Below, piece after piece: positions 1 to 64,000 of a DNA stretch of 64,000 nucleotides. Source of the DNA: Arthrobacter jinronghuae (GTDB lineage: Bacteria; Actinomycetota; Actinomycetes; Actinomycetales; Micrococcaceae). Positions within the stretch are counted from its first letter, which is position 1. Each line of letters starts with the position of its first letter. The notes under the pieces are model-generated. The model had not been told where the DNA came from. It saw only the letters and a program-made list of their open reading frames with translations, and searched no databases. The stretch covers positions 930,001 to 994,000 of the forward strand of contig NZ_CP104263.1 of assembly GCF_025244825.1 (NCBI RefSeq), given 5' to 3'. The position numbers were made by a program, and so were the translations under genes.

Positions 1-253
1 GGTGGCGCTGCTGGGCCGTTCGACGCCGTGGGGTACCTTCGCTGCCGGCCTCCTCTTCGGCGCTTTCCGCGCCGGGGGTGTCGCCATGCAGACCAACACC
101 GGTACCAGCATCGACATTGTCCTGGTGGTCCAGTCCCTGATCGTGCTGTTCATTGCGGCCCCGCCGCTGGTGCGTTCGCTGTTCAGGATCCCGCCGCCCG
201 GAGCCTTCCGCTCCACCCGCAAGCCCGCCGCAGCCGCCGGAGGAGCAGCATGA
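1..253 (+). CDS. ABC transporter permease, C-terminal fragment (nucleoside uptake type, NupP-like)
   Basis: This is the 3' end of a gene whose start lies before the window; the reading frame is open from base 2 to a TGA at 251-253. The visible 83 residues contain one clear membrane segment (about residues 37-57, IDIVLVVQSLIVLFIAAPPL) followed by a short basic cytoplasmic tail, typical of the end of BmpA-system ABC permeases. The stop overlaps the start of the next permease by ATGA, so the two are translationally coupled. Assignment as the first permease of a nucleoside importer is inferred from the partner gene and from cdd and deoA downstream; alone the fragment would not be diagnostic. Confidence 0.75.
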   Translation, partial: VALLGRSTPWGTFAAGLLFGAFRAGGVAMQTNTGTSIDIVLVVQSLIVLFIAAPPLVRSLFRIPPPGAFRSTRKPAAAAGGAA

Positions 254-1542
254 GCACCGCAACTACTACCCCCACCCCCGCGCTGACCCCGGCGCCCGCT
301 GCCCTTGTGCGCAGCTGGAAGACACCGATCCTGCTTGGCGTGCTTGCCCTGCTGTCCCTGGTGTTCTTCGCTTTCGGAGCTCCGTCCACCGATGTCACCT
401 TCCGGCTGACCGATCCCGGGGCAGCCATAACGCTGCCGGACCTGGTGTTCTCCGCCAAGGTCTTCGGCTGGGCAGGCGCAATTGTGCTCGTCCTGGCCGC
501 TGCCTGGGCCTTTGTCCTGGTCCGTTCGGGGCGGCGCCTGCCGCTCTGGCTCCCGGTGATTTTCGGCGTCGTCTTCGTGGCGGCGTTCCTTTCCTGGTCC
601 GTCGGCAGCGCCGGCACGCCCAACATTGCCCTCTACGGCCTGCTGGCCGGCAGCATCACCCTCGCCGTGCCGCTGATTTTCGGTTCACTCTCGGGTGTCC
701 TGTGTGAACGCGTCGGCGTGGTCAACATCGCCATCGAGGGCCAGCTCCTCTTCGGCGCCTTTGCCGCAGCAGTGGCCGGCACCGTGTCCGGCAGTGCCTT
801 CGTCGGTCTGCTGGCAGCAGCGGTTGCCGGCGTGCTCGTCTCCCTGGTGCTGGCCGTCTTCAGCATCAAGTACGTGGTCAATCAGGTCATCGTGGGCGTC
901 GTGCTGAACGTGCTCGTGTCCGGCCTGACCGGCTTCCTCTTCTCCACCGTGCTCAGCGCGAACCCGGCCGAATTGAACTCGGCGCCGCGCCTGCCGAACA
1001 TCCGGATTCCGTTCCTGGCAGACATCCCGATCATCGGACCGATCCTGTTCGATCAGTCGCTGATCGGCTACCTGATGTACTTCGCCGTTGCGGCGGTCTA
1101 CTTCGGGCTGTTCCACACCCGCTGGGGCCTGCGTACCCGTGCGGTGGGAGAACACCCGAAGGCGGCCGACACCCTGGGCGTCAACGTCAACCGGACCCGG
1201 TTCACCAACGTGCTGCTCGCCGGTGCCGTGGCCGGTGTCGGCGGTTCGTTCTTCACCCTCGTATCGGTCTCCAGCTTCGGCCAGGACATGACCGGCGGCC
1301 AGGGCTACATTGCCCTCGCAGCCCTCATCCTTGGCCGCTGGAACCCGCTCGGTGCCGCAGCCGCGGCCCTGCTGTTCGGCTTCGCCACGAACCTGCAGTA
1401 CGTCCTGGGCCTGCTGGGTACCCCGGTGCCCAGCCAGTTCCTGTCGATGTTGCCCTACGTGGTGACGATCTTCGCGGTGGCCGGCGTCGTGGGCAAGTCC
1501 CGCGGCCCGGCTGCCAGCGGCGTGCCGTACATCAAGGGATAG
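250..1542 (+). CDS. ABC transporter permease, nucleoside uptake type (NupQ-like)
   Basis: A 430-residue integral membrane protein of the BPD_transp_2 superfamily. A short Thr/Pro/Ala-rich cytoplasmic N terminus is followed by about ten hydrophobic segments. The family core is visible as GSLSGVLCERVGVVNIAIEG followed by the Gln-Leu-Leu-Phe-Gly stretch, which matches the conserved LTGVLSERSGVVNIGLEG type motif of BmpA-linked permeases. The start ATG at 250 overlaps the preceding permease stop, which rules out the longer in-frame start near base 28. The pair should form the membrane channel of a purine/pyrimidine nucleoside importer whose lipoprotein and ATPase would lie upstream, outside the window. 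Two hairpins follow before cdd. Substrate is inferred from neighbours. Confidence 0.88.
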   Translation: MSTATTTPTPALTPAPAALVRSWKTPILLGVLALLSLVFFAFGAPSTDVTFRLTDPGAAITLPDLVFSAKVFGWAGAIVLVLAAAWAFVLVRSGRRLPLWLPVIFGVVFVAAFLSWSVGSAGTPNIALYGLLAGSITLAVPLIFGSLSGVLCERVGVVNIAIEGQLLFGAFAAAVAGTVSGSAFVGLLAAAVAGVLVSLVLAVFSIKYVVNQVIVGVVLNVLVSGLTGFLFSTVLSANPAELNSAPRLPNIRIPFLADIPIIGPILFDQSLIGYLMYFAVAAVYFGLFHTRWGLRTRAVGEHPKAADTLGVNVNRTRFTNVLLAGAVAGVGGSFFTLVSVSSFGQDMTGGQGYIALAALILGRWNPLGAAAAALLFGFATNLQYVLGLLGTPVPSQFLSMLPYVVTIFAVAGVVGKSRGPAASGVPYIKG

Positions 1543-1550
1543 CTCTCAGG

Positions 1551-1615
1551 GGGACCTGCTGCCGGGAAGCCGGCGGCAGGTCCCTCGTGGTTTCCGGTCC
1601 GACCGGACCGGAAAC
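1551..1615 (+). terminator. Two consecutive hairpins between the permease and cdd
   Basis: The first inverted repeat pairs 1551-1563 with 1572-1584 (13 bp with one G-T pair, 8-base loop). The second pairs 1590-1600 with 1605-1615 (11 bp perfect, GTTTCCGGTCC arms, 4-base loop). Neither is followed by a T-run, so they may be partial terminators, mRNA stability elements or an attenuator; the second ends 17 bases before the cdd ATG. Confidence 0.5.
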
Positions 1616-1632
1616 CCAATTGGAAGGAAGAC

Positions 1633-2049
1633 ATGACACAGACGACCCCCGGCCAGGTGGACTGGGACCAGCTCCTGGAAACCGCACGCGCGGCCCTGGC
1701 CCACGCCTACGTGCCCTACTCGAAATACCCGGTAGGTGCTGCGGCGCTTACCGACGACGGCCGGATTGTTTCCGGCTGCAACATCGAAAACGCCTCCTAC
1801 GGGCTGACGCTGTGCGCCGAATGCTCGATGATCAGCCAACTGCAGATGACCGGAGGCGGCCGCCTGGCTGCCTTTGCCTGCGTGGACGGATCCGGCAACG
1901 TACTGATGCCGTGCGGCCGCTGCCGTCAGCTGCTCTACGAATTCCGGGCACCGGGTATGCAGTTGATGACAGTAAGCGGCATTCGAAGCATGGACGAAGT
2001 CCTGCCGGATGCTTTTGGACCGCAGCACCTCGAAGGGCAGGACAAATAA
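1633..2049 (+). CDS. cdd: Cytidine deaminase
   Basis: A 138-residue small homotetrameric-type cytidine/deoxycytidine deaminase that converts cytidine to uridine in pyrimidine salvage. The zinc and proton-shuttle motif CAE is at residues 61-63 and the second zinc motif PCGRCRQ at 93-99, giving three cysteine zinc ligands (61, 94, 97) as in Bacillus Cdd rather than the His-Cys-Cys of the E. coli form. The N-terminal YVPYSKYPVGAA and NIENASYG substrate motifs are intact. The ATG is preceded by GGAAGGAAG. Two bases separate its stop from deoA, so cdd and deoA form an operon that continues the nucleoside import genes. Confidence 0.96.
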   Translation: MTQTTPGQVDWDQLLETARAALAHAYVPYSKYPVGAAALTDDGRIVSGCNIENASYGLTLCAECSMISQLQMTGGGRLAAFACVDGSGNVLMPCGRCRQLLYEFRAPGMQLMTVSGIRSMDEVLPDAFGPQHLEGQDK

Positions 2050-2051
2050 AC

Positions 2052-3341
2052 ATGACCGCTGAAAAGTTCGACGCCGTAGACATCATCGGAATCAAGCGGG
2101 ACCGGGGCACACTGACCCCGGAACAGATTGACTGGACCATCGACGCGTACACCCGCGGAGCGATCGCGGATGAGCAGATGGCCGCGCTGAACATGGCAAT
2201 CCTGCTCAATGGCATGAGCCGGGCGGAAATCTCCCGCTGGACCACCGCCATGATCAATTCGGGGGAGCGGATGGACTTCTCCTCCCTCGGCAAGCCGACC
2301 TCGGACAAGCACTCGACCGGCGGCGTGGGAGACAAGATCACCCTCCCGCTGGCGCCTCTGGTAGCCGTTTTCGGTGTTGCCGTCCCGCAGCTCTCCGGCC
2401 GCGGTCTCGGCCACACCGGCGGCACCCTGGACAAGCTCGAAGCCATTCCGGGCTGGCAGGCGGCCCTGACCAATGATGCGCTGATGGCCCAGCTGCGCGA
2501 CGTCGGCGCGGTTATCTGCGCTGCCGGTGCGGGTCTGGCCCCGGCCGACAAGAAGCTCTACTCGCTGCGTGACGTCACGGGAACGGTGGAAGCCATTCCG
2601 CTGATCGCTTCCTCGATCATGAGCAAGAAGATCGCCGAAGGCACCGGTTCGCTGGTGCTCGACGTCAAGGTCGGAAGCGGCGCGTTCATGAAGGACGAGG
2701 CCCGCGCCCGCGAACTGGCCGAGACCATGGTGGCCCTGGGCAAGGACGCCGGCGTGAACACGGTGGCCCTGCTGACCGACATGTCCACCCCGCTGGGCCT
2801 GACTGCCGGCAACGCCATCGAGGTACAGGAGTCCGTGGAGGTACTCGCCGGCGGCGGACCCGAGGACGTCGTAGAGCTCACCCTGGCCCTGGCCCGCGAA
2901 ATGCTCACGGCAGCCGGGCAGCCCGACGCCGACCCCGAAGCAGCACTGAAGGACGGCCGCGCAATGGACGTCTGGCGCCGGATGATCTCCGCGCAGGGCG
3001 GCGATCCGGACGCTGCGCTTCCCGTGGCCCGCGAGTCCGAAACCATCTACGCGCCCGCCGACGGCGTGCTGGTGGAACTCGATGCCCTCTCCGTAGGCGT
3101 TGCCGCTTGGCGCCTCGGTGCCGGCCGTGCCCGCAAGGAAGACGCAGTCCAGGCCGGTGCCGGCGTCGTGATGCACGCCAAGCCGGGCGCCACCGTCCGG
3201 GCCGGCGAGCCGCTGATGACGCTGCTGACCGACACCCCCGAAAAGTTCGACCGTGCCCGCGAGGCACTGGCCGACGCCGTCGTCGTAGCTCCCGAGGGAT
3301 CGCGTCCGGCACGGAAACTCATCATCGACCGGATCAGCTAG
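2052..3341 (+). CDS. deoA: Thymidine phosphorylase
   Basis: A 429-residue thymidine/pyrimidine-nucleoside phosphorylase, releasing the base and deoxyribose-1-phosphate. Visible motifs are the phosphate-binding DKHSTGGVGDK at residues 85-95 and the family signature GRGLGHTGGTLDKLE at about 117-131. SSIMSKK and KVGSGAFMK follow, and the C-terminal alpha/beta domain ends with a typical HAKPGATVRAGEPL stretch. The ATG lies two bases after the cdd stop; an open frame extends further upstream but would overlap all of cdd and is not needed. Length matches the family. With the importer and cdd it makes a complete pyrimidine nucleoside scavenging unit. Confidence 0.96.
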   Translation: MTAEKFDAVDIIGIKRDRGTLTPEQIDWTIDAYTRGAIADEQMAALNMAILLNGMSRAEISRWTTAMINSGERMDFSSLGKPTSDKHSTGGVGDKITLPLAPLVAVFGVAVPQLSGRGLGHTGGTLDKLEAIPGWQAALTNDALMAQLRDVGAVICAAGAGLAPADKKLYSLRDVTGTVEAIPLIASSIMSKKIAEGTGSLVLDVKVGSGAFMKDEARARELAETMVALGKDAGVNTVALLTDMSTPLGLTAGNAIEVQESVEVLAGGGPEDVVELTLALAREMLTAAGQPDADPEAALKDGRAMDVWRRMISAQGGDPDAALPVARESETIYAPADGVLVELDALSVGVAAWRLGAGRARKEDAVQAGAGVVMHAKPGATVRAGEPLMTLLTDTPEKFDRAREALADAVVVAPEGSRPARKLIIDRIS

Positions 3342-3668
3342 GGCCTCGCTTCTTCCGGGGCCCGGGGGCGCCGGGGGTGCCTGGGTGCCGGGCCCTGCGG
3401 GCCCTACGGGCCCCGGAACGGCGGCAACGAAATTTCCTTGCTCGCAGAGCTCGCAGGAAATATTAAAGCCGCCTTCCTCCGGGGTCCTCCGCGGCCCTTC
3501 GGGTCCGGCGGGACCGGTGCCCCTGGCGGGGGTGCCTCCTCCACGTCCCTCCACGTCCCTCCGGGTCCGGCGCGCCTGCGCCTCGCCGGAAGGGGGCGCC
3601 GCAGGCATCGGTCTCTGCGTGGCATGCTTGTAAGGGACCTAGGTAGCTAACTCAAGGAGCGGCAGCTG
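3342..3668. other. 327-bp intergenic region, very G+C-rich, with one AT-rich hairpin
   Basis: No convincing gene. The first 80 bases contain repeated GGGCCC runs (TGCGGGCCCTACGGGCCCC type) after deoA. A hairpin with AT-rich ends pairs ATTTCCT at 3432-3438 with AGGAAAT at 3455-3461, continued by GC/GC after one bulged T, around a loop containing GAGCTC. Near 3540 there is a short direct repeat of CTCCACGTCC. The last 40 bases hold a plausible promoter for the DedA gene and the Shine-Dalgarno AAGGAG at 3654-3659. Short open frames here are all G/P/R-rich low-complexity translations. Confidence 0.6.
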
Positions 3669-4358
3669 TTGGACGTTCTCAGTGCCACAGTGGACGGCAT
3701 AAACAACTTCATCCTCTCCACAGCGGGTTCGCCGTGGGTCTACATCGGGCTCCTGGCCTGCTGCCTGATCGACGGCTTCTTCCCGCCGGTGCCCAGCGAG
3801 TCCCTGGTGGTCGCACTGGCATCGCTGGCGCTCAGCGGCGCCGGCGTGAATATCTGGCTGCTCATTCCCGCAGCAGCCCTGGGTGCCTTCCTGGGCGACA
3901 ATCTCGCCTATCTGCTGGGCCGCTGGATCGGGACCGAAAGGTTCCGCTGGATGCGCACGCCGAAGATGCGCCGTTCCTTCGCGTGGGCCCGCCATGAACT
4001 CGACAAACGCTCCATGTCGCTGATCCTCGTGGCCCGGTTCATCCCCGTTGGCCGCGTGGTAGTGAACCTCACCGCCGGCGCCACAGGGTTCCCTCGACGC
4101 CGGTTTATCTCCCTGACCGCGATCTCCGGGATTGTCTGGGCTGCCTACAGCGTGGCTATCGGCGCGATAGCCGGTGCCTGGTTCAACGAGCACCACCTGC
4201 TCGGCGTGGTGGTGGGTGTAACCGGCGCCCTCGTCCTGGGCCTGGTCATTGACCGCATCATCACCCTGGTCCGGGGCCCCGCAGCGGGGGCAGTACCCGC
4301 GGCAGCGGACGACATGCCGAACGCCGACGACGACGAGAGCACGCAGAAGGCCGCCTGA
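3669..4358 (+). CDS. DedA family (SNARE-associated/VTT domain) membrane protein
   Basis: A 229-residue protein with a TTG start chosen because AAGGAG lies nine bases upstream. DedA hallmarks are visible: FFPPVPSE at residues 37-44 with its essential acidic residue, GDNLAYLLGR at 76-85, and a later FIPVGRVVVNLTAGAT segment with the conserved arginine. Four to five hydrophobic segments are present and the tail is acidic and disordered. DedA proteins are polytopic inner-membrane proteins; some flip undecaprenyl phosphate or phosphatidylethanolamine, but the substrate of this one cannot be told. It sits between deoA and add without an obvious functional link to nucleoside salvage. Confidence 0.9.
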   Translation: MDVLSATVDGINNFILSTAGSPWVYIGLLACCLIDGFFPPVPSESLVVALASLALSGAGVNIWLLIPAAALGAFLGDNLAYLLGRWIGTERFRWMRTPKMRRSFAWARHELDKRSMSLILVARFIPVGRVVVNLTAGATGFPRRRFISLTAISGIVWAAYSVAIGAIAGAWFNEHHLLGVVVGVTGALVLGLVIDRIITLVRGPAAGAVPAAADDMPNADDDESTQKAA

Positions 4359-4365
4359 AACACCG

Positions 4366-4371
4366 TAGAGT
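4366..4371 (+). promoter_or_regulatory. Leaderless-type -10 box TAGAGT for add
   Basis: TAGAGT ends six bases before the GTG start of add and no Shine-Dalgarno lies between. This TANNNT-N6-start arrangement places transcription start at or next to the start codon. Confidence 0.55.
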
Positions 4372-4377
4372 TGCTGT

Positions 4378-5517
4378 GTGACTGAGCCTACAAACCTCCC
4401 CGCATCCTCTTCCCTCGACGTGCGCAGCCTGCCGAAGGTATCGCTGCACGACCACCTTGACGGCGGCCTCCGTCCGGCCACCATTATTGAGCTGGCCGCC
4501 GCCGTCGGCCATACCCTGCCGAGCACCGACCCCGCCGCACTGGGGGAGTGGTTCCGCGATTCGGCGGACTCCGGATCCCTGGAGCGCTACCTCGAAACCT
4601 TCGACCACACCATCGCCGTCATGCAGACGCGCGAGGGCCTGGTGCGGGTGGCCCGCGAATTCGTCGAAGACCTGGCAGCTGACGGCGTGGTCTACGCGGA
4701 AGTCCGCTGGGCTCCGGAACAGCATGTGCAGGCGGGCTTGAGCCTGGACGAAGCCGTGGAAGCAGTGCAGGCCGGCATCGAAGAAGGCGTTGCGAACGCG
4801 GAAGCTGCGGGCAGCTTCATCCAGGTGGGACAGTTGATCAGCGCCATGCGGCACGCAGACCGTGCCATGGAGATCGCCGAGCTTGCCGTGCGTCACCGCG
4901 ATTCCGGGGCCGTGGGCTTCGATATCGCCGGCCCGGAAGACGGCTTCCTGCCTTCGCGGTTCAAGGACGCGTTCACCTATCTGGCCGAAAACCAGTTCCC
5001 GGCCACTGTGCATGCCGGTGAAGCAGCCGGAATCGAGAGCATTGTGGATGCCCTGGTCCACGGCCGGGCGCTGCGGCTGGGCCACGGCGTGCGGATCGCC
5101 GAGGACATCGACGTCGAATTCGAGGACAACGGCGCGCCGGACGAACCCGAAGTGGGCATCGTGAGCATGGGCCGGGTGGCGAACTGGGTCCGGGACCGCG
5201 GTATCGCCCTGGAAGTGTGCCCGTCCTCGAACCTGCAGACCGGTGCCGTTGCCTCCTTCGGTGAGGACATCGAGACCCACCCGATCGACCTGCTTTACCA
5301 GACAGGCTTCGCCGTCACCGTCAACACGGACAACCGGCTGATGAGCTCGGTGACGCTCACCGGCGAGTTCGAGCTCCTGATGGACACCTTCGACTACGAC
5401 CTCGACGATGTCCTGGAACTGACGATGAACGCCGTCAACGCCGCGTTCCTGCCGCTGGACGAGCGTGCTGCGCTTTCCGCCTATGTCACCGAGGGGTTCA
5501 ACCGCGCCCGTGGCTGA
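4378..5517 (+). CDS. add: Adenosine deaminase
   Basis: A 379-residue metal-dependent adenosine deaminase converting adenosine and deoxyadenosine to inosine forms. Zinc-binding HDH is at residues 24-26, the HAGEA motif with H212 and catalytic Glu at 212-216, the catalytic His of GHGVRI at 236, and the late NTDNR segment supplies the last metal ligand Asp. LEVCPSSN is also family-specific. The start GTG at 4378 is directly behind a TAGAGT box and gives the expected N terminus just before SLHDHLDGG. It completes the purine side of the nucleoside salvage set. It overlaps mazG by eight bases, so mazG is probably co-translated. Confidence 0.96.
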   Translation: MTEPTNLPASSSLDVRSLPKVSLHDHLDGGLRPATIIELAAAVGHTLPSTDPAALGEWFRDSADSGSLERYLETFDHTIAVMQTREGLVRVAREFVEDLAADGVVYAEVRWAPEQHVQAGLSLDEAVEAVQAGIEEGVANAEAAGSFIQVGQLISAMRHADRAMEIAELAVRHRDSGAVGFDIAGPEDGFLPSRFKDAFTYLAENQFPATVHAGEAAGIESIVDALVHGRALRLGHGVRIAEDIDVEFEDNGAPDEPEVGIVSMGRVANWVRDRGIALEVCPSSNLQTGAVASFGEDIETHPIDLLYQTGFAVTVNTDNRLMSSVTLTGEFELLMDTFDYDLDDVLELTMNAVNAAFLPLDERAALSAYVTEGFNRARG

Positions 5518-6196
5518 AATCCCCCTTCCCGATGACCTCGGTGAGCGGTTCATCCGCCTTACCGAGGTCATCGGTGCCCTCCGCGAGCGTTGCCCCTGGA
5601 CCAGGGCATTGACCCACGAGTCCCTGCTCGAGTACCTCGTGGAGGAAACGTATGAGCTCGTTGAAGCGGTGGAGGGCGGAACGGCCGGTCCCGGGCGTGC
5701 TGCGGAACTGCGCGGCGAACTCGGCGACGTCCTGCTGCAGGTGCTGCTTCATGCCCGCCTGCAGCAGGAAGCCGGCAGCTTCACAGTGGCGGACGTGATT
5801 GATTCCCTTACTGCGAAGATGATCCGCCGGAACCCGCATGTGTTCCGCCCCGACGGCAGCCTCCGGGAATCCAGCGAAGAGTCCGGTATCGCGGCGATTG
5901 AACAGGCCTGGGACGAAGCGAAGAAGGCCGAGACACCCTCCCGGATCTCGCCGTTCGAGGGAATTCCCGCAGGCCTGCCGGCGCTGCTCCTGGCCGCCAA
6001 GACCCTGTCGCGTGCCAGCCGCGCCGGACGGCGGCTGCCTCCGACACAGGCCTTAAATGCGGAATTTGCAGATGAAAACGAACTCGGTGACGTGCTGTTT
6101 TCACTGGTTCGCCGTGCCTCGGAACAGGGGCTCGACGCCGAAACGGCCTTGCGGGCGGCGGTCCGCCGGTACACGGACGAAGACGCAGGCACCTGA
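5510..6196 (+). CDS. mazG: MazG family nucleoside triphosphate pyrophosphohydrolase
   Basis: A 228-residue house-cleaning enzyme hydrolysing (d)NTPs to NMP and pyrophosphate. The N-terminal all-alpha domain shows CPWTRALTHESLLEYL at about 28-43, the metal motif EETYE at 45-49 and ELGDVLLQ at 70-77, that is the EExxE and ExxD pattern of the family. The usual Asp after CPW is Thr here. A second, weaker copy (ELGDVLFSLVRRASEQG) near residue 185 marks the degenerate C-terminal MazG repeat. GTG at 5510 was chosen since it overlaps the add stop; an upstream in-frame start would lie deep inside add. The gene leads into the conserved mazG-eno-divIC-DUF501-ppx block. Confidence 0.93.
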   Translation: MAEIPLPDDLGERFIRLTEVIGALRERCPWTRALTHESLLEYLVEETYELVEAVEGGTAGPGRAAELRGELGDVLLQVLLHARLQQEAGSFTVADVIDSLTAKMIRRNPHVFRPDGSLRESSEESGIAAIEQAWDEAKKAETPSRISPFEGIPAGLPALLLAAKTLSRASRAGRRLPPTQALNAEFADENELGDVLFSLVRRASEQGLDAETALRAAVRRYTDEDAGT

Positions 6197-6281
6197 TTTC
6201 GACGCCGCCTACCCTGCGCCGAAGAGATCACCGATGTCCGTGATTCAGCTCACCGGACCTTACTCGGAGCCGTGATTCTAT

Positions 6282-7655
<1,374 letters not shown>

Positions 7656-7721
7656 CCGTACCGCCGTGACGGCTGCCGGCCCGATTCCGGGACGGTAGGC
7701 GTTGCGGAACAGGCTCCAAAC

Positions 7722-7770
7722 ACCGCGGGTGGGTAACCTCATAGGAGGGAACCCGCCCGCGGTTGTTTTT
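7722..7770 (+). terminator. Rho-independent terminator after eno
   Basis: Arms 7722-7734 (ACCGCGGGTGGGT) and 7751-7763 (ACCCGCCCGCGGT) pair over 13 bp with one G-T pair, followed by TGTTTTT. Confidence 0.85.
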
Positions 7771-7818
7771 CACCGCCTGCCCCGCCTTTTCGACAGCACC
7801 GATTTAGACAGGAAGCGC

Positions 7819-8625
7819 ATGCCAACCCGACGCCCCAAGGTGCCCCGGTCCGCGGCCCCAGCCAACCCGGACAGGGTAAAAGCCAGCGGAGGCGACGCGT
7901 CGAAACCGGTGAAGGCTGCCGCCCCGAAGGCTGCAACCCCGAAGGCCGCCGCCCCGAAGGGTGCAACCCCGAAGGCCACCGCCCCGAAGGCTGCCGCCCC
8001 GAAGGCGACGGCTAAGAAAGCACCGGCCGCGAAGGCTAAGCAGCCGGCGGCCCGGAAAGCCGAAGCTCCGAAGGCCGGAACGCAGCCGGGGAACCAGCGC
8101 TTCGGGAAGATGTCGGCATCGGACGCCCGCGCAGCAGTGCGCTCCCAGCTTTCCGGCGCGATCCGCCGCAAGTCCGATCCTGCACCGGAATCAAAAGCCC
8201 CCGCAGCCGTGCCGGAGGTGGAAGCCCCGGATGAGCTGCGTCCAGTACCCGCGAAGGCATTCTCCGGACGGCTGCTGGTCCTTGCCATGGTGATGGTGGC
8301 CATCACCGTACTGCTTGCACCGTCGGTGCGGACGTACCTTCAGCAGCGCTCGGAGATCGCCGTGATGAAGGCGGAGATTGCGGAGGCTGAAGCAACACAG
8401 GCCGAATTGGAAGTCCAGCTTGGCCGCTGGGAAGACCCTGCCTACATCAAGCAGCAGGCGAGGGACCGTATTTTCCTGGTGATGCCGGGGGAGAAACGGT
8501 ACCTGGTCAAGGGTGAAAACGGTGTGGAACAAGCAGAGCAGCTTGCTTCCGAAGAGGAGCCCGAAGACCTGCAGTGGGTGGATTCGCTGTGGGACTCGGT
8601 CAAGAAATCCGCCACGGCACAGTAA
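7819..8625 (+). CDS. FtsB/DivIC-like septum formation initiator with Lys/Ala/Pro-rich N-terminal tail
   Basis: A 268-residue bitopic division protein. Residues 30-90 form a low-complexity cytoplasmic tail of repeated A-P-K-A/T-A units resembling histone H1 tails. A membrane helix spans about 151-168, followed by a coiled coil (175-203) and the family motif W-DPAYIKQQARDRI with later PGEKRYLV at 204-230. DivIC/FtsB proteins join FtsL and FtsQ in the divisome and control septal peptidoglycan synthesis. The ATG at 7819 has AGGAAG just upstream; earlier in-frame starts would run back through the eno terminator. Location between eno and DUF501 is the conserved actinobacterial position for this gene. 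Confidence 0.9.
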   Translation: MPTRRPKVPRSAAPANPDRVKASGGDASKPVKAAAPKAATPKAAAPKGATPKATAPKAAAPKATAKKAPAAKAKQPAARKAEAPKAGTQPGNQRFGKMSASDARAAVRSQLSGAIRRKSDPAPESKAPAAVPEVEAPDELRPVPAKAFSGRLLVLAMVMVAITVLLAPSVRTYLQQRSEIAVMKAEIAEAEATQAELEVQLGRWEDPAYIKQQARDRIFLVMPGEKRYLVKGENGVEQAEQLASEEEPEDLQWVDSLWDSVKKSATAQ

Positions 8626-8689
8626 TCTGGAGGCTGATAGAAGAAGCAGCCCGGGGCCCTCACCGGCCCCCACGGAAGGAACCTCCTGC

Positions 8690-9355
8690 ATGACCCAGGA
8701 CCAGCTCGCCCCCACCCAGGAAGACCTGGAAACCCTGAGCCGGCAGCTTGGCCGCCCGGTGCGCGACGTCGTTGAAATCGGCGCCCGCTGCGTCTGCGGC
8801 AACCCTCTGGTAGCCACCACGGCCCCCCGGCTGAGCAACGGCATACCTTTCCCCACCACCTATTACCTGACGCATCCGGTCATCACGGCTGCCGTGTCCC
8901 GGCTGGAAGCCGCCGGCCTGATGACCGATATGAGCCGCCGGCTGGAGGAGGACCCGGAGCTGGCGCAGCGGTACCGAAGCGCCCACGAACACTACCTCCG
9001 GGTCCGTAACGAGATCGGGGAGCGCACCGGAACCGGTCCGGTACCGGAAATCGACGGTGTCTCCGCGGGCGGCATGCCTAACCGCGTGAAATGCCTGCAC
9101 GTGCTGGTGGGCCATTCCCTGGCCGCCGGCCCCGGGGTGAATCCGCTGGGCGACGAAGCACTGGCCGCTATTGAACAATGGTGGACAACCGACCGCTGCT
9201 ACTGCGAAGGTGCTTGGGACACTGCAGCTCCCGCTCCGGCGCGTGACCTTAGCCGCCACACGAAGACACAGGGCCTAAGCCCGGAAGAACTCGAGAGCAA
9301 GAAGGCTGCACGCCGGCAGGCAACGGATGCCGCTACGAACGAGGGGGAACTGTGA
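8690..9355 (+). CDS. DUF501 domain-containing protein
   Basis: A 221-residue soluble protein of the DUF501 family, found almost only in Actinobacteria between the DivIC-like gene and ppx. Its conserved core includes the GRPVRDVVEIGARCVCGNP stretch, FPTTYYLTHP, MPNRVKCLHVLVGHSLAAGPGVNPLGDEAL and the terminal CYCEG. Several cysteines and histidines (CVC, CLHVLVGH, CYC) could bind a metal, but this is inference. Function is unknown. A charged tail of about 35 residues follows. The gene overlaps ppx by GTGA, implying translational coupling. Confidence 0.9.
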   Translation: MTQDQLAPTQEDLETLSRQLGRPVRDVVEIGARCVCGNPLVATTAPRLSNGIPFPTTYYLTHPVITAAVSRLEAAGLMTDMSRRLEEDPELAQRYRSAHEHYLRVRNEIGERTGTGPVPEIDGVSAGGMPNRVKCLHVLVGHSLAAGPGVNPLGDEALAAIEQWWTTDRCYCEGAWDTAAPAPARDLSRHTKTQGLSPEELESKKAARRQATDAATNEGEL

Positions 9356-10329
9356 CAGGCCAGGAAGACAACCGCGCCGAAGGCATGCGGGTTGCAGCCA
9401 TCGACTGCGGCACCAACTCCATCCGGCTCCTCATCGCGGACATCACCCGGGACGATCACGGCGCAGCCCAGCTCACCGACGTCGTACGCCTGATGCGGGT
9501 TAACCGGCTGGGACAGGGCGTGGATGCCACCGGACGGCTGGCCCCGGAAGCGTTGGAACGCACCTTTGCAGCGGCGGATGAGTACGCTGCCCTGATCCGT
9601 GAGCATGGTGCCTCCCGTATCCGGTTCGTTGCCACCTCCGCCAGCCGCGACGCCGAAAACCGGCAGGAATTCGTCGACGGAATCCGCGAACGCCTCGGCG
9701 TTGAACCCGAAGTGATCAGCGGAGACGAGGAAGCGGCGCTTTCGTTCGCCGGTGCGGCAAGCGTGTTCGCCGGCGGGAACGGCGCCAAGACACTCGTGGT
9801 GGACCTGGGCGGCGGCAGTACCGAGTTCGTCCTCGGTGACGGCTCCGGCGTCCTGGCGGCGAAGAGCACCAACATGGGCTGCGTGCGCTTCACCGAACGG
9901 TACCTGCTGTCGGATCCGCCTACCGAAGCGGAAATCGCGTCAGCACGCACCGACATCCTGGACATGATTGCTTCCGCACTGGTCAGTGTGCCGCTGGCCG
10001 AAGCCGACCGGCTGGTGGGGGTGGCCGGGACCATCACCACTGTCACCGCCGCGGCCTTGGGCTTGGCCGAGTACTCTCCCGAGGCCATACACGGGGCTGA
10101 GCTGAGCCGGGAGCGGATTGACGAGACAGCCGACGCCCTGCTGCGGCGGGACCGTGCCGGGCGGGCAGCACTGCCGTACATGCATCCGGGCCGCGTGGAC
10201 GTTATCGGGGCCGGCGCGCTGATCTGGCGCACCATCGTGGACCGCATCGACGAACTGACCGACGGCCGCGTGGCCACGGCGTTCGCCAGCGAACACGACA
10301 TCCTTGACGGCATTGCGCTGAGCGCGTGA
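9352..10329 (+). CDS. Ppx/GppA exopolyphosphatase family protein
   Basis: A 325-residue member of the ASKHA phosphatase fold, acting on polyphosphate and/or pppGpp. The first phosphate-binding motif AIDCGTNSIRLLI is at residues 16-28 and the second, VVDLGGGSTEFVL, at 149-161; the catalytic Glu lies in the SGDEEAALSF segment. The protein is the short actinobacterial type lacking the C-terminal HD-like domain of E. coli Ppx. The GTG start overlaps the DUF501 stop and its own TGA overlaps the GTG of the next gene. Whether it prefers polyphosphate or pppGpp cannot be read from the sequence. Confidence 0.92.
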   Translation: MTGQEDNRAEGMRVAAIDCGTNSIRLLIADITRDDHGAAQLTDVVRLMRVNRLGQGVDATGRLAPEALERTFAAADEYAALIREHGASRIRFVATSASRDAENRQEFVDGIRERLGVEPEVISGDEEAALSFAGAASVFAGGNGAKTLVVDLGGGSTEFVLGDGSGVLAAKSTNMGCVRFTERYLLSDPPTEAEIASARTDILDMIASALVSVPLAEADRLVGVAGTITTVTAAALGLAEYSPEAIHGAELSRERIDETADALLRRDRAGRAALPYMHPGRVDVIGAGALIWRTIVDRIDELTDGRVATAFASEHDILDGIALSA

Positions 10330-11735
10330 GGGCAACGGGAACCGCCCCCGGCCGCCGCCGGGGAGGCGCCGCACGCCTCAGGACCGCCGCCGCAGCGCTC
10401 TGCGCAGCAGTGGCGGTGCCGCTGCTGGCACCTGCTCCGGCACAGGCCGATGAATGGCGGGACAAACAGTATTGGCTCGCCGACTACGGTGTGACCGAGG
10501 CCTGGAAGACCACCAAGGGTGCCGGAGTGAAGGTGGCCGTCATCGATACCGGCGTCGATGCAACTCACCCTGACCTGGCCGGTGCCGTCGTCGGAGGGTT
10601 CGATGCATCAGGCGCGGGCGATCCGCAGGGTGCCAGGGGCCTCGGCAGCACGCCCGGGCACGGAACGCTGGTGGCGACACTGCTGGCCGGCCGGGGCCAC
10701 GAGAAACCCCCGGAGGACAAGGAAGCCGGCGAAGGGGACGAAAAGGAAGGCGAGGACAAGGACAAGCCGGCGGACCGCCCCGACGGCATCATCGGCGTTG
10801 CCCCCGAGGCGGAGATCCTCGCTGTCTCCACCTGGATCGGCGGAACGAATCCCGGCGGAGTTCCGATTGACACGCAGATCCCCGCCGCCGTCCGCTGGGC
10901 CGTGGATAACGGCGCCCAGGTCATCAACATGTCCCTCGGCAGTACCTCGACCGCCTGGCCGGAAAGCTGGGACGACGCGTTCCTTTACGCCGAGCAGAAT
11001 GACGTGGTGGTTGTCGCAGCCGCAGGCAACCGCGGTGTCGGCATGGTCCAGGTGGGAGCACCTGCCACCATTCCCGGGGTCCTCACCGTGGCCGGACTGA
11101 ACCGGCAGGGCGAGGCCAGCCAGAACTCGTCCTCCGAAGGCATCAGCATTGGTGTTGCCGCTCCTGCCGAAGACCTGATCGGGGGGATGCCCGGGGACAC
11201 ATCCCGGTATGCGAAATGGGAAGGCACCTCCGGGGCGGCGCCGCTGGTGTCCGGTGTTGCTGCACTGATCCGTGCTGCATACCCGGAAATGAGCGCGGCA
11301 GATGTGGTCAACCGGATCGTCAGCACCGCGCGGGACGCCGGGGACCCGGGGACGGACACTATTTACGGCTACGGGATCCTGGACGCCAATGCCGCAGTGA
11401 ATGCCGATGTTCCCTCGGTCACCAGCAACCCGCTGGGAACCATTGCCGAGTGGATCCGCGTGCACCGGCGGGTGGCGGATGAGTCGCCCGGCGCTGCGGA
11501 TATTCCCGCCCCCTCGGTCCCGGACCTGCCGGAGCCCGCCGTCCCGGTGGCGCAGGAGCCGGCTGCTGCGAACGGCAACCTACCCGCCGTCGTCGTACTT
11601 GGTTTCGGCGGGCTCCTGGTGGCCCTGCTGGTGGCCGGCACGGTGCATGTGACTCACGTTCGGCGCCGCGGGACAACGGCCGGCGGGACGCAGGCGACCG
11701 AAACGGGCTCCCTGGATGAAGCGGGAGTCCGGTAG
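10326..11735 (+). CDS. Membrane-anchored S8 subtilisin-like serine protease (mycosin-like)
   Basis: A 469-residue secreted protease with a basic N terminus and signal peptide (to about residue 41, APAQA), a subtilase domain and a C-terminal membrane anchor near 420-440 followed by a basic tail, the layout of mycosins. The catalytic triad is D74 (VIDTGVD), H112 (GHGT) and S302 (GTSGAAP), with oxyanion N235 (AAGNRG). An acidic/lysine-rich insertion (about 125-152) follows the His motif. Mycosins process or license type VII secretion, but no ESX gene is in this window, so that role is only a possibility. GTG start overlaps the ppx stop by four bases. Confidence 0.9.
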   Translation: MRATGTAPGRRRGGAARLRTAAAALCAAVAVPLLAPAPAQADEWRDKQYWLADYGVTEAWKTTKGAGVKVAVIDTGVDATHPDLAGAVVGGFDASGAGDPQGARGLGSTPGHGTLVATLLAGRGHEKPPEDKEAGEGDEKEGEDKDKPADRPDGIIGVAPEAEILAVSTWIGGTNPGGVPIDTQIPAAVRWAVDNGAQVINMSLGSTSTAWPESWDDAFLYAEQNDVVVVAAAGNRGVGMVQVGAPATIPGVLTVAGLNRQGEASQNSSSEGISIGVAAPAEDLIGGMPGDTSRYAKWEGTSGAAPLVSGVAALIRAAYPEMSAADVVNRIVSTARDAGDPGTDTIYGYGILDANAAVNADVPSVTSNPLGTIAEWIRVHRRVADESPGAADIPAPSVPDLPEPAVPVAQEPAAANGNLPAVVVLGFGGLLVALLVAGTVHVTHVRRRGTTAGGTQATETGSLDEAGVR

Positions 11736-11767
11736 CGAAACGCCCTGTTCGCGGTTTGTCAAATGGT

Positions 11768-11785
11768 TCGTGAAAGCTTTCACAA
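11768..11785 (+). promoter_or_regulatory. Rex-type redox operator upstream of ndh
   Basis: TCGTGAAAGCTTTCACAA matches the Rex consensus TTGTGAA-N4-TTCACAA with a single mismatch (C for the second T) and contains a perfect 14-bp palindrome at 11770-11783. It covers the expected -35 region of the ndh promoter, as suits an NADH-responsive repressor. Rex control of NADH dehydrogenase genes is established in Streptomyces; here it is inferred from the site. Confidence 0.75.
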
Positions 11786-11792
11786 ACTCAGG

Positions 11793-11798
11793 TAGGAT
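11793..11798 (+). promoter_or_regulatory. Leaderless-type -10 box TAGGAT for ndh
   Basis: TAGGAT ends six bases before the ndh ATG; no ribosome-binding sequence lies between. The Rex-type dyad sits immediately upstream. Confidence 0.6.
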
Positions 11799-11804
11799 TG
11801 GGGC

Positions 11805-13190
11805 ATGGCATCGAACAAGCAGTTTTCTGATCGTCCCCGCGTTCTGGTGGTCGGCGGTGGTTACGTCGGTCTGTACGTGGCCAAAGACCTCCAGAAGAAG
11901 GTAAAGGAACAGGGAGGGATTGTTACGGTAGTGGATCCGCTGCCGTACATGACCTACCAGCCTTTCCTTCCCGAGGTTGCCGCAGGCACCATTGAAGCCC
12001 GCGACGCCGTTGTGTCCCACCGCATGCACTTGAAGCAGACCGAGCTGATCAACGGCAAGGTGACTTCCATCAACCATGCCGCCCGCACCGCGACCATTGA
12101 GCCGGGCGACGGCAGTGAGCCGTTCGAGCTGCCGTACCAGGATGTTGTCGTAGCGGCAGGCTCGATCACCCGCACCTTCCCGATCCCGGGCCTCGCCGAG
12201 GCCGGCATCGGAATGAAGAGCATTGAAGAAGCAATGGCCACCCGGAACCACGTGCTCGAGCGCATTGAAACCGCATCGCTCATGCCCGTTGGCCCGGAAC
12301 GCGAACGTGCGCTGACCTTCGTCGTCGTCGGCGGCGGCTTTGCCGGCATCGAAACCCTGACCGAGCTCGAAGACATGGCCCGCGACGCGGTCCGTATCAA
12401 TGACCGGCTTCGCCGCGAAGACCTCCGCTTCGTCCTGATCGAGGCCATGGGCCGGGTTATGCCCGAGGTCAAGCCGGACCAGGCCGAGTGGGTTGTCTCC
12501 AGCATGCGTGAGCGCGGCATCGAGGTCCTGCTGAACACGTCGCTGGCGTCCGCAGAAGGCGGCCTCCTCAAGCTGATCAACATGGCGGACAAGTCCCCGG
12601 CCGGCGAGTTCGGTGCTGACACCCTGATCTGGACCGCCGGTGTGCAGGCGAACCCGATGGTCCGCGCCACCGACTTCCCGGTGGATGAGCGCGGCCGTGT
12701 CCGCGCCAACGCCGAACTGCGCATCACCGGCGACGACGGCCCCATCGACGGCGCCTGGGCTGCCGGCGACGTCTCCGCGGTTCCGGATCTTTCCGGCGGC
12801 GGAGTAGGCGGCTTCTGCGTCCCGAACGCACAGCATGCCGTCCGTCAGGCGAAGCTGCTGGCCAAGAACATCATGGCCGCCCGCTACGGCGTCGGCACCG
12901 TGGAAGAGTACAACCACAAGAGCCTGGGTGCTGTTGCAGGCCTTGGCCAGTACAAGGGTGTCGCCAACATCATGGGCTTCGGCCTGAAGGGCTTCCCGGC
13001 CTGGCTGGCGCACCGTGGCTACCACGGCCTGGCCATGCCGATGTTCGAGCGCAAGTTCCGCGTCATCTCGGGCTGGCTGCTGAACGTGAGCTACGGCCGC
13101 GACCTGACGTCGCTGCGCAACCTGGAAGATCCGCGCCGCGGCTTCGAGGAAGCAGCAACGCCGGCTAAGAAGCCGGCCGTGAAGGCCTAG
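11805..13190 (+). CDS. ndh: Type II NADH dehydrogenase (NDH-2)
   Basis: A 461-residue single-subunit, non-proton-pumping NADH:quinone oxidoreductase on the inner membrane face. The FAD Rossmann motif VVGGGYVGL is at residues 15-23 and the NAD motif VVVGGGFAGIE at 173-183; GAWAAGDVSAVPD is the FAD ribityl-binding segment. The C-terminal amphipathic region (FPAWLAHRGYH and following helix) anchors it peripherally. Start ATG lies six bases after a TAGGAT box. With the Rex operator overlapping its promoter, expression should rise when the NADH/NAD ratio is high. A long terminator follows. Confidence 0.95.
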   Translation: MASNKQFSDRPRVLVVGGGYVGLYVAKDLQKKVKEQGGIVTVVDPLPYMTYQPFLPEVAAGTIEARDAVVSHRMHLKQTELINGKVTSINHAARTATIEPGDGSEPFELPYQDVVVAAGSITRTFPIPGLAEAGIGMKSIEEAMATRNHVLERIETASLMPVGPERERALTFVVVGGGFAGIETLTELEDMARDAVRINDRLRREDLRFVLIEAMGRVMPEVKPDQAEWVVSSMRERGIEVLLNTSLASAEGGLLKLINMADKSPAGEFGADTLIWTAGVQANPMVRATDFPVDERGRVRANAELRITGDDGPIDGAWAAGDVSAVPDLSGGGVGGFCVPNAQHAVRQAKLLAKNIMAARYGVGTVEEYNHKSLGAVAGLGQYKGVANIMGFGLKGFPAWLAHRGYHGLAMPMFERKFRVISGWLLNVSYGRDLTSLRNLEDPRRGFEEAATPAKKPAVKA

Positions 13191-13210
13191 TCTTCCGCAT
13201 TCGTTCACAG

Positions 13211-13252
13211 ACGACGACGGCGGCCCTCCAGCAGGAGGGCCGCCGTCGTCGT
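13211..13252 (+). terminator. Strong terminator after ndh
   Basis: A 19-bp perfect stem pairs 13211-13229 with 13234-13252 around AGCA, followed by GTTTCC. Confidence 0.85.
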
Positions 13253-13301
13253 GTTTCCTGCCGTACACGCGTTTCCAGTAGGCTTGGAAAGCAATCGCAG
13301 A

Positions 13302-13375
13302 GCCCCAGTAGCCCAATTGGCAGAGGCAACGGACTTAAAATCCGCGTGTTGTCGGTTCGAGTCCGACCTGGGGTA
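13302..13375 (+). tRNA. tRNA-Leu (anticodon UAA), short variable loop
   Basis: A 74-base cloverleaf with acceptor GCCCCAG/CTGGGGT, a three-pair D stem with the Leu-like GGCAGA loop, anticodon stem CGGA/TCCG around loop CTTAAAA (anticodon TAA), T arm GTCGG-TTCGAGT-CCGAC and discriminator A. The variable region is only about five bases (GTGTT), not the long arm expected of class II leucine tRNAs. CCA is not fully encoded. Confidence 0.88.
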
Positions 13376-13378
13376 CCC

Positions 13379-13942
13379 CTAGCCGCGTGACCGGTTGCGG
13401 TGGCGCAGCAGCAGTCCGCCGGCGAGCAGTCCGAGTATGACGACGGCTGCGATCGCCGGGAGTGCCAGATCCGAGGCGGTACGTTCCTCATCCACCGCGT
13501 CCGTGGCGGACGGCGAGGGGCTGGCGCTCCGGCTGGGACTCGGCGACGTCGTGCCGGTCGAAGAGTTCCCTCCGGTTCCGCCGACGGGTGTTCCACCCGT
13601 GCTGCCGGTGGAAGCCGGGGACGGCGGCATAGTGGACGGCGCGGCTTCCGGTGTGGCTTCCGGCGTGGGCTCCACGGGTGCGGCGGGCGCGGCCGGAACC
13701 GGAACGGCGGGAACCGCCTCGGAATAGTTGCCGGTGGACGGATCGTAGTGGCTTTCGCCCGGGTTGTAGGACGGCGCCGGCACAGCGGGGCTGTAGGTGC
13801 TTACGACGCACGTCTCGACCCCGTCGACGACGGCGGGAAGGTAGCCCGGCGCGCACTCCAGGGCCTGTGCCGGAGCAGCGGGCCCCATCAGGAGCAGCAC
13901 GGCAAGTGCGGAAGCGGCAGTGGACAGGCGCGGAATGTGCAT
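13379..13942 (-). CDS. Secreted Pro/Ser/Thr-rich protein with C-terminal membrane anchor
   Basis: A 187-residue protein of no recognised family. A signal peptide spans about 1-27 (cleavage after AQA). A short mature domain with two cysteines (C30, C45) and a Tyr/Pro-rich stretch precedes a long Pro/Ala/Ser/Thr/Gly linker, a membrane helix near 160-178 and a basic HRNRSRG end. This is the layout of a wall-spanning, membrane-anchored surface protein; there is no LPXTG motif. The upstream GGGGGAA sequence is a fair ribosome site for the ATG. The stop lies four bases from the tRNA-Leu 3' end on the opposite strand. Confidence 0.75.
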   Translation of the reverse strand: MHIPRLSTAASALAVLLLMGPAAPAQALECAPGYLPAVVDGVETCVVSTYSPAVPAPSYNPGESHYDPSTGNYSEAVPAVPVPAAPAAPVEPTPEATPEAAPSTMPPSPASTGSTGGTPVGGTGGNSSTGTTSPSPSRSASPSPSATDAVDEERTASDLALPAIAAVVILGLLAGGLLLRHRNRSRG

Positions 13943-14020
13943 TTTTCCCCCAAGATAACGGTTCTACGGCCATCGTATAGGGCTAATGCGCACTTCCCGG
14001 CAAGGGGATCAATGTTGGAA

Positions 14021-14046
14021 TGTGACGAGCGTTACAAGGCTGTAAC
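14021..14046 (+). promoter_or_regulatory. CRP/GlxR-like site and overlapping dyad upstream of livK
   Basis: TGTGA-CGAGCG-TTACA at 14021-14036 fits the CRP/GlxR consensus TGTGA-N6-TCACA with one mismatch. It overlaps a second perfect dyad, GTTACA (14031-14036) and TGTAAC (14041-14046). A TATATT -10 candidate lies at 14057-14062, so the sites would overlap the -35 region. Confidence 0.5.
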
Positions 14047-14152
14047 CGCAGCCTCTTATATTCGACACAATGATCTACTAGCTTTTCTTCTAATCAGGAA
14101 CACCTGGTATTTGCGTCAAAGGCACCCGCCTTTCGATCGGGGAGAAACTTTT

Positions 14153-15544
14153 ATGACTGCACTACGCACTGCCAGCGGTTTTGGCACGGGCACGGGATAC
14201 GCCCGCACCGCCAAGATCGCCGCCCTTGGGCTGGGCCTCGCAATGTTCGCCAGCGGCTGCAGCGGCGGCAGCGGGGAATCGTCTGCTGAAGAAACATCCG
14301 CAGAGACCGAAACCGCCGCTGCCTCGGTTCTGTCCTGCCCGGAAAGCCAGGGGGGAACCGGGGAAGACCCGGGCGCCAAGGGCGATCCCGCGGCCGTCCC
14401 CGCCTCCACCGGAACCACCGACGCACCGCTGAAGATCGGCACGCTGCTGCCCACCACGGGTTCCCTCGCGTACCTCGGCCCGCCGGAAATTGCCGGCACC
14501 AACCTGGCAGTTGAGGAAATCAATGCGGCCGGCGGCGTCCTCGGCAAGGACATCGAAATTGTCCACCGCGATTCCGGCGACACCACCACGGATATCGCCA
14601 CCCAGTCGGTAAACGACCTGCTCAGCCAGGGCGTCAGCGCCATTGTGGGTGCAGCGTCCTCGGGCGTCTCCAAAACAGTGATCGGCAACATCACCGGCGC
14701 CGGCGTCATCCAGTTCTCCCCGGCCAACACCTCACCGGACTTCACCACTTGGGATGACAACGGACTGTACTGGCGGACCGCTCCCTCGGATCTCCTGCAG
14801 GGACGCATCCTGGGCAACTACATCATGTCCTGTGGCGCGCAGACCGTGGGCATGATCGTGCTTAACGACGCCTACGGCACGGGGCTGCAGAGCAACGTGA
14901 AGACCTCGGTTGAATCCGCCGGCGGCCAGGTGGTGGCCGAGGAGATGTTCAATGAGGGCGACTCCCAGTTCAGCAGCCAGGTGGACTCCGTTGTGGCAGC
15001 AAAGCCGGACGCCATCGTGGTGATCAGCTTTGACCAGGCCAAGAGCATCGTGCCGCTGCTGACGGCCAAGGGTGTCGACGCCAGCCAGTTGTTCTTTGTG
15101 GACGGCAATACGTCGGACTACAGCAAGGACCTGGACGCCGGAACCCTTGAAGGGGCGCAGGGAACCATTCCCGGAACCTTCGCATCGGAAAACTTCAAGG
15201 AGTCCCTGCTTGGAGTCGATCCGGCGCTGAAGGACTGGTCCTACGCGGGTGAAAGCTACGACGCCGTCACCCTCTTGGCGCTTGCGTCCGAGGCCGCGGG
15301 CAGCACCGATGGCAAGGCCATAGCCGCCCAGCTGGAGAGCGTGTCCGGCGAGGGCGAGAAATGCTACGACTTTGCCGGCTGCGTGACCATCCTGCGCGGC
15401 GGCGGAGACATCGATTATGACGGCTACTCCGGACCGATCACGTTCGATGCGAACGGAGACCCCACGGAAGCCTTCATCGGTATCTACCAGTACGACGCTG
15501 ATAACGTGCCGCAGCCGAGCCGCTCCGAAGCGGGCAAACTGTAA
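14153..15544 (+). CDS. livK: Branched-chain amino acid ABC transporter substrate-binding lipoprotein
   Basis: A 463-residue periplasmic-binding-type lipoprotein of the Leu/Ile/Val-binding family (Peripla_BP_6). A signal peptide ends in lipobox FASGC with lipidated C36, followed by a Gly/Ser/Glu-rich linker and the binding domain beginning near LKIGTLLPTTGSLAYLGPPE, with EINAAGGVLGKDIEIVHRD and the ligand-loop VGAASSGVSK. ATG at 14153 has GGGGAG at 14139-14144. It converges with livHMGF on the other strand and should supply substrate to that permease; the exact ligand (Leu/Ile/Val, or urea or other amides) is not certain from sequence. Confidence 0.92.
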   Translation: MTALRTASGFGTGTGYARTAKIAALGLGLAMFASGCSGGSGESSAEETSAETETAAASVLSCPESQGGTGEDPGAKGDPAAVPASTGTTDAPLKIGTLLPTTGSLAYLGPPEIAGTNLAVEEINAAGGVLGKDIEIVHRDSGDTTTDIATQSVNDLLSQGVSAIVGAASSGVSKTVIGNITGAGVIQFSPANTSPDFTTWDDNGLYWRTAPSDLLQGRILGNYIMSCGAQTVGMIVLNDAYGTGLQSNVKTSVESAGGQVVAEEMFNEGDSQFSSQVDSVVAAKPDAIVVISFDQAKSIVPLLTAKGVDASQLFFVDGNTSDYSKDLDAGTLEGAQGTIPGTFASENFKESLLGVDPALKDWSYAGESYDAVTLLALASEAAGSTDGKAIAAQLESVSGEGEKCYDFAGCVTILRGGGDIDYDGYSGPITFDANGDPTEAFIGIYQYDADNVPQPSRSEAGKL

Positions 15545-15555
15545 CTGAAGCAGAA

Positions 15556-15605
15556 CAGCAAGGAAGAAGCCCCCGCCGGTTCCGGCGGGGGCTTCTTCCT
15601 TGCTG
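15556..15605 (+). terminator. Bidirectional 24-bp terminator between livK and livF
   Basis: A perfect 24-bp stem pairs 15556-15579 with 15582-15605 with a two-base loop; both ends are pyrimidine or purine rich (CTTCTTCCTTG / CAAGGAAGAAG), so it can serve both convergent genes. Confidence 0.85.
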
Positions 15606-15683
15606 CTGACTGTCCTCTGATGATGCCTCCCAGAGGCGCGGAGTCTTCCGCCGCCCCTGGGCCCCTCCTTGGGCCGGGAAGGA

Positions 15684-16430
15684 CTAGGCCGTCTCTGCCA
15701 AGGTGCCCAGGTAGAGCTGGATGACCTTTGGATCCTTCATGAGTTCGCGCCCGGTACCGGTGTAGGCGTCCCGGCCCTGGTCCAGCACGTACGCCCGGTC
15801 ACAGATCTGCAGGCAGCGGCGGGCATTCTGTTCCACCATGATCACGGAGACTCCTGCCCGGTTGATCTCATGCACCCGCAGGAACGCCTCGTCCTGCTTG
15901 ACGGGGGAGAGCCCGGCGGAGGGTTCGTCCAGCAGCAGCACGGCGGGATCCATCATCAGGGCACGGCCCATGGCGACCATCTGGCGTTCACCGCCGGACA
16001 GGGAACCCGCCCGCTGGGCCCGGCGCTTGGCCAGTTCGGGGAACACGCCGGCCACAAAATCGAAGCGTTCCCGAAAGGTCCTGGGCGCCTGGTAGACGCC
16101 CATCTGCAGGTTCTCCTCGATGGTCAGGGAAGGGAAGACGTTGTTGTTCTGCGGAACGAATCCCACACCCCGGCTGACGAGCTTGTTGGCCTTGAGCCCG
16201 GTGAGGTCCTGGCCGCGGACCACTACGGTCCCGGAATGCACCTTGACCAGGCCGAACATCGCCTTGAGCAGGGTGGACTTGCCGGCACCGTTGGGTCCGA
16301 TGATTCCGATCAGCTCTCCCCGGCGGGCTTCGATGCTGCAGCCGTTGAGGATGTTCACCCCGGGGATGTACCCCGCCACGAGGTCGGTCACCTTGACAAC
16401 CGAGTCGCCGTCGAATGCCTCCGCGCTCAT
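15684..16430 (-). CDS. livF: Branched-chain amino acid ABC transporter ATP-binding protein LivF
   Basis: A 248-residue ABC ATPase. Walker A GPNGAGKS is at residues 45-52, the signature LSGGERQMVAMGRAL and Walker B VLLLDEPSAGLSP are intact, and the H-loop region is SVIMVEQNAR, typical of LivF. Four bases overlap with livG (ATGA). It is the last gene of the livHMGF operon and would hydrolyse ATP together with LivG to drive uptake of branched-chain amino acids bound by LivK. The gene runs towards the shared terminator at 15556-15605. Confidence 0.95.
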   Translation of the reverse strand: MSAEAFDGDSVVKVTDLVAGYIPGVNILNGCSIEARRGELIGIIGPNGAGKSTLLKAMFGLVKVHSGTVVVRGQDLTGLKANKLVSRGVGFVPQNNNVFPSLTIEENLQMGVYQAPRTFRERFDFVAGVFPELAKRRAQRAGSLSGGERQMVAMGRALMMDPAVLLLDEPSAGLSPVKQDEAFLRVHEINRAGVSVIMVEQNARRCLQICDRAYVLDQGRDAYTGTGRELMKDPKVIQLYLGTLAETA

Positions 16431-17503
16431 GCCTGGTCCTTCCGTTCGTCGTGGCGCCGGGCCGATGCCCCGGCAGATTGGACGGCGGGTTCGGTTCCCA
16501 CCGATGACTCGGCGTCCTGCTCCAGCTCCGCTTCGAGCTTTTCGAAACCCTCCGAATCGGCGAGGTCCACGTCGTGATGGGCGCCCAGGTAGGCGTCGAT
16601 CACGGCCTGGTCCTTCATGACCTCGGAAGGCGGTCCCTCGGCCACCACCTTGCCTTCGGCCATGACCACCACCCAGTCGGCAATGTGGCGGACCATGTGC
16701 ATGTCGTGCTCGACGAACAGGACGGTCATGCCCTCGGCCTTTAGGTTCTTGATGTGGTCCAGCAGGGACTGGGTCAGCGCAGGGTTCACGCCGGCCATGG
16801 GCTCATCCAGCATGACCAGTTTGGGGCGGACCATCAGGGCCCGGGCCATCTCCAGCAGCTTGCGCTGGCCGCCGGAGAGAGACGCTGCATAGTCGCTCCG
16901 CTTGGTGTCCAGCTTGAACTTGGCCAGCAGGACGTCGGCCTGCTCGGTAATCTCCTTTTCCCGCTGGCGCCACAGCGGAGGCAGGAGCGCCCGTCTGAGG
17001 GATTCCCCCGGCTGGGCTGTGGCACCCAGGCGCATGTTCTCCAAGACGGTCAGCTTGCCCATGACCTTGGTCAGCTGGAATGTGCGGACCATGCCGAGGC
17101 GTGCCACCTTGTAGGCGGAAACCCCGGCCAGGTCTTTGCCCTCGAACTGCCAGGCGCCCGACTGGGGCGTGTCGAAGCCGGTCAGCAGGTTGAAAAGAGT
17201 CGTTTTCCCGGCACCGTTGGGGCCGATCAGTGCGGTGATCTTATGCCGCGGAATCTCCACGTGCTCCACATCCACGGCGTTGATTCCGCCGTAGGTCCGG
17301 GTGACGTTTTCCGCCACCAGGATCGGATCCCGCTTGGCACATCCCGGGCCGATCTCACCTTGTGCGATGGGACGGGTGTCGTCCATGTATTCGTTGTCCG
17401 CCGGGGTGACGGGACGGGCGTGGGATGCTTCCGCTTCCGTACCGGCTGCGTGCGCCCCTGAGGCGCGCGCTTCCGCCCGGGGCTCGTCTGCTTTGTGGCT
17501 CAT
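16427..17503 (-). CDS. livG: Branched-chain amino acid ABC transporter ATP-binding protein LivG
   Basis: A 358-residue ABC ATPase, longer than the usual 255-280. Walker A GPNGAGKT is at residues 94-101, the signature is LSGGQRKLLEMARAL, Walker B is LVMLDEPMAGVNP, and FVEHDMHMVRHIADWVVVM gives the H-loop. The extra residues are a charged N-terminal segment of about 55 and an acidic C-terminal tail of about 50. The start at 17503 overlaps the livM stop (ATGA); a later Met at residue 40 would remove most of the extension, so the N terminus is uncertain. Confidence 0.92.
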   Translation of the reverse strand: MSHKADEPRAEARASGAHAAGTEAEASHARPVTPADNEYMDDTRPIAQGEIGPGCAKRDPILVAENVTRTYGGINAVDVEHVEIPRHKITALIGPNGAGKTTLFNLLTGFDTPQSGAWQFEGKDLAGVSAYKVARLGMVRTFQLTKVMGKLTVLENMRLGATAQPGESLRRALLPPLWRQREKEITEQADVLLAKFKLDTKRSDYAASLSGGQRKLLEMARALMVRPKLVMLDEPMAGVNPALTQSLLDHIKNLKAEGMTVLFVEHDMHMVRHIADWVVVMAEGKVVAEGPPSEVMKDQAVIDAYLGAHHDVDLADSEGFEKLEAELEQDAESSVGTEPAVQSAGASARRHDERKDQA

Positions 17504-18480
17504 GCGAACGACAGCTCCTTCTTGTTGCCCAGAATGCCCTGGGGCCGGAAGATCATCAGCAGCATCAGGGCTACGCCTACAAGGATGTAGCGGATCTGGC
17601 CTGCCTGGGTAGTGGTGATGAACGTGATGTACCCGGATTCAATGGCACCGTAGAGCAGACCCTGTGTGACGGAGAGGATGGCCCAGAAGATCATCGACCC
17701 CAGAACCGGTCCGAGCACGGTGGACATTCCGCCCAGGAGAAGGGCGGTGTAGAGGTAGAAGGTCAGCTCGGTCCCGTAGTTTGCCGGCTGCACGGCGTCC
17801 CGGGGGAGGGTGAAGATGATTCCGGCCAGCGAGCCCAGGAGGCCGCCGATGACCAGCGCCTGCATTTTGTAGGCGTACACGTTCTTGCCCAGGGCGCGGA
17901 CGGCATTCTCGTCCTCCCTGATGCCCTTGAGCACGCGGCCCCAGGGACTGCGGATCAGCATCCACACCAGGAGGCAGGCGAGGGCCACCAGGGTCCAGGC
18001 CACCAGGCGGATCCAGAGGTCCCGCTCGTTCATGGAGACGGGGCCGAGGCTGTAGGAGCCGTCCGGTATCGGGTTGAGGGCATAGAAGCTGCCGGTAAAG
18101 GCGGCCAGGCCGTTGGCGGATCCGGTCACCGGTGTCATGGAGTTGGTGGTGACGACGTACCGGATGATCTCGGCGGCGGCAATGGTAACGATGGCAAGGT
18201 AGTCCGCACGGAGACGCAGCGTGGGGATGCCCAGGATGACGGCAAACACCGCGGATGCCAGCAGGGCGATCAGCAGCGCCAGCGGCAGCGGGGCGTTGAA
18301 GGAGAGGATCGGTATGGCGAAGCCGTAGGCGCCGACGGCCATGAATCCGGCCTGGCCGAAGTTCAGCAGGCCGGTGTAGCCGAAGTGCACGGCCAGCCCG
18401 AGGGCGGCCAGTGCGTACGCGGCCGTGGTGGGGCTGATGATTTCGGTGAAGGCACCGAGAAGAATATTGGCGAAATCCAT
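17500..18480 (-). CDS. livM: Branched-chain amino acid ABC transporter permease LivM
   Basis: A 326-residue polytopic permease with eight to ten hydrophobic segments. The LivM family motif HFGYTGLLNFGQAGFMAVGAYG is present near residues 32-53 and the EAA-like loop GIREDENAVRALGKNVYAYK near 215. It pairs with LivH to form the membrane channel. The gene follows livH by 14 bases and overlaps livG by four, so all four are one transcript. Confidence 0.94.
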   Translation of the reverse strand: MDFANILLGAFTEIISPTTAAYALAALGLAVHFGYTGLLNFGQAGFMAVGAYGFAIPILSFNAPLPLALLIALLASAVFAVILGIPTLRLRADYLAIVTIAAAEIIRYVVTTNSMTPVTGSANGLAAFTGSFYALNPIPDGSYSLGPVSMNERDLWIRLVAWTLVALACLLVWMLIRSPWGRVLKGIREDENAVRALGKNVYAYKMQALVIGGLLGSLAGIIFTLPRDAVQPANYGTELTFYLYTALLLGGMSTVLGPVLGSMIFWAILSVTQGLLYGAIESGYITFITTTQAGQIRYILVGVALMLLMIFRPQGILGNKKELSFA

Positions 18481-18494
18481 TTGCAGCTAAGCCC

Positions 18495-19826
18495 CTAACC
18501 TATGCGCTCGCGGCGGCCGAGGAGTCCCTGCGGCCGGACCAGCAGGACAAGAATCATGATGACCAGGGCGCCCACGTATTTCAGGTCCGCCTCCAGCCAG
18601 AGGGTGGAGATTTCCACGAAGAGGCCTACCAGGACGGATCCGACCAGTGCGCCGAAGACCGTGCCGAGACCGCCCAGGGTCACTCCGGCGAAGATCAGCA
18701 GCAGGATCTGCTGGCCCATGTTGAAGGAAACGCCCGGCCGGTAGTACGCCCAGAGGATGCCGCCCATGGCGGCAAGGGCTCCACCGATGACCCAGACGAG
18801 CCGGATGACCCGATCCACGTCAATGCCCGACGCCGCGGCCAGGGCGGGGTTGTCCGCCACTGCCCGGGTGGCCTTGCCGATCCGGGTGCGCAGCAGCAGG
18901 AGCGCGACCACCAGGATGACGGCCAGGCTGACGATCAGGGACACCAGGGTATTCCGGGGGATGGACACGGGGCCGAGTTCCAATATCGGGCTCTGGGAGC
19001 CCGGCAGCTGCTGGGTTCCGCCGCCGAAGAAGAACAGGACGGTGTAGCGCACTGCCACGGCGAGGCCGATGCTGACGATCATCATGGGCACCAGGCCGGT
19101 GCCGCGGCGTCGCAGCGGCTTCCAGATTCCGGCGTCCTGCACATAGCCAAAGGCCGCGCCGCCCAGTACCGCCAGCGGAAGCGCGACCCAGAGCGGCATG
19201 CCCAGTGAGGCGAAGGCGAAGGCAAGGATGGCGCCCAGAGTCACCATTTCCCCATGGGCGAAGTTGGTCAGGCCGGTGGTGCCGAAGATCAGCGAGAGAC
19301 CGACGGCGCTCAGCGCCAGCAGGAGTCCGAAGCTCAGGCCAGCCACGGCGCGCTCGAGCAGCAGGGACCCGAAGCTTTCCTCCTGCAGCACGATGCCTTC
19401 ACCCAGCAGGAACAGCGTGGTGATGTTGGTGGTGTTGGCGAAGGTGACGGTGCGCGGGTTCTGCTGGCCTTCCGCCAGGGCGACACCCTCCGGAAGGGTG
19501 GATTCGTCCAGCTCCACTTCATAGGCGCCCTGCTGCGGGACGCCGATGGACCAGGAGCCGTTTGCCCCGGTGACGGCTTCGCCCTCGTACCCGTTGCCGT
19601 TCGCGGTGATTTTCACCCCCTCGAGCGGAGTGCCCTCATTCTTGATGACGCCGCTGATCCGATCGGGGTAGTCCGCCCCGGAGTCGGGACTTGTGGCTGA
19701 CGGCGAGGCGTCAGGCGTTGCAGTGGTTGCGGACGCGGCTGGAGCCGAGAGCAGCAGGGCAGCAAACATTGCTGCCACGGCCGCCAGCATCCCCAGATAA
19801 CGGGTCAGCGCCGATGTTCTTACCAA
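18495..19826 (-). CDS. livH: Branched-chain amino acid ABC transporter permease LivH with extracytoplasmic N-terminal domain
   Basis: A 443-residue permease when started at the TTG at 19826, chosen because GGAGG lies nine bases upstream; a longer frame to 19892 exists without a ribosome site. Residues 1-33 form a signal-peptide-like segment ending APAASA. Next comes a domain of about 110 residues resembling a carboxypeptidase-regulatory/Ig-like beta fold (ISGVIKNEGTPLEGVKITA, ANGSWSIGVPQQGAYEVEL). The standard LivH permease core begins near residue 150 (AVGLSLIFGTTGLTNFAHGEM). Classical LivH lacks the N-terminal part. It heads the livHMGF operon. Confidence 0.9.
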   Translation of the reverse strand: MVRTSALTRYLGMLAAVAAMFAALLLSAPAASATTATPDASPSATSPDSGADYPDRISGVIKNEGTPLEGVKITANGNGYEGEAVTGANGSWSIGVPQQGAYEVELDESTLPEGVALAEGQQNPRTVTFANTTNITTLFLLGEGIVLQEESFGSLLLERAVAGLSFGLLLALSAVGLSLIFGTTGLTNFAHGEMVTLGAILAFAFASLGMPLWVALPLAVLGGAAFGYVQDAGIWKPLRRRGTGLVPMMIVSIGLAVAVRYTVLFFFGGGTQQLPGSQSPILELGPVSIPRNTLVSLIVSLAVILVVALLLLRTRIGKATRAVADNPALAAASGIDVDRVIRLVWVIGGALAAMGGILWAYYRPGVSFNMGQQILLLIFAGVTLGGLGTVFGALVGSVLVGLFVEISTLWLEADLKYVGALVIMILVLLVRPQGLLGRRERIG

Positions 19827-20136
19827 GTTCTGAAACCTCCACGCAGGGCTGCGGAACCGAAGAAGCGGCGCGCAGGCGGGCAGATGTGACACGGGTCACC
19901 GAATGGAGAACATGCTACCCACAGAATGTTTCAGGCAATGACCTTTCTCCCGGCGCGCATGTCGCGATCGGGTAACGACTGGCTGGGCGCAAATGCAAGC
20001 CCGCGTTCCTCCGGGGGATCCGGCGGTACCAAACCGTTATCTCCAGGCAGCAGTTCCGCGGGAATCTGCCGCCCCCTGTACTCGTTGTAATTGGTAGGCT
20101 GGGCTGAAACAGCCCCCCAGATGGAGGACAGATTCA
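19827..20136. other. 310-bp divergent promoter region between livH and the BI-1 family gene
   Basis: No gene is seen. For livH a TAGCAT -10 candidate (minus strand) lies at 19912-19917 with a CRP/GlxR-like site just downstream. For the rightward gene a TAGGCT -10 candidate lies at 20095-20100 and GGAGG at 20123-20127. The stretch 19930-20080 shows nothing convincing. Confidence 0.6.
19885..19900 (-). promoter_or_regulatory. CRP/GlxR-like site in the livH promoter region
   Basis: TGTGA-CACGGG-TCACC fits TGTGA-N6-TCACA with one mismatch. It lies just downstream of the TAGCAT box, a position compatible with repression. Confidence 0.5.
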
Positions 20137-20979
20137 ATGGCACTTGGCGGAAATCCGGTATTCAACGGAAAAAACTTCCGTTCCCAGACCCGCGGCGGTA
20201 CCGCAACGGGCTCCCTGGCAACAGACAACAGCTACATGACCCCGCAGCAGCTGCAGGATCTTTACACGGCCCCTTCGGCCAAGCCGTCGGACATGGGCCG
20301 CATGACCTACGACGACGTCATCATGAAGACGGTGTTCTGCCTCGCGATGGTCCTGGTGGGTGCCGCAGTTCCGACCCTGCTGCTGCCGGGACTGGGCGGC
20401 GGGCTGATGATCCTGGGCGCACTGGGCGGCTTCGTCCTGGGCCTGGTGAACTCCTTCAAGCGTGAGCCCGTTCCCGCACTGATCCTGGCTTACGCCTTCC
20501 TTGAAGGTATGTTCCTCGGCGGTCTGACCGCTGTCCTGGACAACATGTACCCGGGTGTCGGACTGCAGGCAGTGCTCGGCACGCTGGCAGTCTTCGCGGT
20601 CACCCTCGTACTGTTCCGCAGCGGCAAGGTGCGCGCCACGCCCAAGGCCGTCCGCTTCTTTATGATCGCCATCATCGGCTACGCGGTCTTCTCCCTGCTC
20701 AACGTCGGCCTGATGATCTTCGGAGGCGTGCAGGATCCGTGGGGCCTGCGGGGCAGCGTGGAGATCTTCGGCATCCCGCTGGGCGTCTTCATCGGTGTCC
20801 TGGCCATCGGCCTGGCAGCGTTCTCGCTCATCATGGACTTCACGTCCATCGAGCAGGGCGTCAAGGCGGGCACCCCGGAGCGTTACTCCTGGACCGCTGC
20901 ATTCGGCCTGACCGTGACGCTGGTGTGGCTGTACGTGGAGATCATCCGTCTCCTGTCGATTCTCCGAGGCAACGACTAA
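20137..20979 (+). CDS. Bax inhibitor-1/YccA family membrane protein
   Basis: A 280-residue protein with a soluble Gly/Ser/Thr-rich N terminus of about 60 residues and seven hydrophobic segments, matching the COG4760-type branch of the BI-1/YccA superfamily (SYMTPQQLQDLY linker, AYAFLEGMFLGGLTAVLD, LIMDFTSIEQGVKAGTP). BI-1 proteins act as pH-sensitive Ca leak channels or modulators of FtsH in some bacteria; the role here is unknown. ATG with GGAGG nine bases upstream. Two palindromes follow, one of them a likely terminator. Confidence 0.9.
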   Translation: MALGGNPVFNGKNFRSQTRGGTATGSLATDNSYMTPQQLQDLYTAPSAKPSDMGRMTYDDVIMKTVFCLAMVLVGAAVPTLLLPGLGGGLMILGALGGFVLGLVNSFKREPVPALILAYAFLEGMFLGGLTAVLDNMYPGVGLQAVLGTLAVFAVTLVLFRSGKVRATPKAVRFFMIAIIGYAVFSLLNVGLMIFGGVQDPWGLRGSVEIFGIPLGVFIGVLAIGLAAFSLIMDFTSIEQGVKAGTPERYSWTAAFGLTVTLVWLYVEIIRLLSILRGND

Positions 20980-21001
20980 ACGCACCCGGCAACGACACAT
21001 C

Positions 21002-21049
21002 GGTAGTACTACTACCGGAAGGATCGCAGGCAACGCCTGCGGTCCTTCC
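21002..21049 (+). terminator. Palindrome and terminator after the BI-1 family gene
   Basis: A short perfect dyad GGTAGTA-C-TACTACC occupies 21002-21016. It is directly followed by a 15-bp hairpin pairing 21017-21031 with 21035-21049 (one G-T pair) and then GCCGTTT. Confidence 0.75.
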
Positions 21050-21131
21050 GCCGTTTAAAAGGCCTGGACTCTGGGCACCCTCCTCATGCGGACGTAGCAT
21101 GGCCGCTGGGGAACCGGGAAAGGGGGCTTCG

Positions 21132-21842
21132 ATGGCCGAATCCGAGCGGCAGCCGGTGGTCGAGGAGCTCGTTGCCGCCCTGCTGGGCGGACCGGATACC
21201 GAGACATTCCTGTCCGTTGCCGCCGGGGTTGCAGCCCGGCGGCTGGCCCTGTCTGCACCGGACGGTTGTACGATCGCCGTGGAACGCAGCCGGCGGCCGC
21301 TGCTCACCGTCCGGACGCCGGGGTTACCGGCACTCCGTGCGGAGCATGGTCCCGGCAGCCCGGGCGGGACGGTGCTGGGCGGCGGACCCGACGTCGTGCT
21401 GACGGACCTTGCCGCGGATCAGCACTGGCCCGCGCTGGCCGGGGCAGCCGATAACGGAATCCGGTCAATTGCCGCCGTCGCCCTGCCGCTGGAGGGGGAC
21501 CGCGGGGTCCTCAGCTGCTATTCCGTGCGGATAAACGCGTTTGGCCCCGGCGAGATTGCCGGTGTGCGTGCTGTTGCCGCTGAAACTGCCAAGGTCCTCC
21601 GGCTGGCCCTGCAGATCGATGCGCAGGCGAACCGGGCGGCGAACCTCCAGGCCGCGCTGGAATCGCGGACCGTGGTGGACCTGGCGGCAGGCATCATCAT
21701 GGGGCAGAACGGCTGCAGCCAGCAGGCTGCAATCGACATCCTGCGCAGCGTCTCGAACAGCCGGAATATCAAAATCCGCAATGTCGCGGCAGGTGTGGTT
21801 GCCGCCGTCAGCGACCGGGTCAACACGCATTTCGATGAGTGA
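21132..21842 (+). CDS. GAF and ANTAR domain-containing protein
   Basis: A 236-residue regulator. Residues about 15-165 form a GAF sensor-like domain (VAALPLEGDRGVLSCYS), and residues about 175-232 an ANTAR domain with the three-helix pattern and the typical VDLAAGIIMGQNGCSQQAAIDIL core. ANTAR proteins bind paired RNA hairpins and prevent transcription termination. No matching two-hairpin target was identified nearby, so its regulon is unknown. ATG at 21132 has AAAGGGGG upstream; another in-frame ATG at 21099 overlaps a TAGCAT promoter box and is less likely. Confidence 0.88.
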   Translation: MAESERQPVVEELVAALLGGPDTETFLSVAAGVAARRLALSAPDGCTIAVERSRRPLLTVRTPGLPALRAEHGPGSPGGTVLGGGPDVVLTDLAADQHWPALAGAADNGIRSIAAVALPLEGDRGVLSCYSVRINAFGPGEIAGVRAVAAETAKVLRLALQIDAQANRAANLQAALESRTVVDLAAGIIMGQNGCSQQAAIDILRSVSNSRNIKIRNVAAGVVAAVSDRVNTHFDE

Positions 21843-21858
21843 TTACCGGACGCGCGGG

Positions 21859-21864
21859 TAAGAT
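21859..21864 (+). promoter_or_regulatory. Leaderless-type -10 box TAAGAT for the epimerase gene
   Basis: TAAGAT ends eight bases before the ATG at 21873, with no Shine-Dalgarno sequence. Confidence 0.5.
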
Positions 21865-21872
21865 CGGGTGGC

Positions 21873-22823
21873 ATGAACGCAACCGGCAGCGAACCGGTGG
21901 AGGCCAGCCCGGCCACCGGTCCGCAATATGAAATCAGCCGCGGCAGTGCCCGCGCCGTCATCGCTTCCCTGGCCGGCGCGCTGCGCCGGTACACGGTTGA
22001 CGGGGTCGATCTGGTGCAGACGTATCCGGACACCGCCATACCCCCGTCCGCCAACGGGGTGCTGCTGGCACCATGGCCTAACCGGACGGCGGACGGACGA
22101 TGGACCCTGGCGGGGAAGACACAGCAGCTGGACATCACCGAGCCATCCCGCGGGCACGCCAGCCACGGCCTGCTGCGCAATACCGGATACACCGTCCGGG
22201 AACAGGTGCCGGGCGCCGTGGAACTCAGCGCGGAAATCTTCCCGCAGCACGGGTATCCCTTCCACCTGCTGCACCGTGCGCGCTACAGCCTCGACGACGA
22301 CGGCGGTCTGCGGGTGCAGCAAAGCCTGACGAATGTGGGCACCGCCGCCGCTCCCGTTGCCCTCGGTGCCCATCCCTTCCTGCGGCTCGGCGACGTACCG
22401 ACCGAAGACCTGGTGCTCACGGTGTCCGCGTCCACGGTGCTGACCGTTGATGAGCGGCTCATTCCAAACGGTAGGCAGGAACCGACCGGAGCGGCGGACC
22501 TCCGCGGCGGGGCCCGGGTAGGGGACCTGGCACTGGACAGCGCCTACACGGACCTGTCGTTCGATGAGTCAGCCCCCGGCACGCACCGGCATACGCTCAG
22601 CGCGCCGGACGGACGGACGGTGAGTCTCTGGACCGGGGCCGAATGCGGTTATGTCCACGTTTTTGTCACAGACACATTCCCCGGGCAGCGGCGCGCGGTG
22701 GCCCTGGAACCGATGACCGCCCCGGCCAACGCCCTGAATTCGGGGGAGGGCTTGGCCTGGCTGCCCCCGGGCCAGGTCTTTTCCGCCCACTGGGGCATCC
22801 GCGCCCAGTTGGACCCGGCTTGA
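21873..22823 (+). CDS. Aldose 1-epimerase family protein
   Basis: A 316-residue mutarotase-fold protein, interconverting alpha and beta hexose anomers. Family features are the APWPNR loop at 66-71, the His motif SHGLLRN with H98, the second His in GAHPF (H167) and the C-terminal ALEPMTAPANALNSGEGL block that ends with the catalytic-Glu region. It belongs to the YihR/galactose mutarotase-related actinobacterial group, so hexose-6-phosphate or another sugar could be the substrate. It stands alone, behind its own promoter. Confidence 0.9.
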   Translation: MNATGSEPVEASPATGPQYEISRGSARAVIASLAGALRRYTVDGVDLVQTYPDTAIPPSANGVLLAPWPNRTADGRWTLAGKTQQLDITEPSRGHASHGLLRNTGYTVREQVPGAVELSAEIFPQHGYPFHLLHRARYSLDDDGGLRVQQSLTNVGTAAAPVALGAHPFLRLGDVPTEDLVLTVSASTVLTVDERLIPNGRQEPTGAADLRGGARVGDLALDSAYTDLSFDESAPGTHRHTLSAPDGRTVSLWTGAECGYVHVFVTDTFPGQRRAVALEPMTAPANALNSGEGLAWLPPGQVFSAHWGIRAQLDPA

Positions 22824-22889
22824 GGTAACAGCGAGGATAGGCACGTAAAGAGGGGTCCCGGCCCAAGCCCGGTATGGAAAGATGGCCCC

Positions 22890-24122
22890 ATGAAACCCCA
22901 TGCGCGACGCACAGCGGCGCCCCGCGCGCTGCAGGCAGCGGCGGCGAATTCCCACCGGAACAACGACGAGGTCCCTTTCGCCCTGCGGGTCAGTGCCGCC
23001 TGGGCCTGGCGTCTCGGCATTGTCCTGATCGTCGGCGCCGGGCTTATCTGGATCCTCAGCCACTTCTCGCTGCTGATCATTCCGCTGATGATCGCCGCCC
23101 TGCTGGCCGGGCTGCTGTCCCCGGTTTCGAGTTGGCTGCGGCGGAACCGGCTCCCCGGCGGTCTGTCGGTTGCCGTGACCATCGTGGCCTTCCTCGGCGT
23201 CGTTATCGCTGCCCTGACCTTGGTGGGACGGCAGCTTGCCCTCGGGTTCCGGGATCTCTGGGGAGAAACGCTCGCCGGAGTGCGCCAGATCCAGGGCTGG
23301 CTGTCCGACGGTCCGCTGAACGTCACCGCCGGCGACATGGACTCGCTGTTCAACGAAGCCACCACCACGCTGCAGGACAATTCGGCCAATATCCTCTCCG
23401 GTGCCCTGAGCGTGGGCAGCAGCGCCGGCCACTTCGCCGCCGGCATCCTGCTGACCCTCTTCGCCTTGGTTTTCTTCCTGCTGGACGGCCGCCGGATCTG
23501 GGAGTTCACTTCCGGACTGCTGCCGCGCCGGGCACGGACCGCCGCCTACGGAGCCGGCATCCACGGCTGGGAATCCATGGTCAACTACGTGCGGGTGCAG
23601 GTGGTGGTGGCGCTCATCGATGCCATCGGCATCGGCGGCGGCGCAGCCCTCATCGGTGTACCGCTCGCCCTGCCCCTCGGGGTTCTGGTCTTCCTGGGCT
23701 CGTTCGTTCCGTTGGTAGGTGCGTTTGTCACCGGCTTCGTGGCGGTCCTGCTGGCATTGGTGGCAAACGGCGGAGTCAACGCGCTGATCATGCTGGGCAT
23801 CGTCCTGCTGGTGCAGCAGCTGGAATCCCACATCCTCCAGCCGCTGGTCATGGGTAAGGCCGTCTCCCTCCACCCCCTGGCCGTGATCCTGGCAGTCACG
23901 GGCGGTACCCTCGCCGCGGGGGTTCCCGGAGCCCTGTTTTCAGTGCCGCTGCTGGCCATCCTCAACACGATGGTCCGCTACATAGCGGCCCGCGGCTGGG
24001 AGGACGACCCGGCGATGGAACAGGAGGGGGAAGAGAACGACGACGGCGGCAACCCTGTGTCGGGGGAACCCGGTTCCGACACGGTGGATACATTGGCTAC
24101 AGAGGAAGAGCGCCGCAAATGA
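22890..24122 (+). CDS. AI-2E family transporter
   Basis: A 410-residue polytopic membrane protein of the AI-2E/PerM family, with seven to eight hydrophobic segments. Characteristic parts are LLIIPLMIAALLAGLLSPV near the N terminus, the long central amphipathic region, and the late FVPLVGAFVTG and VQQLESHILQPLVMGKAVSLHP stretch. Members export AI-2 or act as Na+(Li+)/H+ antiporters; substrate is unknown. An acidic disordered tail ends in ATGA overlapping ilvA, so the two are coupled. A close homologue occurs in many actinobacteria beside ilvA or glpX genes. Confidence 0.9.
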   Translation: MKPHARRTAAPRALQAAAANSHRNNDEVPFALRVSAAWAWRLGIVLIVGAGLIWILSHFSLLIIPLMIAALLAGLLSPVSSWLRRNRLPGGLSVAVTIVAFLGVVIAALTLVGRQLALGFRDLWGETLAGVRQIQGWLSDGPLNVTAGDMDSLFNEATTTLQDNSANILSGALSVGSSAGHFAAGILLTLFALVFFLLDGRRIWEFTSGLLPRRARTAAYGAGIHGWESMVNYVRVQVVVALIDAIGIGGGAALIGVPLALPLGVLVFLGSFVPLVGAFVTGFVAVLLALVANGGVNALIMLGIVLLVQQLESHILQPLVMGKAVSLHPLAVILAVTGGTLAAGVPGALFSVPLLAILNTMVRYIAARGWEDDPAMEQEGEENDDGGNPVSGEPGSDTVDTLATEEERRK

Positions 24123-25360
24123 CCGATCTGTCGCAGTTGCCCGTCACCCTGGACGATATCCGGGCCGCGGCGAAGCTCCTCGACGGAGTCATTGCCCACA
24201 CACCCGTCGAGTCATCACGGGCGCTGGCCCGCGAAATCGGCTCGCCGGTGCACCTCAAATGCGAAAACCTCCAACGGGCAGGTTCATTCAAGGTCCGCGG
24301 CGCCTATGTCCGCATGGCCAAGCTGTCTCCCGCTGACAAAGCCAGGGGAGTGGTGGCAGCCTCTGCCGGCAACCACGCACAGGGCGTGGCCGTAGCTGCG
24401 GCGCGCCTGGGTATTTCCGCCCGGATCTACATGCCGCAGGGAGTGGCGCTGCCCAAGCTGGCCGCCACCAGGGGACACGGCGCGGAGGTCATCCTTCACG
24501 GCCATACCGTCGACGAGGCCCTGGCAGAGGCCCAGCGGTACTCCGACCAAACCGGTGCCGTCTTTGTCCATCCGTTCGACAACGTGGATGTGGTGGCCGG
24601 ACAGGGGACCATCGGGCTTGAGCTCCTGGACCAGATACCGGACCTGGACACCGTGCTGATGGGGGTGGGAGGCGGCGGCCTGCTCGCCGGCGTCGCCGTC
24701 GCGATCAAGTCCCGTGCACGGGAGCTGGGCCGTGAGATCCGGATCATCGGAGTGCAGGCGGAAAACGCTGCCTCCTATCCGCCGTCACTGGCCGCCGACG
24801 CACTGGTACCCCTTACCAGGGTCAGCACCATCGCGGACGGCATCGCCGTCGGACGGCCCGGACAACTGCCCTTTTCGATCATCCGTGAACTGGTGGACGA
24901 TGTGGTGACCGTGAGCGAGGATTCCCTTGCCCGCGCACTGATTTTCCTCCTCGAGCGTGCCAAGATGGTCGTGGAACCGGCCGGAGCCGTGGGAGTGGCT
25001 GCATTGATGGACGGGAAGATAGACAATCCCGGAAACACGGCAGTCATCCTCTCCGGCGGCAACATCGACCCGATGCTGATGCTGAAGGTCATCCAGCGGG
25101 GACTGGCGGCTGCGGGCCGTTACCTGGTGGTCCGCATCCTCCTTGACGACCGTCCCGGGTCGCTGGCCACCATTTCGCGGATCATCGCGGAAGCGGACGC
25201 CAACGTCACCGGGGTGGACCACACGAGGGTAGGAGGATCTATCAGCATGGGAGACGTAGCGATCACCATCAACATGGAAACAAAGGGCCACGAGCACTGC
25301 GAACTGGTGCTGAAGAACCTGCGCACTGTTGGGTTCCAACCCGTAGTGCTGGCGGGTTAA
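24119..25360 (+). CDS. ilvA: Threonine ammonia-lyase (threonine deaminase)
   Basis: A 413-residue PLP enzyme converting threonine to 2-oxobutanoate, the first step to isoleucine. The PLP lysine K58 is in AGSFKVRGA; SAGNHAQG and the phosphate-binding GVGGGGLLAG are intact. A single ACT-like domain occupies about 335-413 (VVRILLDDRPGSLATISRII), giving the medium form (TIGR01127 type) rather than the two-ACT E. coli IlvA. Start overlaps the AI-2E stop. The rhomboid gene follows after four bases. Confidence 0.94.
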   Translation: MTDLSQLPVTLDDIRAAAKLLDGVIAHTPVESSRALAREIGSPVHLKCENLQRAGSFKVRGAYVRMAKLSPADKARGVVAASAGNHAQGVAVAAARLGISARIYMPQGVALPKLAATRGHGAEVILHGHTVDEALAEAQRYSDQTGAVFVHPFDNVDVVAGQGTIGLELLDQIPDLDTVLMGVGGGGLLAGVAVAIKSRARELGREIRIIGVQAENAASYPPSLAADALVPLTRVSTIADGIAVGRPGQLPFSIIRELVDDVVTVSEDSLARALIFLLERAKMVVEPAGAVGVAALMDGKIDNPGNTAVILSGGNIDPMLMLKVIQRGLAAAGRYLVVRILLDDRPGSLATISRIIAEADANVTGVDHTRVGGSISMGDVAITINMETKGHEHCELVLKNLRTVGFQPVVLAG

Positions 25361-25364
25361 GCCG

Positions 25365-25946
25365 ATGGCTGCCTCCCGTACACGCACGGCCCTGGCCGGG
25401 TCGCTCCTGTTCGCCGCCGTGCTCTGGGCGGTGTACCTGCTCACGCTGCTCTTCAAACCGGTCCTCTTTCCGCTGCTGGGCATCCTGCCGAGGCAGCTTG
25501 AGGGGCTCGACGGCGTGGTGTTCGCCCCGCTGCTCCACGCCGGGACGTCCCATCTCCTCGGCAACACGGTCCCCTTGATCGTCTTTTCGTTCCTGACGCT
25601 GCTGGAAGGGGTGCGGCGGTTCGTCTCGGTGCTTGCCATATCCTGGCTGTGCTCCGGAATCGGGGTATGGCTGTTCGGCAGCGGACTGACCGTGGGCGTC
25701 TCCGGCGTGGTGTTCGGTTTATTCGCGTATCTGATTGTCCGCGGCTTCTATAACCGCAATATCGGGCAGATCCTGCTCAGCGCCGTGTTGTTCCTGGTGT
25801 ACGGATCAATTCTCTGGGGCCTTTTCCCGACCTCACTGGGCGTCTCCTGGCAGGCGCACCTGTTCGGCGCGATGGGTGGCGTGCTGGCCGCCGTGGTGCT
25901 GCGGCACGACCGCCGCGCGCCAACGCAAAGGCGGGCCCTCCCGTAG
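25365..25946 (+). CDS. Rhomboid family intramembrane serine protease
   Basis: A 193-residue protein with about six membrane helices. The catalytic Ser is S113 in GVSGVVFG and the catalytic His is H165 in the AHLFGAMGG helix; the HLLGNT motif lies at 63-68. Rhomboids cleave transmembrane substrates inside the bilayer. Start ATG four bases after ilvA suggests co-transcription. The stop lies within a hairpin shared with greA. Confidence 0.9.
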   Translation: MAASRTRTALAGSLLFAAVLWAVYLLTLLFKPVLFPLLGILPRQLEGLDGVVFAPLLHAGTSHLLGNTVPLIVFSFLTLLEGVRRFVSVLAISWLCSGIGVWLFGSGLTVGVSGVVFGLFAYLIVRGFYNRNIGQILLSAVLFLVYGSILWGLFPTSLGVSWQAHLFGAMGGVLAAVVLRHDRRAPTQRRALP

Positions 25947-25959
25947 GAAAGCCCGCCTT
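25928..25959 (+). terminator. Hairpin between convergent rhomboid and greA genes
   Basis: AAGGCGGGC at 25928-25936 pairs perfectly with GCCCGCCTT at 25951-25959 and overlaps the rhomboid stop codon. It can end transcription in both directions. Confidence 0.65.
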
Positions 25960-25977
25960 CACTGAACCGGGGAAAAC

Positions 25978-26469
25978 CTACCCGGTGTAGGGCTTGGCGG
26001 AGATGATCTCGACGGAGATGTTTTTACCGTTCGGTGCGGTGTAGGTAGTGCTGTCCCCGGCCTTGAGGCCCTGGATGGACGCACCCAGCGCAGACTTTTC
26101 GCTGTAGACGTCGATGTTGCCGTCGCCGGCGATCTCGCGGCTGCCCAGCAGGAAGGTCTCCACGTCGCCGGCGACGCGGGCTTCCACCAGCATGCCCGGC
26201 TCCACGACGCCGTCATCGGCCGGGGATTCACCAACTTGTGCACTTTCAAGGAGCTGCGTCAGCTGCCGGATCCGGGCCTCAGCCTTGCCCTGTTCCTCTT
26301 TGGCTGCGTGGTATCCGCCGTTTTCCTTGAGGTCGCCCTCGGAGCGTGCCTGCTCGATGCGGGCAACGATTTCCGTCCGACCGGGGCCGGACAGGTGATC
26401 CAGTTCCGCCTTCAGGCGGTCGTAAGACTCCTGCGTGAGCCAGGCGACAGATGCGCTGTTGGTTGACAC
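25978..26469 (-). CDS. greA: Transcription elongation factor GreA
   Basis: A 163-residue GreA that stimulates cleavage of backtracked RNA in RNA polymerase. The N-terminal coiled coil is present with the basic patch and the acidic tip ARSEGDLKENGGYHAAKEEQ, holding the catalytic D/E pair. The C-terminal FKBP-like domain reads GREIAGD and SALGASIQGLKAGD. GTG at 26469 was chosen since AAGGAG sits just upstream; a longer frame to 26661 has no homologous residues. The upstream 225 bases are non-coding. Confidence 0.96.
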   Translation of the reverse strand: MSTNSASVAWLTQESYDRLKAELDHLSGPGRTEIVARIEQARSEGDLKENGGYHAAKEEQGKAEARIRQLTQLLESAQVGESPADDGVVEPGMLVEARVAGDVETFLLGSREIAGDGNIDVYSEKSALGASIQGLKAGDSTTYTAPNGKNISVEIISAKPYTG

Positions 26470-26694
26470 GGGTATCTCCTTATATAAACGTCCGGGCCAT
26501 CCATTGGTCCGGCATGGCTGAATGCCCGCCGGCCGGATTGGCCTGACAAGCAAAGACCCCGCCGGGCGGAGACCAACTGGTTTTGGAATGTCTACCAAAG
26601 ACCAGCCGGACACCTGGGCGGGGCATGTCGTAAGTTCCCATAGTAGTTTGCCCGCGCACATAACCCAATATGCGGGACGGGACGTCTTACGGGG
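26470..26694. other. Upstream region of greA
   Basis: A 225-bp non-coding stretch between greA and the DUF4307 gene, both on the minus strand. A TACTAT -10 candidate (minus strand, near 26643-26648) and a CG-rich imperfect hairpin around 26553-26572 are the only signals seen. Confidence 0.4.
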
Positions 26695-27153
26695 CTAGCC
26701 CTCGTCCACTATCCAGCAGGAGGACACACCGCCGGTAACTGCCGGGGAGTCCGTGCGGAGTTCAACCCGCTGGGTGCTGCTTTCCGGAGCATCCGGACCC
26801 AGGAGCACCGTCTTCCAGCCCACGACGGCGTAACTCTCGTTGAGTGCCTGGACGGCGCAGGCAGCGGTGCTGCCGGCCGATTTATCGACCTTGAAATCCA
26901 CCACCACACGGCCGTCCTCCGGAAAGGTAAAGCCGACGTCCTTCGACGTGACCGTTCCGGTGGAGGCGGGGATGTTCATCCACGCCGCAGCCACTATGCC
27001 GGCGGCCACCGCGGCCGACGTGCCGATGATCCGTGCCCGCCGCGACAGGCGCCGCTTTGGAGCGCCGTAGCGATTGGCTAATCTGGACTCGGACGTGGAA
27101 ACGTCCGGCTGATGGGGTGCCGACGTCTCGGGCTGACCTTCCGAAGTGCTCAC
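26695..27153 (-). CDS. DUF4307 domain-containing membrane protein
   Basis: A 152-residue protein: a disordered N terminus, a basic patch RRLSRRAR, one membrane helix at about 42-62 and an extracytoplasmic domain of about 90 residues with two cysteines (CAVQALNESYAVVGWK and CWIVDEG). The family is restricted to Actinobacteria and normally lies between greA and mca, as here. Function is unknown. The GTG start follows a TAAAAT box by six bases. Confidence 0.88.
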   Translation of the reverse strand: MSTSEGQPETSAPHQPDVSTSESRLANRYGAPKRRLSRRARIIGTSAAVAAGIVAAAWMNIPASTGTVTSKDVGFTFPEDGRVVVDFKVDKSAGSTAACAVQALNESYAVVGWKTVLLGPDAPESSTQRVELRTDSPAVTGGVSSCWIVDEG

Positions 27154-27159
27154 AGGCCC

Positions 27160-27165
27160 ATTTTA
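27160..27165 (-). promoter_or_regulatory. Leaderless-type -10 box TAAAAT for the DUF4307 gene
   Basis: On the minus strand TAAAAT is followed by six bases and the GTG start; no Shine-Dalgarno is present. Confidence 0.55.
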
Positions 27166-27210
27166 GCTTCTCGATTCCACCGTCGTTTTCCGCTTACCTC
27201 AGGAGTTGCC

Positions 27211-28128
27211 TTGTCTGCCCGCGAAAGCACCGATTCCCGGCCTACCGCCCCGCTGCGCCTGCTCGCGGTGCATGCCCACCCTGACGACGAAGCCAGCAAG
27301 GGCGCGGCCACGATGGCCTCCTATGCCGCCGCCGGCGTCGAAGTGATGGTTGCCACCTGCACCGGAGGGGAACGGGGATCCATCCTCAACCCCGGTGCCG
27401 AAGATGATCCCGCAGGCAAGCGGGACCTGGCCGGCCTGCGCCGGCGTGAAATGGCCGCTTCACAGGCGGCCCTGGGAATCCGGCACCGCTGGCTTGGATT
27501 CACGGATTCCGGGCTGCCCGAAGGTGATCCGCTGCCGGACCTGCCCTTCGGCTGCTTCGCCCTGCAGCCACTGGAACGCGCTGCGGCGCCCCTGGTGAAG
27601 CTGGTCCGCGAGTTCCGGCCGCACGTCATCATCAGCTACGACGAAAACGGCGGCTATCCGCACCCGGACCACATCATGGCCCACAAGGTCGCCGTGGAGG
27701 CGTTCGCCGCGGCCGGCGATCCGGAGCGGTACCCCGGGACAGGGTCCGCGTGGGAACCGTCGAAGCTTTACTACGACAGGGCTTTCAACCCGGAGCGTTT
27801 CCGGGCCCTGCATTTTGCCCTGGAAGAGGCCGGCCTCAAGTCCCCGTACGCAGAGCGGATCGCCGCCTGGCAGGAAACCGATGCGGAAGGCCATCAGCCG
27901 CCCGCTCCCACTCATGCGACCACCACGCAGATCGAGTGCGGCGACTTCTTCGAAGTCCGGGACGAAGCCCTGCGCAGCCACCGCACGCAGGTGGATCCGA
28001 ACGGCTTCTTTTTCGCCGTCAGCCCGGATCTGCAGCGCAAGGTCTGGCCCTGGGAGGACTACTCCCTGATTGAGTCGCGCGTGGAAACCGACCTGCCTGA
28101 AACCGACCTGTTCGCTGGCATACGATAG
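27211..28128 (+). CDS. mca: Mycothiol S-conjugate amidase
   Basis: A 305-residue zinc amidase of the LmbE/PIG-L family that cleaves mycothiol S-conjugates to release mercapturates, the actinobacterial route for disposing of electrophiles. Zinc motif HAHPDDE is at residues 21-27 and the second motif HPDH at 151-154. HAHPDDEASKGAATMA and the TGGERGSILNP segment distinguish Mca from MshB. The TTG start at 27211 was chosen because AGGAG lies five bases upstream. It implies the host makes mycothiol. It is divergent from DUF4307. Confidence 0.94.
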   Translation: MSARESTDSRPTAPLRLLAVHAHPDDEASKGAATMASYAAAGVEVMVATCTGGERGSILNPGAEDDPAGKRDLAGLRRREMAASQAALGIRHRWLGFTDSGLPEGDPLPDLPFGCFALQPLERAAAPLVKLVREFRPHVIISYDENGGYPHPDHIMAHKVAVEAFAAAGDPERYPGTGSAWEPSKLYYDRAFNPERFRALHFALEEAGLKSPYAERIAAWQETDAEGHQPPAPTHATTTQIECGDFFEVRDEALRSHRTQVDPNGFFFAVSPDLQRKVWPWEDYSLIESRVETDLPETDLFAGIR

Positions 28129-28179
28129 ACCCTGGGAACATAGGTCCCGCCGCAGTATTGGCTAAAAGAGAGATATACC

Positions 28180-28494
28180 GTGAACTTCCTGTACAGCCTG
28201 GCTACGGCCGCCACTCCGGCACCCGAGGAGTCCCTCGCACCGGGAGTTGCCGCAGAAGACGTCACCCCGGGAACGCTGGGGTTCCTCTTCACGCTCTTCG
28301 TGGTGATTGCGATCATCTTCCTGATCCGCGACATGACCAAACGCATCCGCCGGGTCCGTTACCGCGAACAGGTGCTGGCCACCCAGGAAGCCGCCCGGGA
28401 AGACGCCGGGCGGGACGCCTCCGGACCTGCGCCTGCCAAGGGCACCCCCGGTGCGACGGAGGAACGGGACACCACCTGGGACCACCTCCGGTAA
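28180..28494 (+). CDS. Small single-helix membrane protein
   Basis: A 104-residue protein with a short extracytoplasmic N terminus, one strongly hydrophobic helix at about 34-50 ([17 protein letters not shown]) and a basic then Pro/Ala-rich cytoplasmic tail. It corresponds in position to the small membrane protein found next to mca in other actinobacteria (Rv1083-like place). The GTG start has a purine-rich AAAAGAGAGA upstream. Function unknown. The DUF255 gene follows after ten bases. Confidence 0.8.
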
Positions 28495-28504
28495 GGGGAA
28501 TGCC

Positions 28505-30615
<2,111 letters not shown>

Positions 30616-30619
<4 letters not shown>

Positions 30620-31368
30620 CCTGTCACCGCGCGGACGGCCATCAGGATGGCGACATAGTGGGCGGCGAATCCAGCCAGGGTAAAGGCGTGGAAGATCTCA
30701 TGGAAGCCGAACCAGTCCACCGAGGGATTGGGCTTCTTCATGGCATACATAACGGCACCGGCAATGTACATGGCCCCGCCCACGCAGATGAGGATGGCGG
30801 CCGTCGGGTTGGTCCCGTAGAAATCCGGAATGTAGAACAGGGACGCGCAGCCCAGCGCAATGTAGACGGGCGTGTAGAGCCAGCGGGGCGCGTGGAGCCA
30901 CAGGAGCCGGAACGCGACGCCCACCAGGGCACCGGACCAGATGATCCAGAGCAGCGTGACCGCGCTGTCCCGGGGCAGGAGGGACCACGCCAGCGGGGTA
31001 TAGGAACCGGCAATGACCAGCATGATGTTCGTATGGTCCAGGCGCTTAAGCACCACTTTCACCTTCGGGGACCAGTTGCCGCGGTGGTAGACGGCACTGG
31101 TGCCGAACAGCAGCACGCCCGTAAAGGCGTAGATTGCGGAGGCAATCCGGGTGCCCGTCGTCGGTGCGAGGGCTACAAGGATGATCCCCGCCGCCAGGGC
31201 AAGGGGAGTGGCACCGGCATGCAGCCAGCCGCGCAGCCGGGGCTTGATCTCCAGTTCTTCGGCTACTGCTTCAACGGCGTTTTCCAGGGGGCCGGGCGTG
31301 GTCCGCGATTCGGGGTCGTGCTGTGCAGGAACTCCCGGAGACGGGGCGGAAAATGGTGACGAATCCAT
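30616..31368 (-). CDS. trhA: Hemolysin III / TrhA family membrane protein
   Basis: A 250-residue PAQR-superfamily protein with seven membrane helices. Metal-ligand motifs are visible: [16 protein letters not shown] and [19 protein letters not shown]. TrhA proteins are linked to membrane energetics and lipid homeostasis; haemolytic activity is not implied. The gene is convergent with the DUF255 gene and the two stop codons share the palindrome CTAG. It starts seven bases after a TAGAAT box. Confidence 0.92.
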
Positions 31369-31375
31369 AACGGAA

Positions 31376-31381
31376 ATTCTA
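31376..31381 (-). promoter_or_regulatory. Leaderless-type -10 box TAGAAT for trhA
   Basis: On the minus strand TAGAAT is followed by seven bases and the ATG; no ribosome site lies between. Confidence 0.55.
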
Positions 31382-31552
31382 ACCTACGTCCCGGTAAGTT
31401 ACGGTTTGGTAAGCAGGCGCCGGCACCGATATGCGCTTCGGCGAGCCGAGCTAGCGGTAGCCTAGGAGAAGATTTTTATCCTATGGGCAGACCCGGGGTA
31501 TGCGGGACCCTTGGCGGTCCACGCTCCGGATCCCAGGCACGTGAGGCAAACA

Positions 31553-32314
31553 ATGAAATTCCCCGGTGTTGTCTACGCCTACTATGAGCGTAAGCTGCGG
31601 CGGTCCCTTATCGGAGACCGCATCCCCGAACACATCGGGGTGATGGTGGATGGAAACCGGCGGTGGGCCAAACTCGCCGGGGCGCCGACCAGCGACGGGC
31701 ACCAGGCCGGAGCGGACAAAATCCTGGAGTTCCTGGGGTGGTGCCAGGAGCTCGGGGTGCGGATGGTCACCCTGTACATGCTGTCCACGGACAACCTGAA
31801 CCGTGATGCGGACGAACTGGAACCGTTGCTGGATATTATCGGCAACACCCTGGACCGGCTGGGCGAACAAGGCAACCTGCGTGTCCAGCCGGTAGGGGCA
31901 CTTGAGATCCTCCCAGCCCGGTTGGCCAAACAGCTCACTGAGCTTGGCGAAAGCACGGGCGACGCCGACGGACTGCATGTCAACGTGGCCATCGGTTACG
32001 GCGGACGCCGGGAAATTGTCGACGCCGTCAAGGAACTTCTGCGGGACGCCGAAGCCGAAGGCAAGGGCATCGCGGAAGTCACCGAAGAAATCTGCGACAC
32101 CAAGATTTCCGAATACCTCTACACCCGCGGCCAGCCGGATCCGGAACTGGTCATCAGGACCTCCGGCGAGCAGCGCCTCTCCGGCTTCCTGATGTGGCAG
32201 AGCGCCTACAGCGAGTTCTACTTCTGCGAAGCGCTTTGGCCGGATTTCCGGCGGGTGGATTTCCTGCGTGCCCTGCGCGATTACGCCAGCCGGCAGCGGC
32301 GCTTCGGCTCCTAG
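31553..32314 (+). CDS. Isoprenyl transferase (cis-prenyl diphosphate synthase, short Rv1086-like type)
   Basis: A 253-residue Z-type prenyltransferase. The catalytic D33 lies in MVDGNRRWAK, and RTSGEQRLSGFLMWQ holds the IPP-binding Arg and Ser. Resemblance is to the mycobacterial Z,E-farnesyl diphosphate synthase group rather than to the long decaprenyl enzyme, so the product may be a short chain precursor; this is inferred. ATG at 31553 has GTGAGG upstream; TTG at 31511 is an alternative. It supplies polyprenyl phosphate carriers for wall synthesis. Confidence 0.9.
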   Translation: MKFPGVVYAYYERKLRRSLIGDRIPEHIGVMVDGNRRWAKLAGAPTSDGHQAGADKILEFLGWCQELGVRMVTLYMLSTDNLNRDADELEPLLDIIGNTLDRLGEQGNLRVQPVGALEILPARLAKQLTELGESTGDADGLHVNVAIGYGGRREIVDAVKELLRDAEAEGKGIAEVTEEICDTKISEYLYTRGQPDPELVIRTSGEQRLSGFLMWQSAYSEFYFCEALWPDFRRVDFLRALRDYASRQRRFGS

Positions 32315-32493
32315 CGGCTTCCCCGCAGGCAGCTGGGCCGGGAACGGCCGTGTCCTGCTGCGGGACTGCGGCCTGCGGGCGTACTTTGGTGCTACCGGCC
32401 CGGCTGAGGCAGCGGGCGGAACGTCCAACGCAACATCGGGATGGAATACATCCAGCGACCGGGGCCCTGGGGCGCCCCTGACGGGAGTTCCAC

Positions 32494-33810
32494 GTGGCAG
32501 CTGAACAGCAAGTGCAGGAGCGGGCCAGCTTTGTACTGGATACCTCGGTGCTATTGTCCGATCCGCGGGCGATCCTCCGTTTCGCCGAACATGAAGTGAT
32601 CCTTCCCCTGGTGGTCATCACCGAACTGGAGCGCAAGCGCCAGGATCCCGAGCTTGGGTATTTCGCCCGGAACGCGCTGCGGCTGCTGGACGACCTCCGG
32701 GTCCAGCACGGCGGGCTCGGGGCGCCCATCCCGTTGGGGGAGAGCGGCGGCACACTGCGGGTGGAGCTGAACCACATCTCCACGGACGTGCTGCCGGCGG
32801 GCATCCGGGGCAGCGACAATGACAGCCGGATCCTCGCCGTTGCCAAGAGCTTGTCCGACGGCGGCCGGAACGTGACAGTGGTGTCCAAGGACCTGCCCAT
32901 GCGGGTGAAGGCCTCGGCGATGGGACTGGCGGCGGACGAGTACCGCAACGAACTGGTCCGGGATTCGGGCTGGACCGGTGTGGCGGAACTGGAAATTTCG
33001 GACGCGGACATGGCGCTGCTGTATGACCACCAGCCGCTGCTCATCCCCGAAGCCGCGGACCTGCCCGTCAACACCGGCACGGTGCTGATGGCCGGACGCG
33101 CCTCGGCTCTTGGCCGGGTGGGGGCGGATAAGCGGCTGCGGCTGGTCCGCGGGGACCGGGATGTCTTCGGGCTGCACGGACGCTCGGCCGAACAGCGGCT
33201 GGCCATCGACCTGCTGATGGACCGGGAGGTGGGCATTGTTTCGCTGGGCGGCCGGGCAGGAACGGGTAAGTCCGCGCTGGCCCTGTGCGCCGGGCTGGAG
33301 GCGGTGCTGGAACGCAGGGAACACCGCAAGGTGATGGTGTTTCGTCCGCTCTACGCCGTGGGCGGCCAGGAGCTGGGTTATCTGCCCGGCACTGAGTCCG
33401 AGAAAATGGGCCCGTGGGGCCAGGCGGTCTTCGACACCCTGGAGGCGCTGGTCTCCGTGGAGGTGGTGGAGGAGGTCCTGGACCGCGGCATGCTCGAGGT
33501 GCTGCCCCTGACCCACATCCGGGGCCGTTCACTCCATGACGCCTTCGTGATCGTGGATGAGGCACAGTCCCTGGAGAAGAACGTCCTGCTCACGGTCCTG
33601 TCACGGATTGGACAGAACTCCAAGGTGGTCCTGACCCACGACGTCGCCCAGCGGGACAACCTTCGGGTGGGCCGGCACGACGGCGTGGCCGCCGTGGTGG
33701 AGACACTCAAGGGCCATCCGCTTTTTGGACACGTGACGCTTACCCGCTCGGAGCGCTCGCCGATTGCCGCACTCGTGACCGAGCTGCTGGAGGAAGGGCA
33801 GATCGGCTAG
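32494..33810 (+). CDS. PhoH family protein with PIN domain (PhoH2)
   Basis: A 438-residue fusion of an N-terminal PIN RNase domain (D16 in [10 protein letters not shown], later SDNDSRIL) and a C-terminal PhoH ATPase/helicase (Walker A GRAGTGKS at 253-260, Walker B VDEAQ from residue 354). PhoH2 proteins unwind and cleave RNA in an ATP-dependent way. In mycobacteria phoH2 is paired with a small upstream antitoxin-like gene (phoAT). No such open frame is evident in the 179 bases upstream here. GTG start with GGGAG seven bases before. Confidence 0.94.
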
Positions 33811-33859
33811 CTTGTCCACAGCCGCGGGCCCGGACCCCTGAGCCGGGCGGGCCTCAGGC

Positions 33860-33865
33860 TACGGT
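33860..33865 (+). promoter_or_regulatory. Leaderless-type -10 box TACGGT for the prepilin peptidase gene
   Basis: TACGGT ends six bases before the ATG at 33872. Confidence 0.5.
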
Positions 33866-33871
33866 GGTTCC

Positions 33872-34405
33872 ATGGTGGGGATCCTGGCGGGCTATTGGGC
33901 AGCAGGCGCCGACGGTGAAGCGGGTCCATCCGTTGCCGTGGTGCTGCTTAGTGCGGCGCTCGTCTGGTTTGCGGCCGTCGCCGTCCGGTTGGCCGTGATC
34001 GACATCCGTACCCGCCGCCTGCCCAACACCCTGGTCCTGCCGTCCTATCCGGTAGCCGGGATGCTGCTGGCCGGTGCGGCGCTGGCCGCCGGGGAACCGG
34101 ACCGCGTCAGCGCAATGCTGGTGGGGGCCGCTGCGCTGTGGATCGGGTTTTTTGCCCTTCGGCTGCTCAGTCCGGCCGGCATGGGCTTCGGGGACGTTAA
34201 GCTTGCCGGGCTGCTGGGCCTCTATCTGGGTTTCCTCGGCCCCGGCCACGTCCTGGCAGGGGTAGTGGCTGCATTTGTTTTCGGCGGACTCTGGGGAGTG
34301 GCGTTGATCCTCGCCCGGCGGGGGACGGCGTCGTCAACGGTGGCATTCGGTCCGTTCCTGCTCCTGGGGGCCGCCGTAGCCATGCTGGCCCCTGCCCTAC
34401 AGTAG
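33872..34405 (+). CDS. A24 family prepilin peptidase (catalytic part only)
   Basis: A 177-residue aspartic protease with five to six hydrophobic segments. Catalytic Asp residues are D44 in the AVIDIRTRRLPN motif and D108 in GMGFGDVK. The N-terminal cytoplasmic methyltransferase domain of full-length PilD is absent, as in TadV/CpaA-like peptidases. It cleaves prepilin leader peptides, but no pilin, tad or com gene is visible in this window, so its substrates are encoded elsewhere. The stop overlaps the TACAGT box of the next gene. Confidence 0.9.
   Translation: MVGILAGYWAAGADGEAGPSVAVVLLSAALVWFAAVAVRLAVIDIRTRRLPNTLVLPSYPVAGMLLAGAALAAGEPDRVSAMLVGAAALWIGFFALRLLSPAGMGFGDVKLAGLLGLYLGFLGPGHVLAGVVAAFVFGGLWGVALILARRGTASSTVAFGPFLLLGAAVAMLAPALQ
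34398..34403 (+). promoter_or_regulatory. Leaderless-type -10 box TACAGT for the NUDIX gene
   Basis: TACAGT, overlapping the previous stop codon, ends six bases before the ATG at 34410. Confidence 0.55.
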
Positions 34406-34409
34406 AAGC

Positions 34410-34880
34410 ATGCCTACCCCTGATTTTGTCCTGTCCCTGCGGAAGCGGATAGGACATGATCCGCTCTGGCTTCCCGGCGTCACGGCCGTGGTGTTCAACG
34501 CGGAAGGGCAGGTACTGCTGGGCCGCCGCGCGGACAACGGGCGGTGGGCCTTGATCACCGGAATGCTCGAACCGGGGGAGGAAGCGGGGCCGGGAGCCGT
34601 GCGTGAAGTGGAAGAGGAAACCGGCATCCGGGCCGAGCTGGAACACCTTATCCACGTCGGCGCCCACGGGCCGGTTACCTTCCCCAACGGCGATGTCTGC
34701 TCCTTCCTGAACCTGGCGTTCAGCTGCCGGTATGTGTCGGGGGAGGCGCGCGTGAACGACGACGAGTCCATCGAGGTGGGCTGGTACCGCCTGGATGCCC
34801 TGCCGCCCCTGAGCGAACGGCACCGAATGCTGATTGACCTGGCCCTGACGGCCGACGGCGTGCCGGTCTTCGAACGCTGA
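34410..34880 (+). CDS. NUDIX hydrolase
   Basis: A 156-residue NUDIX hydrolase with the complete box GX5EX7REUXEEXGU at residues 51-73 (GMLEPGEEAGPGAVREVEEE and TGI). The FNAEGQVLLGRRADNGRWALI lead-in and lack of extra domains fit a general nucleoside diphosphate-X hydrolase, possibly NADH pyrophosphatase- or ADP-ribose-like; the substrate is not clear. It ends before a bidirectional terminator. Confidence 0.92.
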   Translation: MPTPDFVLSLRKRIGHDPLWLPGVTAVVFNAEGQVLLGRRADNGRWALITGMLEPGEEAGPGAVREVEEETGIRAELEHLIHVGAHGPVTFPNGDVCSFLNLAFSCRYVSGEARVNDDESIEVGWYRLDALPPLSERHRMLIDLALTADGVPVFER

Positions 34881-34900
34881 GCCGCTGAGACCCCGAACAG

Positions 34901-34936
34901 GAAAGGGCCGTCCCGCAGCAGCAGGACGGCCCTTTC
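34901..34936 (+). terminator. Bidirectional terminator between NUDIX and MFS genes
   Basis: GAAAGGGCCGTCC at 34901-34913 pairs perfectly with 34924-34936 around a ten-base loop; arms end in GAAA/TTTC for use in both directions. Confidence 0.8.
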
Positions 34937-34958
34937 GGCGGTTAATGCAGCGAAGCCG

Positions 34959-37354
<2,396 letters not shown>

Positions 37355-37359
37355 GGAGT

Positions 37360-37391
37360 AGAGTTTTGCACTCTGAGCCGGCAGGTGCAAA
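37360..37391 (-). promoter_or_regulatory. Putative TetR operator with two interleaved dyads
   Basis: AGAGT-N5-ACTCT spans 37360-37374 and TTTGCAC-N13-GTGCAAA spans 37365-37391. A TTGCAC -35 candidate (minus strand, 37385-37390) falls within them, so a bound repressor would block the promoter of the tetR-MFS operon. Confidence 0.5.
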
Positions 37392-37411
37392 TTTCCGGTT
37401 GCCGGGCAAAA

Positions 37412-37445
37412 CGAAGGAGCGCCCGGGGATCCGGACGCTCCTTCG
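37412..37445 (-). terminator. Terminator after fumC
   Basis: CGAAGGAGCG and CGCTCCTTCG (37412-37421 and 37436-37445) form a perfect 10-bp stem followed on the minus strand by TTTTG. Confidence 0.75.
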
Positions 37446-37478
37446 GCGGGCCTGCCGTACTGGGGCAGCAGTGGTTCT

Positions 37479-38900
37479 TTAGGCCTGCGGCGGCTTCGTC
37501 ATGGACAGGACGTCCAGTGCCTTGTCCAGCTGCTCAACCGTGAGTTCCCCGCGCTCCACGTAACCGAGGTCCTCGACGGACTGGCGGATGGTCTTGCCTT
37601 CCTTGACCGAGTACTTGGCGATCTTCGCTGCGTTTTCGTAGCCGATGAACTTGTTCAGCGGAGTCACGATGGACGGGGAAGCCTCCGCCAGGTAGCGGGC
37701 GCGCTCGACGTTTGCTTCGATGCCGTCAATCATCTTGTCCGCCATGACGCGGGAGGAGTTCGCCAGGAGCCGGATGGACTCGAGCAGGTTCGCGGCGATC
37801 ACCGGAATGCCCACGTTGAGTTCGAAGTAACCGAAGGTGCCGGCCCAGGCCACGGCGGCGTCGTTGCCCACTACCTGCGCGGCAACCTGCAGGACGGCTT
37901 CGGAGATGACGGGGTTGACCTTGCCCGGCATGATCGAGGAGCCCGGCTGCAGGTCCGGGATGGCAATTTCGCCCAGGCCGGTGTTGGGGCCCGAACCCAT
38001 CCAACGCAGGTCGTTGGCGATCTTGGAGAAGGACACGGCGATGGTGCGCAGCATGCCGGACACCTCGACCAGTGCGTCGCGGTTGGCCTGTGCTTCGAAG
38101 TGGTCCCGCGCTTCGGTCAGCGGCAGGCCGGTGTCAGCGGCCAGCAGTTCGATCACGCGCTGCGGGAATCCGGCGGGAGTGTTGATGCCGGTACCGACGG
38201 CGGTGCCGCCCAGCGGGACTTCGGCTACACGGGGCAGGGACGCCTGCACGCGCTCGATGCCGTAGCGCACCTGTGCGGCGTAGCCGCCGAATTCCTGGCC
38301 AAGGGTGACCGGAGTGGCGTCCATCAGGTGGGTTCGCCCGGACTTGACGACGTCCTTGAATTCTTCGGCCTTGCGCTCCAGGGACACGGCAAGGTGCTCG
38401 AGGGCGGGGACCAGGTCATTGATCAGGGCGGACGTGGCGGCAACGTGCACCGAGGTCGGGAAAACGTCGTTGGAGGACTGCGAGGCGTTCACATGGTCGT
38501 TGGGGTGGACAGTGGTCTCGCTGCCGGCGTCCTTCAGCGCCCGGGTGGCGAGCTCCGCGAGGACCTCGTTGGTGTTCATGTTCGAGGAGGTGCCGGAGCC
38601 CGTCTGGAAGATGTCGATCGGGAACTGGTCATTGTAGGTGCCGGCGGCGACGGCGTCGGCGGCCTTTTCAATGGCCCGGGCGCGCTCGTCGTCGAGTACT
38701 CCCAGTTCCGCGTTGGCGGTCGCGGCGGCCTTCTTGATCCGGGCGAGCGCTTCGATGTGCGAGGGTTCCAGCGTGGTGCCGGAAATGGGGAAGTTCTCGA
38801 CCGCGCGCTGGGTCTGGGCGCGGTAGAGGGCGGAGGCCGGAACCCGGACCTCACCCATGGTGTCGTGTTCGATGCGGTATTCGGAGGTGTCAGAAGTCAT
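37479..38900 (-). CDS. fumC: Class II fumarate hydratase
   Basis: A 473-residue iron-independent fumarase of the fumarase/aspartase superfamily, converting fumarate and malate in the TCA cycle. The signature [11 protein letters not shown] is at about 320-330, with upstream [14 protein letters not shown] and the [14 protein letters not shown] site. The ATG at 38900 lies seven bases after a TAGGCT box, with a GGGGG stretch between; an in-frame start nine codons upstream precedes the box and is unlikely. Located near glpX and DUF4245 as in other actinobacteria. Confidence 0.95.
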
Positions 38901-38907
38901 GCCCCCA

Positions 38908-38913
38908 AGCCTA
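38908..38913 (-). promoter_or_regulatory. TAGGCT -10 box of fumC
   Basis: On the minus strand TAGGCT is followed by seven bases and the ATG. The intervening TGGGGGC could act as a very close ribosome site or the message may be leaderless. Confidence 0.5.
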
Positions 38914-38941
38914 ATCTCCGAAGGCACCGCAGTGATAACCG

Positions 38942-39604
38942 CTACTTGGGCAGCGACGAACGCAGGACGGCGGGATGCTCGAGGGCGCCGAAGCCGGAGA
39001 CGAGTTCGGCGTTGCCTTCCGCCAGCCGGTAGGACAGGCCGATAACGGCAACTTGCCCTTCCTCCACTGCAGCGGAAATGAGGCGGGAACTTTCCACCAG
39101 GCGTTCCGCGGTCTGCTTGGTGTGTTCAACCACCATGTCATTGACTTCGTGCAGGTCCTTGCGCTGCGCCGCCAGCACGGACGGAGTGATCCGCTCCACC
39201 AGGGTGCGGACGTACCCGGTGGGCATTTCGCCCGTGTCCACGGTGGCTTTGGCGGCAGTGACGGCGCCGCAGTTGTCATGGCCCAGCACCACAATGAGGG
39301 GTACGCCCAGCGTGCCGACGCTGTACTCCAGCGAGCCGAGCACGGCGTCGTCAATGACCTGTCCGGCGGTGCGGACCACAAACGCGTCCCCGAGACCGAG
39401 GTCGAAGATGATCTCTGCAGCGAGGCGGGAGTCCGAGCAGCCGAAAATCACTGCAAACGGGTTCTGCCCCTCAACGAGGGAACTGCGTCGAGGCGCGTCC
39501 TGGTTGGGGTGGCGGGCGGTGCCGGCTACGAAACGTTCGTTGCCTTCACGCAGCTTCTGCCAGGCCTGGGCGGGTGTGATGATCTGTTCGCTCGCTGTTT
39601 CCAC
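38942..39604 (-). CDS. Beta-class carbonic anhydrase
   Basis: A 220-residue zinc enzyme hydrating CO2 to bicarbonate. Zinc ligands are C56 (GCSDSR, with the D58-R60 dyad), H109 and C112 (GHDNCGAV). The pattern is that of a type II beta-carbonic anhydrase. GTG start seven bases after TAACCT. It lies between fumC and a DUF4245 gene on the same strand; no physical coupling is visible. Confidence 0.94.
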
Positions 39605-39611
39605 GCTATTG

Positions 39612-39617
39612 AGGTTA
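39612..39617 (-). promoter_or_regulatory. Leaderless-type -10 box TAACCT for the carbonic anhydrase gene
   Basis: On the minus strand TAACCT is followed by seven bases and the GTG start. Confidence 0.5.
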
Positions 39618-39667
39618 CTACTACGGGAACCGGTGGTGCCGACCCGGGACGCCCGCAGGCGTCACGA

Positions 39668-40261
39668 TCAGTTGCTGCGCAGCTCGCGGACCACGTGTTC
39701 GGCGAGCACATCGAATTCCGCCAGGTCGGCGGAACCGGTGAGGATCACGGTTTGCCCGTCGATCTCCGCGACCAGTGTTGAGTCCTTATTGGAGGAATCG
39801 CGCAGCTCCCAGGAGACTCCGCCTGCCGGCCGTTCACCGGACACGGTCGAGTTGCCGCTGTGTTCGAAGATCCAGGTGGGATTGGCGGCGTTGGTCTGGG
39901 TCAGGGAGATGAACTCGGTATCCGGAGTGACATATCCGACTTCCCAATTCGGGACGCCGTCGTTGGTTCCGGCATTCCAGCGGGCGTAGTTGGCACTCCA
40001 GCCGTCCGGAAGCTCCAGGGCCAGCGGCTGGTAGCCGGCGTCTCCGGCGGCCTGGTTGGCAGCGGCAGCAACATCGACGTTGCGGGCCTGCATCTTGGGC
40101 GCGGGATTCAGCAGTACGGGCACCAGGCACAGCGCCAGCGTGAGTCCGGTGGCGATCAGCATGCCTATCACGGTGGCATTGGCCCGCTTGGCCTGCTTGG
40201 CGGTCAATACCGGCGTTACGGGTTCATCGGTCTGCTGGGGATCGGGCTGCGTTTCACTCAC
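39668..40261 (-). CDS. DUF4245 domain-containing membrane protein
   Basis: A 197-residue protein with a hydrophilic N terminus, one membrane helix at about 30-50 and an extracytoplasmic domain of about 140 residues (LPDGWSANYARWNAG, GVSWELRDSS, ILTGSADLAEFDVLAEHVV). The family is actinobacterial and is usually found beside glpX, as here in divergent orientation. Function unknown. GTG at 40261 is the most likely start. Confidence 0.88.
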   Translation of the reverse strand: MSETQPDPQQTDEPVTPVLTAKQAKRANATVIGMLIATGLTLALCLVPVLLNPAPKMQARNVDVAAAANQAAGDAGYQPLALELPDGWSANYARWNAGTNDGVPNWEVGYVTPDTEFISLTQTNAANPTWIFEHSGNSTVSGERPAGGVSWELRDSSNKDSTLVAEIDGQTVILTGSADLAEFDVLAEHVVRELRSN

Positions 40262-40450
40262 CCATCCATGTTCTCTTATTCGGATGCGATGTCCTACTCC
40301 GAGTAACGCACCGCCGCCGAAATCCTCTGCCCGAGGTGGTGACGGGGGGCACGCAGACTATGATCGGACAAAGGCCACCCGCTTTCGGCGGTTGTCCGCA
40401 GACGTTTACAGCAGAATTTCTACATCATAATTTCGAAGATGAGGTTTGAC

Positions 40451-41479
40451 GTGTCCAAAGGTGCCCAGTACTCCACACTTTCCCCCGCATTGGCAGTCGG
40501 GGACTCCGAGCCGGACCGCAACCTGGCCCTGGAACTCGTCCGAGTCACCGAGGCGGCGGCCATCGCCGGCGGCCACTGGGTGGGCTTCGGTGACAAGAAC
40601 GCGGCAGACGGTGCTGCCGTGGATGCCATGCGCTCACTCATTTCCACGGTCTCCTTCAACGGCGTGGTGGTGATCGGTGAAGGTGAAAAAGACGAAGCGC
40701 CGATGCTCTACAACGGCGAGCACGTTGGTGACGGCACCGGCGCCCTCTGCGATGTCGCGGTGGATCCGATCGACGGCACCCGCTTGACTGCATTGGGCAT
40801 CAACAACGCCCTTGCCGTGCTGGCCGTCGCGGAACGCGGCACCATGTTCGATCCTTCGGCGGTCTTCTACATGGAAAAGCTGGTCACGGGACCGGAAGCC
40901 GCAGACATGGTGGACCTTCGCCTTCCGGTGAAGCAGAACCTGCACCTGATTGCCAAGGCCAAGGGCAAGAAAATCAACCAGCTCAACGTGATGATCCTGG
41001 AGCGGGACCGGCACAAGCCGCTGGTGCAGGAAATCCGCGACGCCGGTGCGCGCACCCGGATGCTGATGGACGGTGACGTCGCCGGCGGCATCGCTGCAGC
41101 ACGCGAAGGCACCGACGTCGACGCACTGATGGGCATCGGCGGCACCCCCGAGGGCATCATCACGGCCTGCGCGATCAAGACGCTGGGCGGCGTCATCCAG
41201 GGCCGGCTGTGGCCGACCTCCGACGATGAGAAGCAGAAGGCCATCGACGCCGGGCATGACCTGGACCGCGTGATGTCCACCAATGACCTCGTCACGAGCG
41301 ACAACTGCTACTTTGCCGCCACCGGAATCACCGACGGCGACCTGCTGCGCGGCGTGCGCTACAAGAAGGACCGGGTCCTGACCCAGTCGATCGTGATGCG
41401 CTCCAAGTCCGGCACCATCCGCGTGGTGGACGGCGAACACCAGGCACACAAGTGGGAGTCCTACGCCCGCTCCAACTAG
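40451..41479 (+). CDS. glpX: Class II fructose-1,6-bisphosphatase
   Basis: A 342-residue metal-dependent FBPase II for gluconeogenesis. Metal and phosphate motifs are GEGEKDEAPM at 76-85 and DPIDGT at 105-110; GGTPEGIITACAIKTLGG is the late substrate motif. GTG at 40451 is preceded by GAGG with six-base spacing and gives the expected N terminus; an in-frame ATG four codons earlier (40439) behind CATAAT is an alternative leaderless start. A palindromic terminator follows. Confidence 0.95.
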   Translation: MSKGAQYSTLSPALAVGDSEPDRNLALELVRVTEAAAIAGGHWVGFGDKNAADGAAVDAMRSLISTVSFNGVVVIGEGEKDEAPMLYNGEHVGDGTGALCDVAVDPIDGTRLTALGINNALAVLAVAERGTMFDPSAVFYMEKLVTGPEAADMVDLRLPVKQNLHLIAKAKGKKINQLNVMILERDRHKPLVQEIRDAGARTRMLMDGDVAGGIAAAREGTDVDALMGIGGTPEGIITACAIKTLGGVIQGRLWPTSDDEKQKAIDAGHDLDRVMSTNDLVTSDNCYFAATGITDGDLLRGVRYKKDRVLTQSIVMRSKSGTIRVVDGEHQAHKWESYARSN

Positions 41480-41514
41480 GAGCTGACGCGGGACCCGAAC
41501 TGACAAGACGCAAT

Positions 41515-41548
41515 TGATGCTGCCCGGCGGATCCGCCGGGCAGCATCA
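41515..41548 (+). terminator. 34-bp perfect palindrome after glpX
   Basis: The 17-bp arms 41515-41531 and 41532-41548 are perfectly complementary with no unpaired loop bases (centre GGATCC), followed by GCTGTTTGT. Likely terminator. Confidence 0.75.
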
Positions 41549-41604
41549 GCTGTTTGTAAGGCGCCGCGGCGGCGCCGCTTTTCGGGTGCGGCAACGGAGC
41601 CAAG

Positions 41605-41610
41605 TAGGCT
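41605..41610 (+). promoter_or_regulatory. TAGGCT -10 box of the FemX-like gene
   Basis: TAGGCT ends seven bases before the ATG at 41618; the gap GGAAGGC also resembles a ribosome site. Confidence 0.45.
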
Positions 41611-41617
41611 GGAAGGC

Positions 41618-42646
41618 ATGACACTGCGCGTTACCCCCTGCTCCGATGCCGCCACCTGGAACGAAACCGTGAACCGCTTCCGCGGGCACCCGCAGCAGTT
41701 GTGGGGCTGGGGGAAGACCAAGGCAGACCACGGATGGAACGTAGACCGCGTCCTGGTGAGCGACGACGCCGGTACGGTCCTCGGGTGCGCTCAGGTCCTG
41801 CTGCGTGCGCTTCCCTTCCCCTTCCGGGCCCTTGCCTACATTCCCCGCGGCCCGCAGGGTGAGCCGGGACGGGAACTCGAAGTCCTGGACGCCGTTGCGG
41901 ATTACGTCAAGAGCACCCATTCCGCCGTGGCCTTGTCCATCGAACCTGACTGGGATGCGGACGGGAAGCTGGTGGCGGGGTTGCCCGGACTGGGCTTCCG
42001 CAGCAGCGCGAACACCATCCTCATCGGCCGGACGCTGATCCTGGACCTGCAGCGCAGCCTCGAGGACCTGTCGGGGGACATGAGCAAAAAACACCGGCAG
42101 TACATCCGCAAGTCCGGGCGCGAGGACCTGACCTACCGGCGGGTGACGCGTGCGGAACTCGGCAAATGCCTGGCCGTGTACAAGCTCACCGCCGAACGGG
42201 CGAACTTCGGCATCCACGAGGATTCCTACTACCTGGATATCTTCGACAACCTCGGCGAGGATTCACCGGTCTACGCTGCCTTCAAGGGCGAGGACGTGGT
42301 CGCGTTCCTGTGGCTTTCCACCAGCGGCTACACCTCCTTCGAGCTCTACGGCGGAATGACCGAGGAGGGTGAACGGCTACGGGCGAACTATGCCCTCAAA
42401 TGGCACGCCATCTCCGATATGAAGGAGCGGGGGATCACGCGGTACGACTTCAACGGCCTGCTCAATGACGGGGTCTCGAAGTTCAAGATGGGCTGGGCGA
42501 AGCACGAGGACCAGCTGGCCGGCACCTGGGACAAGCCCCTGTCCCCGCTCTATCCGGTCTTCTCCACCGCGCTGCCGCTGGCCAAGACAGGAATGCGCAA
42601 GGCCCGCGGAGCAGCGGCCGCCCTGAAGGCCCGGCTGGGCCGCTAG
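41618..42646 (+). CDS. Peptidoglycan bridge-forming aminoacyltransferase (FemX/FemAB family)
   Basis: A 342-residue protein with the double GNAT fold of the FemABX family. FRGHPQQLWGWGKTKADHGW at the start, KKHRQYIRKSGRE in the middle, and ELYGGMTEEGERLRANYALKWHAISDMKERGITRYDFNG near the end are family hallmarks. These enzymes transfer amino acids from aminoacyl-tRNA to the lipid-linked peptidoglycan stem peptide, building the interpeptide bridge. Arthrobacter-type walls have bridges of Ala, Ser or Thr; which residue this enzyme adds is unknown. It converges with manA, four bases apart. Confidence 0.9.
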   Translation: MTLRVTPCSDAATWNETVNRFRGHPQQLWGWGKTKADHGWNVDRVLVSDDAGTVLGCAQVLLRALPFPFRALAYIPRGPQGEPGRELEVLDAVADYVKSTHSAVALSIEPDWDADGKLVAGLPGLGFRSSANTILIGRTLILDLQRSLEDLSGDMSKKHRQYIRKSGREDLTYRRVTRAELGKCLAVYKLTAERANFGIHEDSYYLDIFDNLGEDSPVYAAFKGEDVVAFLWLSTSGYTSFELYGGMTEEGERLRANYALKWHAISDMKERGITRYDFNGLLNDGVSKFKMGWAKHEDQLAGTWDKPLSPLYPVFSTALPLAKTGMRKARGAAAALKARLGR

Positions 42647-42650
42647 CCGG

Positions 42651-43979
42651 CTAGGCGTCGATATCCAGCCGGGGGGCATCTGCTTCCCCGGCCGGAACCG
42701 ACCCGACGGTCACGGCAAACGCAAGCGCGCCGTCGTCGTGCTGTGCGGAGTCCGCTGCGAGCCGGGCCACCACGGGTGCCTCCCACGCTGGAAGGAAGGC
42801 ACTGTCTCCGGCCTCGAGTGTGAGGCTTCCCGCCGGGGACGTCAGGGCAATGGTGCCCCGCACCGCGATGACCACCGCCGGTCCGTGCTGCAGGACAGGT
42901 GCTTCGGCCGGAAGCGGATCTCCGGGCGCTGCGGAAGGTCCCTGAGCGAGCTCCAGGCGCTGGAGCGCGAACTCCTCGAACGGCGGGCGGAATACCTGCT
43001 GACCCGCCCCCGTGTCCTCGGCCGCCAGGTACGGGACGCCCAAGGGACGGAAATCCACGGTCCGAAGCAGTTCGGGTACGTCAATGTGCTTAGGGGTCAG
43101 CCCGCCGCGCAGGACATTGTCCGAGGCCGCCATAACCTCCACCCCCAACCCGCTGAGGTAGGCGTGGACATTCCCGGCCGGCAGGTAGACCGCTTCGCCG
43201 GGCTGCAGCGAAGCACGGTTCAGCAGCAGGGAGATCAGGACACCGGGATCCCCCGGGTAGTAGCCGTTCAGCTCGGCCAGCGTGGTCATCTCGCGGGCAT
43301 ATTCACCGCCGTCGGCGAGCTTCGCGACGGCGGCCGCGGCAAGTTCGACGGCTTCACGCACGGATTCGCCGTCATTAATAAGGGTGCGGAAGACGGACTG
43401 CAGCCGCGCCGGTGCCGGATGGCCGGAGGACAGCTCCGCCACGATCCATTCCAGCAGGTCGGGCACCTCCCGGCCGGAGGCGGTGACCGCAGCATTGACG
43501 GCACGGAACAGGCCCGCGGACTCCTCCGGCTTCCGGAAACCGCACAGCGCCTCGAAGGGCGTGAGCGCGAAAATCATCTCGGGCTTGGAGTTCCCGTCCT
43601 TGTAGTTGCGTTCCCGGGCACCGCGGTCCACGCCGGCTTCCTCCTCCGCGGCGTACCCGGCCCGGGCCTGCTCGGGTGTGGGGTGGACCTGCAGTGACAG
43701 GGGAGCCCCGGCCGCAAGGATCTTTGCCAGGAAAGGCAACTCGGGACCGAAGCGCCCGGCGGTGTCGGCGCCGAGCATCCGTTCAGGATCGGCCGCAATC
43801 AACTCGTCGAGTGTTTCGCTTCCGTCCACGGGCGGAACCAGCGCCGAGGGTGCCCCCGGGTGCGCACCTATCCACAGTTCAGCTTCGGGGTCGCCGGAGG
43901 GTTCCCGGCCGAACAGCTCGGCGATCGCAGTGGTCGATCCCCAGGCATAGGGTCGAAGGGTGTTCCGGAGCAGGTACAC
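42651..43979 (-). CDS. manA: Mannose-6-phosphate isomerase, class I
   Basis: A 442-residue zinc isomerase linking fructose-6-phosphate and mannose-6-phosphate, hence GDP-mannose for wall glycans. Zinc ligands are Q97 and H99 in LSLQVHPTPEQA, then Glu in NSKPEMIFALTPFEALCGF, and a His in YLPAGNVHAYL. N-terminal YAWGS is canonical. GTG at 43979 has AAAGAGG upstream. It is the last gene of the purK-purE-LCP-manA series on this strand, 48 bases after the LCP gene. Confidence 0.94.
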   Translation of the reverse strand: MYLLRNTLRPYAWGSTTAIAELFGREPSGDPEAELWIGAHPGAPSALVPPVDGSETLDELIAADPERMLGADTAGRFGPELPFLAKILAAGAPLSLQVHPTPEQARAGYAAEEEAGVDRGARERNYKDGNSKPEMIFALTPFEALCGFRKPEESAGLFRAVNAAVTASGREVPDLLEWIVAELSSGHPAPARLQSVFRTLINDGESVREAVELAAAAVAKLADGGEYAREMTTLAELNGYYPGDPGVLISLLLNRASLQPGEAVYLPAGNVHAYLSGLGVEVMAASDNVLRGGLTPKHIDVPELLRTVDFRPLGVPYLAAEDTGAGQQVFRPPFEEFALQRLELAQGPSAAPGDPLPAEAPVLQHGPAVVIAVRGTIALTSPAGSLTLEAGDSAFLPAWEAPVVARLAADSAQHDDGALAFAVTVGSVPAGEADAPRLDIDA

Positions 43980-44027
43980 GGGCCTCTTTCGTGTGCTGGA
44001 GAGTCGGGTCGGGCTGGGAAGGCGGAA

Positions 44028-45671
44028 CTATCCCACGCTGCACTCGCCGTTGTTGTTCAGGAGCGAGCCGAGGGTGGCATCATCGCCGATTTCCGCGAGG
44101 TACTGAAGATACTCCACCGTTATTTCGGTTTCCTCCTCCTGCGGCACCTCGGTGATGGGAGTTCCGTCGGCTGCTTCGCCGTCCGTCCCGGTGTCTGCCT
44201 CCGGCGCCGGTGCGGCTTCTGGTGCAGCTTCCTCCGGTGCGGCCGGCGCAGCTTCCTCCGCCGGAGCGGGAGCCGGAGCCGGTTCGGCAGGTGCGGCTTC
44301 CAGGCCGGCCAGGAATTCCTGCACCCGGGCATGGATCAGGTTGAAGTCCGGATAGGTCACGAAGTTGTCCGCCGCCGAGCCGAAGTCCGGCGGGCCGATG
44401 GTCATCCGCTCCATGGGCTGGCCCTTGGCCTTCAACGCCAGGTCCACGAAGCTGCCCAGCTGGTCCTGGGGGAGGTCCGTCTTCACGATCTCCTCGCCGG
44501 CCGTGGCGATGGCCTGGAAGCGGGTCAGGAGCGTAGCCGGGTCCATCTGCGCCACCATGGCCTGCTGGACACACTGCTGCCGGGCGATCCGGTGGTAGTC
44601 GGTCACGAATTCGCGCGAGCGGGCGTACCAAAGCGCATGGTAGCCGTCGAGGGTCTGGGTGCCCGGCGGAATCCAGCCGTCCGGTGGATAGTGCCGGTTG
44701 GTGCCGGGAATTTCCCCGGCCGTGATGGGGACCCAGCCGCCGGAATTGATGGTGACGCCGCCCATGGCGTCGACCAGCTGTTCGAAACCGCCCATGTCCA
44801 CGATGACGTAGGCCTGCACCTCAAGGCCCAGGCTGCCGCTGACGGCGTCCATCATGGCTTCGGCGCCGGGATCCGCTGCCCCGGGGTAGAGATCCGCGTA
44901 ATTCTCCGTCACCGTCTGGTAAAGGCTGTTGATGATGCACTCGTCGCCGCAGTTATAGCCGTCGGGGTACACATCGTGCAGCGGGGAATCCGCGGGGAAC
45001 TGGGCGTTCTGGAAGTTGCGGGGAATGCTGAACGTCACGGGCTGGCCGGTTTTCGCATCCACGCTGATCATCGAGATGCTGTCGGGACGCAGGCCGGTGC
45101 GGTCCTCGCCGGCGTCTCCGCCCATGAGCAGGAAGTTGTACCTGCCGTCCACGGGATCAAGGGACGGGCCCGAGGCAAAGATGGAGCCGAAAGTCTGCCG
45201 GCTGACGTTCATCAGGTAGGCGCCGTAGGCGAGGCTGCCGCTGGTGCCAACCATCAGCAGGACCAGGCAGGCGGAAACGAGCGGCCGCACCCTGCGCTGC
45301 AGCAGGGGAGGGCGGATGATGCGCAGGGTGTTCAGGAACAACAGTCCCCAGGCAACGGCCAGGGCGGCCAGCACGATCATGATGAGGAACGAGGCCCAGC
45401 CATTGGTCAGGACATTGATCAGCAGTGCACGGTCGGTGACGGCCAGGATGAGGGCTGCAATCGCCACTGCCCAAACCGCGAAGGTGACTTGCAGGGCACG
45501 CCTGCCCAGGCGCCGGTCCCCGGCAACCACCTGTGCCGACCCGGGAAGCACCAAGGTCAGCAGCAGGAGGATGAAGGCACGCTTGGTGCGTACTGCCGGG
45601 GCGGCAGCCTGGGGGTACCGCACGGGATCGGTGTAGGAGCTGCCCGAAGGCTCGGAGCGTTGCTGGTTCAT
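44028..45671 (-). CDS. LCP (LytR-CpsA-Psr) family wall polymer ligase
   Basis: A 547-residue membrane protein. Three to four hydrophobic segments within residues 30-165 precede the extracytoplasmic LCP domain (about 180-430) with [37 protein letters not shown] carrying the conserved Arg, and [26 protein letters not shown] Pro/Ala/Glu-rich linker (about 440-510) and a short acidic end follow. LCP enzymes move lipid-linked polymers such as teichoic acid or polysaccharide onto peptidoglycan. Start overlaps the purE stop by ATGA. Confidence 0.92.
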
Positions 45672-46207
45672 TGCTGCTGGTCCGTTCCCGGCAGGGAGGT
45701 GCGCAGCGCGGCGCCTTTGGCCATGGCGGACTGGCGCAGCCCGCCGGCAAACTCGATGAGCTGCTGCTGGAGGCGGGCAGCGAGCGGGTCCGTGCCCGCT
45801 GCGAGGATCCGGACAGCAAGCAGTCCGGCGTTCCGGGCACCTCCGATCGAAACCGTGGCCACCGGCACTCCCGCGGGCATCTGGACGATTGAGAGCAGGG
45901 AGTCCATCCCGTCCAGGTACTTCAGCGGAACGGGGACTCCAATAACGGGAAGCGGGGTAACGGCGGCCAGCATGCCGGGGAGGTGGGCGGCGCCGCCCGC
46001 TCCGGCAATGATGACGCGCAGCCCGCGCCGGTGGGCGTCCTGGCCGTACTCCAGCATGTCGGCCGGCATCCGGTGGGCTGAAACGACGTCGGCCTCATAG
46101 GGGATGCCGAATTCGGCAAGGGCAGCGGCGGCTGCGTCCATGACCGGCCAATCGGAGTCCGAACCCATAACGAGGCCTACCAGCGGCGTGGTAGCACGGT
46201 GGGGCAT
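45668..46207 (-). CDS. purE: N5-carboxyaminoimidazole ribonucleotide mutase (class I PurE)
   Basis: A 179-residue enzyme of purine synthesis that converts N5-CAIR to CAIR. The [10 protein letters not shown] motif is at 14-23 with H45 in SAHRMP, and the AHLPGM and [30 protein letters not shown] stretch is canonical. Acts directly after PurK, which lies three bases upstream. GGAGA upstream of the ATG is located within the end of purK. Confidence 0.96.
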
Positions 46208-46210
46208 GCT

Positions 46211-47377
46211 TCAGTTCTCCTTCAAGGGGTCGCGGCCGTCACGGATGATGGCTGCTGCCCGGCCGGCACTGCGGCGGAGGGCGGGGAGGTCGTCGGCGGA
46301 ACCAACGGCATTAACGTGGCCGATCTTACGTCCCGGCCGGACGGATTTGCCGTAGGTATGGACCTTGACGGCGGGTTCGGCCGCCAGCGCCAGGGGATAG
46401 GCGGCAAACAGGTCGCTGTTGTCGCCGCCGAGGAAGTTCTTCATCACGGCCGCGCCGCCCCGTACTGCGGTCGCGCCGAGCGGGAGGTCGAGGACTGCAC
46501 GCAGGTGCTGCTCGAACTGGCCGGTGACGGAGCCGTCCATGGTCCAGTGCCCGGAGTTGTGCGGGCGCATCGCGAGTTCATTGATCAGGAAGCCGGGACC
46601 GCGGCCGGGGGTCTCGAAGAGTTCGACAGCCATAACACCGGTGACGCCCAGTTCCTCGGCCAGGCGCAGGGCCGCTGCCGCGGCAGCATCCGCGACGGCC
46701 GGATCCAAGTGCGGTGCCGGCGCGATGACCTCGTCGCAGACACCGTGAACCTGGATGGATTCGACAACCGGCCAGGCACGGCTTTCGCCGCTGGGGGTGC
46801 GGGCCACGAGGGCGGACAATTCCCGGTGGAACGGTACTTTCTCCTCGACCAGCAGGGGCCCGGAGCCGAACCAGTCGGCGCAGTCCGCGGCAGCCGCGGC
46901 GTCGTCCACTATGCGTACGCCCTTGCCGTCGTAGCCGCCGCGCGGGGTTTTCAGGACCACCGGCCAGCCGGCGGCGTTGCCGAACGAGGCCAGCTCCCCT
47001 GGAGTGGAGACCTCGGCCCAGCGGGGATTGGGCAGTCCGAGTCGCTCCACGGCCGCACGCATGACCAGTTTGTCCTGGGCATGGATCAGCGCGGCGGGAC
47101 CAGGCTGGACATTGATGCCCTTCTCCACGAGGGCCCGCAGATGCTCGCCGGGCACGTGCTCGTGGTCAAACGTGACAACGTCCACTTGGGCGGCGAAATC
47201 CGTCAAATCCTGCAGGTTCCGGTAATCACCCACTGTGGCATTGGCCACTGCCGCCACGGCAGATACCTGGGGGCCTTCGGCGAGCACACGCAGCTCAAAT
47301 CCGAGGGCTGTGGCCGCCGGGGCCATCATCCGGGCGAGCTGACCGCCGCCTATCACGCCGATAATTGGGAAATCCAC
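46211..47377 (-). CDS. purK: N5-carboxyaminoimidazole ribonucleotide synthase (PurK)
   Basis: A 388-residue ATP-grasp enzyme that makes N5-CAIR from AIR, ATP and bicarbonate. IGVIGGGQLARMM at the N terminus, KTPRGGYDGKGV as the grasp loop, and ELAMRPHNSGHWTMDG with metal-binding residues are intact. GTG start six bases after a TACGCT box on the minus strand. It leads the purK-purE-LCP-manA cluster. Confidence 0.96.
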   Translation of the reverse strand: MDFPIIGVIGGGQLARMMAPAATALGFELRVLAEGPQVSAVAAVANATVGDYRNLQDLTDFAAQVDVVTFDHEHVPGEHLRALVEKGINVQPGPAALIHAQDKLVMRAAVERLGLPNPRWAEVSTPGELASFGNAAGWPVVLKTPRGGYDGKGVRIVDDAAAAADCADWFGSGPLLVEEKVPFHRELSALVARTPSGESRAWPVVESIQVHGVCDEVIAPAPHLDPAVADAAAAAALRLAEELGVTGVMAVELFETPGRGPGFLINELAMRPHNSGHWTMDGSVTGQFEQHLRAVLDLPLGATAVRGGAAVMKNFLGGDNSDLFAAYPLALAAEPAVKVHTYGKSVRPGRKIGHVNAVGSADDLPALRRSAGRAAAIIRDGRDPLKEN

Positions 47378-47383
47378 GGCTTA

Positions 47384-47389
47384 AGCGTA
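47384..47389 (-). promoter_or_regulatory. Leaderless-type -10 box TACGCT for purK
   Basis: On the minus strand TACGCT is followed by six bases and the GTG start of purK. Confidence 0.5.
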
Positions 47390-47465
47390 CCGAAGAGGGC
47401 TGTTATTCCCGCCTCGCGGCGCCGGTGTCTCCCCGGACACTAAGCAGACTCCCATAAAGGCGCGG

Positions 47466-47471
47466 TAATAT
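47466..47471 (+). promoter_or_regulatory. TAATAT -10 candidate upstream of the GtrA gene
   Basis: TAATAT is followed six bases later by an in-frame TTG at 47478. The transcript could start there, giving either an 87-base leader or a leaderless GtrA longer by 29 residues. Confidence 0.4.
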
Positions 47472-47564
47472 CGCCTTTTGACCGCCGCGCGTCCGCGCGT
47501 CGGGAACTGGCAGCCGTCGATCCGAGTCTTTGGGAGTGCTGCCGCGGATCGGCCTCGGAGGGTC

Positions 47565-48116
47565 ATGAATACATCGCTGTCAGATCGGCTTCGGGGCCTG
47601 GTTTCCCTTTTTTGGCGTGAGGTTGCCAAGTTCGGCACGGTAGGTGCCGTGGCCTTCGTGGTGGACAACGGCCTTACCCTCTACCTGATGCACGGACCCA
47701 TGTCCGGCAGCGAGGTCAAGGCACGGTTCGTGGGCGCCGTCGTCGCCACCATGGTCTCCTGGATCGCCAACCGCTACTGGACCTTCCGCCGCCGCCGCAG
47801 CGTGGACAACGTGGGCCGTGAACTGGGGCTGTTCATTCTGATCAACGGCGTGGGCATCGTGATTTCCACGGGCTTCACCTGGGTTGCCCGTTACCCCATG
47901 GGTATCGAGGACAAGAACATGCTGTTCCTGGCCGGCGTGCTGGGCATCGCCGTCGCCACAGTCCTTCGGTTCTTCGCGTACCGGTTCTGGGTCTTCAACG
48001 TTGAACTGGACCAGGAGCCCGGCTTCGAGCAGGACTATGAACTGATCGATGAGTCCATAATCCCGCCCGGCAAGGTCAAGCCGTACGGCGCCGTTAAGCC
48101 TCCAAGCGCTTCGTAA
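47565..48116 (+). CDS. GtrA family membrane protein
   Basis: A 183-residue protein with four membrane helices. FGTVGAVAFVVDNGLTLYLM and SWIANRYWTFRRRRS are typical GtrA motifs, the latter carrying the conserved NR-W-F. GtrA proteins are thought to flip polyprenyl-linked sugars for surface glycans. ATG at 47565 is close to GGAGGG; the in-frame TTG at 47478 behind TAATAT is an alternative start. The 3' end overlaps the convergent TIGR03089 gene by 23 bases. Confidence 0.9.
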   Translation: MNTSLSDRLRGLVSLFWREVAKFGTVGAVAFVVDNGLTLYLMHGPMSGSEVKARFVGAVVATMVSWIANRYWTFRRRRSVDNVGRELGLFILINGVGIVISTGFTWVARYPMGIEDKNMLFLAGVLGIAVATVLRFFAYRFWVFNVELDQEPGFEQDYELIDESIIPPGKVKPYGAVKPPSAS

Positions 48117-48828
48117 CCTTCTCAGAGGCCAATACCCGTTCATCCGGTTCCACGCCGGCCGCAGTAAGCACGACGGCGCCGCCCGAGGCCCATGTGCCCA
48201 CCGCCTCCTCCAGCACGAGCGGCAGGTCAGGAGCCGAAGCGAGCAGCACTTCGGCGGAATCATCCGCTGCTTCGAGCAGGGTCCCGAGCGATCCGTAGGA
48301 CACCGTTCCGTTCAATTCGCGGGCGGCCGTAGGACCCCCGACCTCGAGGGCCGGTTGTCCGCCGTCGGGCCGGGCGCCTTCCATGTACGTGTCAGCGTAG
48401 GAGCGCACCTCCGCCGCGTAGTCGACGACGCCGGCCGGCAGGTCCGCCGGGAACGCCAGGTCCAGGGCGCCCAGCGCGACGGCGACGACGGTCCCTTCGG
48501 CGCCGCTGTCCGCAGCATCGGTGACCGTGACGTCCACATGTGCTCCTTCATCCAGCGAACCGAGCACCACTGTGCAGCCGGTCTGCCAGGCAGCCAGTGC
48601 CCAGACCAAGGTCTTCCAGTGGATGGGGAGGTCCAGGTGGACGCGCAGGCCGGGCTCGGCGTCCAGTTCATCGACCAGGAAGTTCGAGGTCTTGGCCACC
48701 CAGTTGTCCAGCACCTTCCCTGAAAGCTCGATCCGTTCGCCGGCGGGGCCGTACCAGATCAGGGCAGGGGATGTAGCTTGGCGCGTGCGGAGCCCGGACA
48801 GCAGGGTGCTTGCTGCAGACATGGTCAT
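48094..48828 (-). CDS. TIGR03089 family protein
   Basis: A 244-residue actinobacterial protein that resembles the N-terminal part of AMP-binding (acyl-CoA synthetase) enzymes (PALIWYGPAGERIELSGKVLDNWVAKTSNFL) but is too short to hold the catalytic domains and lacks the TSGTTGxPKG motif. It is usually found beside LCP and GtrA genes. Function unknown. ATG at 48828 has GAGG eight bases upstream; a second ATG two codons later is possible. Confidence 0.85.
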   Translation of the reverse strand: MTMSAASTLLSGLRTRQATSPALIWYGPAGERIELSGKVLDNWVAKTSNFLVDELDAEPGLRVHLDLPIHWKTLVWALAAWQTGCTVVLGSLDEGAHVDVTVTDAADSGAEGTVVAVALGALDLAFPADLPAGVVDYAAEVRSYADTYMEGARPDGGQPALEVGGPTAARELNGTVSYGSLGTLLEAADDSAEVLLASAPDLPLVLEEAVGTWASGGAVVLTAAGVEPDERVLASEKVTKRLEA

Positions 48829-49167
48829 GGAAATGGCCTCTTTCGTTGGTTCCCGCATGAGGCGGCGCGGCGTGCACCGGCCTCATGCGAATGTCGGTGC
48901 GTAATAAATACGGGGGACATGTAGTTCCCGGTTCCCGGACCGGGAAAAGTGCGACGCGCCGGGCTGATGTGCGAAATCCCGGGCGTGGCGTTCCCAGCAT
49001 CCGTTGATTGAACTCTATAGGATGCCTGAACAGCTTGACGGAGCCGTATTACACACGTGTAATTAGGTATCGGATTTGTTCCAGCCACATGGGAGGAGCC
49101 GCAGGGCCCAGGCCCTGCCGGCACCACCACACAGCCGCCGCTGGAGCAGCAACACCGGGAGGACTCC
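48829..49167. other. 339-bp promoter region between TIGR03089 and whiB genes
   Basis: No gene is seen. The right half holds the whiB promoter, its dyad and a leader of about 98 bases. A second CTATAGGAT box lies near 49014-49022. The left part has a short inverted repeat around CCCGGTTCCCGGACCGGGAA near 48936-48955. Confidence 0.6.
49035..49063 (+). promoter_or_regulatory. whiB promoter with an operator-like dyad
   Basis: TTGACG (49035-49040) and TGTAAT (49058-49063) are separated by 17 bp, a near-ideal housekeeping sigma promoter. Between and over the -10 lies the dyad TTACAC-AC-GTGTAA (49049-49062), suggesting a regulator that competes with RNA polymerase. Confidence 0.65.
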
Positions 49168-49713
49168 ATGGGGCAAGCAGAAGAAACGCAGGACAGCACG
49201 GTCATCGCCGGGCAGGCTTCGGCCAGCTACGGCTCAAGGGGTGTCCCCGTCGACTGGTACGTGGATCCTGCAGATCCGGCTGCTGCCGAGCGCTACCGCC
49301 GGGAAACCGCAGGCACCCTCGAGGATCAGGCCACTGCCTTCCTCGCCGCGCATGAAGCGCTTGCGGATGCTCCTGTCGACGAGGAGCTCGTGCTGGACCC
49401 GCCCGTTTCGTTGTTCCAGGCTCCGCCCGAGTCCGAAAGCCGGCCCGTGTGGATCGGGCTGCCGGGCCTGGGCCAGGACTACGCAGACGAAGGCGAGCTG
49501 GGCTGGCAGGCGGATGCCCTCTGCGCACAGACCGATCCCGAGGCTTTCTTTCCCGAAAAGGGCGGCTCCACGAGGGACGCCAAAAAGGTCTGCGCGGCCT
49601 GCAATGTCCGTTCGCAGTGCCTCGAATATGCACTGGCCAATGACGAGAGGTTCGGAATCTGGGGCGGCCTGTCCGAGCGCGAACGCCGTCGGCTTCGGAA
49701 GCAGGCAGTCTAA
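49168..49713 (+). CDS. whiB: WhiB family regulator (WhiB2/WhmD-like)
   Basis: A 181-residue iron-sulphur transcription factor. Cluster ligands are C119, C142, C145 and C151 (C-x22-C-xx-C-x5-C), followed by the G-I-W-G-G turn at 163-167 and a basic RERRRLRK tail. DPEAFFPEKGGSTRDAKKVC is diagnostic of the WhiB2/WhmD group, needed for septation in mycobacteria and streptomycetes. The 110-residue acidic N-terminal extension is long for WhiB. GGGAGG five bases before ATG fixes the start. Its stop (TAA 49711-49713) touches the proposed start of the GT2 gene. Confidence 0.93.
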   Translation: MGQAEETQDSTVIAGQASASYGSRGVPVDWYVDPADPAAAERYRRETAGTLEDQATAFLAAHEALADAPVDEELVLDPPVSLFQAPPESESRPVWIGLPGLGQDYADEGELGWQADALCAQTDPEAFFPEKGGSTRDAKKVCAACNVRSQCLEYALANDERFGIWGGLSERERRRLRKQAV

Positions 49714-52700
49714 TTCATTCGCAAGTCCATGTCTGCGCTGTTGTTGTAGCCCATAACGGCGCCTCTTATCTGCCCGCTACACTCTCAGCGCTGACGGCCC
49801 AAACCCGGCCTGCGGACTTCTGCATCGGCGTTGACGCCGGTTCCACGGATGCCAGCGCCTCGTTGCTGCAGCTGGGACTCCCGGTCGGCAGCCCGGTCAT
49901 CGCAGTTCCGGCGCGCAGCGGCTTCGGAGCAGCTGTGAAGGCGGGCCTGGCCGAACTCCCGGACAACCTGCGCTCCACCGGCAAGGTGTCCGCCCATGAC
50001 GGCGGAACCGGGGACGGCGCCGGCACCGTGCAGGAATGGATCTGGCTGCTTCATGACGACTCGGCTCCGGATCCCGGCGCACTGGAAGAACTGCTCCTGG
50101 CCGTTGAGCGCGCACCTTCGGTAACCATCGCGGGTGCGAAGCAGGTGGAATGGGATAACGACCGGCGCCTGGTGGACGTGGGTCTGAGCATTGACCGGTG
50201 GGCCGAAAGGCTCACGCTGATCGACGCCGATGAACTGGACCAGGGGCAGTACGACTCCCGCAGCGACATATTTGCCGTGAACTCCGCGGGCATGCTGATC
50301 CGCCGCGATGCCTGGGACCTGCTGGGCGGCTTCGACCCCGCATTGCCCGGAAGCGGAGACGACATTGACCTCTGCTGGCGGAACCGGCTGGCCGGAAACC
50401 GGGTGGTGGTGGTGCCTTCGGCACGGATGCGCCATGCGGGCAACCGTCCCAACCCTGCCGCCTCCGCATCTGCTGCCCGACGGGCGGAGATCTTCCTCCG
50501 GCTCAAACACGCGCCCTTGTGGCAGGTGCCGTTCCTGGCAGTAGGTGCGGTCCTGGGCGGCATTGGCCGCTTCTTCCTCGGGATGGTGGCGAAGGACCCC
50601 GGATATGCGGTGTCCTCGCTGCTCACCAGCGCAGCGGCGGTCGTGCGTCCGGTCGATCTGTACCGCTCCCGTCGGCGTGCGGCGGATACCCGGCGGCGCC
50701 CGCGCAGCGCAGTTAATGCACTGCGCAGCGGCAGCAGGGATGTCCGGGAGCACCGGCGGACAATGTACCGGGATGCTTCGCCGGAGGCTCCCGAAACAGG
50801 GAGCGCGGAATACGTCCCCAGCGGGGACACCAATAATGACTTTGCCGCCCTGGAAGGCCCTGCGCGCGCCTGGGTAGGGCTTGGCGCCCTCGCTGCCGTG
50901 CTGCTGCTGGCAGGGTTCTCCCTGGCCGGGCTGCACCGGCTCTTCGGCGCCTCGGCCGTGGCCGGCGGGGCGCTGGTACCCCTGGGGCAGGGCGTGGGTG
51001 AGATCTGGACCGCGGCTACCGGTTGGTGGGCGCACCTGGGCTCCGGAGGCCCTGCACATGGGGACCCGTTCAACTTTGTCCTGTCACTGCTGGCGATCGC
51101 CGGATTCGGTAACGGCAATGCCGCCCTGCTGATCCTGCTGTTGCTTGCGCTCCCGCTGGCAGGGCTGAGTGCCTGGTTCGCCGCCGGAGCCTTCACCGGC
51201 CATCGCGGGCTGCGCTTCTGGGCAGCGATGTTCTGGGCGGCGGTTCCCGCGTTCCAGGTGGCCCTGGGCAGCGGCCGGCTCGGCGCTCTGGTTGTGCACA
51301 TCCTGCTTCCGCTTACGGTGCTGGCGGTTGCCCGCGCCGTCGGCTCGGGTGCTGCACCCGGGACGGCATCCGCTGGGATGGCAGCAACCGGGACCGCAGC
51401 ACCTGCCCGTGCCGCGTCCTGGACCGCAGCCGCTGCCGCAGGCCTTCTGCTGGCCGCCGTCACTTCTGCCGCACCGCTGGTGTTCGTGCTGGCTGCCGCC
51501 GCAGTGCTCCTCCTGACGCTGGGACTGCGGCGCCGTGCAAGGACCCTGTGGTGGGCCCTGCTGCCCGGCGCTGTCCTCCTGCTCCCGCAGGTCCTCTCCG
51601 CTGCTCCCAACCTTCGCGCTGTCCTGGCCGATCCCGGCATGCCGCTTGCTTTCGTCCGGTCCGAGGCCTGGCAGCAACTGCTCGGCTATCCACTCGCCTT
51701 CGACGTCAACGGCACCCTGGCGGGTCTGCTTCCGGTCGGTCCCTGGAACCTGGTGCTGGCACTGGTGGTCGGTGCTCCTGTTGTGTTCCTGGCGGCCCTT
51801 GCCCTTTTCCGGCCCCGGTCCGCGCCGCTGGCCAGGCTCTGCTGGCTGCTGGTCCTGGCGGCCCTGGCCCTCAACGCCGCAGCGTCCTACGTGGGAACCG
51901 CCGCGGCGCCGGATGCGGTGGTGACGGCATTCACCGGACCGCTCGTCTCCGCCTGCTCGCTGTTGCTTCTCTGCCCGGCGCTGGTTTTTGCCGGCGGCCT
52001 CCTGTCCGGTGCGCGGCGCCGCAGGGTTGCCCGCGGCAACCGCGTCCTGGCCGTAGTGCTTGGAACGGTGCTCGCAGCCGGTCCGGCCGCCAGTCTGGGC
52101 TTCTGGGTCATCCCGCAGTTCACCGGCAGCGGTTTCCCCGGAACCCAGACCCCGGACGGTGCCGCCGCAGGCATCCTGCCGGGCACCAATCTGGAGGTCC
52201 AGGGTGCAGAAGACCGCAGCCTGCCCGCCACGGCAGCCGATGCCGGCCATGACACTACACAGTCACGCAGCCTTGTCCTTCATGTCGACGGCGAGGGCAA
52301 TGTCTCAGCCGCGCTCATGCGGGGCGGCGGGACCACGCTGGAGCAGCTTTCCACCATTTACGCTGCCCGCGGGGTAAAGGGCGGTGTGGGCGAGGAAACG
52401 CTGGCCGACGACGATCCGGCGACTGCCGACCTGCGCCGCGCGGTTGCCGCGATTACCGCCGGAACAGGAGTTGACCCGCGGGCGGACCTTGCCCGTCTCG
52501 GCGTCGCCTTCGTGGTACTGCAGGAATCCGACACGGCGGCCGAGCTGCTGGCCGGGCGGATGGACTCCGTACCCGGATTATCCGCAGTGGGGCAAACCGG
52601 CTCCGGGTGGCTTTGGCGGGTGAGTGAACCGCTCAGCGCAGCCGGTACGGAGACGCAGTCCGGGCTTGGTGCCAGGGTGCGCATCCTTAACGCGGACGGC

Positions 52701-53177
52701 AGCACCGCGGCGGCCGTGCCGTCCCAGTCCGAAGACATCCGCACCTCCATCCCGGTCGGCGCCGAGGGCCGCGTGTTGGTCCTCGCCGAACGCGCCGACG
52801 CCGGATGGCAGGCCAGCCTGAACGGCAGGCCGCTGACCGCCACGGATCGTGAGTGGGTGCAGGCCTTCGAACTGCCTGCCGAGGGCGGAGAGCTTCGCGT
52901 GGACTATGTCAGCGCAGCCTCGCCGTGGCTTGAGGCACTGCAGATCCTGGTGATCGGCCTGACCTTGCTGCTGGCGCTTCCCACACCCACCGGCCGAACG
53001 GTCCGCCTTCCCGGCAAACGGGATTTCCCCGAGACACAAACGGCGGCTAACGAGCCGCAGCCCGCTGCCGGCCCGGTAGACGGTTCGGAACAGCCGGCTG
53101 TAAAAGAGGAATCGCCCGTACCCTTCGGTGCAGGCCCGCACCGGGTTGACCGGACCCCGGAAGGAAGCCAGCAATGA
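49713..53177 (+). CDS. Large membrane GT2 family glycosyltransferase, probable non-canonical start
   Basis: The GT-A fold starts at VCAVVVAHNGASYL, which lies upstream of the first ATG/GTG/TTG in frame (TTG 49863). The only near-cognate codon that keeps this domain whole and lies by a GCAGG ribosome-site candidate is ATT at 49713, overlapping the whiB stop; this gives 1154 residues. DAGSTDAS (41-48), the HDD of HDDSAPD (114-116) and GDDIDLCWR follow. After one helix near 270-290, about ten membrane segments span 385-810, then an extracytoplasmic domain, a last helix near 1075-1092 and a cytoplasmic tail. It likely builds a lipid-linked surface glycan. Coupled to DUF5719 by ATGA. Confidence 0.8.
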   Translation: MHSQVHVCAVVVAHNGASYLPATLSALTAQTRPADFCIGVDAGSTDASASLLQLGLPVGSPVIAVPARSGFGAAVKAGLAELPDNLRSTGKVSAHDGGTGDGAGTVQEWIWLLHDDSAPDPGALEELLLAVERAPSVTIAGAKQVEWDNDRRLVDVGLSIDRWAERLTLIDADELDQGQYDSRSDIFAVNSAGMLIRRDAWDLLGGFDPALPGSGDDIDLCWRNRLAGNRVVVVPSARMRHAGNRPNPAASASAARRAEIFLRLKHAPLWQVPFLAVGAVLGGIGRFFLGMVAKDPGYAVSSLLTSAAAVVRPVDLYRSRRRAADTRRRPRSAVNALRSGSRDVREHRRTMYRDASPEAPETGSAEYVPSGDTNNDFAALEGPARAWVGLGALAAVLLLAGFSLAGLHRLFGASAVAGGALVPLGQGVGEIWTAATGWWAHLGSGGPAHGDPFNFVLSLLAIAGFGNGNAALLILLLLALPLAGLSAWFAAGAFTGHRGLRFWAAMFWAAVPAFQVALGSGRLGALVVHILLPLTVLAVARAVGSGAAPGTASAGMAATGTAAPARAASWTAAAAAGLLLAAVTSAAPLVFVLAAAAVLLLTLGLRRRARTLWWALLPGAVLLLPQVLSAAPNLRAVLADPGMPLAFVRSEAWQQLLGYPLAFDVNGTLAGLLPVGPWNLVLALVVGAPVVFLAALALFRPRSAPLARLCWLLVLAALALNAAASYVGTAAAPDAVVTAFTGPLVSACSLLLLCPALVFAGGLLSGARRRRVARGNRVLAVVLGTVLAAGPAASLGFWVIPQFTGSGFPGTQTPDGAAAGILPGTNLEVQGAEDRSLPATAADAGHDTTQSRSLVLHVDGEGNVSAALMRGGGTTLEQLSTIYAARGVKGGVGEETLADDDPATADLRRAVAAITAGTGVDPRADLARLGVAFVVLQESDTAAELLAGRMDSVPGLSAVGQTGSGWLWRVSEPLSAAGTETQSGLGARVRILNADGSTAAAVPSQSEDIRTSIPVGAEGRVLVLAERADAGWQASLNGRPLTATDREWVQAFELPAEGGELRVDYVSAASPWLEALQILVIGLTLLLALPTPTGRTVRLPGKRDFPETQTAANEPQPAAGPVDGSEQPAVKEESPVPFGAGPHRVDRTPEGSQQ

Positions 53178-54886
53178 GCAGGGACAAATCCGGCGGCAAG
53201 CCGGGAAAGCAACAACACCCTTCTACCGGGGACGAGGCTGAGGTGCTTCCAGAGGCACCGGAACGGTCTGCTTCAACTTCTCCTGCGTCCGGGCCTGCCG
53301 GCTCCGGGTCCAGCGGGGCCACTGCCCGCCGGTCCAGCTCCGGCGGAGCCAGGACCGCAGGACGCTGGACCACCGGGGTCCTGCTGCTGACCGCCGCCGG
53401 TGCCCTGGTGGCGGGGACATCGCTTGTGGGAACCGGTTCCGCAGGCGGCGCCGTCGACGTTCCCTATGCCGAAGTTCCCGCCGGACCCCTGACCGGTGTG
53501 TGCCCGCAGCCCCCGCGGCTGCTCGCCGGCAACACAGCCGGTACGGACGCCGAGTTCAGCGCGGAGTCCACCTCTGCCAAGTCGGTGGTGAGCGCCGTTC
53601 TCCTAGCCGATGCAGGCAACCCGCTGCCCGCCGCCGAACTGTCGAAAGTCTCGGACGGTTCGGTCCTCAAAAGCATCGGCGGCGGCACGGACTCACCGCT
53701 TGCCGGAGAGCGGACCGCCGGCGTCGTACGTGGGACGCCCGTCTCTGCGGCGGCGCTTTTGAGCGCGGAGCCTTCCGGTGCCCAGCAGGTCACGGCCGGT
53801 GCCACCATGACCTATACCGCTGCAGACGGCGATCTGGCCGGACTCACGGCAGCCACCTGCCAGGCCCCGGCCAACGACCTTTGGCTGGTGGGAGCACGGA
53901 CGAACGTCGGAGCCGCCGCGGTGCTGCAGTTAACCAACCCGTCCCTGACCCCCGCCGATGTCGACCTGGAACTTTACGGCACTGCCGGCCCGGTGGAAGG
54001 GCCGGGCAGCAGGGGCATCGCCGTGGGACCGGGCGAAACAAAGTCAGTGGTCCTTGCCGGACTGGCCGCCAACCAGGACTCCCTGGCCGTGCGGGTGCGT
54101 AGTTCGGGCGGCCCGGTTTCAGCGGTGATTTCGCAGAACCTGCTGCGGGGCCTGACCCCCGGCGGTGTGGAGCTGATCCAGCCCACAGCGGCTCCCGGGC
54201 CGGCGCAGGTGGTCAGCGGCGTGCGCATCCAGAACCCGGAGGCTACCCGCAAGCTGGCGAAGGAGGAGGGCTACGCGTCGGTCACGCCGTCGCTGCAGAT
54301 AGCGGTTCCGGGCGCCAGCGACGCCGTTGTGAACGTCCGGGTCTTCGGCAGCAACGGTGAAGCCGCCCTGGAAGGCGGCGGAAGCTACAACGCTGCTGCA
54401 GGCACAGTCACGCGCCTTCCGCTGGATACGCTGCCCGAAGGCACATACACGCTCGATATTTCGTCCGACGTCGCCGTGGCCGCCTCAGCCGTCTTCAGCC
54501 GCGGTTCCGATGCCGAAAAGGGAACCGATATTGCCGTTGCTCCCGCCGGCGAACGCCTGGGCAGCGAGCACCTGGCGGTGCTGGCATCGGGGGACTCCAC
54601 GCTCTCCTTCACGGCGCCGGAAGGGGCGTCCGAAGTGCGCCTCGCCGCTGTCACCGCCGACGGCGTCCTGTTGGCCGAGAAGACCGTGCAGCTGAAAGCC
54701 GCCTCCACTACCACGGTGAACCCTGGCGATCTGGGTGGATCCGCTGCGGCAGTCCTGGTCAGCGCCACCGGAGCACCGGTTTACGGCGCACAGATAGTGA
54801 CCGGCGGAGATACCGGGATCAGCGTAGTGCCCCTGCCCCGGGGCACCGTCGGCGGCAGCCGCGTACAGGTCGGTGTGGGGTACTAG
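53174..54886 (+). CDS. DUF5719 family membrane-anchored protein
   Basis: A 570-residue protein: a disordered N terminus, a membrane helix at about 65-88, and a long extracytoplasmic Ala/Gly/Thr-rich region probably built from beta domains. It matches the actinobacterial DUF5719 family that always follows the large GT2 gene. The pairing suggests a joint role in wall glycan assembly, but this is inference. ATG overlaps the GT2 stop. A hairpin shared with the convergent gene follows. Confidence 0.85.
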   Translation: MSRDKSGGKPGKQQHPSTGDEAEVLPEAPERSASTSPASGPAGSGSSGATARRSSSGGARTAGRWTTGVLLLTAAGALVAGTSLVGTGSAGGAVDVPYAEVPAGPLTGVCPQPPRLLAGNTAGTDAEFSAESTSAKSVVSAVLLADAGNPLPAAELSKVSDGSVLKSIGGGTDSPLAGERTAGVVRGTPVSAAALLSAEPSGAQQVTAGATMTYTAADGDLAGLTAATCQAPANDLWLVGARTNVGAAAVLQLTNPSLTPADVDLELYGTAGPVEGPGSRGIAVGPGETKSVVLAGLAANQDSLAVRVRSSGGPVSAVISQNLLRGLTPGGVELIQPTAAPGPAQVVSGVRIQNPEATRKLAKEEGYASVTPSLQIAVPGASDAVVNVRVFGSNGEAALEGGGSYNAAAGTVTRLPLDTLPEGTYTLDISSDVAVAASAVFSRGSDAEKGTDIAVAPAGERLGSEHLAVLASGDSTLSFTAPEGASEVRLAAVTADGVLLAEKTVQLKAASTTTVNPGDLGGSAAAVLVSATGAPVYGAQIVTGGDTGISVVPLPRGTVGGSRVQVGVGY

Positions 54887-54890
54887 CCCT

Positions 54891-54917
54891 CCGCTATAGG
54901 GACGGAACCTATAGCGG
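54891..54917 (+). terminator. Bidirectional hairpin between DUF5719 and the zincin-like gene
   Basis: CCGCTATAGG at 54891-54900 pairs perfectly with CCTATAGCGG at 54908-54917; the stop codon of the minus-strand gene lies inside it. Confidence 0.65.
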
Positions 54918-55451
54918 GCGGAACCGGCCGTAGGCAGGATCAACGGTTTCCGGGTCCATCCCCATCAGTATCGCTAGCTGCTCCACGATGACGTCATGCA
55001 CCAGTTCGCTGACGGGCACCAGGGAGCGGGCAGCCGTTTCGACGGCGTGCCGGTAGATGGTGATGACCGGGGGCCGGTTTGGTGCGGAGGCCGTCCCGGC
55101 GCCCAGCGGAATGGGTCCGCCGGAACGCGCCAGCTCCTCAAGTCCCGGAGGGATCTCCTCGACCACGAACTGGTAGGACTGGATGCGTTCGCCCCAGAGC
55201 CGTTCGAGTCGTTGGGCTGATTCGAGTACCCACTCGTCGAAACGTTCCGCACGCGTGCGGGCACCGGCCAGATGCGGCGGGATCACGTCTCCCCGCAGGC
55301 CGCGGCCGTGCCGGTTGCGCCGCCGCTGCCGGAAGGACCGGGCCGGCACGCCGGGGGAGGAGGCGGCTGCGGCACTTGACTCAACGGCACTTGACTCAAC
55401 GGCACTTGACTCAACATCGAGGCGCACCCGGAATGAAGATCCCATGGACAT
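54909..55451 (-). CDS. Metallopeptidase (zincin-like, Zincin_1) family protein with degenerate active site
   Basis: A 180-residue protein assigned to the short zincin-like family by its overall form and by its place between DUF5719 and DUF3499. The segment where the family has HExxH reads VHDVIVEQLAILMGM, so the second His and first Glu are missing and zinc catalysis is doubtful. The N terminus contains three in-frame V-E-S-S-A repeats. The ATG at 55451 lies six bases after TAGAGT, which supports this start despite the repeat. A basic RQRRRNRHGRG patch follows the repeats. Confidence 0.8.
   Translation of the reverse strand: MSMGSSFRVRLDVESSAVESSAVESSAAAASSPGVPARSFRQRRRNRHGRGLRGDVIPPHLAGARTRAERFDEWVLESAQRLERLWGERIQSYQFVVEEIPPGLEELARSGGPIPLGAGTASAPNRPPVITIYRHAVETAARSLVPVSELVHDVIVEQLAILMGMDPETVDPAYGRFRPL
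55371..55415. repeat. Three perfect 15-bp tandem repeats inside the zincin-like gene
   Basis: GGCACTTGACTCAAC occurs three times without change at 55371-55385, 55386-55400 and 55401-55415. The unit length keeps the frame, adding five residues per copy. Confidence 0.95.
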
Positions 55452-55457
55452 GTAAGA

Positions 55458-55463
55458 ACTCTA
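55458..55463 (-). promoter_or_regulatory. Leaderless-type -10 box TAGAGT for the zincin-like gene
   Basis: On the minus strand TAGAGT is followed by six bases and ATG. Confidence 0.55.
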
Positions 55464-55576
55464 ACCGCTGCCCCCGGCCCCCGGGACCCCTTTTTCCTTC
55501 TGCAACCGCCGGCGGCGCAGCAGTGCCCGGGGCCGCGGTTCCGGCGCGCCTGCGCAGGCACCGCGCAGGGAACGGG

Positions 55577-55582
55577 TAAAGT
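55577..55582 (+). promoter_or_regulatory. Leaderless-type -10 box TAAAGT for the DUF3499 gene
   Basis: TAAAGT ends eight bases before the GTG at 55591. Confidence 0.5.
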
Positions 55583-55590
55583 GGTCCTCC

Positions 55591-55980
55591 GTGGAATCCT
55601 TACGCCAGTGCTCCCGGTCAGCCTGCCGCCAGCCGGCGGTAGCAACGCTGACCTACGTATACGCCGATTCCACTGCAGTGCTTGGCCCACTGGCGACCTA
55701 CGCCGAGCCGCATTGTTACGATTTGTGTGCCGGCCACTCCGCCCGGCTTACCGCCCCGCTGGGATGGGAACTTGTCCGCCTGAACCTGGAGGGCCAGCCC
55801 CGGACTCCGAGCCGTGACGAACTCTCAGCTTTGGTGGATGCCGTACGTGAACAGGCCGCAAAGGCAACGGACGAGGACAGCACGGAGCCGCAGCGCAGCG
55901 GAAAGCATGCCTTGGAGCCACCGGCCGAAACCCCCGGGACGCGCCGGGCGCACCTGAAAGTGCTGCGCGAACAGAACTAG
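55591..55980 (+). CDS. DUF3499 family protein
   Basis: A 129-residue actinobacterial protein. Four cysteines in two pairs (C7, C12 and C42, C46) plus H41 suggest a zinc ribbon. Residues 20-70 form the conserved core (YAEPHCYDLCAGHS, APLGWELVRL), followed by a disordered charged tail. It is part of the conserved whiB2-zincin-DUF3499-ahcY neighbourhood. Function unknown. Confidence 0.87.
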   Translation: MESLRQCSRSACRQPAVATLTYVYADSTAVLGPLATYAEPHCYDLCAGHSARLTAPLGWELVRLNLEGQPRTPSRDELSALVDAVREQAAKATDEDSTEPQRSGKHALEPPAETPGTRRAHLKVLREQN

Positions 55981-56069
55981 GCACCGCCCCTCGCCTGGCT
56001 TCCACGCGTTAGTCTTGGCTGTGATGCGCCGCCCACCGCGGCACCCGAATTCAAGGAAGTGCTGTATCA

Positions 56070-56255
56070 ATGGCCAATCTGACAGCCGGACTCCTCGACG
56101 TCCTGCGTTGCCCTGTCACCGGATCCGTCCTCGTCCAGGACGGTGACGAACTCGTTTCGACCGTTCCCGACGCAGGCGGCAAACCGGTGCGGTACCGCGT
56201 GGAAGAAGGAATTCCCGTTCTGCTGAAGGCCGCCGCCACTCGGCAGGAGGGCTAA
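56070..56255 (+). CDS. Trm112 family protein
   Basis: A 61-residue protein of the Trm112/UPF0434 family ([25 protein letters not shown]). In other organisms Trm112 activates methyltransferases; bacterial members are less known. Only one cysteine of the usual CPxC pair is present, so the zinc site is probably lost. AAGGAAG upstream of ATG. The gene precedes ahcY by 37 bases and may be co-transcribed, an attractive link since AhcY clears the by-product of methyltransferases. Confidence 0.85.
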
Positions 56256-56292
56256 ACGCCCGGACCCGCCGCGAACCTGTGAGGATTCCAGC

Positions 56293-57759
56293 GTGAGCAT
56301 TGACTTCAAAGTAGCCGACCTTTCCCTCGCCGAAGCCGGACGCCACCAGATCCGGCTGGCCGAACACGAGATGCCGGGCTTGATGGCGCTGCGGCGCGAG
56401 TACGGTCCAAGCCAGCCGCTGGCCGGAGCCCGGATCGCCGGGTCCCTGCACATGACGGTGCAGACCGCCGTGCTGATCGAAACGCTGACGGCCTTGGGCG
56501 CTGAAGTCCGCTGGGCGTCCTGCAACATCTTCTCCACACAGGACGAAGCCGCTGCCGCCGTGGTGGTGGGCGGGGGAACGGTAGACGAACCCGCAGGCGT
56601 CCCCGTCTTCGCCTGGAAGAACGAGTCTCTCGAGGACTACTGGTGGACCGCCGAGCAGATCCTTACCTGGCCGGAAGGGTCCGGCGGCCCGAATATGATC
56701 CTTGACGACGGTGGCGACGCCACCCTCCTGCTGCACAAGGGCGTGGAGTTCGAAGCTGCGGGGTTCGTTCCGGAAAACCCGCAGGACGGCGATGAGGGCT
56801 ACTCCTACGAGTTCACCGTAATCCTCGACCGTCTGCGCCGCAGCCTGGCGGAGCACCCGGGGAAGTGGACCGAAATCGCCAAGGGCATCCGGGGCGTCAC
56901 GGAGGAAACCACCACCGGTGTGCTGCGCCTTTACCAGCTGGCGGCCGAAGGCAGGCTGCTGTTCCCGGCCATCAACGTCAACGACTCCGTCACCAAGTCC
57001 AAGTTCGACAATAAATACGGCATCCGGCACTCCCTCCCGGACGGCCTGAACCGTGCCACCGACACGCTCATTGGCGGCAAGGTCGCCGTCGTCTGCGGTT
57101 ACGGCGACGTCGGCAAGGGAGCCGCGGAGGCACTTCGCGGGCAGGGCGCCCGGGTGATCGTCACGGAAATCGACCCGATCTGCGCACTGCAGGCGGCGAT
57201 GGACGGCTACCAGGTGGCCAAGCTGGAATCCGTACTGGCGCAGGGCGACATCTTCATCACCACCACCGGCAACAAGGACATCATCATGGCCAGCCACATG
57301 GCGGCCATGAAGCACCAGGCGATTGTCGGCAACGTCGGCCACTTCGACAATGAGATCGACATGGCCGGACTCGCCCGGATTCCCGGAATCCGCAAGGTCG
57401 AGATCAAGCCGCAGGTCCATGAATGGGTGTTCGATGAAGGCACCGACGCGCAGCGCAGCATCATTGTGCTCTCCGAAGGGCGGTTGCTCAACCTTGGCAA
57501 CGCCACCGGCCACCCGTCCTTTGTTATGAGCAATTCCTTCGCGAACCAGACCATCGCGCAGATCGAGTTGTTCACCAGGCACGGCGACGGGACCTACGCC
57601 AACCAGGTCTACGTGCTGCCCAAGGTCCTGGACGAAAAGGTGGCCCGCCTGCACCTGTCCGCCCTCGGCGTCGAACTGACTGAGCTGACCAAGAGCCAGG
57701 CGGACTACCTGGGCGTTGACGTGGCGGGGCCTTTCAAGCCCGAGCATTACCGCTACTGA
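56293..57759 (+). CDS. ahcY: Adenosylhomocysteinase (S-adenosyl-L-homocysteine hydrolase)
   Basis: A 488-residue NAD-dependent enzyme hydrolysing S-adenosylhomocysteine to adenosine and homocysteine. The NAD loop GYGDVGKG is at 269-276, [13 protein letters not shown] is the catalytic Lys region, and the C-terminal KPEHYRY, which reaches the partner active site, is intact. A 40-residue insert typical of actinobacterial and eukaryotic forms is present. GTG start with GAGG upstream. The adenosine made could feed the add deaminase. Confidence 0.97.
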
Positions 57760-57769
57760 CTGCTACCCG

Positions 57770-58546
57770 GGGGGGTTGTGCCGGTTCCGCCGGATAACCC
57801 CGTCTGCTGTACTAGCAGCGGTTGGGGCTCTCTGCTGGGCGTTGGTTGTACAGCTAACGGGGCTTTGGGCGCCGGATAACCCCGTCAGCTGTACTACCAG
57901 CGGCCGGCCCTGCCGGAGAAGCCCATTTACTGTACTACCAGCGGTTGGGGCTCTCTGCTGGCCGTTGGTTGTACAGCTAACGGGGCTTTGGGCGCCGGAT
58001 AACCCCGTCAGCTGTACTAGCAGCGGTTGGGGCTCTCTGCTGGGCGTTGGTTGTACAGCTAACGGGGCTTTTGGCCGCCGAATAACCCCGTCTGCTGTAC
58101 TACCAGCGGCCGGTCCCGCCGGAGAAGCCCGTCTGCTGTACTACCAGCGGACCGGTCCCGCCGGATAACCCCGTCTGCTGTACAACCAACGGTTGGGGCT
58201 CTCTGCTGGGCGTTGGTTGTACAGCTAACGGGGCTTTGGGTGCCGGATAACCCCGTCTGCTGTACTACCAGCGGTTGGGGCTCTCTGCTGGGCGTTGGTT
58301 GTACAGCTAACGGGGCTTTGGGCGCCGGAGAAGCCCGTCAGCTGTACTACCAGCGGACCGGTTCCGCCGGATAAGCCCGTCTGCTGTACAACCAGCGGCC
58401 GGTCCCGCCGGATAAGCCCGTCTGCTGTACTAGCAGCGGTTGGGGCTCTCTGCTGGGCGTTGGTTGTACAGCTAACGGGGCTTTGGGCGCCGGATAAGCC
58501 CGCCAGCTGTACTACCAGCGGCCGGGCCCGCCGGATAAGCCCCGGC
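57770..58546. repeat. GTAC-centred 41-bp-period repeat array in two orientations
   Basis: Eighteen motifs centred on GTAC occur at 57809, 57848, 57891, 57932, 57971, 58014, 58053, 58097, 58138, 58180, 58219, 58262, 58301, 58344, 58386, 58427, 58466 and 58509 (mean spacing 41.2). Twelve are forward (CCCGTCTGCTGTACTACCAG type) and six reverse (CGTTGGTTGTACAGCTAACG type). The reverse units belong to a nearly invariant 44-base block starting with TTGGGGCTCTCTGCTGG at 57822, 57945, 58027, 58193, 58275 and 58440. Adjacent opposite units can fold into stems of about 20 bp. The array ends in a partial forward unit at the RDD stop codon. Confidence 0.95.
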
Positions 58547-59347
58547 TCAATCGGTGAACGGCATCCGATGCAGCCGTTCGGCCAGGGCCCGGGACTGCCG
58601 CCGTTGACGGTCCAGCCGGACGTAGTCGCGGTTCCGGCGCTCTGCGACGACCGCCCGGAGGTAGGCCTCCGGATGCGTGCCCGGCGGCGGCTGCGGGGAA
58701 ACATGCGCAGTGGTTTCCGAGGCAAGTTCGGAGGCGAGCACCATTCTGGCCGTTCCGGTCATCCGCCCGCTCTGCGCGAGGAAGCGGGAGATGCGGCGGG
58801 CCAACCCGTCCGGCAGACGGCCGATATCGGCCAGGTCCGCCCAGCCGGCAAGCTCCGGGGGAGCCGCCACCAGTTCCGGCAGCGGTGCCACCACCCGGTC
58901 CCGCAGGGCGTAGGTGCCGGCCATGAGGTCCCCGAGGCGCTTGGACTTGTCATTGAACAACGCCACCATGAAGGCCAGTGAACCCGCGAGCATGTAGATT
59001 TCCAGGACCGCGGTGAACGCCCGGATGAAGGCATGCCGGAACCGCACCGAGCCGCCGTCGTCACGGACGATCCGCAACCCCATAACCAGCCGGCCGAGCG
59101 ACTTTCCCCGCGTCAGGGTTTCCACCGTGGCCGGGACCAACACAAACAGCAGCACCACAAGGCTCAGCGACAATGCCTGCGCCAGGGCGGGGTCCGACGA
59201 CACGACGGCCTGTGCGACCAGCAGCAGCAGGACGATGAACACAAGGACCTGGGCGACGACGTCAATGAGGGCGCTGACCATCCGGGCGGCGAAGCCGGCG
59301 GGGCGGAGTTCAAGGACCACCGCTTCGCCGGTAACAATGCTGCTCAT
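58547..59347 (-). CDS. RDD family membrane protein
   Basis: A 266-residue protein with an RDD domain: R15 in LRPAGFAARMVSALIDVV, then TRGKSLGRLVMGLRIV, and RLGDLMAGTYALRDR. Three to four membrane helices occupy about 20-140, and a long basic cytoplasmic tail follows. RDD proteins are putative transporters. ATG at 59347 has AGGAGG six bases upstream. It is divergent from the SpoIIM-like gene, with which RDD genes are often paired in actinobacteria. Confidence 0.9.
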   Translation of the reverse strand: MSSIVTGEAVVLELRPAGFAARMVSALIDVVAQVLVFIVLLLLVAQAVVSSDPALAQALSLSLVVLLFVLVPATVETLTRGKSLGRLVMGLRIVRDDGGSVRFRHAFIRAFTAVLEIYMLAGSLAFMVALFNDKSKRLGDLMAGTYALRDRVVAPLPELVAAPPELAGWADLADIGRLPDGLARRISRFLAQSGRMTGTARMVLASELASETTAHVSPQPPPGTHPEAYLRAVVAERRNRDYVRLDRQRRQSRALAERLHRMPFTD

Positions 59348-59389
59348 TCGAGTCCTCCTGAAGTGATGAGGACCACTGTACCGACCCGT

Positions 59390-59395
59390 TAGGGT
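59390..59395 (+). promoter_or_regulatory. Leaderless-type -10 box TAGGGT for the SpoIIM-like gene
   Basis: TAGGGT ends six bases before the GTG at 59402; no Shine-Dalgarno. Confidence 0.5.
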
Positions 59396-59401
59396 GTAAC
59401 C

Positions 59402-60394
59402 GTGGACCTCGATGCCTTCACTGCCGTGCACAGCGATGACTGGAAACGCCTCGACGAGCTGGCTGCCCGCCGCCGCTTAAGCGGCCCGGAAGCGGACGAA
59501 CTGCTTCGGCTCTATCAACGTGCCTCCACCCATCTTTCCATCGTGCGCTCGGTGGCACCGGAAGGAACGCTTTCCGCCGCCCTTTCCATGCGCCTGTCCC
59601 GTGCGCGCACCCGGTTCACCGGCAGCCGGTCCAACTTCATGGAGGACCTCGCGAACTTCTTCGTTTTCTCCCTCCCTGCAGCCTTTTACCGCGTACGCTG
59701 GCTCACCGTTGCGATAGGTGCAGCCTTTGTCCTGGTGGCCTGGCTGACCGGTTTCTGGGCCGTCAATACACCGGGGGTACTGGCAGCAGTGGGGTCCGAC
59801 GAGGAGCTCCGCCGCTATGTCGAAGAGGATTTCGTCAACTACTACTCCGAAAACCCGGCGGCGTCGTTCTCCGGCATGGTCTGGACCAACAATGCCTGGA
59901 TCGCCGTCCAAGCGGTTGCCTTCGGCATCACCGGCCTGTGGGTACCCTGGATCCTTTACCAGAACGCCGTAAGCGTGGGCTTGTCCGCGGGCATGATGGC
60001 AGCACACGGCCGGCTGGACGTGTTTTTCACCTATATCCTGCCGCACGGGTTCATGGAACTGACCGCTATTTTCATTGCCTCGGCCGCTGGGCTGCGGATT
60101 TTCTGGGCCTTCGTTGCACCCGGCCGACGTTCCCGGATGACCTCCGTGGCGCAGGAGGGACGTTCCCTGATGACGGTTGCCCTTGGGCTGGTAGTGGTCC
60201 TGTTTATCTCGGGGCTGGTTGAGGGATTCGTTACACCCAGCCCCCTGCCGGCCTGGCTGCGCCTGACCATCGGGTTCGGAGTATTCGCGGCGTACTGGGC
60301 GTACACGCTCATCCTCGGCGGCAGGGCCTACCGGGCCGGCCACCGCGGTGACCTGTCCGCGCGCGACGCCGGGGCGTACCTGCGTACGGCCTAG
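59402..60394 (+). CDS. Stage II sporulation protein M family membrane protein
   Basis: A 330-residue SpoIIM/DUF95-type protein. A soluble alpha-helical N terminus (DDWKRLDELAARRRLSGPEADEL, LYQRASTHLSIV) precedes six to seven membrane helices; ILPHGFMELTAIFIASAAGLR is the conserved core. In endospore formers SpoIIM works with SpoIIDP on septal peptidoglycan, but non-sporulating actinobacteria have it next to RDD, MoxR and DUF58 genes. MoxR and DUF58 are not seen here. Role unknown. Confidence 0.9.
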   Translation: MDLDAFTAVHSDDWKRLDELAARRRLSGPEADELLRLYQRASTHLSIVRSVAPEGTLSAALSMRLSRARTRFTGSRSNFMEDLANFFVFSLPAAFYRVRWLTVAIGAAFVLVAWLTGFWAVNTPGVLAAVGSDEELRRYVEEDFVNYYSENPAASFSGMVWTNNAWIAVQAVAFGITGLWVPWILYQNAVSVGLSAGMMAAHGRLDVFFTYILPHGFMELTAIFIASAAGLRIFWAFVAPGRRSRMTSVAQEGRSLMTVALGLVVVLFISGLVEGFVTPSPLPAWLRLTIGFGVFAAYWAYTLILGGRAYRAGHRGDLSARDAGAYLRTA

Positions 60395-60486
60395 CCGCGG
60401 GGTGGCGTGCGGTCCACCCGGTGCTGTCCCGGTAGGGTCGAGTGTAAGACCAGCGGAGAACAGTTTAGGAAGTGAAAGAGGAAGCA

Positions 60487-62241
60487 GTGGCTAGCCAGGA
60501 CGAAACCCCCACGCATCGATCGACGGCCGGAGGGGAGCCGCTCAACGGAACCGAGGCTTCAGTGCCGTCGCAGGGGACTGCCCCCGACGGATCCGGCTCC
60601 CACGCCGCTACTGCCCCGGAACTCGCCGGGAACAGTGAGCACGCCGACTGGGACGCCGAGTTCGACAACCTCACCGCCTCCGAGCGGGCCGATGTGGAGG
60701 CTGCAGCAGATGAGGCGGGCGACGCACCCGTCGACGCCGAAGAGCCGGACGTCGAGCGGACCCCGGAGGCGCCGGAGAGCCTCGAAGACCCCGAAGGGTC
60801 GGAGGGCCTTGAGGGCCCGGAAGAGTCGAAGGACGCTGAGGACGCTGAGGACGCTGCGGACCTCGACCGGGACACGGCCGAAAGCCCGGCTGCGTCCGAA
60901 AATCGTGACAAAGCAGCAACCGGCGGCGCCAGCGGAACCGTTCCGGGCGGGCACCCGAAGGTTGCCCAGCGCAGCCACCTACCCATGCGCCGCGCCAGCA
61001 CCCTGCCGGACCTGAGCGGCTATTCCTCCACCGACGATGCCGTGGACGCCGGACCCGAGGACCGGAACGCCCCGGAAGAGGAAACGGCGGCAACCTCCAT
61101 GGGAACGTCTTCCGGCGCAGTGGAAGCAGGAGAAGGCCGGCCGCACGCCGTTCCCTCCGGCGCCCATGAAGCCGGCCGGCATGAAGCCGACGCGCCCGGG
61201 GACGCTGAAGCCGACGCTGAAGGGGACGCAGAAACCGACGCTGAAACGGACTCCAACACGGCTCCCGAAACCACGTTGGACCGCGAAGCGGAAACATCCG
61301 GCGCCGTCGACCGGCATGACGGCACGGCGGAGGAGACCACCGAATCCACAGACACTGCCGTCACACCCGTTATTGCCCACTCCGCCGAGACGGAGAGGGA
61401 GACGAAGAACGGGACGGAGTCAGTCCATGACACGGCTGACTCCGCTGACGACGTCGACCCGGCACTTGCGGAAGCGCAGCGGCGCGCCCAGGAACGGGAG
61501 AAGGCGGCAGCAGGCAAGCCCGTCCTGGCCCGTGTCCTCCAGGTAATGATTGCCGTGTTCTTCCCGGTCATGGTGCTGGCCGCCGCCATCCGTGCGGTCG
61601 CGACGCCCCTGTTCCTGTGGGTGGAGTACCACCGGCCCGGTTTCCCGGCAGACAGTTACGGCTTCTCCACCGATGACCGGATGACCTACGGTTCCTACGC
61701 CGTGGACTACCTGCTCAACTTCAGCGGTTCCCGGTACCTGGGGGACCTGGTCGGGGACGGCGGAGAACCGCTGTACCTGGACAGCGAAGTCAGCCACATG
61801 GCCGATGTTAAGACGGTGCTGACGGTGGCCTTCATCGCTGCGATGGTGATGGCGGTCCTGAGCCTCTTCGCCGCGCTGTATCTGCACCGCCGCAGCCCGG
61901 GCGGCATCCGCCGGTCATTGTTCTCCGGTGCGGTGCTCACACTGGTATTGGTGGCGGCACTGGTGGTCCTCGCCGTTCTGGGCTGGGAACAGTTCTTCAC
62001 CCAGCTGCATACGATCTTCTTCGCGAACGGGAACTGGACCTTCCGGCTGGATGACACCTTGATCCGGCTCTTCCCGGCCCAGTTCTGGATGGACGCCGGG
62101 ATTACCATCGCCGCGCTGGTGCTGCTCACCTGCATCGTCGTGCTGGTTTCCTGCTGGCCCACCCGGGCACGCAGGGAACGCGTGTTGCAGGCCCGGGAAG
62201 ACGCCCGCCGCCGTTACACAGAGTCCCTCGAAGCACTCTAG
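60487..62241 (+). CDS. TIGR01906 family membrane protein with long acidic N-terminal tail
   Basis: A 584-residue protein. Residues 1-345 are acidic, rich in Glu, Asp, Ala, Thr and Ser with short repeats such as D-A-E-D-A-E and E-G-D-A-E-T-D-A-E-T-D, hence probably disordered. The last 235 residues are the TIGR01906 integral membrane domain with about four helices (from 348), DSYGFSTDDRMTYGSYAVDYLLNF and ELYLDSEVSHMADVK-like motifs. GTG at 60487 has GAGG five bases upstream; GTG at 60472 is an alternative but AGGA is too close. Function unknown. Confidence 0.85.
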   Translation: MASQDETPTHRSTAGGEPLNGTEASVPSQGTAPDGSGSHAATAPELAGNSEHADWDAEFDNLTASERADVEAAADEAGDAPVDAEEPDVERTPEAPESLEDPEGSEGLEGPEESKDAEDAEDAADLDRDTAESPAASENRDKAATGGASGTVPGGHPKVAQRSHLPMRRASTLPDLSGYSSTDDAVDAGPEDRNAPEEETAATSMGTSSGAVEAGEGRPHAVPSGAHEAGRHEADAPGDAEADAEGDAETDAETDSNTAPETTLDREAETSGAVDRHDGTAEETTESTDTAVTPVIAHSAETERETKNGTESVHDTADSADDVDPALAEAQRRAQEREKAAAGKPVLARVLQVMIAVFFPVMVLAAAIRAVATPLFLWVEYHRPGFPADSYGFSTDDRMTYGSYAVDYLLNFSGSRYLGDLVGDGGEPLYLDSEVSHMADVKTVLTVAFIAAMVMAVLSLFAALYLHRRSPGGIRRSLFSGAVLTLVLVAALVVLAVLGWEQFFTQLHTIFFANGNWTFRLDDTLIRLFPAQFWMDAGITIAALVLLTCIVVLVSCWPTRARRERVLQAREDARRRYTESLEAL

Positions 62242-62267
62242 GCCGAGCGAGCGGAGCGTAAGCAGCA

Positions 62268-62307
62268 TAAAAATCCCCCGTACCGGTATCGGTACGGGGG
62301 ATTTTTA
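62268..62307 (+). terminator. Bidirectional terminator between TIGR01906 and acyl-CoA synthetase genes
   Basis: A perfect 18-bp stem pairs 62268-62285 with 62290-62307 around GTAT; A5 and T5 runs at the ends make it functional in both directions. Confidence 0.9.
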
Positions 62308-62317
62308 CTGCCGCTGC

Positions 62318-64000
62318 CTACTTGGCGTAAAGCTTGTCCACCTCATCGGAGTAATCCGCAATCACTGCATTGCGGCGCAGCTTCAGCGTGGCCGTGAGAT
62401 GCCCCGATTCCAGGGTGAAGTCCTTGGGCAGCACGGTGAACTTGCGGATCTGTTCGGCCCGGGACACCGCCGCATTCGCGGCGTCGACTGACTCCTGCAG
62501 CAGCTGCTGCACCCGGGGATCCTCCGCGGCAACTCCGTCCGGGGCACCGTTCTCCCGGCTCCACGCGGCGAGGGCCTCCTCGTCCAGGGTGATCAGGGCG
62601 GACACGAACGGGCGTCCTTCGCCCACCACGATGGCCTGTGAGACCAGCCGGTTCTCACGGATCTTTTCTTCCAGGGGACCGGGGGCCACGTTCTTGCCGC
62701 CGGCCGTGACCAGCAGGTCCTTCTTGCGGCCGGTGATGCGCAGGAAACCGTCGTCGTCGAGTACGCCCACGTCGCCGGTCTTGAACCACTCGCCCTCGAA
62801 GGCGTCCGCAGTTGCCTCAGGGTTGCGGTGATAGCCCTTGAAGACCACGGCGCCGCGGACCAGGACCTCGCCGTCGTCCGCAATCCGGATGGTGGTGCCC
62901 GGCATGGGCAGCCCCACCGATCCCACCCGCGTGCGGGTTGCCTGGTTGACGCTCGCCGGGGCGGTGGTTTCGGTCAGGCCGTAGCCCTCCAGCACCGTGA
63001 CCCCGCAGCCGCGGAAGAAGTGCGCGAGCATCGGGCTCAGCGCGCTGGCACCGGAGATGGCGAATGCTGCGTTTCCGCCAAGGACCGCACGCACCTTCGG
63101 GTAGAAGAGGCGCTCAAACAGCTTGTGCTTCATTGCCAGCGCCACCGACGGTCCGCGGCCGCCGCGGGCGGCCGAGTCCTGCGCCTCCGAGTAGGCAATG
63201 GCCGTGGCGGCTGCCGCCTCGAAGGCCTTGCCCTTGCCGGCGGCTTCGGCCGAAGCCTGTGCGCCGGTGTAGATCTTTTCGAAGATCCGCGGCACGGCCA
63301 GCAGGAAGGTGGGCTGGAAGGACTTGAGGTCCGACATCAGGTCGGAGGCACTGCGGGAGTGGCCCACCTTGACGCCGGCGTGCAGGCAGCCCACCTGGAC
63401 CGCGCGGGCCAGCACGTGTGCCAGCGGCAGGAACATCAGCGTGGTCGGGTTGGGGATCTTCAGCATTTCCGGCAGGACTTCAATGACGTTGACGCCGAAG
63501 AGGGCAAAATTGCCGTGCGTGATTTCGCAGCCCTTGGGCCGGCCGGTGGTTCCGGAGGTGTACACCATCGACGCGGTGTCACTGAGGTTCGCGGTACTGC
63601 GGGCCGTTTCCAGCGTGTCGTCGCTGACACTGCTTCCTGCGGCGCTGAGGCCGGTGAACGTGTCGGCGCCGTCGCCGTCGTTCATCAGCCAGATGGAAAA
63701 CTCCCCTTCAAGGGCGGAAGCGGCAGCAAGCACGACGTCGGCCTTGCGTGCGTCCTCCACGAACACGTGCCGGGCACCGGAATCCTTGAGGATCCACTCG
63801 ACCTGGGAGGGGGAGGAGGTTTCATAGATCGGGATGGTGACGGCCCCGGCGAACCAGTTGGCCATATCCGCCACGGTCCACTCGTAGGAGGTCCGGGACA
63901 TGACGGCAACGCTGTCTCCGGGGCGGACGCCGGATCCGATCAAGCCCTTGGCCAGCCGGGTAACTTCTGCGAGGAACTGCGCGGCGGTGATGTCTTCCCA
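62318..64000 (-). CDS. Long-chain fatty acid-CoA ligase (AMP-binding), 5' part outside the window
   Basis: The frame is open to the window edge on the minus strand (last codons read WEDITAAQFLAEVTRLAKGL), so the start lies beyond base 64000; about 560 residues are visible. The AMP/ATP motif YTSGTTGRPKG, GYGLTETTAP and the hinge region GEWFKTGDVG followed by FLRITGRKKDLLVTAGGKNVAP are intact, with the catalytic Lys expected near the end. It matches the FadD15-like long-chain acyl-CoA synthetases of actinobacteria. Substrate chain length is not certain. Confidence 0.92.
   Translation of the reverse strand, partial: WEDITAAQFLAEVTRLAKGLIGSGVRPGDSVAVMSRTSYEWTVADMANWFAGAVTIPIYETSSPSQVEWILKDSGARHVFVEDARKADVVLAAASALEGEFSIWLMNDGDGADTFTGLSAAGSSVSDDTLETARSTANLSDTASMVYTSGTTGRPKGCEITHGNFALFGVNVIEVLPEMLKIPNPTTLMFLPLAHVLARAVQVGCLHAGVKVGHSRSASDLMSDLKSFQPTFLLAVPRIFEKIYTGAQASAEAAGKGKAFEAAAATAIAYSEAQDSAARGGRGPSVALAMKHKLFERLFYPKVRAVLGGNAAFAISGASALSPMLAHFFRGCGVTVLEGYGLTETTAPASVNQATRTRVGSVGLPMPGTTIRIADDGEVLVRGAVVFKGYHRNPEATADAFEGEWFKTGDVGVLDDDGFLRITGRKKDLLVTAGGKNVAPGPLEEKIRENRLVSQAIVVGEGRPFVSALITLDEEALAAWSRENGAPDGVAAEDPRVQQLLQESVDAANAAVSRAEQIRKFTVLPKDFTLESGHLTATLKLRRNAVIADYSDEVDKLYAK

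Follow-up and report, generated by a model that had tools for sequence, protein, structure and literature searches.

The repeat array between ahcY and the RDD gene of Arthrobacter jinronghuae raises the question of what kind of element a row of short, regularly spaced motifs in both orientations represents. The window analysed, to which the positions below refer unless a locus is named, is a stretch of 64,000 nucleotides. In it the ahcY–RDD intergenic region (57760..58546, 787 bp) is nearly all array. To its left lies ahcY, encoding S-adenosylhomocysteine hydrolase (56293..57759, forward strand; PF05221, E 1.4e-143), and to its right the gene for an RDD-family protein (58547..59347, reverse strand; PF06271, E 1.8e-14), so that the two genes converge with both stop codons facing the array.

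The array in the ahcY–RDD gap

The array itself (57799..58521) comprises 18 GTAC-centred units, 12 forward and 6 reverse, each of 23 bp. Spacings are 39 bp from forward to reverse, 41–42 bp from forward to forward and 43 bp, in one case 44 bp, from reverse to forward; the mean of 41.18 bp confirms the value of about 41.2 bp given in an earlier note on this DNA. The first forward unit is at 57799..57821 on the forward strand, with the others starting at 57881, 57922, 58004, 58087, 58128, 58170, 58252, 58334, 58376, 58417 and 58499, and the first reverse unit is at 57839..57861 on the reverse strand, followed by those starting at 57962, 58044, 58210, 58292 and 58457. The most constant part of the array is the reverse-to-forward, or divergent, pair, the constant core of the wider family. 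The first such pair, at 57851..57891, has 43 bp between its GTAC centres, as have those at 57974–58014, 58222–58262, 58304–58344 and 58469–58509; in the sixth the centres, at 58055 and 58099, are 44 bp apart.

Five of the six reverse units are identical across their 23 bp and the sixth differs by one base, in line with the near-identity described before. Tandem Repeats Finder returned overlapping rows with periods of 39, 41, 82 and 248 bp, and from the periods of 41, 82 and 248 bp it follows that multi-unit blocks have duplicated. The proposal that all motifs face the same side of the DNA holds only for a local pitch of about 10.3 bp per turn, at which the 18 units give R of 0.80; at 10.5 bp per turn R falls to 0.11, and on relaxed B-DNA the motifs would drift round the helix over 700 bp. 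That the array is not a CRISPR was borne out, as the linkers are themselves repeated and the units occur in both orientations. Across the whole window the sole match to the Rfam covariance models at the gathering score was a tRNA at 13302–13375. Other short tandem repeats, of 15 bp, are found in the window at 7911–8006 and 55370–55415.

A dispersed family confined to the genus

The search of the genome and its relatives that had been suggested revealed dispersed clusters. An 18-base motif pattern matched the 3.64-Mb genome 68 times, against 6 for the reversed-pattern control, and the repeats fall into 15 clusters of which the ahcY–RDD array is one, a distribution that disposes of the idea of a single site per chromosome. 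The family consensus is TAAGCCCGTTATCTGTACAACC, with the core CCCGTTATCTGTAC. The forward units of the ahcY–RDD array are drifted copies, the core being changed to CCCGTCTGCTGTAC or CCCGTCAGCTGTAC in most of them.

These sites, which we call type A, have the core TAANSCCGTTATCTG, matched in 16 of 29 genus genomes; the control had 0 matches in all 29. In the taxonomic family, 7 of 245 genomes matched, made up of 6 of the 17 genus genomes and one of the other 228, which had a single match. A second site type, type B, was found at the level of the order in 11 of 396 genomes: 13 matches were in one genus genome (G002), and 10 non-genus genomes had one each. Outside the genus this search covered 392 genomes, 31 of them from the family. 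Searches beyond the genus covered types A and B, and for both the single matches there are consistent with chance. A pattern for the pair with a fixed 19-base inner gap matched 18 of the 29 genus genomes, where the matches in G001 and G002 were single, with three mismatches each, and were treated as chance; the reversed control matched in one genome (G023). A description of these arrays was not found among the top-ranked full-text literature matches, which is weak evidence of absence; the available part of RepRanger (PMC12306157) mentions a single Arthrobacter species, in one row of a table.

Anatomy and site types

All 15 clusters of the genome have a divergent inverted pair whose GTAC centres lie 43 bp apart, and same-strand units run outward from this pair. 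Type A units carry CTGTAC, also CTGCTC, and have this centre of 43 bp. Type B units, CTGCACGAAGGAT, occur in genomes G003, G007, G018 and G023, have a centre of 53 bp in the clusters tabulated and often have unlike wings, one mostly GTTATCTG and the other CTGATCTG. Among pairs at 53–54 bp, 30 of 31 have CAC or CGC on both arms, and the 62 pairs that have TAC on both arms all lie at 43–44 bp; with the exception of two CAC/CGC pairs at 43 bp, the near-fixed spacing of the divergent centre is thus largely dependent on site type. Between the arms of type-B centres in G003 (e.g. L158, ~339–392) there are AAAA/TTTT tracts about 10 bp apart, a pattern that suggests intrinsically bent DNA.

Type C is a second dispersed inverted pair, GTTCATAGTGCAGTAGATG...CATCTACTGCACTATGAAC, present in 10 of 29 genus genomes and sharing the intergenic slots of the arrays or adjoining them (L040:3949–3992, L040:6410–6453, L077:3554–3597, L128:420–463 and L188:360–402). 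At the loci checked, 13 of its 15 pairs have a centre of 43 bp, the others being 42 and 47 bp. Its convergent junctions with type-A or type-B units, up to 110 bp, measure 29–31 bp (7), 60–61 bp (2) and 88 bp (1), and the same-strand junctions 47 and 53 bp. Further motif types, D/E (GCATYAGCTGTACRGAAGG; CTCCTGTACAGCAGATGC), were found in G017 at slots orthologous to three of the clusters of our genome (L154, reverse complement, ~304–539; L155:691–985; L156:204–428), with spacings of 32, 41–43 and 52 bp, one of 45 bp, and a divergent centre of 43 bp. Two of the 20 type-B arrays fetched from the distant G003 share gene slots (ctaB/ctaA and maf) with type-A arrays of our genome.

Two other repeats were seen at the loci. 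One, a tandem repeat of ~100–102 bp, is present in loci of the relatives (L130:515–812, L143:555–762, L152:1318–1537 and L153:720–1098), with a subperiod near 50 bp in L130 and L153. The other is an 11-bp tandem repeat, AGTCATCGGAA, beside one cluster (G000:C1 ~1248150–1248350, left flank of L032), next to which is a 403-aa gene that by eye appears integrase-like.

Most spacings fall on a helical ladder

The spacings were scanned at array loci from 17 genomes, giving 106 clusters of at least two units each, 500 units and 394 intervals. Same-strand intervals of up to 90 bp (n = 218) were 31 bp (86), 41 bp (103) or 42 bp (15) in 204 cases; the remaining values were 29, 30, 37, 40, 44, 51, 52, 61 and 83 bp, three of the intervals being at 51–52 bp. 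Divergent intervals (n = 133) were chiefly 43 bp (96) and 53 bp (30), the rest being 28, 44, 45, 54 and 84 bp, and convergent intervals (n = 34) were 28 bp (10), 38–40 bp (9), 48–51 bp (12) and 59 bp (1), with single values of 26 and 44 bp. The best-fit periods for the same-strand, divergent and convergent classes are 10.4, 10.2 and 10.8 bp, the peaks being broad. Most spacings of the family are therefore rungs of a ladder with steps of about 10.4 bp. Those off the rungs are 37, 44 and 61 bp (same-strand), 28 bp and 45 bp, the latter twice (divergent), 26 and 44 bp (convergent), and the type-C junctions of 47 and 53 bp.

Because a spacing is handed on in tandem duplication, the clusters do not count as independent cases, and the 31 and 41 bp spacings may have few origins each. 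When near-identical relatives were removed, which left nine genomes, and each spacing was counted once in a cluster, the same-strand and divergent classes had R of 0.93 (n = 91) and 0.95 (n = 70) at 10.5 bp, and the convergent class 0.75 (n = 13). For the first two classes, which are dominated by two rungs, R was also high at periods of 9 and 12 bp (0.80, 0.91; 0.82, 0.85), so the convergent class, with R of 0.42 and 0.62 at these periods, discriminates best; it is also the most independent, though it has only 13 values, collapsed by hand, with R of 0.80. The ladder recurs in type C, which was absent from the original scan, and the rungs are mostly kept in spite of divergent linkers and of motif types that change from one relative to another at a given slot. 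The suggestion of a multi-copy protein-binding array survives in modified form, since the 10-bp ladder fits it; the binding would be by a protein predicted from the arrangement of its sites.

Gain, loss and growth of the arrays

The ahcY–RDD gap of 787 bp measures 568 bp in another assembly of the same species, and in seven relatives with 84–94% local identity it is 10, 27, 27, 30, 22, 22 and 31 bp. An empty gap in all seven, together with the 568-bp version, indicates that the array has been gained recently, differs in copy number between strains and is no assembly artefact, as the earlier note had allowed that it might be. At other slots some relatives have an array, and others have an empty site or a type-C element instead. 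As elements are so often missing at orthologous sites, single arrays must be dispensable. A site upstream of a gene named by eye as gpmA holds the pair alone in G000 and G021, one unit more in G017, three more in G028 and a half-pair in G020, a series which suggests that the pair came first and the tandem units later.

Intergenic tandem repeats whose copy number varies between strains are familiar in actinobacteria from the MIRU/VNTR loci of mycobacteria, which are arranged head-to-tail. The arrays resemble these in position and variability and differ from them in having a divergent centre and a 10-bp ladder, neither of which is known from MIRU/VNTR loci.

Constraint, pairing and gene context

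Information content is 1.0–2.0 bits in the motif columns of type A and 0.5–2.0 bits in those of type B, with linkers mostly at 0.1–0.5 bits. The scored motif columns are ascertained; the unscored GGAT of type B at +17..+20 has 0.8, 1.6, 1.7 and 1.2 bits. In sets of three units with equal spacing (32 comparisons at 41 bp and 20 at 31 bp), neighbouring units differed at 4.6–5.4% of scored motif columns, 8.8–9.0% of the unscored columns +16..+20 and 12.1–17.1% of linker positions, so that the constraint on motif over linker among recently duplicated neighbours is modest and partly ascertained. A larger contrast between motif and linker (0.06 versus 0.49) was dropped as the mixing in of array edges had inflated it.

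Divergent pairs fold into strong hairpins on both strands (mean MFE z −6.2 for 72 type-A strand folds and −6.0 for 54 type-B strand folds), though such low energies are expected of inverted motifs in any case. No complementarity of the inner arms above shuffles was seen in 41 type-A and 27 type-B pairs, and the type-B arms agree below chance at stem positions +3 and +5. In type A there is a correlation between the two arms at +7, +8, +11, +12, +14, +15 and +21, at and outside the motif, which could reflect hairpin covariation or a shared subtype.

The arrays might be stacked bidirectional transcription terminators, or hairpins between genes that stabilise the 3′ ends of RNAs. The hairpin potential on both strands and the convergent stops at ahcY and the RDD gene would fit this, as would the scarcity of divergent contexts. 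The contexts are mixed, however: 11 of 35 arrays lie between convergent genes, 20 between codirectional and 4 between divergent ones (4, 9 and 2 in our genome; 7, 11 and 2 for the 20 arrays of G003). The context genes were taken from a codon-usage caller, and two of the contexts in our genome rest on weak short ORFs; no called gene is overlapped by more than 40 bp by any G003 array, with two padded array boxes touching genes by 1 and 11 bp. Given also that the inner arms pair no better than shuffles, that those of type B disagree at two stem positions, that RNA hairpins need no helical spacing and that seven relatives cope with 10–31 bp at ahcY–RDD, we regard a terminator role, which the earlier note had raised, as improbable.

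A further possibility is that the arrays are strong DNA gyrase sites, comparable to BIME-2, taking up supercoils between genes. Phased arrays do adjoin gene ends, and the 41-bp units have an AT/GC periodicity of about 10.25 bp (rank 0.045 for type A and 0.014 for type B), but the 31-bp units have no significant 10-bp signal (0.175 and 0.119) and other harmonics score equally. As described in the portion of PMC6379681 available, the E. coli gyrase motif spans 130 bp with a 10.75-bp GC periodicity in its flanks. The arrays share with E. coli BIME-2 and strong gyrase sites their intergenic, repeated nature, BIME-2 being bound by a chromosome-shaping protein; such recognition is long and degenerate, as far as that portion tells, whereas the motif here is a sharp one of 16–21 bp. 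Gyrase sites seem an improbable explanation.

Relation to BIMEs and mobile repeats

BIMEs are described, in the part of PMC2817692 available, as regularly spaced REPs of alternating orientation. In the broad sense the arrays are of this kind: short intergenic units in two orientations are clustered with regular spacing, mosaic and chromosome-wide, with 15 clusters, fixed spacings and type-C pairs abutting type-A arrays at 29–31 bp. They are not BIMEs in the strict, REP-based sense, as the units are not REPs; nor, compared with that description, do they have GTAG/CGTC-tagged REP stem-loops or a RAYT in the genus, and they radiate from a divergent centre with spacings near whole helical turns. 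Judged from the unit consensus CCCGTTATCTG[TC]AC, neither GTAG nor CGTC is present, and a short ATAA-N5-TTAT dyad occurs in the consensus of type A but not of type B. With the CGTC-tagged REPs, as far as the available text of PMC3733652 describes them, the units have in common that they are short, dimer-forming and without a dedicated transposase. The likeness does not extend to the tag, as CCCGTC is present in most forward units of the ahcY–RDD array only and is absent from the family consensus. That text gives CGTC repeats for five phyla, Actinomycetota not being among them.

The strongest rival to a host-selected element is a selfish palindromic repeat (MITE- or REPIN-like) without host function, in which a small inverted pair, mobilised by some putative enzyme, grows by replication slippage and the rungs are inherited unit lengths. 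It would account for presence and absence at orthologous sites, for copy numbers that differ between strains, for the hairpins that divergent pairs can form, for arm correlations of the sort that hairpin copying or a shared subtype would yield, and for the restriction to one genus and the mosaic with another inverted element. What it does not predict is that steps of 10 bp recur in each of three orientation classes and across several types of site, and it is mainly on this ladder, the independence of which is partly established, that it fails. In addition, no Y1/RAYT transposase (Y1_Tnp, PF01797) was found in any of the 29 genus genomes at E ≤ 0.001, in a search whose control was positive in 5 of 14 named genomes, and by eye no clear target-site duplication was seen at the filled and empty junctions inspected, which are too diverged to define one. 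The REP-like mobile repeat of the earlier note is hence retained as a BIME-like element, which the dispersed clusters and their presence or absence fit, and abandoned as a RAYT-driven REP. A purely selfish repeat seems to us unlikely, though it deserves serious consideration.

Discussion

The explanation we favour, to which we would give an even chance, is that these are genus-specific, BIME-like intergenic mosaic elements that provide phased sites for a putative oligomerising DNA-binding protein. Each element would have begun with a divergent inverted pair whose sites have the core CCCGTTATCTGTAC. Tandem duplication presumably then added same-strand units on the outside, in steps of about 3 or 4 helical turns and, rarely, 5, and larger blocks (82 and 248 bp) were probably duplicated again. 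The rungs may persist through cooperative occupancy of the sites by an oligomerising, sequence-specific DNA-binding protein, and the bound sites could fold or wrap into a nucleoprotein patch lying between genes.

A shared neighbouring gene was considered as the source of the binder by comparing the proteins encoded around the 20 G003 arrays with those encoded nearest to our own clusters. Only two syntenic slots and generic transporter/ATPase similarity emerged, so no candidate binder was obtained.

More tentatively, and with rather less than an even chance in our view, the arrays may represent a new class of platform: bipolar arrays of sequence-specific sites at 3, 4 or 5 helical turns around a fixed divergent centre of 43 or 53 bp, with a putative oligomerising reader, in one group of Arthrobacter. 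Sites and specificity would co-evolve (types A, B, C and D/E) with a constant geometry and some of the gene slots unchanged, and the elements would spread by an unrecognised route.

The roles of REPs and BIMEs have been difficult to pin down, as these repeats are at the same time hairpins, mobile units and protein sites. In the present arrays the geometry helps to tell these ideas apart, since near-whole-turn spacing is kept as linkers, inner-arm pairing and even motif type drift. With near-identical strains that differ in their arrays, relatives with empty sites and several site types, one can test whether interspersed repeats of bacteria are under selection as DNA–protein scaffolds. Any binder that came to light would be a new protein, regulatory or shaping the chromosome, whose target code evolves.
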